Assembly (NCBI GenBank): GCA_003213455.1 | Contig: QCMX01000006.1 | Span: forward strand, 1 to 38,681 | DNA length: 38,681 nucleotides | Reading direction: 5' to 3' | DNA from: SAR86 cluster bacterium AG-422-P06 | Lineage (GTDB): Bacteria > Pseudomonadota > Gammaproteobacteria > Magnimaribacterales > TMED112 | Shown here: piece by piece, positions 1 through 38,681 of the stretch | Numbering within the stretch: position 1 is the first letter of the stretch | Layout of the letters: every line of letters starts with the position of its first letter | Notes under the pieces: model-generated | Databases searched by the model: none | Seen by the model: only the letters and a program-made list of their open reading frames with translations | Told to the model about the DNA's origin: nothing | Program-made: the position numbers and the translations under genes

Positions 1-159
1 AAAGAAGGTGGCCATATCAAGATCCCAAAAACCCTAGACTTATTAAACCCAATTATTTCTGTAGTGCCAATGCAGCTAATCGCCTACTACACTGCTCTAC
101 TAAAAGGCACTGATGTAGATAAGCCTCGTAACCTGGCGAAAAGTGTGACTGTTGAATGA
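1..159 (+). CDS. glmS: GlmS C-terminus (glucosamine-6-phosphate synthase), partial
   Basis: This is the last 52 codons of glutamine-fructose-6-phosphate aminotransferase, cut by the window edge. The enzyme makes glucosamine-6-phosphate in the cytoplasm for peptidoglycan and lipopolysaccharide. The reading frame runs from base 1 to a TGA at 157-159. It carries the family's typical ending: a segment matching Q-L-(I/L)-A-Y-Y inside the second SIS domain, then [18 protein letters not shown], which is almost invariant at the C-terminus of GlmS. The stop overlaps the ATG of the next gene (ATGA), so the lipoprotein gene downstream is probably translationally coupled. Confidence 0.95.
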
Positions 160-1091
160 GATATTTAGCACTTCTCCCCCTTTTGTTCTTATTGATTGCT
201 TGCGGTCCCTCACAAGAAGAAAAACAAAATATAGCAATAATTACATGCAATGTAATGGGCGAATCTAGAAATATGGACGCTTCTATGAGAATAAAAGAGA
301 TGAATTATGCAAGAGAAAAAATAAACGCAGACCCGTATTTATATGGAGACGACAAGATTAAAGAATCTTTTAAATATGATTTGTGCGTAAATCTTGTTTT
401 GGATGATCCTGAGTATGAAAAAATCCTCTCCTCTTTAAAAAAAGAAGAAAGGATTGCATTTAATAAAAGAGAAAATGAAAGATTAGAACAAGAAAGAAAA
501 ATAAGAGAGGAAAAAATAATAAGAGAGCGAAAAGAGAAGGAGGCAGAAGATCTTAAAAAACAACAAGAAGAAGAAGCAAGACGAATTCCTAAAAAAGAAT
601 GGAGAGCAGCAATACTAAAAAATTTAGAACCTCAAGAAATATCTTATATATATGCTTATGTTAGCGATATTGGTACGAATGTACGAATAGATATTGGCGC
701 TTCTTGCCAGCCAGGATTGTTAACAAAACTATATGTTAAATTTAAAACCACAATACCAGATTTAGTGTTTCACAATGCTACTGGCTCCTGTCTTGATAAC
801 TCAGTTTTCTTCTACCAAAGTTATTCTACTTATCTAAGCTACAGAGATTATGAAGAAGTTAATGATCAAATAGACCTGCTCCCAACAAATAGAAAAGATA
901 AAAAACATGAGATAAAAAACCTTAAAGACCTTATTGTTCTAGACGCAAATGTGGAGATTTATGGGGTTTGGGATCCAGAAAACAAAGAAATTGACCCAAG
1001 AAAATTTCCACCACTTAAGAAAAGGGAAATATTAGAAGAGCCAATTTCTATAAAAGCAGAATTTTCAGATAATTACACAGATTGGAGATAA
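156..1091 (+). CDS. Hypothetical lipoprotein with charged coiled coil
   Basis: No family was recognised. The 311-residue product starts with a lipoprotein signal peptide: a hydrophobic stretch at residues 4-15 ending in L-I-A-C with Cys16 as the lipidation site, so it should be anchored to a membrane facing the periplasm. Residues about 94-146 are almost entirely Glu, Lys, Arg and Gln, as in a long coiled coil. The C-terminal part (about 150-311) is a more normal globular region with two cysteines (GASCQPG and TGSCLDN) that could form a disulfide. The start overlaps the glmS stop. The coding frame may be broken near base 1083: the next frame stays open and protein-like to 1173. Confidence 0.8.
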
Positions 1092-1173
1092 AAGCAGTTC
1101 TATTGATACAACAATTAATGTTGCTACGGATACTCGGTTACAGTGGAATAGTTTGGAACAGAGAATTAAATGA
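1084..1173 (+). pseudogene. Possible out-of-frame C-terminal end of the preceding lipoprotein
   Basis: Just before the annotated stop of the lipoprotein, the +1 frame reads [18 protein letters not shown] and onward for 29 codons to a TGA at 1171-1173. It has no usable start codon of its own; the frame opens only after a TAA at 1051. The composition is protein-like, and its TGA overlaps the ATG of the following microprotein in the ATGA arrangement used throughout this window. One extra base near 1083 would explain this. A sequencing error, a real frameshift mutation, programmed slippage or chance are all possible. Confidence 0.35.
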
Positions 1174-1265
1174 GTAAAAAAATAAATTTTGATAGAAAAG
1201 CACTCTTTTGGACATTAATAGGCTTTAACCTTGGATGGATATTTATGCTTATTATGGTTGGGTAG
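1170..1265 (+). CDS. 31-residue single-helix membrane microprotein A
   Basis: A small ORF of 31 codons with a basic N-terminal third (SKK, DRK) and one predicted transmembrane helix from about residue 11 to 30. It aligns without gaps to another 31-residue ORF at 1945-2040 on the minus strand: both have M1, K3, D8, L12-F13, L16, G18-F19 and L21-G22. The shared core is LF-x2-L-x-GF-x-LG. The matching DNA core is 16 of 21 bases identical by eye. The start codon overlaps a TGA in the frame left of it. The function is unknown; a single-span microprotein of this kind may bind a larger membrane partner. Confidence 0.55.
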   Translation: MSKKINFDRKALFWTLIGFNLGWIFMLIMVG

Positions 1266-1281
1266 TTTTTAAGGAGAAAAA

Positions 1282-1593
1282 ATGACAAATATTAGTGTAT
1301 ATGTAGTAGTAAATTTAACCATAAATGACGCGGATGAATATAGAGTTTATGAAAAAGGTTTTTTCCCACTTTTAAAAAAACATAATGGAACATTTATTAC
1401 ATTTGATGATTCCCCAGAAGTGCTTGAAGGACCAAAACCATTGCCTGGAAGGGCAATTATATTTTCTTTTCCAAGTGAAGAAGATGCGAACAATTGGTGG
1501 AATGATGTGGATTATCAAGAATTAAGCAAACACAGAAGGGCCGGAACAAATGCAACCATTCAACTTATTAAAGGACTTCCTCCGAGAGAATAA
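1282..1593 (+). CDS. DUF1330 family protein
   Basis: This 103-residue cytoplasmic protein looks like the DUF1330 family, small dimeric alpha/beta-barrel proteins of unknown function. Visible family traits are the opening beta strand ending in VVNLTINDADEY, a central GxFI segment followed by a strand with VLEG, the P-G-R-A-I-I-F-SFPS strand, and a helix with the NWW/Y pattern before the last strand. A good ribosome binding site (AAGGAG) lies 6 bases before the ATG. It follows a 31-residue microprotein gene by 16 bases. The role cannot be told from context. Confidence 0.75.
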   Translation: MTNISVYVVVNLTINDADEYRVYEKGFFPLLKKHNGTFITFDDSPEVLEGPKPLPGRAIIFSFPSEEDANNWWNDVDYQELSKHRRAGTNATIQLIKGLPPRE

Positions 1594-1634
1594 GCTTGAT
1601 ATAAAGAAATTTAAACTCATGCCATAATCCAATA

Positions 1635-1922
1635 ATGGAAATAAATTGGGTAGCAGTTGGTTGGATTATTGACATGATCTTAAATGGGGTTGTCTGGCTT
1701 ATCATTGCTGTACTTTCTCTACTATTAATTGATGCGTCCGAAAAATGGACAAGAAAAGCTATTAAATTAATGGATAAAACTGATAAATGGATAAGAAAAC
1801 TTACAGAATACTCATTTGATTGGGTAGAAAAGAAAAATCTTCAGATACCGGCTAGCATTATATTGTTAATTATCTTTGGCATCCTTTCTCAGCTAGAGAT
1901 AATACCTAAACTAATAACTTAA
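1635..1922 (+). CDS. Small membrane protein, two helices
   Basis: A 95-residue hypothetical protein. A hydrophobic segment at about residues 8-30 and another at about 73-92 flank a basic, Trp-containing amphipathic stretch (repeated K-W-x-R-K), which suggests two transmembrane helices joined by a cytoplasmic loop. No family was recognised. The upstream region has no clear ribosome binding site, and the gene lies 41 bases after the DUF1330 gene on the same strand. Confidence 0.6.
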   Translation: MEINWVAVGWIIDMILNGVVWLIIAVLSLLLIDASEKWTRKAIKLMDKTDKWIRKLTEYSFDWVEKKNLQIPASIILLIIFGILSQLEIIPKLIT

Positions 1923-1944
1923 TCAGCGCCAAACAAATAATTGG

Positions 1945-2040
1945 CTAAGCGAAAAGGACCATGCCCAAAGTAAGGCCAAGGGAAAAACCCATTAACATAT
2001 AAAACAGGTCCCTCCAGTCTCTCTTTTTAAATTTAAACAT
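1945..2040 (-). CDS. 31-residue single-helix membrane microprotein B
   Basis: A 31-codon ORF that starts one base after the stop codon of the short-chain dehydrogenase on the same strand, with the GAGGG at the end of that gene available as ribosome binding site. It has a strongly basic N-terminus (KFKKRDWR) and a hydrophobic helix from about residue 12 onward. It shares length and ten identical positions with microprotein A at 1170-1265, including the core LF-x2-L-x-GF-x-LG. The coupling to the dehydrogenase and the resemblance to a second copy nearby are the main reasons to believe it is real. The function is unknown. Confidence 0.6.
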   Translation of the reverse strand: MFKFKKRDWRDLFYMLMGFSLGLTLGMVLFA

Positions 2041-2041
2041 C

Positions 2042-2917
2042 TTACAAGCCCTCCGGTTTTTGATTAAGAATATCTTTTAGTAATGCGCTCTTTTCAGACC
2101 TTTCAAAAGCCTCATCTATTGCAGCAAATCTTTCTTGATTTAATTTACGGTAATTGGGGTGAGTGAAAATGTAGAGCTCCCCATTGCTAATTGCTTCTAC
2201 CACTCTTTTCCCAACAATTGAAACATCGATGCCCTCTTTTACCAGCTGCTTCATTTGGTTTAAAAAACTTTGTTCATTTTCAGCACCGTATGTATCTGAT
2301 TTAAATTTATCAGGCCTATTTCTTTCAGAGTCGTATATGCGGGTTTTCACAAAAGCAGGACACAATACAGATATACCAATAGAGTGTTTTTTTAATTCCG
2401 GAGCCCAGCTTTCAGACAAAGCAACAACTGCAGCTTTGCTTGCAGTATAAGCTCCACTATATGGAACACCACCCAGGCCTGCCATCGAAGCAACATTTAA
2501 AATCCAGCCACCTTCACCGTGCTCTTTAATTAGAGGTGTAAAGGTTTTTGCACCATAAAAAACACCCATCAAATTAACCTCTAACGCCCATTGCCAGCCT
2601 TCTGTTTCTTGTTTTTCAAGTGGCCCTGAGTCACCACCAACACCAGCGTTATTTACAACCATGTGCACCTTGCCAAATTTATCTTTTGCTTGTTTAGCAA
2701 CGGATTTCCATTGCACTTCATCAGCCACATCCAACAAAGCACCTAATACTGGAATTCCTAATGATTCTAATTCTGCAACTGATTTAAGCAGGCTCTGCTC
2801 ATCAATATCAGCTAGGACTATATTCATCTTTTGCTCACCCAGTGCCTTTGCAATAGAAAGACCAATTCCCTCAGCTCCACCACTAATTACTGCAGTTCGC
2901 CCTTCAAATTTAAACAT
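2042..2917 (-). CDS. Short-chain dehydrogenase/reductase
   Basis: A 291-residue classical SDR, an NAD(P)-dependent oxidoreductase of the Rossmann fold. The cofactor glycine motif is S12-G-G-A-E-G-I-G19. Asp37 at the end of the second strand suggests NAD rather than NADP. NNAG is at 89-92, and the catalytic tetrad is N115, S144, Y157 and K161 (Y-T-A-S-K). The C-terminus carries about 40 extra residues rich in charged helix. An AAGGAG ribosome binding site precedes the ATG. The substrate cannot be inferred. The gene is divergent from the SnoaL-like gene and is followed by a coupled 31-residue membrane microprotein. Confidence 0.9.
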   Translation of the reverse strand: MFKFEGRTAVISGGAEGIGLSIAKALGEQKMNIVLADIDEQSLLKSVAELESLGIPVLGALLDVADEVQWKSVAKQAKDKFGKVHMVVNNAGVGGDSGPLEKQETEGWQWALEVNLMGVFYGAKTFTPLIKEHGEGGWILNVASMAGLGGVPYSGAYTASKAAVVALSESWAPELKKHSIGISVLCPAFVKTRIYDSERNRPDKFKSDTYGAENEQSFLNQMKQLVKEGIDVSIVGKRVVEAISNGELYIFTHPNYRKLNQERFAAIDEAFERSEKSALLKDILNQKPEGL

Positions 2918-2993
2918 GATAAATGTGACTCCTTTTTAAGTATGAAAGTATTTTATTATAGAAAATCCGTTAATCTATTTAATAAGGAAGAAA

Positions 2994-3458
2994 ATGAAAA
3001 ATATTTTAATTGCTCTCTTGACGTTTCTCGCGGCTTTAGCAAAAGCAGATGATCAGCGCGGAGTTATTGATGCATTAATAGACGGCCTTCATCAAGACGC
3101 ACACGAAGCAAACTTTCAAACCTACTTTGACCGCTATAGCATTGATGCCATCTTTTTAGGTACAGACAAAACTGAGCGCTGGACCATAGAGGAGTTTAAG
3201 GCCTACGCTAAACCAGCATTTGCTGATGGCCATGGCTGGACTTATACGGTAGTGGAGCGCAATTGGGAAGGCAGCGGCAAGACACGCTGGTTCGATGAAA
3301 TCTTATTTAATGAAAAACTAGGGCATTGCAGAGGGACTGGTGTTGTTGAGCTAGTTGAGGGCGATTGGAAAATAGCCCACTACGCTCTAACCATGTTGGT
3401 GCCAAACGAGATAGCTGCAGATGTTGGTTCACAGACTCAAAAAGCTGACAAGCTTTGA
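2994..3458 (+). CDS. Secreted SnoaL-like (NTF2 fold) protein
   Basis: A 154-residue protein with a cleavable signal peptide (about residues 1-18, ending A-K-A-D), so it is likely periplasmic. The mature part fits the SnoaL/DUF4440-like NTF2 fold: an N-terminal helix, then the strand with D-A-I-F-L-G-T-D, the E-R-W-T-I-E-E-F helix start, and a long antiparallel sheet ending in G-D-W-K-I-A-H-Y-A-L-T. Proteins of this type are often described as ketosteroid-isomerase-like, but no catalytic assignment is possible here. An AAGGAAG ribosome binding site precedes the start. The gene is divergent from the short-chain dehydrogenase. Confidence 0.8.
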   Translation: MKNILIALLTFLAALAKADDQRGVIDALIDGLHQDAHEANFQTYFDRYSIDAIFLGTDKTERWTIEEFKAYAKPAFADGHGWTYTVVERNWEGSGKTRWFDEILFNEKLGHCRGTGVVELVEGDWKIAHYALTMLVPNEIAADVGSQTQKADKL

Positions 3459-3525
3459 CCAAACATTTTCAATACGTCCAAATATAAGACATACTAAAAC
3501 ATAGGGTGGGATTATTTTTTAAAAT

Positions 3526-3750
3526 ATGACCAATACAAAAGCATTCTTTATCTTATTCAGGGCATTTTTTTTAACACAATGTGAGCTCTTCAAAAAAAAT
3601 GAAACGGTTTGGTCTGTAATCTATGGAATTGCAGGCTTTTTAATAATAGGCATTAAAAACTACATGCTTTATTTAGCAATTTTCATATTAATAGAGCGAA
3701 GCATAAACTTTTTTCTATTGAGGAGAGACATAAGAAATCATGCAAAGTGA
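3526..3750 (+). CDS. Small membrane protein
   Basis: A 74-residue hypothetical protein with one clear hydrophobic segment at about residues 28-58, long enough for one or two helices, and a basic C-terminus. No family was recognised. It overlaps the following membrane-protein gene by 11 bases, so the two are probably translated together. It starts a run of four consecutive small membrane proteins. Confidence 0.55.
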   Translation: MTNTKAFFILFRAFFLTQCELFKKNETVWSVIYGIAGFLIIGIKNYMLYLAIFILIERSINFFLLRRDIRNHAK

Positions 3751-4309
3751 AATTGCAGGCTTAGCCTTTGTGACCTTCTTTGTTCTATTAATTCTTTTTA
3801 TTATTTTTGCCTCGAAAAATAAAAAACTGATGAACCAAGCAAAAGAGAACATTAAAAAACAAGATTTAGTAGCCAAACATTATCCTGCAATTAATGTGGC
3901 TCTTCGTTTTGGTTTTATTGGACCAATAATATCTGGCAATCAGCTTGCACTTCAGGCTTATGGCAAGACAGGCGGTTCGGTGGTTGTAGGTTTAGCCTTG
4001 CTTGCTATAGCGTTTACGTATAAGGCTTCATTATTTCTTGAAAAGAAGGCGAAGCTGAGAGAAGCAGAAGGTGATGGGGGTTTTAAAGTGAGAGTAAAGC
4101 TTATAAAAAAACACTGTCCAACAGACTATAATGCATACACGATTATTGCCTGTTTTGGGGGTTCATTTTTAGGTGTCTATTTATCTGGTTTTGGCATAAA
4201 CCAGGCAATTACATTTGGATCTCTTATTTTTATTTTGTTTACGCCGTTAGATCACTGGGTGCATCACAAGTTTTTTGAAAAAGCTAAACAAAGAGCAAGC
4301 ACTAACTAA
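3740..4309 (+). CDS. Hypothetical multi-spanning membrane protein
   Basis: A 189-residue protein with an N-terminal transmembrane helix (about 5-24), a basic linker, a hydrophobic region at about 50-100 consistent with two helices, a charged cytoplasmic stretch (about 100-130), and two further helices at about 133-170 ending near L-D-H-W-V-H-H. The pair of histidines at the end of the last helix is notable but does not define a family I know. Its start overlaps the previous 74-residue gene. The function is unknown. Confidence 0.6.
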   Translation: MQSEIAGLAFVTFFVLLILFIIFASKNKKLMNQAKENIKKQDLVAKHYPAINVALRFGFIGPIISGNQLALQAYGKTGGSVVVGLALLAIAFTYKASLFLEKKAKLREAEGDGGFKVRVKLIKKHCPTDYNAYTIIACFGGSFLGVYLSGFGINQAITFGSLIFILFTPLDHWVHHKFFEKAKQRASTN

Positions 4310-4329
4310 TTAGCGCTATTATTAACCAA

Positions 4330-4761
4330 GTGAAGACCAAAATCTTAAAAATTTACTCTCTCATAATAATGCTCCTGACAGCCACTTATTACTGGGACAA
4401 TATTTTTATTTTTACACCTCTAAGGAATTTAGTTTTTCTTCTTCTAACTATGCCCGTTATCTATGACTTAATTAAAGACCTCTTTGGTAAAAATAAATCA
4501 CCCCCTAATAAAGGCATTAAAATTTATGCCCTAACCCTTATAAGTTTTTATATGCTTGATTGGCTGGTCTCTATGATCGAAACCCAGGTAAACGATGATC
4601 CATCAGACTTTTTTGGTTATGCAATAGGATATTTTGCATTATTGATTCTTGCCCCAATTATGTATAGTTTTGCGAAAGATATTTTTGGCCAAAGCAAAAT
4701 TCCGAGAAATATTTTTATTGTTGTTATTTTGTTTATTGGCATATTAATTTTTGCGGTCTAA
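4330..4761 (+). CDS. Hypothetical membrane protein
   Basis: A 143-residue product using a GTG start at 4330. An internal ATG at about 4367 is an alternative that would remove part of the first helix. Four hydrophobic segments are visible, at about residues 8-25, 32-48, 66-85 and 95-140. The two loops each contain an F-G-(K/Q)-(N/S)-K motif (DLFGKNK and DIFGQSK), which suggests an internal duplication of a two-helix unit. No family was recognised. There is no clear ribosome binding site. Confidence 0.5.
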   Translation: MKTKILKIYSLIIMLLTATYYWDNIFIFTPLRNLVFLLLTMPVIYDLIKDLFGKNKSPPNKGIKIYALTLISFYMLDWLVSMIETQVNDDPSDFFGYAIGYFALLILAPIMYSFAKDIFGQSKIPRNIFIVVILFIGILIFAV

Positions 4762-4782
4762 GTGAATAATAGGTAAAGCTTT

Positions 4783-5028
4783 ATGACACCACTTCTAACT
4801 AAATTAAGAAAAATAACAGGCTGGACGCTTATTATTGTTTCTACAATTTTAATGTTTATCAGTATCTTTATAGCTACTACTGGTGAGCTTTTAAAAGGTG
4901 GCGGTATTTACGTGGCCAGTCAATTAACTTGGTATCCTGGTCTTGCCTTGTTGGGGCCAGAGATAATTCAAAAAAGCAAAGACATATGGAACAATTTCAC
5001 ACAAAGAGTAAAAAGTTTTTTTAAATGA
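4783..5028 (+). CDS. Small membrane protein coupled to HXXEE gene
   Basis: An 81-residue hypothetical protein with one strong transmembrane helix at about residues 13-36, a second weaker hydrophobic segment at about 43-60, and a basic C-terminal tail. The stop overlaps the start of the HXXEE gene (ATGA), which in turn overlaps the DUF6607 gene, so these three are likely one translationally coupled unit. No family was recognised. Confidence 0.55.
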   Translation: MTPLLTKLRKITGWTLIIVSTILMFISIFIATTGELLKGGGIYVASQLTWYPGLALLGPEIIQKSKDIWNNFTQRVKSFFK

Positions 5029-5567
5029 ACAAATTTAGGAACCTCATAGTATTAGGACCATTAATTTATCTTGTCCATCACTTTGAAGAACACATTATTT
5101 TTAATTTTAGAGAATGGCGCCTAAATTATTTCGCTGACAATAACTCACTTTCAACAGAAGAAGTTTTAATTAGGCTGGCAGTTGTCTTGCTATTAGCTAT
5201 ATACATTTATTTAATAAAACAGAATAAAGCAAGCGCACACATAGTGTTGTTCTTTTTAATGACTACGCAAGTTGTTAATGCTTGCTTCCATGTTTTCTTT
5301 AGTTTTTACTTTCAAGACTTTAGCCCAGGTGCAATTACAGGAGTTTTGCTCTACCTGCCAGTCAATTATTTAATATTTAAAGCAGCTCTAAGGGAGGGCT
5401 ATTTAAATGGTATGAGGGAAGTGGTTGGTTTGTTTCTTATTGGGGCCACAACCTTTGCTTTATTTGAAATGATCGGACCAACAGTTATGCAGGGTGCGGT
5501 TTTATTGTCAGTGGTTTACTACTTTGCTGTTAGCTCATATGATAAAAAACAAACGAACAAAATATGA
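5025..5567 (+). CDS. HXXEE-domain membrane protein
   Basis: A 180-residue integral membrane protein with the HXXEE signature near the N-terminus (H18-H-F-E21-E22-H), after the family's usual hydrophobic opening. Later it has N-A-x-x-H in a helix and the F-S-P-G-A-I-T-G stretch leading into a helix, both typical of the family. About five hydrophobic segments are visible. The conserved His and acidic residues within the membrane suggest a metal site or an unusual enzyme centre, but the family has no established function. Start and stop overlap both neighbours by ATGA, which ties it to DUF6607. Confidence 0.75.
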   Translation: MNKFRNLIVLGPLIYLVHHFEEHIIFNFREWRLNYFADNNSLSTEEVLIRLAVVLLLAIYIYLIKQNKASAHIVLFFLMTTQVVNACFHVFFSFYFQDFSPGAITGVLLYLPVNYLIFKAALREGYLNGMREVVGLFLIGATTFALFEMIGPTVMQGAVLLSVVYYFAVSSYDKKQTNKI

Positions 5568-6625
5568 ATTGGCGACTTATAGTACTCTTTGCTCTGGCTT
5601 TAAACATCTCAAGCTCTGAGAAAAACTATGTCTTTGGTTGGACGCAGCTTGATAATCCAGAACTTCATGTCCCAAGAGGTGGCACATCCTCGGGTCCAGC
5701 CGTTGATTTAGATCAAACACCGAACCCTGTGTGGTTAGAACTGCAGAACCCAAAACTTTCTAAGTTTGAAAAAGACAGGCTAGCAATATTAGCCATGCAG
5801 GGAGAATATAAAGTGAACTTTGACTTCATGGAGACTATGGGTTTTGTTGAAGGGTATGTTCCAGAAAAACCCTACCAGTCTTGGGGCACAGAATATGTTT
5901 TCGCCTTGGCAAATGAAAAGGACTTTATTAGCCTGCAACACATCATGGTGATGTTTTTTACCCAGGCAGATGGCACAACTGCTGGCCCTATGGTTGTTAA
6001 GCACTGGAGACAAGATTGGCAATATCAGGACAAAGTTATCAGCAACTATATTGGTAACAACACCTGGCAAGCAAACAAACAAGCATGGAACCAAAGAAAA
6101 GGGACCTGGTCCCAAGCAGTTTACCAAGTTGATGACTCGCCGAGATATGAGGGTTATGGTGAGTGGAAACACTCGAACACCTCATCTGCCTGGACAAGCA
6201 ATGAAACAAATAGGCCCCTACCTAGAAGAGAAGCAACAGCAAGAAACGATTATGACATTCTTGTTGGCACAAACATTCAAACCATCACCCCACAAGGCTG
6301 GGTGCACGAACAAAATAACAGCAAAACAAGATTAGATGGCTCTGTGATTGCAAAAGAAATTGGCTTAGCCAGATATCAAAGAATTGAAAATTTTGATTGG
6401 TCAGCTGGAAAATTATATTGGGATAACACTGAGAATTTTTGGCGAGAGGTGAGAAACCTATGGACTGAAAAGCTAGATGAATCAAAAACCATCGTAGTTA
6501 ATCCGCAAATTTCCAATATTCCTCTTTATGCAAGAATGTTTGGTTTAGCTGATCAGTTTGCTAAAGATAACAAAGACCTAGCAAAAGAAATTACAGCTGT
6601 TATCGAACAACACATAGATGAATAG
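5564..6625 (+). CDS. Secreted DUF6607 family protein
   Basis: A 353-residue protein with a short N-terminal signal peptide (about residues 1-18), so it is probably periplasmic. It has features I associate with DUF6607: the G-x-Y-x-V-x-F-x-F-x-E-T segment near residue 75-90, I-S-L-Q-H about 125, KHWRQDW, and VYQVDDSPRYEGYG followed by L-P-R-R-E and G-W-V-H-E-Q. The many aromatic and charged positions suggest a ligand-binding beta-rich fold. I recall no proven function. It is coupled to the HXXEE gene upstream and is followed, after a Cys-rich peptide, by MerC and PepSY genes. This hints at a role in metal or metal-chelate acquisition (inference). Confidence 0.7.
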   Translation: MNWRLIVLFALALNISSSEKNYVFGWTQLDNPELHVPRGGTSSGPAVDLDQTPNPVWLELQNPKLSKFEKDRLAILAMQGEYKVNFDFMETMGFVEGYVPEKPYQSWGTEYVFALANEKDFISLQHIMVMFFTQADGTTAGPMVVKHWRQDWQYQDKVISNYIGNNTWQANKQAWNQRKGTWSQAVYQVDDSPRYEGYGEWKHSNTSSAWTSNETNRPLPRREATARNDYDILVGTNIQTITPQGWVHEQNNSKTRLDGSVIAKEIGLARYQRIENFDWSAGKLYWDNTENFWREVRNLWTEKLDESKTIVVNPQISNIPLYARMFGLADQFAKDNKDLAKEITAVIEQHIDE

Positions 6626-6641
6626 TGTGTTTGCTTTGTTG

Positions 6642-6657
6642 TGCTACAATATAAACA
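6642..6657 (+). promoter_or_regulatory. Extended -10 promoter overlapped by a Zur-box-like dyad
   Basis: TGCTACAAT at 6642-6650 is an extended -10 element (TGn plus TACAAT). Transcription from it would start near 6657, the first base of the Cys-rich peptide. The span TGCTACAATATAAACA matches 11 of 15 positions, aligned without gaps, to the core TGTTATAATATAACA of the enterobacterial Zur operator as I remember it. No convincing -35 is seen at 17 bases. Zur binding is a hypothesis; the promoter call rests on the extended -10 only. Confidence 0.4.
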
Positions 6658-6701
6658 TGTGTGATTGTTGTAAATGCTGCGAGTGCTCTTGCTGCTCATA
6701 G
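6657..6701 (+). CDS. 14-residue Cys-rich micro-peptide (8 Cys)
   Basis: The ORF reads MCDCCKCCECSCCS and then TAG: eight cysteines in 14 residues, all encoded by TGT or TGC. It lies 64 bases upstream of a MerC-domain gene and just after the DUF6607 gene. It has no ribosome binding site but sits at the predicted transcription start of an extended -10 promoter, so it could be translated leaderless. Possible roles are a minimal metal-binding peptide or a leader peptide whose translation senses cysteine or metal. A short AT-rich inverted repeat (6706-6726, loop TACC) follows the stop. Chance is possible for so short an ORF, but this composition is very unlikely in AT-rich DNA. Confidence 0.5.
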   Translation: MCDCCKCCECSCCS

Positions 6702-6765
6702 CTTAAATTTTAATACCTTAAAAATTGCTCGACATTAATATGCGTACTGTTCTTATCGAAAAAAA

Positions 6766-7167
6766 ATGATTAAAACACAAGAAACAACAGATAAATTAGC
6801 GGGATCTTTGTCGCTAGTATGTGCATTGCATTGTTTGTTCATGCCCTCTTTTTTAATCTTAACTTCCGGTTTTCTGTCGTATTCAATTGACAATGAGTTT
6901 CTGCATTTTGTGATTTTATTATTTGCTGTTCCAATAAGTATTTATGCATTAGTACAGGGGTTTAGAAATCATAAAGAACTGTTCATATTTATTATAGGTT
7001 TGTGCGGTCTATCTGTGCTGGTTGTTGCTTATTGGTTGGGAGAAGCAGCATTAGGCGAGACCTTAGAAAAAACTCTTACTGTAGCCGGGTCTATGTTGGT
7101 CATTTTTGCTCACTATAGAAACCATCGGGCATGTAAAGCGCTTGAGTGTGATTCGTGCCACGATTGA
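6766..7167 (+). CDS. MerC-domain membrane protein
   Basis: A 133-residue protein with four transmembrane helices (about residues 12-33, 45-63, 70-90 and 95-115). The first helix carries C19-A-L-H22-C23, the cysteine pair of MerC family metal transporters. The C-terminal tail adds more metal-type ligands (H-R-A-C-K-A-L-E-C-D-S-C-H-D). MerC was described as a mercury importer, but in genomes without a mer operon such proteins probably carry other soft or transition metals. There is no merA or merR here. It precedes a PepSY protein and follows a Cys-rich peptide and DUF6607, so zinc or iron acquisition is a reasonable guess. Confidence 0.8.
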   Translation: MIKTQETTDKLAGSLSLVCALHCLFMPSFLILTSGFLSYSIDNEFLHFVILLFAVPISIYALVQGFRNHKELFIFIIGLCGLSVLVVAYWLGEAALGETLEKTLTVAGSMLVIFAHYRNHRACKALECDSCHD

Positions 7168-7174
7168 CCAGAGC

Positions 7175-7708
7175 ATGAGCCTAAGAAGCCTACACAAATA
7201 TATTAGCCTTATTGTTTCACTACAACTTTTGTTGTGGACTGTATCCGGAATCTACTTCTCGTTTAATAAAATTGAAAATGTAAGAGGAGAGCAATACTAC
7301 AAAGTTGAAAAAGCGCCAGTAATTGTTAAACCAGCTGTTCAAGAGAAACTATCCCAAGAAAGTATTTTTGCAATCATCACCGAACAAACCATTCTTAAAC
7401 CAATAACAATTGAGCTAGTAGAAGAGCCAAAAAAAGGGTCAGAATATCGAGGCAGAGACCTGCCACTTTATAAAGTCTTGGCTAAAAACACAGATGGAGA
7501 AGAATTAAATATTTATCAAAACCCTTATTCAGGAGAAATTGTTGCTATAAGGTCACAACAATGGAGGATTTGGGACCTAATGTGGGGGCTTCATATTATG
7601 GATTGGTTCGAAAGAGACAATATCAACAATATCTTATTAAAAGTATTTTCTTTTATTGCACTTTTTACAGCAATAACAGGGATTGTGTTATTTTTTAAAC
7701 CAAAATAA
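7175..7708 (+). CDS. PepSY-domain membrane protein
   Basis: A 177-residue protein. The ATG at 7175 (M-S-L-R-S-L-H-K) was chosen over an upstream in-frame start at 7106 because it begins just after the MerC gene and puts the first helix at the usual place. Helix 1 is about residues 8-27 (LHKYISLIVSLQLLLWTVSG), followed by a periplasmic PepSY-like region with N-P-Y-S-G-E-I-V, then W-x-L-H-I-M-D-W and a final helix ending F-F-K-P-K. This resembles shortened PepSY_TM proteins found near TonB-linked iron uptake genes, where some act as inner-membrane reductases. It lacks the full set of haem-type histidines, so activity is uncertain. Confidence 0.7.
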   Translation: MSLRSLHKYISLIVSLQLLLWTVSGIYFSFNKIENVRGEQYYKVEKAPVIVKPAVQEKLSQESIFAIITEQTILKPITIELVEEPKKGSEYRGRDLPLYKVLAKNTDGEELNIYQNPYSGEIVAIRSQQWRIWDLMWGLHIMDWFERDNINNILLKVFSFIALFTAITGIVLFFKPK

Positions 7709-7732
7709 AAAGTTTTTTAAAACCACTTTTTA
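7706..7732 (+). terminator. Weak AT-rich inverted repeat, possible terminator
   Basis: TAAAAAGT at 7706-7713 and ACTTTTTA at 7725-7732 form a perfect 8-base inverted repeat with an 11-base loop, overlapping the stop of the PepSY gene. The 3' arm ends in a T run, so it could act as a weak rho-independent terminator. The stem has only one G-C pair, so it is marginal. Confidence 0.3.
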
Positions 7733-7797
7733 ATAAGATCCACGTATCTGTTTTTCAGAGCTCAAAATAGAGTAAAATGTTTATTAATAGGGGAGAT

Positions 7798-9882
7798 ATG
7801 AAATTAAATAAAACTTTAATCGTATTAATTATAATTCTGGCACTCAATGTTATTTACTTCACAGGAGCATATAAGTTTTTACAAAAAGATGTATCTCTCA
7901 ACATTGTGGATCACACACTCGAAGAAACGACTAGCAAAGTAAATGATGTTCCACCAAACCCAAACAAAAACCCTTATTTCGGCGACCTACATGTGCATAC
8001 GAGATACTCTTTTGATGCCTATGTTTTTGGCGTAACTGCTACCCCATACGATGCCTATAGATATGCCAAGGGTGAAATGATCAAACATCCTTTGGGTTAT
8101 GAAATGCAGATGAAAGAGCCTTTAGATTTTTATGCCGTTACCGATCACGCAATTTTTATGGGTATGATTCAAGAATACGGGGACCCAAATTCCAAACAAG
8201 CTAATACCGAATGGGCGAAACCATTTGAAAATATAAACAGAGAAGAGAATCGTACGGTTGAGTCTATGTCAGAGAGGTTAAATCTTTTTAGCTTGATGGC
8301 AGCTGATGGTTATTTAGACAGAGCATACCCTCTTTGGCATCCAAAAATATGGCAAGCTATTCTTACTAAAAATAGATCTGTTGGTTCCCAAGCATTTGAT
8401 TACCAAGTTCACAAGTCAGCTTGGGCAGATATTGCTAAAGCAGCTGAAGAACACAATGATCCTGGCAAATTTACAACCTTCATTGGCTATGAATATACTT
8501 CTGGTACAGATGTTGAGGGTGGAAATTTGCATAGAAATGTAATTTTTGAATCTTCTAAAGCACCGGAAAGACCCTTTTCAAGAGAAGACTCTTTAAACCC
8601 TATGGATTTATGGGCCTGGATGGACAAATTAAGAGCAAAAGGTCTGGACTCTATAGCAATTCCTCACAACAGCAATGGATCCAACGGAGAAATGTTTGAG
8701 GTCGAGACCTACTATGGGACACCGATTGATTTAGCATATTCTGAAAGACGTATGCGCAATGAGCCTATTGTTGAAATGACCCAAGTAAAAGGTACTTCAG
8801 ATACTCACCCACTACTTTCACCAGACGACGAATGGGCTGACTTTGAAATTATGGATGGCAGAGTAGGAGCAAGACCTCCAACCTATAGCTATCATCACGG
8901 GGGTTATGTTAGAGATGCATATCTACGAGGGCTAATGTTGGAGTGGAAAGGCCAAGGGAATCCATATAAATTTGGTTTGATTGGTTCTACTGACACACAC
9001 GTAGGTGCAGGAGCATACGATGAGGATAATTATTGGTCCAAGGTTGGGGTTATAGATGGCACCTCACTGGGTAGAGGCAGCACATCTTTAACAGAAGAAA
9101 GGGTTGAACAATTATTAGAATATGCAGAATACTACAATCAGCCTACGCCTTTCGAAGAAGTTGATGGTAAAAATTATGCTATAGGTTTTAAACAGTGGGG
9201 CGCTTCAGGCCTGGCAGCAGTTTGGGCAGAAGAAAATACTAGAGAATCAATCTTTTCAGCAATGAGAAGAAAAGAAGCATTTGCGACTACAGGGCCTAAA
9301 ATCACAGTGCGGTTTTTTTCTGGCTACGATTTAAGCTCAATAGATCTTAACTCTGAAGCCTTGGTTGATGAGGCTTACAAAAAAGGTGTGCCAATGGGGG
9401 CAGACTTATTTGCTGATGGCGATAAAGTGCCAGAGTTTATAGTTTGGGCACAAAAAGATAAATACTCAGCATCATTACAAAGAGTCCAGATTATTAAAGG
9501 ATCAATAGAGAGTGGCAACGCAAGACCAAGCGAGAAAGTGTTTGATGTTGTCTGTTCTGATGGTTTAGAAGTTGATCCAACCACCCATCGTTGTCCTGAT
9601 AATGGAGCGAGAGTAAACATAGATGATTGCTCTATCACTAACAATGTTGGCGCTACTGAGCTCAAGAAAACCTGGAAGGACCCAGAATTTAACCCAGAAG
9701 ACAAAGCTTTCTATTACGTCAGAGTGCTTGAGAACCCAACTTGTAGGTGGTCAACATGGGATGCTATAAAAGCTGGTGAAAAACCAAGATCCGACTTACA
9801 TAAAACGATACAAGAACGGGCCTGGTCGTCGCCAATTTGGTATGTACCAGTACCTCAAGATATAGATATATTCGCTCTATGA
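7798..9882 (+). CDS. DUF3604 protein, PHP-like secreted or anchored hydrolase
   Basis: A 694-residue protein of the DUF3604 family. The N-terminus (about residues 5-24) is a signal anchor, so the body should lie in the periplasm. Metal-ligand motifs of the PHP phosphoesterase type are in order: G-D-L-H65-V-H67-T, then F-Y-A-V-T-D-H, I-P-H-N-S-N-G, and I-G-S-T-D-T-H-V-G-A. This supports a multinuclear metal hydrolase, though the family's substrate is unknown to me. A TonB-type partner is not adjacent. The ATG at 7798 follows GGGGAGAT; an ATG at 7777 would add seven residues. The stop overlaps the start of the PpiC-like gene (ATGA). Confidence 0.88.
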   Translation: MKLNKTLIVLIIILALNVIYFTGAYKFLQKDVSLNIVDHTLEETTSKVNDVPPNPNKNPYFGDLHVHTRYSFDAYVFGVTATPYDAYRYAKGEMIKHPLGYEMQMKEPLDFYAVTDHAIFMGMIQEYGDPNSKQANTEWAKPFENINREENRTVESMSERLNLFSLMAADGYLDRAYPLWHPKIWQAILTKNRSVGSQAFDYQVHKSAWADIAKAAEEHNDPGKFTTFIGYEYTSGTDVEGGNLHRNVIFESSKAPERPFSREDSLNPMDLWAWMDKLRAKGLDSIAIPHNSNGSNGEMFEVETYYGTPIDLAYSERRMRNEPIVEMTQVKGTSDTHPLLSPDDEWADFEIMDGRVGARPPTYSYHHGGYVRDAYLRGLMLEWKGQGNPYKFGLIGSTDTHVGAGAYDEDNYWSKVGVIDGTSLGRGSTSLTEERVEQLLEYAEYYNQPTPFEEVDGKNYAIGFKQWGASGLAAVWAEENTRESIFSAMRRKEAFATTGPKITVRFFSGYDLSSIDLNSEALVDEAYKKGVPMGADLFADGDKVPEFIVWAQKDKYSASLQRVQIIKGSIESGNARPSEKVFDVVCSDGLEVDPTTHRCPDNGARVNIDDCSITNNVGATELKKTWKDPEFNPEDKAFYYVRVLENPTCRWSTWDAIKAGEKPRSDLHKTIQERAWSSPIWYVPVPQDIDIFAL

Positions 9883-10691
9883 GTTTAAAACCATACTCAA
9901 GAATACTTGTATTCTTTTTGTTAGGTTTTGTTATCTATTTCCTAGATATCTCCATGAACTACGATGAAGAGTCTAAAGATATTTATGTGTCAGATCAGGA
10001 ATTAGATGGTCTTTTTGCTGCCTGGAATTCACGTGTAGGCAGACCACCCAACGAACAGGAAATTTATAACATTGTTAATGACTACATTGAGGAAGAGATT
10101 CTTTACCGAGAAGCACTAAGATTGGGTCTAGACCAAAACGATAGGATTATTAAAAGAAGATTAGCTCAAAAAATCTCTTTTCTTAAACAAGAGTCAAATC
10201 GAGAAGCGCCAAAAACCAACCAACTGCTTGCTTTCTATGAAACAAATAAAAATAAATATTTTGTGCCAACCACTTATTCGTTTACACACTACTATTTTGC
10301 ACAATCATTAGATGCCAAACCTAAAGCCTTAGTTGCTTTAAAAAACCTAAAAAACCAGGAGGCCAAAATAGAGGCTGAGCCTTTTGTTCTTGGTAAAAAT
10401 TTTAATGAATATAGTTTGGGTGAAATTGAACAGGCTTTTGGTGCTAGTTTTCTACGCGCGTTTGAAGACCCAAGTCTAAATGAATGGATTGGCCCCTTCT
10501 CATCTAGTTATGGTGAACATTTGCTCTATATCAATAATAAAAAAGCAGGCTATTTGCCTGAATTTGATGCTATTGAAGTTCTTATAAGACAAGATTTTGC
10601 AATACAAGAACAAGAACAAAGACTGTCTGATTATATAGATAGTGTAAAAGCAGAATATAAAGTAATTATTAATCCTAACTATCAACTTTAA
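9879..10691 (+). CDS. PpiC/SurA-like peptidyl-prolyl isomerase homologue
   Basis: A 270-residue protein with an N-terminal signal anchor (about residues 7-23), followed by a helical SurA/PpiC-type chaperone region: V-S-D-Q-E-L-D, Y-I-E-E-E-I-L-Y-R-E-A, then a basic helix with R-I-I-K-R-R-L. A degenerate C-terminal domain follows, where a parvulin fold would be expected (YSFTHYYF, then G-P-F-S-S-S-Y-G-E-H-L-L-Y). Parvulin catalytic residues are not obvious, so it may be mainly a chaperone. The start at 9879 overlaps the DUF3604 stop, and its stop overlaps the HupE-like start, so it probably helps fold or assemble these partners. Confidence 0.75.
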   Translation: MSLKPYSRILVFFLLGFVIYFLDISMNYDEESKDIYVSDQELDGLFAAWNSRVGRPPNEQEIYNIVNDYIEEEILYREALRLGLDQNDRIIKRRLAQKISFLKQESNREAPKTNQLLAFYETNKNKYFVPTTYSFTHYYFAQSLDAKPKALVALKNLKNQEAKIEAEPFVLGKNFNEYSLGEIEQAFGASFLRAFEDPSLNEWIGPFSSSYGEHLLYINNKKAGYLPEFDAIEVLIRQDFAIQEQEQRLSDYIDSVKAEYKVIINPNYQL

Positions 10692-11644
10692 TGATTAAGA
10701 AAGCCCTCTTTTCTGCACTACTTTTCGTTACTGCTTATATGCTTCAAGCACACGAATTTAATCCTGCTCATTTGGTAGTCAAAGAGATTAAGGCAAATTC
10801 TTATGAAGCAGAATGGATGTACCCTGTCAAAAACATAGGGGCCAGAGGTGAGGTTTATTTTCCAGACAGTTGTAAACGAGAAACAAAACAAATTGAAAAA
10901 AAAGGCAAATATCTGGTTGAAAGTATTGGGCTAATTTGTGACAGCACACTTAAGGGCAAATCTGTAGAGGTGGTAAATTTAAGTGTACTAACTGATGCGC
11001 TTATCACTTTTGTAGAGCTTGATGGCACAACCTTTGAGGGGATAATGAATGCGAAATCCCCAGCCATAGAAATCCCATTGGAAAAACAAATTTACCCAAC
11101 AGCCTACTTTAATCTTGGAATCGACCATCTGCTTGAGGGCAATGATCATATTTTATTTATCTTTGGGCTATTGTTTTTAGTGTCTAATTTGATAACTGCT
11201 GTAAAAACTATCACTGCTTTTACAGTAGCACACTCTATTACCTTGGGTTTGTCTGTATTCAGCGTAATTTCTATTCCCCAAGCAACGGTAGAAGCTCTCA
11301 TAGCTTTAACAATTGTTTATCTTGCCTATGAAGTTAGTGAAAAGAAAAAATATATAAACACTCCTTGGTTAATAGCTTTTGGTTTTGGTTTGCTTCATGG
11401 CCTTGGTTTTGCCAATGTTTTGGGCGGTATAGGTATAGCAAATGATCAGCTAGTTATGTCCTTGCTCTTCTTTAATATAGGTATTGAAGCCGGACAATTA
11501 TTGCTCATACCACTATTTTCTTTACTAATCTGGGCGTCCTTTAAAATTAAACAAAACAATAGATTCTCAACGGTATCAAGTTACTTTTTGGGCGGCATAG
11601 GCTTCTATTGGTTTATTGAAAGAATGGCAGGTATTATTTATTAA
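10691..11644 (+). CDS. HupE/UreJ family membrane protein
   Basis: A 317-residue protein with a signal peptide (about 1-20, ending Q-A-H), a periplasmic N-terminal beta domain (about 21-135) and six or seven C-terminal membrane helices. The membrane domain opens with G-I-D-H146-L-L-E-G-N-D-H153-I-L-F and continues with V-A-H-S-I-T-L-G-L-S and G-F-G-L-L-H-G-L-G-F-A, the signature of the HupE/UreJ_2 family. Relatives near hydrogenase or urease genes carry nickel or cobalt, but neither enzyme is in this window. It overlaps the PpiC-like gene by one base (TAATG), forming a fixed trio with DUF3604. Confidence 0.88.
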   Translation: MIKKALFSALLFVTAYMLQAHEFNPAHLVVKEIKANSYEAEWMYPVKNIGARGEVYFPDSCKRETKQIEKKGKYLVESIGLICDSTLKGKSVEVVNLSVLTDALITFVELDGTTFEGIMNAKSPAIEIPLEKQIYPTAYFNLGIDHLLEGNDHILFIFGLLFLVSNLITAVKTITAFTVAHSITLGLSVFSVISIPQATVEALIALTIVYLAYEVSEKKKYINTPWLIAFGFGLLHGLGFANVLGGIGIANDQLVMSLLFFNIGIEAGQLLLIPLFSLLIWASFKIKQNNRFSTVSSYFLGGIGFYWFIERMAGIIY

Positions 11645-11649
11645 TTGAG

Positions 11650-12015
11650 ATGACCCATAAAAAAATTAACTTTAAGGACAAATATTCCAAGTTTAGTGAA
11701 CATTGGGAGCCTAAAGTCATCGCAAAGCTCAACGACTATGAATTCAAGCTGGTGAAAATCAAAAACGATTTTATTTGGCATCATCATGAGGAAACTGACG
11801 AGGCCTTTATTGTTATAGAAGGGTCAATGAGTATTGAATTTGAGACTGAGACAATAACATTGCAACAAGGCGAGATGATAGTTGTACCTAAAGGCACTAA
11901 ACACAGGCCTTTTGCGGAGGAAGAAGCAAAAATTATGATTATTGAGCCTAAAAATGTTCGTAACACTGGTGATGCTTTAGATGAGCTAACTGCACCAAAC
12001 GATGAGTGGATCTAA
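11650..12015 (+). CDS. Cupin-domain protein
   Basis: A 121-residue single-domain cupin. Motif 1 is visible as H-H-H-E-E-T-D-E-A-F-I-V-I-E-G, with the metal-binding His residues and Glu, and motif 2 as P-K-G-T-K-H-R-P-F. These give a typical 3-His/1-Glu metal site. Small cupins of this type act as isomerases, dioxygenases or binding proteins, and nothing here sets the substrate. It follows the HupE-like gene by five bases and is probably cotranscribed. Confidence 0.85.
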   Translation: MTHKKINFKDKYSKFSEHWEPKVIAKLNDYEFKLVKIKNDFIWHHHEETDEAFIVIEGSMSIEFETETITLQQGEMIVVPKGTKHRPFAEEEAKIMIIEPKNVRNTGDALDELTAPNDEWI

Positions 12016-12067
12016 AATTGAATTTAAAAGAGGCTCTTGCTAATCTAGAGTCTAAATATAAAAAATT

Positions 12068-12433
12068 ATGGAAATATATATAGTACTTGCTCTTCTTCTA
12101 ACACTGTTTCAGTCATGGTTAATTCCTATGACGATAAATATTAAAAATTTCTCATGGATGCTTACAGCCAGAGATAGCACACCAACTCAATCAGTGCTGT
12201 TAAAGCGAGCTCACAGAGCTTCTGCTAACCTGCATGAGAGCTTGGCTGCATTCTTGGCTTTAGTTTTAGCAGCTATGCACCTTGAAGTCGATGTTTCTAC
12301 ATACGCCTGCTGGTGGTTAATATTGCGAGTTGTGCATGGTGCTTCATATTTAATGGCAATTCCTTTTATAAGAACCATTGCGTTTATTGGTTCCATTGTT
12401 TGCATGATAATGATGGCTTTAGCTTTAATATAA
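12068..12433 (+). CDS. MAPEG family membrane protein
   Basis: A 121-residue protein with four transmembrane helices and the MAPEG hallmark R-A-H-R-A-S-A-N-L-H-E-S in the loop before helix 2, as in bacterial members related to microsomal glutathione S-transferase. Glutathione-dependent detoxification is the family association; activity of this member is unproven. It starts 52 bases after the cupin gene; that gap contains a short TTG ORF (12018-12083) that I do not trust. It is followed directly by a lipoprotein gene. Confidence 0.82.
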   Translation: MEIYIVLALLLTLFQSWLIPMTINIKNFSWMLTARDSTPTQSVLLKRAHRASANLHESLAAFLALVLAAMHLEVDVSTYACWWLILRVVHGASYLMAIPFIRTIAFIGSIVCMIMMALALI

Positions 12434-12434
12434 G

Positions 12435-12824
12435 ATGTTCAAAATTTTAATAAAAATACTCATTATTTTTGCTCTAATTGGCTGTTCAGCCTTGCAGCAA
12501 TCAGCACCAAAAGGCGAATACAGATACGTGCCAATAACAGATAGATTAAAGAGTTTATCTGAGGACGATTTTGCTTCAAGACTTAGAAGTGCTTCTCTGG
12601 TGTGTGAAAATGAAATGTTGACAGTTTATGTGCCATCAAGAGCCCTAGATGAAGCAGGCTGGGAAGCAGGCCAAAATGAAAGACGCAGATACTTCAAAAA
12701 CTGCATGGAGCTAAAGGGTTTTGAGAGAAAGTTCTTCTCTGCCCAAGCTATCAAAAGAGAAAAAACCAAAGAAAAGCGTGATTTTAAAGATGAAGACTAT
12801 ATAGAAAAGCCTAGGTTCTATTAA
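12435..12824 (+). CDS. Small hypothetical lipoprotein
   Basis: A 129-residue product with a lipoprotein signal peptide (hydrophobic residues 4-15, lipobox L-I-G-C with Cys17). The mature part is short and charged, with two further cysteines (LVCENEM and KNCMELKGF) that could form a disulfide. The C-x(n)-E-A-G-W-E-A-G...C-M-E-L-K-G-F pattern resembles small periplasmic proteins of unknown function in related bacteria. It begins one base after the MAPEG gene. Its TAA overlaps the stop of the minus-strand gene at 12821 through the shared tetramer TTAA. Confidence 0.65.
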   Translation: MFKILIKILIIFALIGCSALQQSAPKGEYRYVPITDRLKSLSEDDFASRLRSASLVCENEMLTVYVPSRALDEAGWEAGQNERRRYFKNCMELKGFERKFFSAQAIKREKTKEKRDFKDEDYIEKPRFY

Positions 12825-13108
12825 TCCAAATACCAAGAAGATACTGACCCGCCCTTCTCTTGATAAAAAAACCAATGTTTGCTTGATTTTGACTTTTGTT
12901 TTTCATCGCAGCGCACTCTGGCACAAACAACAGTGACATTATTAATTTGTTTACTCTCTGTTCTATACGAGTAGTCCTTATAGGACTGAGAAAGATGCTT
13001 CGATATATGTTGGTTTATAAAGCTTTTGCTAAGAATATCTGAAACACTTGATAGTTCAGATTTTTTCCTCAAACCAAACTGAAACTTTAAATAATTAAAC
13101 CAAAACAT
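12821..13108 (-). CDS. Hypothetical basic protein
   Basis: A 95-residue ORF rich in Lys, Ser and Tyr with no recognised family. It has two cysteines (V-V-C-A-R-V-R-C) and a C-terminal W-F-F-Y-Q-E-K-G-G-S stretch. It fills the only minus-strand space between the lipoprotein and TonB-receptor genes, its stop interlocks with the lipoprotein stop, and no plus-strand gene covers it. Those facts favour a real gene, but a chance ORF in AT-rich DNA cannot be excluded. Confidence 0.5.
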   Translation of the reverse strand: MFWFNYLKFQFGLRKKSELSSVSDILSKSFINQHISKHLSQSYKDYSYRTESKQINNVTVVCARVRCDEKQKSKSSKHWFFYQEKGGSVSSWYLD

Positions 13109-13120
13109 TGCTTTAAATTA

Positions 13121-13192
13121 ATGTGTATAAACCGAACACATATAATATTAGCGTAATTTGGTTTTTTATGTAAACAATTAACACATAAAAAA
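13121..13192 (+). promoter_or_regulatory. Upstream region of the TonB receptor with two dyads and a -10
   Basis: Two perfect inverted repeats lie in the 137-base divergent gap. ATGTGT (13121-13126) and ACACAT (13136-13141) have a 9-base spacer. TTTTTTATGT (13162-13171) and ACATAAAAAA (13183-13192) have an 11-base spacer. A TATAAT at 13141-13146 overlaps the end of the first dyad; the hexamer 17 bases before it (TTAATG) is a poor -35. The arrangement looks like a regulated promoter for the catabolic cluster, with operator-like dyads on either side of the predicted start. Confidence 0.4.
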
Positions 13193-13245
13193 TTTTGATT
13201 TTGGGCTAAATTAGGTTAGTTTAGGCCTATAAGAGAGAGGGTGTT

Positions 13246-15756
13246 ATGAAAAATTTAACTACATATTTACTATTGTTGCTTGTGACAAGCATAAGTTTTG
13301 GTTTGGTTGCGCAAGAATCTGAAGATGCTGAAGCAGATATTGATTATATAGAAGAAGTAGTTACTGCTACTTCAAGGGAAACTACAATACTTGAGGTTCC
13401 ATACAATATATCAACGTTATCTGGTGATGAAATTAACGCTAGAACTATTCTTGATGAAGGAGAGTTGTTAAGAAATTTTGCAGGTATTTCAACCATAGAT
13501 AGGGGTTATAGAAATGCTGGCACTACTAGTAATGTCAGAATAAGAGGTCTAAACGTAGATTCTTCTTTACTTCAAGACTACCCAGTAAGTGCTGCTGCGT
13601 CTGTCTCAACCTACATTGATAAAACACCAGTTTTTGCAAATTTTTTATTAAGAGACCTAGATAGAGTTGAGGTTCTTAGGGGCCCACAAGGCACACTTTA
13701 TGGTTCAGGAGCGCTCGGCGGAACTATCAGGTATATTACTAATGATCCTGTATTAGGTCTGTCAGATGGCGGAGTTACTTACACTGCCTCAAGTGTAGAC
13801 GGTTCTGATGGTATTGGTAATGCTGTTGATGTTACATATAACCTCCCAGTTGGCGATAGAATGGCTTATAGATTGGTCCTTTCTCATCTTGATTATCCAG
13901 GAATTACAGATTACGTAAATATTTATGAAACAGCTGATGTGCCAGATATTGGTGGTGCTGGTGCTAATTTAGGTATACCAGTAATAGGTGATTATGGTTT
14001 TCCTGCATTTTTTACTGCGCCTCCAGTTATTGGAAGAGCAAACGATGCTGACACAGTGGGTGTCGAGTTTATGAGACATAAATTCTACATTGATGTTAAC
14101 GACAAAATGGATGTCATGTTTATGGCTGTCAATCAAGAAGACGATATTGGTGGCAGAAGACAAGCATCAACAGGCACAAAGTATGTTTTAAATTCGAACT
14201 GCACATCATTGGCGGCAGCTAATTGTTACGATGAATCTGTTTATGGTAAGTATGAAAATGGCGCTTTAATGTTGGAGCCTTCTTCAAGAGAAGTTTCAAT
14301 GGAGTCTGTTGAGCTAACATACGACTTTCCATTCCATGATCTAGAAATAACTGCATCGCAATACGATAGATCTGGTGAAAGCATAACCGATAACACAGGT
14401 TTCTTTGCTGGGACAGGCACATTTACTTCTCCAGCGTATGGATATTTTAGTGATGTTTTTGCAGTAGGTGGCATTTATGGCACACCTCCAAGACCATATG
14501 CTCCAACGGAAAGACAATACGAAAATAGTGCTGAAGTAGTAGAGTTAAAGCTTATAACAGACATAGGTTACTTTGATAAGTTCGATTATGTCATTGGTGT
14601 TTTTCAAAAAAATGAAGACCAAAGCAGAGCCCAACAAACTTATGTAAAAGGCTCAAACCTTTGGAACTACTATTACTGGGGCGTTGATTATATCGTTGAT
14701 CCAAATGAACAGGATTTTGATTACAACGTAAACGAAATTATTTCTAATGAAGCAACTTACGGTGAGTTCACTTATCACTTCACTGATGAAGTAGACATCA
14801 CATTAGGTGTAAGAAATTACAACGTTGATGCTTCTGCAGCTATGAATAGTGGTTTCAAACTTTACGATGTCTTCCCAGTTTCTGATACAGACTTTAATAC
14901 TGATAAGGGCACGTTAAATAAAGTAAATGTTTCTTACAGACCAACGGGTAAAAACCAGCATTTTTATATCACTTCTTCGGAAGGATATAGAAGAGGTGGA
15001 GTAAACGCAGTACCTACAGATGGTCCTTTAGCTGAAGATGCTGGCTGGGTTCCTTTTGGATCAGATACAGTCAAAAACTTTGAGCTTGGTGTTAAGGGAG
15101 CCATGGCTGACGGGACTTATTACAACGTAAGTTATTACTTAATTGATTGGGACAACCCACAATTGAATACTTCAACACCTGTAAATGGTTACTATGCTGT
15201 TATTAATGGTGAGAGCGCAGAAACTAATGGACTAGATGTCGAGTTTTCTGGAACGGTTGGTGCAATTGATTGGGGTGTAGGTTATGCGTACAACAACGCA
15301 CGACTTTCATCTGATCTTTATACTCCTGCAGATGTCCCTGTTTTGTATGCTAAATCAGGAGCCAAGCTGCCAGGAAGCCCACAAAATACATTTAATCTAA
15401 ACCTGGCTCACACTACATATTTTGGTAAGACTGACGACTTCTTATCAGGCATGGGCATGGTTAATAGGTTAGATCTATACGCTCAATCATCATCAAGGAA
15501 CTATATTGGAGATAATTCTTTATACGATGCTGAATTTGATGGCTTTAATATTATTAATGCTTCATCAACTATCTTCAGTGATGATATGTATGTGTCATTT
15601 TTTATGAAGAATTTGACCAATGAGCGAGGCACAACAGGAGCATTCTTAAATGAAGCTTTTGGCCCTCAACCAAGTCAAGGATTTTATGGTAGTAACAGCA
15701 GAGAGTTCTATGCTCTACCAAGAACTATTGGTTTCTCTATAAGCAGAGGCTTCTAA
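13246..15756 (+). CDS. TonB-dependent outer-membrane receptor
   Basis: An 836-residue receptor with a signal peptide (about 1-22), a TonB box (I-E-E-V-V-T-A-T at 35-42), a plug domain (about 48-165) with V-E-V-L-R-G-P-Q-G-T-L-Y-G and G-A-L-G-G-T-I-R-Y, and a C-terminal barrel ending in an aromatic (G-F-S-I-S-R-G-F). It imports a substrate too large or too scarce for porins, using energy from TonB. The barrel style is that of the receptors common in marine gammaproteobacteria for organic substrates rather than a clear siderophore receptor. A GAGAGGG ribosome binding site precedes the start. The five genes downstream in the same direction suggest the cargo is an amine- or amide-containing compound. 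Confidence 0.93.
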   Translation: MKNLTTYLLLLLVTSISFGLVAQESEDAEADIDYIEEVVTATSRETTILEVPYNISTLSGDEINARTILDEGELLRNFAGISTIDRGYRNAGTTSNVRIRGLNVDSSLLQDYPVSAAASVSTYIDKTPVFANFLLRDLDRVEVLRGPQGTLYGSGALGGTIRYITNDPVLGLSDGGVTYTASSVDGSDGIGNAVDVTYNLPVGDRMAYRLVLSHLDYPGITDYVNIYETADVPDIGGAGANLGIPVIGDYGFPAFFTAPPVIGRANDADTVGVEFMRHKFYIDVNDKMDVMFMAVNQEDDIGGRRQASTGTKYVLNSNCTSLAAANCYDESVYGKYENGALMLEPSSREVSMESVELTYDFPFHDLEITASQYDRSGESITDNTGFFAGTGTFTSPAYGYFSDVFAVGGIYGTPPRPYAPTERQYENSAEVVELKLITDIGYFDKFDYVIGVFQKNEDQSRAQQTYVKGSNLWNYYYWGVDYIVDPNEQDFDYNVNEIISNEATYGEFTYHFTDEVDITLGVRNYNVDASAAMNSGFKLYDVFPVSDTDFNTDKGTLNKVNVSYRPTGKNQHFYITSSEGYRRGGVNAVPTDGPLAEDAGWVPFGSDTVKNFELGVKGAMADGTYYNVSYYLIDWDNPQLNTSTPVNGYYAVINGESAETNGLDVEFSGTVGAIDWGVGYAYNNARLSSDLYTPADVPVLYAKSGAKLPGSPQNTFNLNLAHTTYFGKTDDFLSGMGMVNRLDLYAQSSSRNYIGDNSLYDAEFDGFNIINASSTIFSDDMYVSFFMKNLTNERGTTGAFLNEAFGPQPSQGFYGSNSREFYALPRTIGFSISRGF

Positions 15757-15761
15757 GAAGC

Positions 15762-17426
15762 TTGACGAGATTACTGCTCTTTCTATGTGTGTGCATTTCG
15801 ATGCACATACATAGCGAGGGCTTAATTGAGGTGCTTGAAGGTAAAAAAAGACTTTCTTCTGGCATCAATTTCAAGGAACTTCCTAAACTTACCACTGAAG
15901 AAAACGGCCAAGATTTTTCTGGAACACTTACTATAAATCAAAGCCCCAAAGGCTTTGGCGTCACAGTTCTTAGAGATGAAAAAGGACTGCATTCCGATAG
16001 TAATTTCACTTTATTTCCAATTGATACAATCAATTTGTCTTCGATTGATGGCACTGTTGTGCCAGAAGTAAAGATTAACCTTGCAACAGAGCATCCATAT
16101 TTTAATTTTCATGCGGGGCTAGGAACCAACAAGCAGTTAGAAAGCTCTAAAAATGCTTTAATTACTCTTCCTTTTTCTTTCTTGCAAAAGAACGCTAATT
16201 GCGTGCATAACGGTATTATGTTGGCTGTATATGATGGAGAACAAATACTTAACACAGTTTTTCAGATATCGAGCGAAACCTGCGCCTACTATAAATTTGA
16301 CTATATAGCTTTGCATGAAGCCAAACTAAATCAGGATGAAAGTAAAACACTAATAGCAGAAAATCATGGTTCATCTGAAGCAAAAATAACGCCGATTAAT
16401 TCACTTTATAGTAGTTACGGTATCAAAACTAAAGTATTTGCAGATAGCGATAATTTCATAGCAGAAAATGTAAGTTTATATGGCCTTATTGATGAGAATA
16501 TTCATTACTCAAGTGCCTGCCAAACAAGAAAAGGGCCTTATCCTCTGTGCAACCAAATGTTATTGCCTAGTTATTCTTTAGCTAAATCTTTGGCTGGAAC
16601 TTTGGGGGTCTCATTGGTTGAAAACAACTATGGTAGTGTTTCAAAACTGTCAGTAGCAGAAACGGTAGAACAGTGTAATGGAAAAAAATGGCAAGATGTC
16701 TCGCTAGAAGATCTTTCAGATATGGCCACGGGCAATTTTATTAATCCAACTTTTGATCTTGATGAGGCTGGCTTAAAACAAACAGGATTTGTTTTTGACA
16801 AATTAACGGATGCTGAAAAAATTAACTTAGCTTGTAGCGTATATCCAAGGAAGTCTAAATCAGGCACTAGATTTGTCTACCATACGTCTGATACCTATAT
16901 TTTAGGCAAAGCTCTTAATGAGTTCTTAGCCAACAATACTGAGGTAGAAGATTATTATGCAGAGCTATTAAGCCCATTTTTAAAAAATCTAGGCATGAGT
17001 TATGCAATAGAAGCTTCTTTGAGAACAGAAGATGAGATAAAGCAACCCTATACAGGATGGGGGATGTATCTTTTAAGAGATGACCTGAAAAAATTATCTA
17101 CATTTATTCATGAACAGAAAGAAGATCAGTCAGAAAAATTTTCATTTCTTAAAGATGCGCTTAAAAGACCTAATGACGCTTTAATTGCTATTCCAGGAGC
17201 AAATATTTTTTACAACAATGGTTTTTGGTTAAGAAAATACAATAAAGGTACTTTTGGTTGCAAAGAAGATACATGGGTGCCATTTATGTCAGGTTTTGGC
17301 GGCATTACCCTAGCCTTCCTTCCCAACAATATGACATATTATTACTTTAGTGATGGTTATACGTTTGCATGGGACTCAGCTGTTTTTGCTTCAAACGAAA
17401 TTAAACCATTTTGTACAACAAAATAA
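15762..17426 (+). CDS. Secreted serine hydrolase, beta-lactamase/PBP-like, with long N-terminal domain
   Basis: A 554-residue secreted protein starting at TTG (15762), which gives a proper signal peptide (about residues 3-18); the first in-frame ATG would lose it. The catalytic half carries S272-L-A-K275 (SxxK) after L-P-S-Y, and Y373-H-T as the likely YxN-type motif in V-Y-H-T-S-D-T-Y-I-L-G-K-A-L. This supports the serine beta-lactamase/esterase superfamily. The SxxK is unusually late: about 250 residues of unassigned sequence with several cysteines precede it. The gene lies 5 bases after the TonB receptor, so it probably cleaves the imported compound in the periplasm. The actual bond (ester, amide or peptide) is not determinable. 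Confidence 0.78.
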   Translation: MTRLLLFLCVCISMHIHSEGLIEVLEGKKRLSSGINFKELPKLTTEENGQDFSGTLTINQSPKGFGVTVLRDEKGLHSDSNFTLFPIDTINLSSIDGTVVPEVKINLATEHPYFNFHAGLGTNKQLESSKNALITLPFSFLQKNANCVHNGIMLAVYDGEQILNTVFQISSETCAYYKFDYIALHEAKLNQDESKTLIAENHGSSEAKITPINSLYSSYGIKTKVFADSDNFIAENVSLYGLIDENIHYSSACQTRKGPYPLCNQMLLPSYSLAKSLAGTLGVSLVENNYGSVSKLSVAETVEQCNGKKWQDVSLEDLSDMATGNFINPTFDLDEAGLKQTGFVFDKLTDAEKINLACSVYPRKSKSGTRFVYHTSDTYILGKALNEFLANNTEVEDYYAELLSPFLKNLGMSYAIEASLRTEDEIKQPYTGWGMYLLRDDLKKLSTFIHEQKEDQSEKFSFLKDALKRPNDALIAIPGANIFYNNGFWLRKYNKGTFGCKEDTWVPFMSGFGGITLAFLPNNMTYYYFSDGYTFAWDSAVFASNEIKPFCTTK

Positions 17427-17428
17427 AC

Positions 17429-18571
17429 ATGAACACTAATATCCATCAAGAAAGTACGTTAGCCGCAGTTATGTATGCAATTTTGGCTACAGCAGGTTTA
17501 TTCTATGTAAATTTAGGTGGGGCATTTTTGTCTGCTTTTGTAGATGGTTTAGGTGTTGGCCGAGATGAAGCTGGGCTAATAGTGAGTGCAAATAAATATG
17601 GTGCTGCAGCTGGCGCGCTAATTGCAACCTTTTTAGTCAAAAACATTCCTTGGAGAAAGGCGGCAGCAGTCCTTCTTGTTTTGATGATGGTTGTTGATAT
17701 TATTTCTTCACAAATTACCTCTGCTGATAATCTAATTGCCATTCGTTTTCTTCATGGCACCATTGGTGGTATTTCGGTTGGTATTGGCTTATCGGTAATA
17801 GCCAGAACAATGAACCCTGATAAAATTTTTGGCATGTTATTGGTGGTTCAATACAGTTTTGGTAGCGTAGGTATTTGGACGGTGCCACGATTAGTAGAAA
17901 GTTTTGGACACATGGCAGTATTTGGTGTGCTTATGTTGTTTAGTTTAATGACGCTTTTAATACTCCCTTTTATACCAAACGTTAGAGAAGCTAAAAGCAC
18001 AAATAACCCTTTTAAAATCAATTTTAGTTTTCTTCTAGTGCTTGCATTAGGAGCATTATTCTTATTTCAAGCATCAAATATGGGTGTGGCTGATTATGCC
18101 TTTGAGTTAGGTAAAGATATTGGTCTGGTAAACACAGAAATCAGCAATCTGCTCACAGTTGCTAATATAATCTCTATTTCTGGTGGCTTGCTTGTTTATG
18201 TCATTGGAACCAAATACGGCAGGACAATACCTTTATTTCTCGGTGTGACTATCTCTGCTATTTTTACTTTTTTATTGCACTATTCAGAGAACATCACAAT
18301 CTACTTTATTGCAAACACTGTTACAGGAATCGCATGGGCATTTGTTATTCCATATATATTAGGGCTTTGTGCATCATTCGATAGCCATGGCCAAATGGCT
18401 GCATTAGCAGGCTTTGTTTCAAAAGTAGGCTTAGCTACTGGCCCTCTAGTTGGCTCAATTTTTATCTTAAATTATGGTTTTGAAATGATCTTGAACATTG
18501 CAACTATTGCTCTGATAGGCGCAACCCTACTTATAACTTACTCAAGCTCAAAACAAAAGGAAGCAGCCTAA
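17429..18571 (+). CDS. MFS transporter
   Basis: A 380-residue inner-membrane protein with about twelve transmembrane helices. The ATG at 17429 was chosen over a TTG at 17411 that overlaps the previous gene. The first half shows the major facilitator pattern with the A-A-G-A-L-I-A-T helix, a basic loop (K-N-I-P-W-R-K-A), and the G-G-I-S-V-G-I-G-L-S helix. Between halves lies a loop with N-V-R-E-A-K-S-T-N. It is likely the inner-membrane importer for the product made by the periplasmic hydrolase upstream. It overlaps the nitrilase-family gene by one base (TAATG). Confidence 0.88.
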   Translation: MNTNIHQESTLAAVMYAILATAGLFYVNLGGAFLSAFVDGLGVGRDEAGLIVSANKYGAAAGALIATFLVKNIPWRKAAAVLLVLMMVVDIISSQITSADNLIAIRFLHGTIGGISVGIGLSVIARTMNPDKIFGMLLVVQYSFGSVGIWTVPRLVESFGHMAVFGVLMLFSLMTLLILPFIPNVREAKSTNNPFKINFSFLLVLALGALFLFQASNMGVADYAFELGKDIGLVNTEISNLLTVANIISISGGLLVYVIGTKYGRTIPLFLGVTISAIFTFLLHYSENITIYFIANTVTGIAWAFVIPYILGLCASFDSHGQMAALAGFVSKVGLATGPLVGSIFILNYGFEMILNIATIALIGATLLITYSSSKQKEAA

Positions 18572-19419
18572 TGTCACAAATTAAAGTTGGGTGTCTTCAG
18601 CTTCAGCTTAAGAAGAGCGACAATTTTGAATTAGTAAAAGAAAAAATTCTTAACTTCAAGCAAGATAAATGCGACATTATTGTTTTAAGTGAATTGTGTG
18701 TTGGGGGTCCAGGGGCAAGCAATGCAGAACACTATTTAGATAACTACCAAGACAAATTCTCTGCCATAGCAAAAGAACTAAACACCTGGCTAATACCAGG
18801 AACATTTTATGAACAGGTGAACGATCAAGTTTTCAATGTTGCACCAGTTTTCAACCCTGAAGGAAAAATTATTCAAAAATGCAGAAAGAATTTTCCATGG
18901 CTTCCATACGAGAAGGAAGTGGCACTGAGCGAAGATATCTGCATCTTTAATATTGATGAGTTCACAAAAGTTGGAGTTCATATTTGTTACGATTTGTGGT
19001 TTCCAGAAACGAGCAGAGCCTTAGCTTTGAATGGTGCAGAAATTATTATTAATCCGACATTAACCCCAACAAAAGACCGAGATATAGAACAAATTATGGT
19101 GCAAGCAACAGCAGCACAACAACAGCTTTTTTATATTGATATAAATGGCTCTGGTGAACAGGGTTGCGGAAAATCTATTGTTTGCAACCCCGATGGCGAG
19201 ATCATGCACCAATCGGATTCTAAAGAAGATAAGTTTATTATAAATCTTGATCTGAACCATGTTCGAGATTCAAGAAAGCATGGAATCTACGGTTTGGGAC
19301 AGCCACTAAAAAGCTTTCGAGATCACAAACATTTTAATAAAATGTATAGCAAGAAAGATGAAGAATTTCTTAACTCATTAGGCCCTTTAGCAGAGAAAAA
19401 AAATAAAAATGAAAACTGA
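18571..19419 (+). CDS. Carbon-nitrogen hydrolase (nitrilase superfamily)
   Basis: A 282-residue cytoplasmic amidohydrolase with the superfamily triad Glu41 (V-L-S-E), Lys106 (C-R-K-N-F-P) and Cys139 (H-I-C-Y-D-L-W-F-P-E). The C-Y-D-x-x-F-P-E context is that of amidases such as omega-amidase and N-carbamoyl-beta-alanine or N-carbamoyl-D-amino-acid hydrolases rather than true nitrilases. It overlaps both neighbours (the MFS transporter by one base, the aminotransferase by 11). The expected job is hydrolysis of a C-N bond to release an amine for the aminotransferase next door. Confidence 0.9.
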   Translation: MSQIKVGCLQLQLKKSDNFELVKEKILNFKQDKCDIIVLSELCVGGPGASNAEHYLDNYQDKFSAIAKELNTWLIPGTFYEQVNDQVFNVAPVFNPEGKIIQKCRKNFPWLPYEKEVALSEDICIFNIDEFTKVGVHICYDLWFPETSRALALNGAEIIINPTLTPTKDRDIEQIMVQATAAQQQLFYIDINGSGEQGCGKSIVCNPDGEIMHQSDSKEDKFIINLDLNHVRDSRKHGIYGLGQPLKSFRDHKHFNKMYSKKDEEFLNSLGPLAEKKNKNEN

Positions 19420-20767
19420 CAACCTAGCAATTAAGGATATAGAAAATTTATTCCATCCAGCAACAAATCTTGTAGTGCACGAGGACACAGACCCATTAAT
19501 ACTCAATAAAGGCGAAGGCATATATGTTTATGATATTCACGGAAACAGATACATAGAAGGTTTGGCAGGGCTGTGGTGTAATGCTTTGGGTTTTGGTAAT
19601 GAAAGTTTGGTTGAAACTGCTGCTAATCAAATGCAAAAATTTGGCTATGGTTCATTATTTGCATCAAAGAGTCATGAGCCAGCTATTATGCTATCTGAAA
19701 AATTAATTGAAATGTCGCCCTACCAGGAAGGCAAGGTATTTTTTGGCAACTCAGGATCAGACGCCAATGATACTCAATACAAGCTTTTTACTTATCTAAA
19801 TAACGCGCTTGGCAAGCCAAAGAAAAAGAAATTTCTAGCGAGAAAAAAAGGCTACCATGGCATCACTGTGGCAAGCGGCAGCATGACAGGCATTCCTGCT
19901 AACCACAAGTTATTTGATTTGCCTCTACCAAACTTTTTTCATACAGATACTCCGCATTTTTACCGAGAACAAACCTCAAATGAGACTGAAGAAGGTTTTG
20001 TTGCTAGGTTAGCCAATAACCTTGAACAACTTATCATCAAAGAGGGCAGTGACTCCTTCATGGCAATGATTGCTGAGCCCTTAATTGGGGCGGGCGGTGT
20101 TTTAATTCCGCCTAAAAACTATTTTCCTGTCATTCAAAGTGTTTTAGACAAATACGATATACCTTTAATTGATGACGAAGTTGTTTGTGGTTTTGGGAGA
20201 ACAGGAAATTGTTGGGGTTATGAAACATTTTCCATGAGGCCTTCATCAATAACTATTGCAAAAGCTCTTTCTTCCGGCTACATACCAATAAGTGCAGTTA
20301 TAGTGCCAGAGGAAATTTTTGAGCCAATCAAAAAAGCTAGTAATGAAGTTGGCGTTTTTGGCCATGGATACACCTACTCAGGACATCCAGTAGCTTGCGC
20401 TGTAGCTCTAAGAACTCTTGAGATATATGAGGAGCTAAATCTTTTTAGTCATGTGGTAAAGATCACTCCTAAGTTCCAAGAAAGAGTAAATAAGCTAGGA
20501 ACATTTGAATTTGTTGGAGAAGCAAGAGGCATTGGGCTAATAGCCGCTCTAGAAATAGTTAAAAACAAAGACACAAAAGAGAATTTTGATCCATATGGAA
20601 AAGTTGGCAAACAGATAGCCGAGATATGTCAGAAGAATGGCTTAATTGTAAGAGCAATTGGTGATGTAATTGCAATATGCCCGCCTTTGATAATAACTGA
20701 AGAACAGGTTGATGAGATGTTCGATATTCTTGAAGCTTCATTAACCGAATTTGAAAAATCTGTATGA
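19409..20767 (+). CDS. Class III aminotransferase, PLP-dependent
   Basis: A 452-residue omega-amino acid/amine aminotransferase of the beta-alanine:pyruvate or putrescine:pyruvate type. Visible motifs are the cofactor phosphate site N-S-G-S-D-A-N-D (near 114-121), G-Y-H-G (148-151), D256-E-V before G-F-G-R-T-G, and Lys285 in I-A-K-A-L-S-S-G-Y as the Schiff-base lysine. The usual family residue in the phosphate motif is Glu or Asp, so S-D is normal. Being overlapped by the nitrilase gene and followed by alanine dehydrogenase, it likely uses pyruvate as acceptor and makes alanine. Confidence 0.92.
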   Translation: MKTDNLAIKDIENLFHPATNLVVHEDTDPLILNKGEGIYVYDIHGNRYIEGLAGLWCNALGFGNESLVETAANQMQKFGYGSLFASKSHEPAIMLSEKLIEMSPYQEGKVFFGNSGSDANDTQYKLFTYLNNALGKPKKKKFLARKKGYHGITVASGSMTGIPANHKLFDLPLPNFFHTDTPHFYREQTSNETEEGFVARLANNLEQLIIKEGSDSFMAMIAEPLIGAGGVLIPPKNYFPVIQSVLDKYDIPLIDDEVVCGFGRTGNCWGYETFSMRPSSITIAKALSSGYIPISAVIVPEEIFEPIKKASNEVGVFGHGYTYSGHPVACAVALRTLEIYEELNLFSHVVKITPKFQERVNKLGTFEFVGEARGIGLIAALEIVKNKDTKENFDPYGKVGKQIAEICQKNGLIVRAIGDVIAICPPLIITEEQVDEMFDILEASLTEFEKSV

Positions 20768-20793
20768 ACAAAAACATTTTTTCAAACTATAAT
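20765..20793 (+). promoter_or_regulatory. Sigma-70 promoter for alanine dehydrogenase
   Basis: TGAACA at 20765-20770 (the -35) is separated by 17 bases from a perfect TATAAT at 20788-20793. Transcription would start at about 20800, only two bases before the ald ATG, and there is no ribosome binding site, so the transcript is probably leaderless. The -35 overlaps the stop region of the aminotransferase gene. Confidence 0.55.
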
Positions 20794-20801
20794 TAGCAAG
20801 C

Positions 20802-21887
20802 ATGATAATAGGCGTACCTAAAGAAATTAAAAATAATGAATGTAGAGTTGGTCTAACTCCAAAATCAGTTAGCGCTCTCTCTAAAAATCATAAAGTTTAT
20901 ATTGAAAAAGATGCAGGTGCTGCTATAGGTTTTTCAAACCAAATATATATAGATAGTGGAGCTGAAATTCTTGATACAGCTTCTGATATTTATGATAGTT
21001 CGGAGCTAATTGTTAAAGTAAAAGAGCCGCTACCAGAAGAAAACCAATTTTTATCATCTAAAAATGTGCTCTTTACCTATCTTCATCTCGCTGGCAACAA
21101 AGAAAATGCAAAAAACCTGATATCAACAGGCGTTACTGGAGTGGCCTATGAAACTGTAACTGCAGATGACGGGTCATTGCCTTTGCTCTCGCCTATGAGC
21201 AAAATTGCAGGACAAATTAGTCTAGTTGTTGGCCAATATTTTCTACTGAAGCCCAATAAAGGTCTTGGCACCTTATTGGGAGCTATTGAAAATGTTAGTG
21301 CTAGAGAAGTTTCAGTTGTTGGGGCTGGAGTAGCAGGCACAGAAGCTATAAAAAAAGGCTTAAGTTCAGGCGCACATGTTAATGTGCTCGATATATCTCA
21401 AAATAAACTTGATGAACTGCAACACTCTTTCGGCACGGAAAATATTTCATACATTCTCTCAAATACAGACAGCATCTCCAATGCAATAAGTAAGTCTGAT
21501 TTAGTTATTGGCTCTGTTTATGTGGTTGGAAAGGAAGCACCTAAGGTAATTACTAAAGATATGTTGAAAGTTATGAAGCCAGGCAGTGTATTGGTAGACA
21601 TTTCAATTGATCAGGGTGGATGTGTTGAAACAAGCAGACCAACAACGCACGATGACCCCGTCTTTATTGAGGATGGTGTTGTACATTATTGTGTAACTAA
21701 TATGCCAGGAGCTGTGCCACTTACTGCTTCATTGGCCTTAAACCAGGCGACTCTACCATACATAGAAAAAATTGCAGATTTGGGTTTGAGCCAGGCCTTA
21801 AAAGAAGACTTACACCTTGCCAATGGCTTAAATATGGCTGACGGCATAGTAAAGCATGATTCAGTTAGCGCAGCCTTAAATAGCTAG
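20802..21887 (+). CDS. ald: Alanine dehydrogenase
   Basis: A 361-residue NAD-dependent alanine dehydrogenase, which interconverts alanine with pyruvate, ammonia and NADH. The N-terminal M-I-I-G-V-P-K-E-I-K-N-N-E-C-R-V-G is the family signature; the catalytic Lys (V-K-V-K-E-P-L-P) and His (Y-L-H-L-A) are present, as is the Rossmann loop V-V-G-A-G-V-A-G-T-E-A. Its length matches the family. Its position after the aminotransferase suggests it recycles the alanine formed there into pyruvate. The stop TAG interlocks with the ppsA stop (shared CTAG). Confidence 0.95.
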   Translation: MIIGVPKEIKNNECRVGLTPKSVSALSKNHKVYIEKDAGAAIGFSNQIYIDSGAEILDTASDIYDSSELIVKVKEPLPEENQFLSSKNVLFTYLHLAGNKENAKNLISTGVTGVAYETVTADDGSLPLLSPMSKIAGQISLVVGQYFLLKPNKGLGTLLGAIENVSAREVSVVGAGVAGTEAIKKGLSSGAHVNVLDISQNKLDELQHSFGTENISYILSNTDSISNAISKSDLVIGSVYVVGKEAPKVITKDMLKVMKPGSVLVDISIDQGGCVETSRPTTHDDPVFIEDGVVHYCVTNMPGAVPLTASLALNQATLPYIEKIADLGLSQALKEDLHLANGLNMADGIVKHDSVSAALNS

Positions 21888-24244
21888 CTTTTAGTTTTTG
21901 CGAGCTCTAACCAGGTCTCAATCACAGTGTCTGGGTTTAGAGAAATGCTTTCAATCCCTTGATCTAATAACCATTTAGCAAAATCGGTATGGTCAGAAGG
22001 TCCTTGACCACAAATTCCAACATATTTCCCATTTGTTTTGCATGCTTGAATAGTCAGGGAAAGCATGTGTTTTACTGCAGGATCCCTTTCATCAAATATA
22101 TCTGCAACTAGCGAAGAGTCCCTATCAAGACCTAAAGTTAATTGGGTCATATCATTTGAACCAATTGACATTCCATCAAAATATTTTAGAAACTCATCAG
22201 CAAGGATCGCATTTGATGGTATTTCGGACATCATAAGAATTGTTAAACCGTCATCACCTCTTATCAGACCATTTTCTTTAAGTAGCTTGGAGACTGACTT
22301 AGCTTCATTCAGGGTTCTTACAAATGGAACCATAACTTGTAGGTTTTTAAGCCCCATGCCCTTTCTTACTTTATTTAAAGCAATACACTCAAGCTCAAAA
22401 CATTTCTTGAAATCTTCAGAAACATAACGGCCTGCCCCCCTGAAACCCAACATCGGGTTTTCCTCTAAAGGCTCAAAGAATTTTCCACCAATAAGGTTTG
22501 CATATTCATTTGATTTGAAATCTGACATCCTCACAATTACAGGTTTTGGTGAAAAGGCTGCAGTTATTGTAGAAATGCCTTCTGATAATTTATCAATAAA
22601 AAAACTTACAGGGTCATCATAGCCAGATATTTTTTCTTGTATTATTTTTTTGGTTTCTGTATCAACTGAATCCAAATCTAATAAAGCCTTTGGATGAATT
22701 CCTACCATTTTGTTGATAATGAATTCTACTCTTGCAAGGCCCACTCCTTCATTTGGAATCATTGAAAAGCTCATTGCCCTATCAGGATTACCTACATTCA
22801 TCATTATTTTGACCGGTATTTTTGGCATTGATCCAAACTTTATTTTGTCCACTTTATGCTCAAGAATACCTTCGTAGACATTTCCAACATTTCCTTCTGA
22901 ACAGCTAACTGTGATCTTTGACTTATCTTGAATGTATTTAGTTGCTGTATTACAACCAACAACTGCAGGGATGCCAAGTTCTCTTGCAATAATTGCAGCG
23001 TGACAGGTTCTGCCACCTCTATTAGTTACAATTGCTGAGGCTATTTTCATTACAGGCTCCCAATCTGGATCTGTCATATCAGTAATAAGAACATCACCCT
23101 CCTTAATCTTATTAATTTCTGAAATATCTTTAATAATTTTCGCTGTGCCAGATCCAATTTTCTGTCCAACACTTTTCCCAGAAATAATGAGCTTTGATTT
23201 TTGTTGAAGAGTAAACTTTTCGAAGTAGTCAGTGACTTTGCTTTGCACTGTTTCAGGCCTTGCTTGAAGTATGTATATTTCCCCACTTCTACCATCTTTG
23301 GCCCACTCAATATCCATTGGAACTTTGTAATGTTCTTCAATGATTTGGGTGTATTTAGAGAGCTTGATAATTTCATCATCTGTAATAGAAAAATTCTTTG
23401 TATCTTCCTCAGCAACCTTTACATATTTCACACTTTTTCCAGCCTTATTATTGTTGGCAAAGATCATTTTTTTTGCTTTTTCGCCTAGAGTTTTCTTTAA
23501 GATTGGAAATTTGTCATTCTTTAATGCCTCTTTAAAAACATAAAACTCATCTGGATTTACAGAGCCCTGAACGATGCCTTCTCCAAGCCCATAAGATGAA
23601 GTAATAAATATTGCGCCTCTGTAACCTGACTCTGTATCTAATGTAAAGGCTACACCTGAAGAGCCAATATCACTTCTAACCATTTCCTGAATGCCAACAG
23701 AGATAGATAGTTCGCCCTCAAAACCTCTTAAGCTTCGGTAAGATATTGCCCTATCAGTAAACAAAGAAGCATAAACTTTATGGATTGCTTCTAATAAATT
23801 ATCAAACCCATCAATATTCAAAAAAGTTTCTTGTTGTCCTGCAAATGAAGCGTCCGGCAGGTCTTCTGCTGTAGCTGAAGACCGAACAGCAAAACTCTTG
23901 CCTTTCGATGAAATTTTCTCCCACTCTGCCTTAATATCGGCTATTAACTTTTCAGACAAAGGTGCTTTTGACACGAGGCCCCGCAATTTTTTTCCAGCTC
24001 TTCTTAAATGATCTAGGTTCTCAACATCCAAAGATGCAAGCTCAGCCTCTATTAAGGAGTCTAGCCCACTATCTTTTAGAAAATCGTTGAAAGCAAAAGA
24101 AGTAATAGCAAAACCACCAGGCACATTTACACCCAATCTGCTTAGATTGCTTATCATTTCACCAAGAGAAGAGTTTTTCCCTCCGACTGTATCAAAATCA
24201 GCCAAGGTGATCTCATTGAAATTTTTAATATAAGGTCTGGCCAT
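21884..24244 (-). CDS. ppsA: Phosphoenolpyruvate synthase
   Basis: A 786-residue enzyme (EC 2.7.9.2) that makes PEP from pyruvate and ATP for gluconeogenesis. The ATG at 24244 (M-A-R-P-Y) was chosen over a TTG three codons upstream; GGAA precedes it. The N-terminal nucleotide domain begins with V-G-G-K-N-S-S-L-G-E-M; the phosphohistidine is in G-G-R-T-C-H-A-A-I; the C-terminal PEP/pyruvate domain ends with the I-C-G-Q-G-P-S-D motif. The size matches E. coli PpsA. It is convergent with alanine dehydrogenase, which could supply its pyruvate. Confidence 0.97.
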   Translation of the reverse strand: MARPYIKNFNEITLADFDTVGGKNSSLGEMISNLSRLGVNVPGGFAITSFAFNDFLKDSGLDSLIEAELASLDVENLDHLRRAGKKLRGLVSKAPLSEKLIADIKAEWEKISSKGKSFAVRSSATAEDLPDASFAGQQETFLNIDGFDNLLEAIHKVYASLFTDRAISYRSLRGFEGELSISVGIQEMVRSDIGSSGVAFTLDTESGYRGAIFITSSYGLGEGIVQGSVNPDEFYVFKEALKNDKFPILKKTLGEKAKKMIFANNNKAGKSVKYVKVAEEDTKNFSITDDEIIKLSKYTQIIEEHYKVPMDIEWAKDGRSGEIYILQARPETVQSKVTDYFEKFTLQQKSKLIISGKSVGQKIGSGTAKIIKDISEINKIKEGDVLITDMTDPDWEPVMKIASAIVTNRGGRTCHAAIIARELGIPAVVGCNTATKYIQDKSKITVSCSEGNVGNVYEGILEHKVDKIKFGSMPKIPVKIMMNVGNPDRAMSFSMIPNEGVGLARVEFIINKMVGIHPKALLDLDSVDTETKKIIQEKISGYDDPVSFFIDKLSEGISTITAAFSPKPVIVRMSDFKSNEYANLIGGKFFEPLEENPMLGFRGAGRYVSEDFKKCFELECIALNKVRKGMGLKNLQVMVPFVRTLNEAKSVSKLLKENGLIRGDDGLTILMMSEIPSNAILADEFLKYFDGMSIGSNDMTQLTLGLDRDSSLVADIFDERDPAVKHMLSLTIQACKTNGKYVGICGQGPSDHTDFAKWLLDQGIESISLNPDTVIETWLELAKTKS

Positions 24245-24294
24245 AAGTTCCAATATAAAAACTACAATTATATAATTTAATCCACAATTACTTC

Positions 24295-24327
24295 ATTTAG
24301 TTGCATTTTCTTGAATGACAACTAAAT
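24295..24327. promoter_or_regulatory. Perfect 9-bp dyad / hairpin in the ppsA-nitroreductase gap
   Basis: ATTTAGTTG (24295-24303) and CAACTAAAT (24319-24327) are a perfect inverted repeat. With one bulged A (24318), CATT (24304-24307) also pairs with AATG (24314-24317), giving a 13-pair stem closed by the loop TTCTTG (24308-24313). It ends 7 bases before the nitroreductase ATG and lies about 50 bases upstream of ppsA on the other strand. It could be an operator for the divergent pair or an RNA element in the nitroreductase leader. Confidence 0.5.
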
Positions 24328-24334
24328 AAATTTT

Positions 24335-24898
24335 ATGAATGATGCCTTAAAAAATATTCTTGAGCGGAACTCTCATCGCAATCTTGTTGAGCCAGCCCCA
24401 TCCTCAGAAGAAATGGATTTAATTTATAAGGCTGCACTTAGAGCTCCTGATCATGCTTGGCTAAGACCATCTAGCTTCATAGAGGTTCAAGGACAAGGGT
24501 TAGAACGTTTATCCAGGGCATTTAAAGATTTTGCTAAAGAGGAAATCGATAATTTAGAACAAGATAAGTTGGAGATATATGCAAATGCTCCTTTTAGAGC
24601 CCCTCTGGTAGTCATCCTAATCAATACGCCCAAAGAACACCCAAAGGTTCCTGAAGTTGAACAGATTATGTCAACTGCAGCTGCAGGACAAAATATTTTA
24701 TTGGCACTGAGCTCTCTTGGATATGGCGGAATATGGAGAACAGGCACATTCGCACTGAACAAAAAAGTAAATAAATATTTAGGCCTGAACTCTGACCAAA
24801 AAGTTTTAGGCTACTTGTATATTGGAACACCTGAAGGGAAGCAAAAAAATATTCCTGATTTAAATCCAAGCGATTTTGTCTCAAAGTGGAACTCCTAA
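24335..24898 (+). CDS. Nitroreductase family protein (YdjA-like)
   Basis: A 187-residue FMN-dependent oxidoreductase like E. coli YdjA. It has an N-terminal R-N-S-H-R-N (FMN-phosphate-binding type R-S-x-R), A-A-L-R-A-P-D-H-A-W-L-R-P, typical of YdjA, and a central stretch with Q-N-I-L-L-A and G-Y-G-G-I-W-R-T-G binding flavin. No ribosome binding site is apparent; a 13-pair hairpin ends 7 bases before the start. It is followed one base later by the ceramidase-like gene. The physiological substrate is unknown for this subfamily. Confidence 0.85.
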   Translation: MNDALKNILERNSHRNLVEPAPSSEEMDLIYKAALRAPDHAWLRPSSFIEVQGQGLERLSRAFKDFAKEEIDNLEQDKLEIYANAPFRAPLVVILINTPKEHPKVPEVEQIMSTAAAGQNILLALSSLGYGGIWRTGTFALNKKVNKYLGLNSDQKVLGYLYIGTPEGKQKNIPDLNPSDFVSKWNS

Positions 24899-24899
24899 A

Positions 24900-25841
24900 A
24901 TGAACCTTAAAGTCTTTTATATTCCACTTAGCATTTCAGGATTATTCTTTTTTATTTATTTTTTATTAGCATCAACCACAAACTTCTTGTCTGTAGAGCC
25001 TGGCTATGCAATTGGTGAAATTTCTAGGTGGTGTGAGAGGATTAGTGGCGGCCATTTTAGAGAGCCAGCTAATGCTCTAAGCAACATTGGTTTTATGCTT
25101 ACAGGTTTGCTCATGTTTTGGATACTGGCAAATGAAAAAAAAGTAGAAGGCAGCAGATTTCATGGGCCAACTATTACTGCTCTTACCTATGCCACTGCTG
25201 CTGTATTCTTAGGTCCAGGCTCAATGCTTATGCATGGAACACATACTGCTTGGGGGCAATGGGCAGATTGGCTTAGCATGATAATGTGGATATCTATACC
25301 TTGGTTAGTCAATGTATTCAGTATCAATGATTGGAAAGAATCGCTCTTTTTGAAGACTTATTTAATGATTATTGGAATATATGGGATATTAAGTTGGTTC
25401 CTTGGGACAGGTCTTGGTATAAATTTCAACTTTTGGTTTCTCTCAATTTCTTTATGGACAATAACTGAAGTTTTACAGGCATTTTATACCCCAATAGTTA
25501 GATACTTATCAGGCTTTGTTGGTATTTTAGTTATGTCTGTCTTTGGTGTTTTCCCAAATGAGATTATTAATAATTTAGATCAGTTTTGGTGGATAGTTTT
25601 ATTTTGGATCCCAGCTGTCTTTATAGACAAAAAGCACAAAACAAATAAGAGATATTTCCCTTGGTACTGGTTGGGGATATTGTTCTATATGTCCGCATTT
25701 GCAATATGGTTACAAGGATACCCAGAACAGCCTTTATGTAATCCAGACTCTATTTTTCAGCCACATGCTATTTGGCATCTGTTAAGTGCTTGTGCCACTT
25801 TATCTTTCTTCTTTTTCTTTCGAACAGCTACAACTAAATAA
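24900..25841 (+). CDS. Alkaline-ceramidase-like membrane hydrolase (CREST)
   Basis: A 313-residue protein with seven or so transmembrane helices. The ATG at 24900 was chosen over a TTG at 24876 inside the previous gene. It has all five residues expected for the zinc site of alkaline ceramidases, with the right spacing: S108 and H112 (G-S-M-L-M-H), D123 eleven residues later, and H289-x3-H293 (H-A-I-W-H) near the C-terminus. It also has the W-C-E (44-46) and A-N-A-L-S-N-I-G (57-64) patterns of the first helices. It would cleave an amide bond in a lipid. True ceramide in this organism is not shown, so another N-acyl lipid is possible. Confidence 0.82.
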   Translation: MNLKVFYIPLSISGLFFFIYFLLASTTNFLSVEPGYAIGEISRWCERISGGHFREPANALSNIGFMLTGLLMFWILANEKKVEGSRFHGPTITALTYATAAVFLGPGSMLMHGTHTAWGQWADWLSMIMWISIPWLVNVFSINDWKESLFLKTYLMIIGIYGILSWFLGTGLGINFNFWFLSISLWTITEVLQAFYTPIVRYLSGFVGILVMSVFGVFPNEIINNLDQFWWIVLFWIPAVFIDKKHKTNKRYFPWYWLGILFYMSAFAIWLQGYPEQPLCNPDSIFQPHAIWHLLSACATLSFFFFFRTATTK

Positions 25842-25859
25842 TTCTATTAGAATAAAAGA

Positions 25860-26708
25860 ATGACAGAATTAACTGTTACACAAACCTTATCTATAGGTTT
25901 GCCTATAGCCTTTCTTATAATTTTGCTTGAGGCAGGAATCTCCTCTTGGCAAAAGAAAAATTTATACACCAAAAAAGACACCTTATGCACTCTTGGTCTT
26001 TTGGCAGGCAATATGGCGGCAGTTTTTATGACCAAAGGAGCTACACTAGCTTTCCATATTTTTTTGTATCAATTTAGGGTTTTTGATTTAGCTGCATATA
26101 TTCCTATTTGGGTCATGTGGCTTCTCTCATTTCTTTTGATTGACCTAGTTTTTTATTTTTATCACAGGATGTCGCATCGTATTAGTTTTCTGTGGGCCAT
26201 ACATATGAGTCATCACTCAAGCCAAGAAATGAATTTTGCAGTTTCATTTAGACAGGCTTGGTTTGGCCCAATTTCTAAAGTGCCTTTCTTTATGGTGTTG
26301 CCACTTTTGGGGTTTGATCCAACAATTATTGCTGTAGCAGGTGCTTTGAGCACATTATGGGGTATTGTTGGTCATACTCAAATGATCAAATCTCTTGGGC
26401 CTCTTGAGCTAATACTAAATACACCATCTCATCATCGCGTTCATCATGGCGCTAATAGTCAGTATATTGATAAAAATTACGGAAACTTATTAATTATTTG
26501 GGATAAATTTTTTGGAACTTTTGAGCCTGAAAAAGAAAAAGTGAAATACGGACTAGTAAAAAATGTTAATACCTATAACCCAGTAAAAATTACTTTCATG
26601 GCATGGCAAGATATAATAAAGAATATGCGTCATTCAGATAACACAGCACAAGCACTGAAATATTTATTTGGACCTCCAAACACAAAACAAAGGGGTGGGT
26701 TGCAATGA
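25860..26708 (+). CDS. Fatty acid hydroxylase / sterol desaturase family protein
   Basis: A 282-residue integral membrane di-iron oxygenase. The eight-histidine pattern is visible: H102-x3-H106 (YHRMSH), H115-x2-H118-H119 (HMSHH), and H191-H192-x2-H195-H196 (HHRVHH), with extra His between. Four hydrophobic helices carry these. Members hydroxylate or desaturate lipid chains or sterols; in bacteria some act on sphingolipid or ornithine lipid chains. It follows the ceramidase-like gene by 18 bases, so both may act on the same lipid. It overlaps the next gene by four bases. Confidence 0.9.
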   Translation: MTELTVTQTLSIGLPIAFLIILLEAGISSWQKKNLYTKKDTLCTLGLLAGNMAAVFMTKGATLAFHIFLYQFRVFDLAAYIPIWVMWLLSFLLIDLVFYFYHRMSHRISFLWAIHMSHHSSQEMNFAVSFRQAWFGPISKVPFFMVLPLLGFDPTIIAVAGALSTLWGIVGHTQMIKSLGPLELILNTPSHHRVHHGANSQYIDKNYGNLLIIWDKFFGTFEPEKEKVKYGLVKNVNTYNPVKITFMAWQDIIKNMRHSDNTAQALKYLFGPPNTKQRGGLQ

Positions 26709-27001
26709 GAAAATTAGGGCTAGGCTTAGCTTATTTGTGCATATATACAACACCAATTCAAATTGGCATCATAATTTGGCAACTAATAATAATCTTCACA
26801 AGTGATTACACCTTTTTAGGCATGTCTACTAAAGAATTTCTCGTGGATAATCTAAAGTTTTTACACGATTGGGTTTACTCTTGGTTTTGGAACGCTCTTC
26901 TAGATTTTCTCTATCAATTCCCTGCTGTCATTATGAGTACACTTAAGACAATAGTTAATTATTATTTGGGCTTTTGGTTATTAGATAAGTGTAAAAATTA
27001 A
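26705..27001 (+). CDS. Small membrane protein
   Basis: A 98-residue hypothetical protein with two hydrophobic segments (about 8-33 and 55-90) and many aromatic residues (W, F, Y). No family was recognised. It overlaps both neighbours (four bases with the hydroxylase, one base with the alpha/beta hydrolase), so it is part of the same translational unit. It may be an accessory subunit of one of those membrane enzymes. Confidence 0.6.
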   Translation: MRKLGLGLAYLCIYTTPIQIGIIIWQLIIIFTSDYTFLGMSTKEFLVDNLKFLHDWVYSWFWNALLDFLYQFPAVIMSTLKTIVNYYLGFWLLDKCKN

Positions 27002-27699
27002 TGAGAATAATTTTATTGCTCATTAGCATAGGCATTCTAAATGCAGATACTTTGAGCGAGCTAAATGAAATAAATGCATCAGATGGCCCTTTTATTGCAG
27101 GAAAGAAGCTAACAAAACTCAAACCTGGCATTCATTATTTGGAAGAGAAGAATACAGAACAGAGCGAGCTAGTAATAGCCGTTCATGGTTGGAAAACCAA
27201 AGGATTTGAATGGGTTTATCCGCTCCTTGAGCTTAATAAAGAAGAAAATAGGATTGCTTTTTTTCGCTGGAAAACAACAGGCTGCCCTAATAAGGCGACT
27301 GAACAATTGCTTAACATTATCAATCGTCAATTACCAAACTATGACAAGATTGTTCTTATGGGACACAGTTATGGCGGGATAATACTGGCTAACTTAATGC
27401 AGGAAGATTTTTCTAAACAAATAGATATGCATATTATTGCTTCTGGTATTTCAGGTGACCCAAGGTTAAATTCTTTTTGTGGCTATGAGGCTCCAACTAA
27501 AACGGGTGTAAATGTAAATGGTTATCAGTGGATGACACAAAAAAATCTTGATGGCGCATTTAAAGACTTAAGAACAGATACACAAATTCAGAATATAGAA
27601 GGAGTTTCTGCTGTAAGGTTGCCAGAAGAATATAAAGGTAATACATTATCACACAACCGGTCTATAAGTTGGCTGGTAGATTTTTTAAACTCTAATTAG
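27001..27699 (+). CDS. Secreted alpha/beta hydrolase
   Basis: A 232-residue protein with a signal peptide (about 1-15, ending L-N-A-D) and an alpha/beta hydrolase core. It has H62-G-W (oxyanion region) after strand 3 and the nucleophile elbow G-H-S123-Y-G-G. A C-terminal histidine in L-S-H-N-R-S is a candidate catalytic His. Lipase or esterase activity in the periplasm is the likely type. It overlaps the small membrane protein gene (TAATG) in a lipid-related cluster. Confidence 0.82.
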   Translation: MRIILLLISIGILNADTLSELNEINASDGPFIAGKKLTKLKPGIHYLEEKNTEQSELVIAVHGWKTKGFEWVYPLLELNKEENRIAFFRWKTTGCPNKATEQLLNIINRQLPNYDKIVLMGHSYGGIILANLMQEDFSKQIDMHIIASGISGDPRLNSFCGYEAPTKTGVNVNGYQWMTQKNLDGAFKDLRTDTQIQNIEGVSAVRLPEEYKGNTLSHNRSISWLVDFLNSN

Positions 27700-27701
27700 A
27701 T

Positions 27702-28676
27702 ATGCTGCCTAAAATTTTAGAAAACAATTTATCTGTGCCAGTAGTGGGCGCTCCGTTATTTATTATTTCTAGACCACAGTTAGTTATTGCGCAATGCAAA
27801 GCTGGAGTCGTGGGATCTTTCCCTGCTCTAAATGCTAGACCACAAGAATTATTATCTGATTGGATAAAAGAAATTAAAGACGAGCTAGGACAATTTAAAG
27901 AAGATAACCCTGACAAGCCTGTAGCACCTTTTGCAGTAAACCAGATTTGCCACCTTTCTAACGATAGGCTTTTTAAAGATGTAGAGACATGTGTTAAACA
28001 TGAAGCTCCCATAATAATCACTTCACTTAGACCGCCAGAAGACCTAGTAAAAGCGATACATTCATATGGTGGTTTAGTTTTTCATGACGTTATTAGTACA
28101 AGGCATGCACAAAAAGCTGTTGAACAGGGAGTAGATGGTTTAATTCTTGTTTGTGCTGGAGCAGGAGGACATGCTGGAGCACTTTCTCCTTTTGCCTTGC
28201 TTAGGGAAACACGCGAATGGTACGATGGGACAATCTTGCTCTCAGGGTCAATATCAGATGGCCACTCTGTAGCTAGTGCTATCGCCATGGGTGCAGATCT
28301 TGCTTATATTGGAACACGTTTTATTGCCACAGAAGAATCAGAAGCAGATGATGGATATAAAAAAATGTTAATTGAATCAGCAGCTAAAGACATAGTTTAT
28401 ACAAACTACTTTAGTGGAGTGCCTGGCAACTACCTAAGTCCATCAGTGGAAAAGGCGGGAATGGATCCTTTAGCTTTACCGGAAGCAGACAAGACTAAGA
28501 TGAACTTCAATTCAGGCGGCAATGCGTCAGCAAAAGTATGGAAAGATATTTATGGTTCAGGACAAGGCATCAATGCTATTAAAGACTCACCAAAAGTAGC
28601 AGACCTAGTTGAACAAATGAAAACGGAATTTCAGCAAGCAAGAAGCGAATTTAGCGCTAAATCTAATAATTACTAA
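27702..28676 (+). CDS. NAD(P)H-dependent flavin oxidoreductase (nitronate monooxygenase family)
   Basis: A 324-residue TIM-barrel FMN enzyme. Family traits are the opening P-V-V-G-A-P-L-F (FMN site), the G-V-V-G-S-F-P strand, the helix with D-V-I-S-T-R-H-A, and the A-G-A-G-G-H-A-G motif with the catalytic-region His, then I-A-M-G-A-D-L-A-Y-I-G-T-R-F binding the FMN phosphate. It would oxidise nitronates or reduce quinone-like acceptors; the exact reaction is open. It begins two bases after the alpha/beta hydrolase. Confidence 0.9.
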   Translation: MLPKILENNLSVPVVGAPLFIISRPQLVIAQCKAGVVGSFPALNARPQELLSDWIKEIKDELGQFKEDNPDKPVAPFAVNQICHLSNDRLFKDVETCVKHEAPIIITSLRPPEDLVKAIHSYGGLVFHDVISTRHAQKAVEQGVDGLILVCAGAGGHAGALSPFALLRETREWYDGTILLSGSISDGHSVASAIAMGADLAYIGTRFIATEESEADDGYKKMLIESAAKDIVYTNYFSGVPGNYLSPSVEKAGMDPLALPEADKTKMNFNSGGNASAKVWKDIYGSGQGINAIKDSPKVADLVEQMKTEFQQARSEFSAKSNNY

Positions 28677-28708
28677 AAAAAGATTCCTCCTTCAAGTATA
28701 ATAATTTT

Positions 28709-29497
28709 GTGGAAATAGCAGCTTTTACAATCTCAATTTTTGCCTTAGTAATAGGCTTATTAGCTCTAGGGCTCGCTATGCGTGCTTTATACATTATTGG
28801 TGTTAATGCTGGCCTTGATAAACAATTTGAAGCTGAGCCAAAACAAACTCCAGCACCAGTAACTATAAAAAAAGAATTTAAACAGCCTTTGCGCAAAGAA
28901 GGTAACAAAATAATTTATAACGAAGACCCTCTGATTTATGTAATAGAAGATTTTATTTCAGATGATGAATGCAACCACTTTGTTGAAGCTTCAAATACTA
29001 AGCTTGAAAGAGCAAAAACAATTGGAGGTAAAGATGGAATTTACCACGAAAATAGAACTGGAAGTAATTGCTGGTTACCACACAATCATTCAAATTTAAC
29101 AACTGAAGTTGGACAGAGGATTGCAGACTTAATTGGATTCCCATTAAAAAATGCTGAATCTTTTCAGATAGTTTACTATACAGGCGGTACTCAATATAAC
29201 GACCACCATGATGCATTTAACGATGCAACCGATGAAGGAAAAAAACACTTAAAAAGAGGCGGCCAAAGAATTTACACAGCTATCGCTTATCTAAATGATG
29301 TTGAAGAAGGTGGAGATACTGAATTTAGAGATCTGAATATATCCATTAAACCAAAAAAAGGGTCAATTTTGGTTTGGAAAAACGTTTTACCTGGAACAAC
29401 AAAAGTACATCCATTATCGCTGCATGCAGGGAGGCCTGTTACTGGCGGTGAAAAATATGCCTTCAACCTTTGGTTTAGAGAAAACAAATTTGTTTGA
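28709..29497 (+). CDS. Membrane-anchored prolyl-4-hydroxylase-like 2OG-Fe(II) dioxygenase
   Basis: A 262-residue protein starting at GTG. The N-terminus (about residues 4-30) is a transmembrane anchor. The catalytic domain (about 70-260) has the iron triad H166-x-D168 and H239, and K249 for 2-oxoglutarate. Conserved prolyl-4-hydroxylase motifs are G-G-Q-R-I-Y-T-A, Y-L-N-D-V, G-G-D-T-E-F, and H-A-G-R-P-V. A TATAAT lies 6 bases before the GTG, so the gene may have its own leaderless transcript. The protein target is unknown. It is followed 3 bases later by uvrD. Confidence 0.9.
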   Translation: MEIAAFTISIFALVIGLLALGLAMRALYIIGVNAGLDKQFEAEPKQTPAPVTIKKEFKQPLRKEGNKIIYNEDPLIYVIEDFISDDECNHFVEASNTKLERAKTIGGKDGIYHENRTGSNCWLPHNHSNLTTEVGQRIADLIGFPLKNAESFQIVYYTGGTQYNDHHDAFNDATDEGKKHLKRGGQRIYTAIAYLNDVEEGGDTEFRDLNISIKPKKGSILVWKNVLPGTTKVHPLSLHAGRPVTGGEKYAFNLWFRENKFV

Positions 29498-29500
29498 TAA

Positions 29501-31672
29501 ATGGATGTATCTTATATCCTTGATGATCTGAATGATGCGCAACGCGAAGCAGTCACTTCAGAATCAAAAAAGCTTCTTGTATTAGCAGGAGCAGGTTCAG
29601 GCAAAACAAAAGTTCTAGTACACAGAATAGCCTGGCTTATTAAAGCACTCTCAAACTCTACTCATAGCATTCTCTCAGTTACTTTTACAAACAAAGCAGC
29701 AAATGAAATGACAGGCAGAATTGAAAGCATTCTTGATCAGCCAATACCAGAAATGTGGTGCGGCACATTTCACTCAATCTCAAACCGCCTATTACGTCGA
29801 CACTACAAAGAGGCAGGGCTTGAAAAAGATTTCAATATTTTAGATAGCGATGACCAGCTAAGAATAATCAAAAGAAATTTAAAAGATTTAGATATTGATG
29901 AAGATCAATGGCCAGCAGAAAAAGTTAGGTGGCAAATAAATAACTGGAAGGATGAAGCTTTAAGACCCAAAGATGTTGATGATAAAGGGGATTTTAATTT
30001 AGAAACCTTAAAAAGAATTTATACCTACTACGAAAACTATATGCAAAAAGAAAACCTGATAGATTTCGCAGAATTAATTTTAAGGTCCTATGAGTTAGTA
30101 AGAGACAACAAAGAAATAAAAAAGCTTTATCAAAGTAAATTTAGAAATATTCTTATAGATGAATTTCAAGACACAAACGAAATTCAATTTAAATGGATCA
30201 AGAATTTAACCGGTGATGAATCAACAGTAACGGCAGTAGGCGATGATGATCAGTCTATCTATGGCTGGCGTGGAGCAAAAATTGAAAATATCAACAAGTT
30301 TTCGAAAGAGAAAGAGACTTCGATTGTTAGGTTGGAGCAGAACTACAGGTCAACACAAAAGATTCTTAATGCTGCAAATGCTGTCATAGGAAAAAACTCT
30401 AATAGGCTGGGAAAGAAGTTGTGGACTGAAGGCAATGAGGGCGATCCAATAGAAGTTTATGAAGCATACAATGAACAAGAAGAAGCGAATTACATAGCAG
30501 AAAATGTACATAGAATATTTGCAGGAGGAGATTGTTATAAAGATATAGCAGTTCTTTATCGCTCAAATGCGCAATCCAGAACCATTGAAGAATATTTGTT
30601 GAGGCAGAATTTGCCATACGTCATTTATGGCGGTGTTAGATTCTATGAGAGGCTAGAAATAAAGAATGTTCTTTCCTACTTAAGACTTATTGTTAATAGA
30701 AATGATAATTCAGCATTTGAAAGAGCTATTGGGGCGCCAACAAGAGGCATAGGAGAAAAGACGCTAGAAACAATCAGAACATATGGGCTTGAAAACGAAC
30801 TATCATTATTTAGTTCATGTAAAGGCCTAATCAAAGATGAGATTATTAAAGGCAAAGCAGCCAACTCCCTACAGCTATTCATTAATTTTATAGAAAGTTG
30901 TGCAGAGACAATAAATGACCTTCCCTCAGATGAATTTGTAGAAAAGGTAATCAATGAAAGCGGCTTGATAGATCATCATATGAAAGAAAAAGGGGAGAAA
31001 GGCAGAATCAGAATTGAGAATATTAATGAGCTCATCTCAGCACTTAAGTCTTTTGAACTTATAAATAAGCATGAGGACCTTTCTGACTATGATTCCTTTA
31101 TTGCAGCATTTTTAAGCTCAGTTTCACTAGACATGGGTGAAACACAGGCCTCGAAGACCGATGATGCTGTACAGCTTATGACCATGCATTCTGCCAAAGG
31201 ATTAGAATATAAGTACGTCTTTATGGTAGGAATGGAAGAATCTCTTTTTCCACATTCAAGATCCATGGAAAATCTTAATGAGCTCGAAGAGGAAAGGCGC
31301 CTTTGTTATGTCGGCATAACAAGAGCAAGAAATAAACTATTTTTAACATACACAGAATTTAGGAGGCTATATGGGCAAGACTCCTATAACCCTCCTTCTA
31401 GGTTTATAAATGAAATTCCTCAAGAATGTTTGGAATTTGTGAGGCCCAAACAAACATACAAAAATTCATATTATGGCTCCGTTGTTTCAGAGAATTTAAG
31501 TCAAGGCGGCAATGAATATGGTCTAGGGGATCGAGTTATGCATAAAAGTTTTGGGGAGGGGGTAATCTTGAGCATTGAAGGTCAAAGTGATTCTGCTCGT
31601 GTTCAAATTCATTTTGATTCAGCAGGTACAAAATGGCTTGTTATGGCATATGCAAATTTAGAAAAGCTATGA
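29501..31672 (+). CDS. uvrD: DNA helicase II UvrD
   Basis: A 723-residue SF1A helicase closely following E. coli UvrD in length and order. The N-terminus is M-D-V-S-Y-I-L-D-D-L-N-D-A-Q-R-E-A-V (Q motif); Walker A is A-G-A-G-S-G-K35-T; motif II is D-E-F-Q-D-T; motif III is G-D-D-D-Q-S-I-Y-G-W-R-G; motif V/VI is T-M-H-S-A-K-G-L-E and Y-V-G-I-T-R-A. A C-terminal Tudor-like RNA-polymerase-binding segment (G-D-R-V-M-H-K-S-F-G-E-G) is present. It unwinds DNA in excision and mismatch repair. Its stop overlaps the lipB start (ATGA). Confidence 0.97.
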   Translation: MDVSYILDDLNDAQREAVTSESKKLLVLAGAGSGKTKVLVHRIAWLIKALSNSTHSILSVTFTNKAANEMTGRIESILDQPIPEMWCGTFHSISNRLLRRHYKEAGLEKDFNILDSDDQLRIIKRNLKDLDIDEDQWPAEKVRWQINNWKDEALRPKDVDDKGDFNLETLKRIYTYYENYMQKENLIDFAELILRSYELVRDNKEIKKLYQSKFRNILIDEFQDTNEIQFKWIKNLTGDESTVTAVGDDDQSIYGWRGAKIENINKFSKEKETSIVRLEQNYRSTQKILNAANAVIGKNSNRLGKKLWTEGNEGDPIEVYEAYNEQEEANYIAENVHRIFAGGDCYKDIAVLYRSNAQSRTIEEYLLRQNLPYVIYGGVRFYERLEIKNVLSYLRLIVNRNDNSAFERAIGAPTRGIGEKTLETIRTYGLENELSLFSSCKGLIKDEIIKGKAANSLQLFINFIESCAETINDLPSDEFVEKVINESGLIDHHMKEKGEKGRIRIENINELISALKSFELINKHEDLSDYDSFIAAFLSSVSLDMGETQASKTDDAVQLMTMHSAKGLEYKYVFMVGMEESLFPHSRSMENLNELEEERRLCYVGITRARNKLFLTYTEFRRLYGQDSYNPPSRFINEIPQECLEFVRPKQTYKNSYYGSVVSENLSQGGNEYGLGDRVMHKSFGEGVILSIEGQSDSARVQIHFDSAGTKWLVMAYANLEKL

Positions 31673-32268
31673 AAAATCTTCAAATAAAAGAGCTTGGCCT
31701 AGTAAATTTTGAAGAAACCTACCAAGCAATGTTGGAATTGATTGCCACTAAGCCAAATTATCATTCAATTTGGTTGCTTGAGCACAATCCTGTTTTTACT
31801 ATTGGCATTAGTGAAAAAAATATCCGAGAAGATAAGACGAGAACCCCACCATTCCTAAAAACAGATAGAGGAGGAAAAACAACTTTTCATGGCCCAGGCC
31901 AATTAGTGCTTTACTTTATACTCAATATGAAAGGTTTGCCTTTCCCGCCAACCAAACTTACCAGCAAAATTCTAGAGAATGCTTTAGAGGTTCTAGAGGG
32001 TCTTGGTCTTAAGGGCAATATTCAAGAAAAAGACCCTGGAATTTTTATAGAAGGTAAGAAAGTTGCATCAATAGGCATGAGGATAAAGAAAAACTATTCT
32101 TACCATGGGCTAAGTGTGAATATTGACACAGATCTGCAGACATTTAATACAATTAAACCTTGCGGATTAGATGTAGAGGCTTGTAATCTAAAAGATTATA
32201 TAGATATTAATGGACTGGAGCTTAAGGATAAGCTCTTAGCAAAATATAAAAAAATACTTACAAAATGA
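31669..32268 (+). CDS. lipB: Octanoyltransferase LipB
   Basis: A 199-residue enzyme that moves octanoate from acyl carrier protein to lipoyl domains. The ATG at 31669 overlaps the uvrD stop; an upstream in-frame ATG at 31633 lies inside uvrD and was rejected. Key motifs are D-R-G-G-K, F-H74-G-P-G-Q-L-V, Lys131 (K-K-V-A-S-I-G) and Cys165 (K-P-C-G-L), the catalytic Lys/Cys pair. It overlaps lipA by four bases, forming a lipoate synthesis unit. Confidence 0.95.
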   Translation: MKNLQIKELGLVNFEETYQAMLELIATKPNYHSIWLLEHNPVFTIGISEKNIREDKTRTPPFLKTDRGGKTTFHGPGQLVLYFILNMKGLPFPPTKLTSKILENALEVLEGLGLKGNIQEKDPGIFIEGKKVASIGMRIKKNYSYHGLSVNIDTDLQTFNTIKPCGLDVEACNLKDYIDINGLELKDKLLAKYKKILTK

Positions 32269-33239
32269 GAGACCTAATACCAACAGTTAAAATTACAAAT
32301 CATGCTGGAGTTAAATCTATAAAAGATGGTATGAAAAGTAACTCATACTCAAATATTGAAAGAGAAAAAAAGCCAAGCTGGATAAGAATGACAGCCAATC
32401 AAGCTAATCAAAATTACACATTAATCAAAAATAAAGTAAAGCATCTTAATTTGAGTACAGTATGCGAGGAAGCTAAGTGCCCAAACCTATCAGAATGCTG
32501 GTCACGAGGGACAGCTACTTTTATGTTAATGGGTGATACATGTACTAGAGCTTGCCAATTTTGCTCAGTCAACACAGGAAACCCTAAAGGCTGGCTAGAC
32601 AAAGAGGAGCCTAGTAAGATTGCTGAGACCATAGCTGTTATGGACCTAAAATACATTGTTCTTACATGTGTTAATAGAGATGACATAAGTGATGGAGGAG
32701 CACAACACTTTGCAGATACAGTAAACGCGATTAAAAAATTAAGCCCGAAAACCGAAGTTGAAGTGCTTACATCCGATTTTAATGGCGCATATGATTCTGT
32801 TGAAACAGTGGTAAATTCACCAATAAAAGTCTTTGCACAAAACATAGAGACAGTTGAAAGACTTACACACCCTATACGTGATCCCAGAGCTGGCTACAAA
32901 AAGACTTTAGATGTATTACAGATGGCAAAAGAAATAAATGCAGACATGATTACTAAATCGAGCATAATTCTCGGCCTAGGTGAAAAAGAAGAAGAAATTT
33001 ACCAAACCTTTAAGGACTTAAGAGATCATAGTGTTGATATCGTTACATTAGGACAATACCTCAGACCCACACTTAATCATCATCCAATTGATAGATGGGT
33101 GACACCAGAAGAATTTGATCTTTACAGAAAAGTGGGACTAAAATATGGTTTTTTAGAAGTGATTTCTAGTCCTATGGCTAGATCTAGTTATCGAGCAGAG
33201 AGAGCTCTAGACTTCAATAATGCAGGAATAAAAGTATGA
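32265..33239 (+). CDS. lipA: Lipoyl synthase LipA
   Basis: A 324-residue radical-SAM enzyme that inserts two sulfurs into protein-bound octanoyl groups. The auxiliary cluster cysteines are C67, C72 and C78 (C-x4-C-x5-C), the radical-SAM cysteines are C93, C97 and C100 (C-x3-C-x2-C), and the C-terminal R-S-S-Y-R-A-E supplies the serine ligand of the auxiliary cluster. Its start overlaps lipB and its stop overlaps yaaA, both by ATGA. Note that the usual neighbour genes dacA and ybeD are absent. Confidence 0.97.
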   Translation: MRDLIPTVKITNHAGVKSIKDGMKSNSYSNIEREKKPSWIRMTANQANQNYTLIKNKVKHLNLSTVCEEAKCPNLSECWSRGTATFMLMGDTCTRACQFCSVNTGNPKGWLDKEEPSKIAETIAVMDLKYIVLTCVNRDDISDGGAQHFADTVNAIKKLSPKTEVEVLTSDFNGAYDSVETVVNSPIKVFAQNIETVERLTHPIRDPRAGYKKTLDVLQMAKEINADMITKSSIILGLGEKEEEIYQTFKDLRDHSVDIVTLGQYLRPTLNHHPIDRWVTPEEFDLYRKVGLKYGFLEVISSPMARSSYRAERALDFNNAGIKV

Positions 33240-33979
33240 TCGTAATTTCGCCAGCAAAAAGATTAGCAGCCAACAAAAGTGATAGCTTATTAGAGGCAAC
33301 AATACCAGTCTTCAAAAAGGAGGCCGATCACTTGGCAGAACAATTAGCAAAGTTAAGCACAGAAGAACTAAGCTCAATGATGAAAGTGAGTGAAAGCATA
33401 GCTGAACTTAATGCTAATAGATTTAGAAATTGGAATAAAAACGACGCTGTAGAAAAAAGAGCAATTTTTCAATTTGAGGGGGATGTTTTTAAGCATCTTG
33501 GAGCAAATGACTTAAATGAAGATCAAATTCAATATATGAATAACAATCTTAGAATATTGTCAGGGATATATGGATTGCTGAAACCGTCTGATGAAATGAA
33601 CCCGTACAGATTAGAAATGGGAACAAGACACAATTTTAGTGGTTCAGTAAGTCTGTATGAGTTCTGGGGCAATAAAATTGCAAAAGAGCTTTCCGATGAG
33701 CTCGGTAATGCATATTTATTTAATTTAGCTTCGGAAGAATATTTTAGCTCTGTTAGTAAATTTCTAAATTCTGAAAAAATTATCAACTTTAGATTTCTAA
33801 CCCTGAGCAATGGCAAAGCGAAAGTTGTAGGAGTTATTGCAAAACGTGCAAGAGGTGAGATGGCTAAGTATTTGATTCAGAATAAGGTCGCAGCCAACGA
33901 GGGAATCGAAAAATTTTCAGCCCTAGGATTTGAATTTAAAGAATTCAAGGATAATTGTTATACCTTTATTAGCTCTTAG
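33236..33979 (+). CDS. yaaA: Peroxide stress protein YaaA (DUF328)
   Basis: A 247-residue protein matching E. coli YaaA, which lowers free iron under peroxide stress and binds DNA. The family signature M-I-V-I-S-P-A-K at the start, S-E-x-I-A-E-L-N-A-x-R, the central Y-G-L-L-K-P-S-D, the Y-R-L-E-M-G-T-R motif, and A-R-G-x-M-A near the C-terminus are all present. Cotranscription with lipA, whose clusters are oxidation-sensitive, makes biological sense. The 3' end overlaps a 51-residue minus-strand ORF by 11 bases. Confidence 0.93.
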   Translation: MIVISPAKRLAANKSDSLLEATIPVFKKEADHLAEQLAKLSTEELSSMMKVSESIAELNANRFRNWNKNDAVEKRAIFQFEGDVFKHLGANDLNEDQIQYMNNNLRILSGIYGLLKPSDEMNPYRLEMGTRHNFSGSVSLYEFWGNKIAKELSDELGNAYLFNLASEEYFSSVSKFLNSEKIINFRFLTLSNGKAKVVGVIAKRARGEMAKYLIQNKVAANEGIEKFSALGFEFKEFKDNCYTFISS

Positions 33980-34124
33980 AGTCTTGCTCGATCATATCGT
34001 CTACTATTTCTAGCAACTCATCTACCATCGCAAAAGTTTCGTGAAATGAGAAAACCACTTCTCTGTCTCTACTCAAAAGCACTAAGCCTTCTCGCAGTTT
34101 TTTTAGTTTTTCAGAATTGTTCAT
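33969..34124 (-). CDS. Small acidic hypothetical protein, 51 residues
   Basis: A 51-codon ORF on the minus strand, starting M-N-N-S-E-K-L-K-K-L and ending in an acidic amphipathic helix (M-V-D-E-L-L-E-I-V-D-D-M-I-E). It fills the space between yaaA and rpoH, interlocking with the yaaA stop. The helix-loop-helix look and good codon-like composition favour a real small gene. No ribosome binding site is clear and no family was recognised. Confidence 0.5.
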   Translation of the reverse strand: MNNSEKLKKLREGLVLLSRDREVVFSFHETFAMVDELLEIVDDMIEQDSKS

Positions 34125-34212
34125 AACCAGCTGTTTATTCTAATGAACTTTTACCTCAAAGCAACGTCAAAAAATGTTGAAATACGGTAAAAAATAGTGG
34201 TAATATACTTCC

Positions 34213-34254
34213 CCATTGGCATAAAGATAAACAATGGTTATAATATGTTATAAT
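34213..34254 (+). promoter_or_regulatory. rpoH sigma-70 promoter with overlapping dyad
   Basis: TTGGCA (34216-34221), a 17-base spacer and TATAAT (34239-34244) form a near-consensus promoter. A perfect dyad CCATTG (34213-34218) / CAATGG (34232-34237) spans the -35 and spacer. A second TATAAT at 34249-34254 follows, because the block GTTATAATA occurs twice. Transcription from the first would leave about a dozen leader bases; the second would make a leaderless rpoH mRNA. Confidence 0.7.
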
Positions 34255-34262
34255 AATTTATT

Positions 34263-35111
34263 ATGAGTTACGCATTAGCTTTAACAAATCCTGGCTCAGA
34301 TATAGACAAGTATCTGAACCAAGTTTACTCAATACCTATTCTCACTAGAGAAGAGGAGCTCGAACTCACGCGTGAATTTTACGAGACTGAAGATGTTAAG
34401 GTTGCCCACAAGCTTGTTATATCTCACTTAAGGTTTGTTGTGCATATAGCTAAGTCATACGCTGGATATGGCCTCCCGATAGCAGACATTATTCAAGAAG
34501 GAAACCTAGGACTCCTAAAAGCAGTCAAAAAGTTTGATCCTGATAAAGGTGTTAGGTTAGTGTCTTTTGCTGTTCACTGGATCAAAGCAGAAATCCACGA
34601 ATTTATTCTCAAAAATTGGAGAATAGTAAAAATTGCCACAACTAAAGCACAAAGAAAATTATTTTTTAATCTCAGAAGCAAAAAGAAAAGTACAGGCTGG
34701 CTATCAGACAAAGAAGCAAAAAAAATTGCTGCTGATCTAGATGTATCATATAAAGAGGTTATGCACATGGAGAATAGGCTTAACTCCGCTGATAGCCCAT
34801 TTGATATGCCAACCGATGACGAAGATGATGAAAAAGCATTTTCACCTAGCCAATATTTAGAAGATAATTCTTTTAATCCTGAAGACCAAGCTGAAAAGGA
34901 CAATTATGAGAGCGTCAATCATACCGCTTTAATGAAAAACATCTCTGGGCTTGACCGTAGAGCACAAGACATTATCAGAGCTAGATGGCTTGATGACCAC
35001 AAACTTACATTGAACGAACTGGCTGATAAGTATTCTGTTTCTGCTGAAAGAATCAGACAGATAGAAGCATCAGCATTTAAAAAACTAAAGACCTCTTTAG
35101 TCAACGTCTAA
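34263..35111 (+). CDS. rpoH: RNA polymerase sigma-32 factor RpoH
   Basis: A 282-residue heat-shock sigma factor. Region 2 includes the H-L-R-F-V-V-H-I-A core-binding segment and D-I-I-Q-E-G-N-L-G-L-L-K, with F-A-V-H-W-I-K-A-E-I in region 2.4. The RpoH box is visible as Q130-R-K-L-F-F-N-L-R138, and region 4.2 carries the helix-turn-helix L-A-D-K-Y-S-V-S-A-E-R-I-R-Q-I-E. Unlike most gammaproteobacteria it is not preceded by ftsYEX. The mRNA leader is very short, so the long 5' thermosensor known from E. coli rpoH cannot form in the same way. Confidence 0.96.
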   Translation: MSYALALTNPGSDIDKYLNQVYSIPILTREEELELTREFYETEDVKVAHKLVISHLRFVVHIAKSYAGYGLPIADIIQEGNLGLLKAVKKFDPDKGVRLVSFAVHWIKAEIHEFILKNWRIVKIATTKAQRKLFFNLRSKKKSTGWLSDKEAKKIAADLDVSYKEVMHMENRLNSADSPFDMPTDDEDDEKAFSPSQYLEDNSFNPEDQAEKDNYESVNHTALMKNISGLDRRAQDIIRARWLDDHKLTLNELADKYSVSAERIRQIEASAFKKLKTSLVNV

Positions 35112-35159
35112 TTAATAAACCCCTCACTAAAATTAAAATTCGCATACAATTATTGCGTA

Positions 35160-35774
35160 ATGATCAAAACTTTTAGTTCTAGAGCAGGCAGATTATCGCC
35201 AACTAACATAACATTTTTAGAAAAAAACTCTCCATGTGTTCTTAAGCTTGGTGACGTGCCTAAAACAAAGAAACCAATAGTAATTGATATTGGTTTTGGT
35301 GATGCTCAATCTTTTTCGAAAGATGTTATGTCTAATGAAGGCTTCTGTTTTCTCGGCATTGAGCCATATAAAAAAGGATTCGCAAGGGCTGTAGAATTTT
35401 ATGAAACCAATAAGCCCGACAACCTATTCCTTTTTAATGGGGATGCCAGAGAATATATTGAATCAATAGACTTTGATATTCACTTTATAAGAATCCATTT
35501 TCCTGACCCTTGGCCAAAGAAGAAGCACATAAAACGCAGACTTATATCTAAACAGTTTCTAGAGTTTATTCATAGCAAGCTAAAAAAGGGTAGCAAAGTA
35601 GAAATTATTACAGACTCAAGAGTTTACCAAGAACATATAAACGAATTGCTCGAGACTCAAAGGCTTTTTGAAATTATTGATAACTTTGAAATCTCTTATG
35701 AGGTTTCGACATTTCATACCAAAGGCCTAAAAAAAGGGCATAGTATTGAAAGATATGTTCTTCTAAAAAACTAA
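35160..35774 (+). CDS. trmB: tRNA (guanine-N7-)-methyltransferase TrmB
   Basis: A 204-residue SAM-dependent enzyme that makes m7G46 in tRNA. It shows the V-I-D-I-G-F-G-D-A SAM motif, the G-I-E-P-Y strand, and the diagnostic F-P-D-P-W-P-K-K-K-H-I-K-R-R-L segment, followed by I-T-D-S and the C-terminal S-T-F-H-T-K-G. TACAAT ends 9 bases before the ATG with no ribosome binding site, so it may have its own near-leaderless transcript. The stop interlocks with that of yggT. Confidence 0.96.
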   Translation: MIKTFSSRAGRLSPTNITFLEKNSPCVLKLGDVPKTKKPIVIDIGFGDAQSFSKDVMSNEGFCFLGIEPYKKGFARAVEFYETNKPDNLFLFNGDAREYIESIDFDIHFIRIHFPDPWPKKKHIKRRLISKQFLEFIHSKLKKGSKVEIITDSRVYQEHINELLETQRLFEIIDNFEISYEVSTFHTKGLKKGHSIERYVLLKN

Positions 35775-36316
35775 GAAAAATATTCGAACATCAAAATATC
35801 CAATACTCTTTCAGCTAATTGAAAAACAAAAAAAGCAATTAATGGCGATAGATCAAAACCAGCAGTAGGAGGTATGATATTTCTAAAAATAGATACAGTT
35901 GTTTCATAGACCTCTTGTATAAGTGAAGTGGCTGAATTGTAAAGATTCATTCCAAAGGCATAGAACCAACTAAGAACTACACCTGCAATAACAACAAATT
36001 TTAGTAAACCAATAAGTATTTTAGTTGTTTGAAATAAAGAAAAATTGAAAATTGTGCCCAGATCATAACCAGGCAGCAGAATATAAAAAGATATAAAATT
36101 TATTAAGAATGCTGCAAAAAGCAAACCAATATTAATTTTTTTATAATGCACATTAAAAATCAGCAATAACGGAAACAATAAGATCTTTATTATTCTTGCA
36201 ATCTTGTTATAGGAATCAGCTCTTGAGAGATCTATTAAGAATAAAACAAGTATTAGATAGACAACAATCGTTTTGATTACCATAAGCATGTCAAAAAAAG
36301 TTGTTGGATCATTCAT
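35771..36316 (-). CDS. yggT: YggT family membrane protein
   Basis: A 181-residue integral membrane protein of the YggT family, with the family's two-repeat layout: pairs of hydrophobic helices in each half, and a C-terminal repeat holding the typical R-N-I-I-P-P-T-A-G-F-D-L-S-P-L. YggT proteins sit beside yggS across many bacteria and have been linked to osmotic tolerance and division; the exact role is unclear. It overlaps yggS by four bases and is the last gene of the minus-strand argS group. Confidence 0.88.
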   Translation of the reverse strand: MNDPTTFFDMLMVIKTIVVYLILVLFLIDLSRADSYNKIARIIKILLFPLLLIFNVHYKKINIGLLFAAFLINFISFYILLPGYDLGTIFNFSLFQTTKILIGLLKFVVIAGVVLSWFYAFGMNLYNSATSLIQEVYETTVSIFRNIIPPTAGFDLSPLIAFFVFQLAERVLDILMFEYFS

Positions 36317-36954
36317 TTTTTTCTTTCTCCAAAAAGAGAAGTCCCTATTCGTATCATATTACTGCCAGCATCAAGTGCAATATTAAAGTCACCTGACATG
36401 CCCATTGATAGGAGCTCAATATTTTCATCTAATAGTTTAATTTTGTTGAAAACTTTTGCAGCAAAGTGGAACTGTGCAGTAATTTCATCGGCTGAAATAT
36501 TATTTTCAGCTATAACCATAAGGCCTTTAATTAGAACTGGACTATTTGCAGGATGCAAACCGATAATTTCATAAATCTCATGATCAGTGAAGCCTGATTT
36601 TGAGCTTTCATTGCCAAGTTTTAATTGCAATAAAATTTTGTTTTCTTTTTCCTGGTCCAAAGACAGCAATTTGTTATAAATTTTTTTTCGGCTAATTGAG
36701 TGTATTAAATCTGAACAGCTCACAACATCATGCAGTTTATTGCTTTGAATATTTCCTAAAAAATGCCATCTAATATCCATTGGCAGTTCTGCTTTTTTGC
36801 TTTGGAGTTCTTGCAAAAAATTTTCCCCAAAATCTCTTTGGCCTAAATCGTAAAGTGCTTGGATCTTGTCTATAGGCTGGCCTTTCGAAACAGCTATTAG
36901 CGTACAAGCCGCATCTAAGTTATTTTTTAATCTATTAAAGTGGTCTAGATCCAT
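36313..36954 (-). CDS. yggS: YggS family PLP-binding protein
   Basis: A 213-residue PLP homeostasis protein. The ATG at 36954 (M-D-L-D-H-F) was chosen; a TTG ten codons upstream would overlap the SPOR gene. The cofactor lysine is K24 in A-V-S-K-G-Q, and the family blocks F-G-E-N-F-L-Q-E, W-H-F-L-G-N-I-Q-S-N-K and L-S-M-G-M-S-G-D are intact. It lies one base after the SPOR gene stop and overlaps yggT. Confidence 0.94.
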   Translation of the reverse strand: MDLDHFNRLKNNLDAACTLIAVSKGQPIDKIQALYDLGQRDFGENFLQELQSKKAELPMDIRWHFLGNIQSNKLHDVVSCSDLIHSISRKKIYNKLLSLDQEKENKILLQLKLGNESSKSGFTDHEIYEIIGLHPANSPVLIKGLMVIAENNISADEITAQFHFAAKVFNKIKLLDENIELLSMGMSGDFNIALDAGSNMIRIGTSLFGERKK

Positions 36955-36955
36955 T

Positions 36956-37435
36956 TTAAATCTTCTTACAGCTTCTCTTTTCAAGAGAATCCATATTTAA
37001 TCTTCGAAGATTCTCTCTAGCATTATTGGTTTGCGATCTATTTTCAAAAGGCCCAACAATAACAATGTAGTTGTAACCATTCTCACTGCTTACATTCTCT
37101 ATTACAGGCATATAGCCAATTTTTTCAAGTTCTTCAAGCTGGCTTTGGGCGGCTTTGAAAGTTCTAAAGCTCCCAGATTGCGCAAAGTATTCACATATTT
37201 CGTTTGAGTTATTGATGACCACATCTAACTCATCAAATGAGCTCTCTTCAAGGATAGTTTGAAATTCATAATCTATATCCTCAACATCAAATCTATCTAA
37301 GTCTAAAAAATCCTTGTTATCTTTTAAGAAACCCATCGAAAAAGCTGTCGCAAAAAATGATACTAAGATAGCTAGAATAACTGTAGGTATAGCTTTTATT
37401 GGAAATTTTTTATTTTTAAAAGAAAAGTTAGACAT
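36956..37435 (-). CDS. SPOR-domain protein (FtsN-like)
   Basis: A 159-residue bitopic membrane protein. A cytoplasmic basic segment is followed by a transmembrane helix (about residues 14-36), a linker and a C-terminal SPOR domain (about 80-155) with F-A-Q-S-G-S-F and V-I-V-G-P-F-E-N-R-S. SPOR domains bind denuded septal glycan. Placement just after argS is a common gammaproteobacterial order for an FtsN-like gene. It is shorter than E. coli FtsN, and the essential N-terminal FtsN peptide is not obvious. Confidence 0.85.
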   Translation of the reverse strand: MSNFSFKNKKFPIKAIPTVILAILVSFFATAFSMGFLKDNKDFLDLDRFDVEDIDYEFQTILEESSFDELDVVINNSNEICEYFAQSGSFRTFKAAQSQLEELEKIGYMPVIENVSSENGYNYIVIVGPFENRSQTNNARENLRRLNMDSLEKRSCKKI

Positions 37436-37436
37436 C

Positions 37437-38681
37437 TCACATTTTTTCTAAAGGCTCTACATTTAAAATTTTAAAGCTGTTCTTGAGGATTTGTTTTGTA
37501 ATGACAGTTATTAGAAGCCTTGAGTTTGAAATGGCTTTATCTTCAGAAATTACAGGACTACTTTCATAAAATGAATGGAAAGCGGCGGAAAATTCTTTAA
37601 TGAAGTGAACAAGAGAGTGCGGCGATCTTTCAAGCCCATAATCTTTTACAAAATGTGGGTAGTTAATTGCTTTAGAGACTAGCTCAAAACAGTTATTAAT
37701 TTCATCAAAATCTATCTCTTCATTTGGATCGAAGTTAGCCTTATTTAGAATGGAGCAACATCTTACATAAGCGTATTGCGCATAAAAGTATGGATTATTT
37801 TTACTTTCGTCCTTTGCAAGATCCATATCAAAATCCATTGTATGGTCAGACTTTTTTTCTAAAAAGAAGAACTTTATAACATCGGAGCCTAGCTCTTCAC
37901 GTAAATCACTTAATGAATAAAACTCTCCTCTTCTGGTAGACATCATTTTCTTTATGCCATCTTCATAAAGGTTAACCAGCTGATATAAAACAAACTCAAT
38001 ATTTTGGTTATCTTTTTTTAGCACATCAAAAGCTGAAGTAAGTCTTGGGATATAGCCGTGGTGATCAGCACCAAATATATTTATGTAATGATCATAATTT
38101 CTATCAATTTTATTTTTGTGATAACCAACATCAGTTAAATAATAAGTAGGTTCACCATTTTCTCTTAGCAAAACTCTATCTTTGTCATCTCCAAAAGCTG
38201 TTGTTCTAAACCACTTGGCCCCATCCTTTTCAAATGTATGGTCTTTTTGAGTAATAATTTCTAAAGATTTAGATAAATCTGAATTAGGGTCATCAGCTTT
38301 ACCAAGAGAACTTTCTTTAAACCAACTATCATGAATTATCTTAAAGCTGTGCAAATCTTTTTTGATTATTTCCAATATTCTTTCCACTGAAAATTCTCTT
38401 GCTTTATCCCAAAGGTCTTTAAACGATTCTTGAAGATAAAATGCTATTGAGTCTAGTCTCGCGTCCTTATCTGCATCTAATTCACCCAACACAATTTCTT
38501 TATCTAGATCTCCATATTCTTTTCGAAAGTCATCAGCTAAGCCTTTGATGTAATTGCCTTCATAAGTTCCCTCGCTTTCAAATGTTTCTACATAAGCATT
38601 TAAAATTACACTGCTTGTTAATATAGATATTTGTCTACCAGCATCATTAACGTAATATTCTTTTGTTACTTCATAACCTAT
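37437..38681 (-). CDS. argS: Arginyl-tRNA synthetase, partial (C-terminal 414 residues)
   Basis: The open frame runs from the window end (38681) to the TGA at 37437, so the N-terminal part, including the HIGH motif, lies outside. The first visible residues (G-Y-E-V-T-K-E-Y-Y-V-N-D-A-G-R-Q-I) are typical of ArgS. The class I KMSKS-equivalent loop appears as K-M-M-S-T-R-R-G, and the C-terminal anticodon domain ends in the family's L-x(6)-P-L-E-K-M. There is one base between its stop and the SPOR gene start. Confidence 0.96.
   Translation of the reverse strand: MGYEVTKEYYVNDAGRQISILTSSVILNAYVETFESEGTYEGNYIKGLADDFRKEYGDLDKEIVLGELDADKDARLDSIAFYLQESFKDLWDKAREFSVERILEIIKKDLHSFKIIHDSWFKESSLGKADDPNSDLSKSLEIITQKDHTFEKDGAKWFRTTAFGDDKDRVLLRENGEPTYYLTDVGYHKNKIDRNYDHYINIFGADHHGYIPRLTSAFDVLKKDNQNIEFVLYQLVNLYEDGIKKMMSTRRGEFYSLSDLREELGSDVIKFFFLEKKSDHTMDFDMDLAKDESKNNPYFYAQYAYVRCCSILNKANFDPNEEIDFDEINNCFELVSKAINYPHFVKDYGLERSPHSLVHFIKEFSAAFHSFYESSPVISEDKAISNSRLLITVITKQILKNSFKILNVEPLEKM

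Follow-up and report, generated by a model that had tools for sequence, protein, structure and literature searches.

What does an alkaline-ceramidase-like gene do in a SAR86 bacterium, and does it act together with the genes beside it? We approached this question in a 38,681-nucleotide stretch (the window) of SAR86 cluster bacterium AG-422-P06, whose genome assembly comprises 687,513 bases and is 66% complete. Positions 24900–27699, the span given in an earlier note on this DNA, are filled exactly by four genes, all on the (+) strand. These are cer (24900–25841), encoding a predicted CREST-superfamily (alkaline-ceramidase-like) membrane hydrolase of 313 residues; fah (25860–26708), encoding a di-iron membrane oxygenase of the fatty acid hydroxylase/sterol desaturase family (282 residues); a gene for a small membrane protein (26705–27001; 98 residues); and a gene for an alpha/beta hydrolase (27001–27699; 232 residues). 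They are flanked on the same strand by a nitroreductase-family gene upstream (24335–24898; PF00881, 3.6e-21) and a nitronate monooxygenase/FabK-like gene downstream (27702–28676; PF03060, 1.4e-26). Residues of cer are counted from the ATG at 24900; an alternative TTG start at 24876 in the list of open reading frames would overlap the upstream gene.

Comparison with Pfam returned PF05875 (Ceramidase) as the sole family above its cut-off for cer (E = 5e-11; 42.9 bits versus a cut-off of 32.5), while a match to the SID-1 family remained sub-threshold (14.2 versus 28.7 bits). The protein carries the CREST pattern SxxxH...D...HxxxH, with its three histidines, single aspartate, and single serine, in the form of S108, H112, D123, H289, and H293. 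The spacings (S-H 4, H-D 11, H-H 4) are identical to those of S77/H81/D92/H217/H221 in the human alkaline ceramidase ACER3 (numbering from PMC9436119), where alanine changes at these sites are described as abolishing activity or, for S77A, lowering it ~600-fold. Conservation was scored in 53 SAR86 loci, namely the window, 12 contigs, and 40 genome stretches of about 12 kb taken from the 88 places where cer occurs; an initial set of 30 short loci served in one comparison only. H112, D123, H289, and H293 are each present in 53/53 of these loci and S108 in 52/53, in a set in which some genomes recur (L043 and L118 are apparently the same one) and many are congeneric. Three Bacteroidota homologues with 22–23% identity (L044, L045, and L046) all keep the five residues as well, and C45 and C280 are invariant across both groups. 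The sequence comparison excludes a chance origin of the site pattern.

An AlphaFold2 model of cer (pLDDT 88.9, pTM 0.88) was built from 14 sequences; L032 and L040, which contain ambiguous bases, were excluded from the alignment used for it. The top VIA-align match of the model was ACER3 (PDB 6g7o; Z = 19.5, 3.3 Å over 216 residues, 15% identity). The first 27 rows were all CREST or Myomaker structures, and the model displays the seven-helix core fold. PAQR/AdipoR and SID-1/SIDT proteins share this fold and the type of zinc site with cer, but they, like the other CREST-type structures (Myomaker included), scored Z = 15.6 and below, and for SID-1 the Pfam match was likewise insufficient. Sequence searches of the PDB with cer gave nothing, or two chance-level matches. 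Family, motif, and modeled fold together support the assignment of cer as a zinc hydrolase of the ceramidase type, and thus the reading of a ceramidase-like membrane hydrolase with its five residues at alkaline ceramidase spacing, first made from the letters alone, stands. By homology with ACER3, from which the zinc chemistry is transferred, H112, H289, and H293 would bind zinc, D123 would position the attacking water, and S108 would stabilize the oxyanion.

The likeness to ACER3 in fold, in the S-x3-H-x10-D and H-x3-H zinc site, and in an N-terminal W-C-E with a conserved E after it is accompanied by clear differences, beginning with the low identity (~15%). The H112–H289 interval of cer is 41 residues longer than H81–H217 of ACER3, and the model has an extra helix at residues 3–26, the ACER3-matched region beginning only at residue 27. 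Lysine and arginine are frequent at residues 78–91, 242–254, and the C-terminus, and almost absent from 169–176, 215–229, and 273–287; the 27–55 loop has three, outnumbered by acidic residues. The difference between inside and outside K+R is positive in 53/53 sequences, with a median of 8. Because of this positive-inside charge pattern and the added N-terminal transmembrane helix, we place the zinc end in the periplasm: both termini of cer would be cytoplasmic, while residues 27–55, C45, C280, and the zinc end would be periplasmic. In ACER3, by contrast, the N-terminus, the calcium loop, and the disulfide are described as lying on the cytoplasmic side (PMC6303388). The two conserved cysteines of cer are candidates for a counterpart of the C21–C196 bridge of ACER3, a disulfide joining the N-terminal loop to the penultimate helix.

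A second departure concerns calcium. Strict conservation throughout the ACER family is reported for its calcium loop, D19-W-C-E-(X)-N24 plus E33 (PMC6303388). The corresponding loop of cer reads R43-W-C-E-R-I48, then E55, so that W44, C45, E46, and E55 are kept, whereas the D19 position is R43 in 52/53 loci and the N24 position is I, V, or L48 in 53/53. By its sequence, cer therefore belongs among the CREST hydrolases of Pfam's Ceramidase family but, with its calcium loop altered, lacks one of the features that define the ACERs in the strict sense. The Bacteroidota homologues share with cer the five catalytic residues, C45, E46, C280, and an N-terminal hydrophobic segment, but have a shorter stretch from the fourth helix to HxxxH and lack the R43-W44 of the SAR86 type. 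An arginine may take the place of calcium in cer. In a far-reaching version of this idea, which we consider unlikely, cer would be an inside-out, calcium-independent ceramidase: facing the periplasm by virtue of its added helix, with R43 (possibly along with R47) as a built-in cation salt-bridging E46 and E55, it would mine planktonic ceramides and link eukaryotic sphingolipids to bacterial beta-oxidation.

The role that we favor for cer, tentatively and with a little less than an even chance of being correct, is that of a periplasm-facing, zinc-dependent CREST amidase acting on scavenged N-acyl lipids and supplying their fatty acids to beta-oxidation, working as a single enzyme among neighbors that are mostly there by chance. 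N-acyl lipids, ceramide-like ones included, would be taken up from other plankton and their amide bond cleaved in the periplasm, and the released fatty acids would probably enter SAR86 beta-oxidation. N-acyl lipids are the presumed substrate; amide and ester cleavage are indistinguishable from sequence. ETF carries electrons from the acyl-CoA dehydrogenases of beta-oxidation. Genes for etfB, etfA, and ETF-ubiquinone-oxidoreductase lie near cer in 15/53 loci, all of one SAR86 family (f3), related rather than independent and none from the window's genus. The gene immediately preceding cer is etfA in 10 loci, and 0 to 10 bp separate the two in 8 of these. This linkage is a catabolic setting and fits a periplasmic amidase that frees fatty acids. 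The study of the first SAR86 isolate finds many beta-oxidation genes, describes that pathway as central, and proposes that complex lipids are broken down in the periplasm (PMC11582366); the string "ceramid" is absent from its text.

It is more likely that cer digests the lipids of other plankton than that it builds the cell's own, because SAR86 relatives lack a recognizable ceramide-making gene. Among 203 genomes of the SAR86 order, the serine palmitoyltransferase (SPT) model NF047599 gave some match in 85 and none over its cut-off, which 2 of 14 control genomes passed. Nine of the sub-cut-off proteins were classified: seven are glycine C-acetyltransferases (G183, G190, G195, G131, G142, G098, and G165), one is a 5-aminolevulinate synthase (G006), and the G100 protein received no assignment. 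The alpha-oxoamine synthase of G100, a genome without cer, came nearest to the SPT models yet stayed far below the cut-off (212 versus 640). The OlsB-type acyltransferase domain PF13444 had no match in the window's genus (21 genomes), and elsewhere in the order its matches are weak, reaching 27.3 bits at best (39/203 genomes). Synthesis of sphingolipids or ornithine lipids by the cell itself, for whose genes the earlier note had proposed a search, was accordingly rejected on these two counts (SPT 0/203 over cut-off; PF13444 0/21 in the genus). The absence of a pathway, which that note named as part of what would refute its idea, thus holds at the level of the known synthesis genes, while lipids from outside may still be acted on. 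FemAB-like PF04339 proteins, searched for as possible ceramide-synthase relatives, are common in the order (164/203 genomes over cut-off); since our literature search found no text tying PF04339 to ceramide synthase, we draw no conclusion from their presence. Some members of PF04339 may be N-acyltransferases, leaving room for an N-acyl lipid of the cell's own. Separately, an MFS transporter encoded at ~17.4–18.6 kb of the window was considered as a sphingosine exporter and set aside, as it gave only general MFS matches.

Were the substrate to lie in the cell's own envelope, cer might serve in upkeep, removing N-acyl chains from periplasm-facing amide lipids such as lipoprotein N-acyl groups, lipid A, or an unknown aminolipid. 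The predicted periplasm-facing site would see such lipids, and cer is widespread in the order (89/203 genomes) and occurs in many different contexts, as a housekeeping gene might. However, it is present in only 23 of 40 high-quality genomes and missing from the other 17, and is therefore not essential to the SAR86 lifestyle; moreover, the 53 loci contain no consistent envelope-gene neighbor. On balance we regard envelope upkeep as an unlikely role for cer.

Another alternative keeps the enzyme and changes the bond. The same zinc site could cut ester-linked glycerolipids, an activity proposed for Per1/PGAP3 and reported to occur in SIDT2, making cer a lipid esterase or phospholipase. CREST members include predicted ester hydrolases according to the survey of that superfamily (PMC3146951), lipid-hydrolytic activity is among the findings reported for SIDT2 (PMC10272179), and Foldseek orders the structural matches of the cer model differently from VIA-align, with SIDT2 (1.4e-4) and SID-1 as the best matches and ACER3 12th (4e-3). 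Against this, Ceramidase alone exceeds its Pfam cut-off and VIA-align favors ACER3 by ~4 Z units, which leaves ester cleavage improbable in our estimation.

The earlier note had joined the four genes into one lipid cluster, in which cer, the hydroxylase, a coupled small membrane protein, and the alpha/beta hydrolase would jointly modify or turn over an N-acyl lipid of the cell's own. As individual genes, the neighbors of cer are all present. The fah product matches PF04116 (5.7e-29; 101.6 bits versus a cut-off of 31) and bears the histidine boxes HRMSH, HMSHH, and HHRVHH, in agreement with a di-iron hydroxylase. The only NCBIfam family to which it is clearly similar is the ornithine lipid hydroxylase OlsE (7e-20), but its 71.5 bits against the OlsE model NF052566 fall far below the cut-off of 475, so that by this rule it is not OlsE. 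Its structure model is poor (pLDDT 51.4), and a PDB sequence search produced one chance-level match only. The alpha/beta hydrolase has a GHSYGG nucleophile elbow (S123), of which H122, S123, G125, and G126 are invariant, as is H218, in 14/14 loci; its PGAP1/Abhydrolase Pfam matches are sub-threshold (best 0.0013), and the PDB sequence search yielded weak esterase matches only. Its hydrophobic N-terminus, read by eye, suggests secretion. The small membrane protein has no Pfam or NCBIfam match above cut-off.

As a unit, the four genes fare differently. They are adjacent and co-directional in the window and in a few close relatives; the window, however, is very compact (same-strand gaps have a median of 1.5 bp, and 23 of 34 are ≤20 bp), so short gaps and adjacency carry little weight. 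Across the order, co-occurrence was counted with the hydroxylase accepted only above 300 bits and with one cer genome dropped (G057; 19.5 bits, stops inside), leaving 88. The hydroxylase is found in 110/203 genomes and together with cer in 58, somewhat above expectation but weakly associated (odds ratio 2.3, p = 0.004, kinship uncorrected); each also occurs without the other, the hydroxylase in 52 genomes and cer in 30. Where both share a contig (28 genomes), they lie within 10 kb in 21, comprising 7 within 2 kb and 14 more beyond that distance, yet adjacency within 2 kb thus applies to only 7 of the 58 genomes with both. The small membrane protein is often beside cer in the window's genus (within 2 kb in 12 genomes), but over the order it is negatively associated with cer, 47 of its 67 genomes (among 203) having no cer, and this distribution led us to reject it as a partner. 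The neighbors of cer in the 53 loci vary. Upstream lies a nitroreductase gene in 11 and etfA in 10; downstream, an opposite-strand glutathione S-transferase gene follows in 15 loci, the hydroxylase gene in 6, and that of the small protein in 5. Given the differing phyletic patterns and the rarity of adjacency outside a few members of the genus, the "lipid cluster" is a lineage-specific string of genes and no conserved unit, and cer's gene neighbors are probably not its partners. Joint action on a lipid of the cell's own is very unlikely, also because the order yielded no above-cut-off SPT and the genus no domain of the OlsB type.

The fold is common to PAQR, SID-1, and Myomaker, so cer could be a CREST-fold receptor, transporter, or structural membrane protein, but with all five catalytic residues kept, and one of them replaced in just 1 of 53 loci, a non-enzymatic function is most improbable.

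Viewed against its relatives, cer is of a known fold and site type and differs by its predicted periplasmic orientation and altered calcium loop. Contigs with cer genes of 53–88% identity are labeled SAR86 cluster or Gammaproteobacteria. When 276 genomes were sampled evenly across the class, a few SAR86 among them, 7 genomes outside SAR86 gave weak matches, and a scan of viral contigs found no relative. Already in 2011, bacterial CREST proteins of unknown function, most of them proteobacterial, were described as lying close to the alkaline ceramidases, and by that description the "hypothetical groups 1 and 2" of Pei et al. resemble cer as bacterial CREST proteins grouping with alkaline ceramidases; their ceramidase activity was proposed there for testing (PMC3146951). 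What the earlier note had expected to be notable in a gammaproteobacterium is thus only mildly so.

If cer is indeed a periplasmic amidase for scavenged N-acyl lipids, a widespread ocean lineage without recognizable sphingolipid synthesis could turn over the ceramides of plankton. This would be a route for sphingolipid carbon and nitrogen of a kind that we did not find described for SAR86, a literature search on SAR86 and ceramid* having returned only unrelated papers. The altered calcium loop, available in dozens of SAR86 sequences, amounts to a natural test of the calcium dependence of the ACER mechanism. SAR86 is one of the most abundant bacterial groups in surface seawater.

The electron transfer flavoprotein gene etfA lies immediately upstream of cer, the gene for the alkaline-ceramidase-like membrane hydrolase, at ten loci of a SAR86 family other than that of the window (L096, L103, L105, L106, L108–L111, L114 and L115). 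The short gap between the two genes, 0 to 10 bp at 8 of these 10 loci, suggests that etfB, etfA and cer form one transcript in that family. At four further loci, all from a single genus (L092, L093, L094 and L095), a secreted-looking PF01979 amidohydrolase is found immediately 5′ of cer.

Within the window, cer (24900–25841, + strand) belongs to a string of 11 genes (24335–33979) that run in one direction with nearly no gaps and have functions unrelated to each other: nitroreductase, cer, hydroxylase (fah, 25860–26708, + strand), small membrane protein, alpha/beta hydrolase, NMO/FabK-like, 2OG-Fe(II) oxygenase, UvrD/Rep-like helicase, LipB, LipA and YaaA-like. The helicase, LipB, LipA and YaaA-like names were assigned by visual inspection. 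A second, longer fatty acid hydroxylase family protein (∼420 aa, 34% identity to fah; G000:C8:19285–20079 and relatives) is present in many SAR86 genomes.

An alpha-oxoamine synthase (L144, G100:C1:8200–9450) has serine palmitoyltransferase models as its nearest and falls below all model cut-offs; the SAR86 genome that carries it, G100, is without cer. In the order-wide search, PF04339 (FemAB-like) proteins exceeded the cut-off in 164 of 203 SAR86 genomes. The window also encodes a 701-aa DUF3604 protein (7777–9882), a very strong match at 740 bits.
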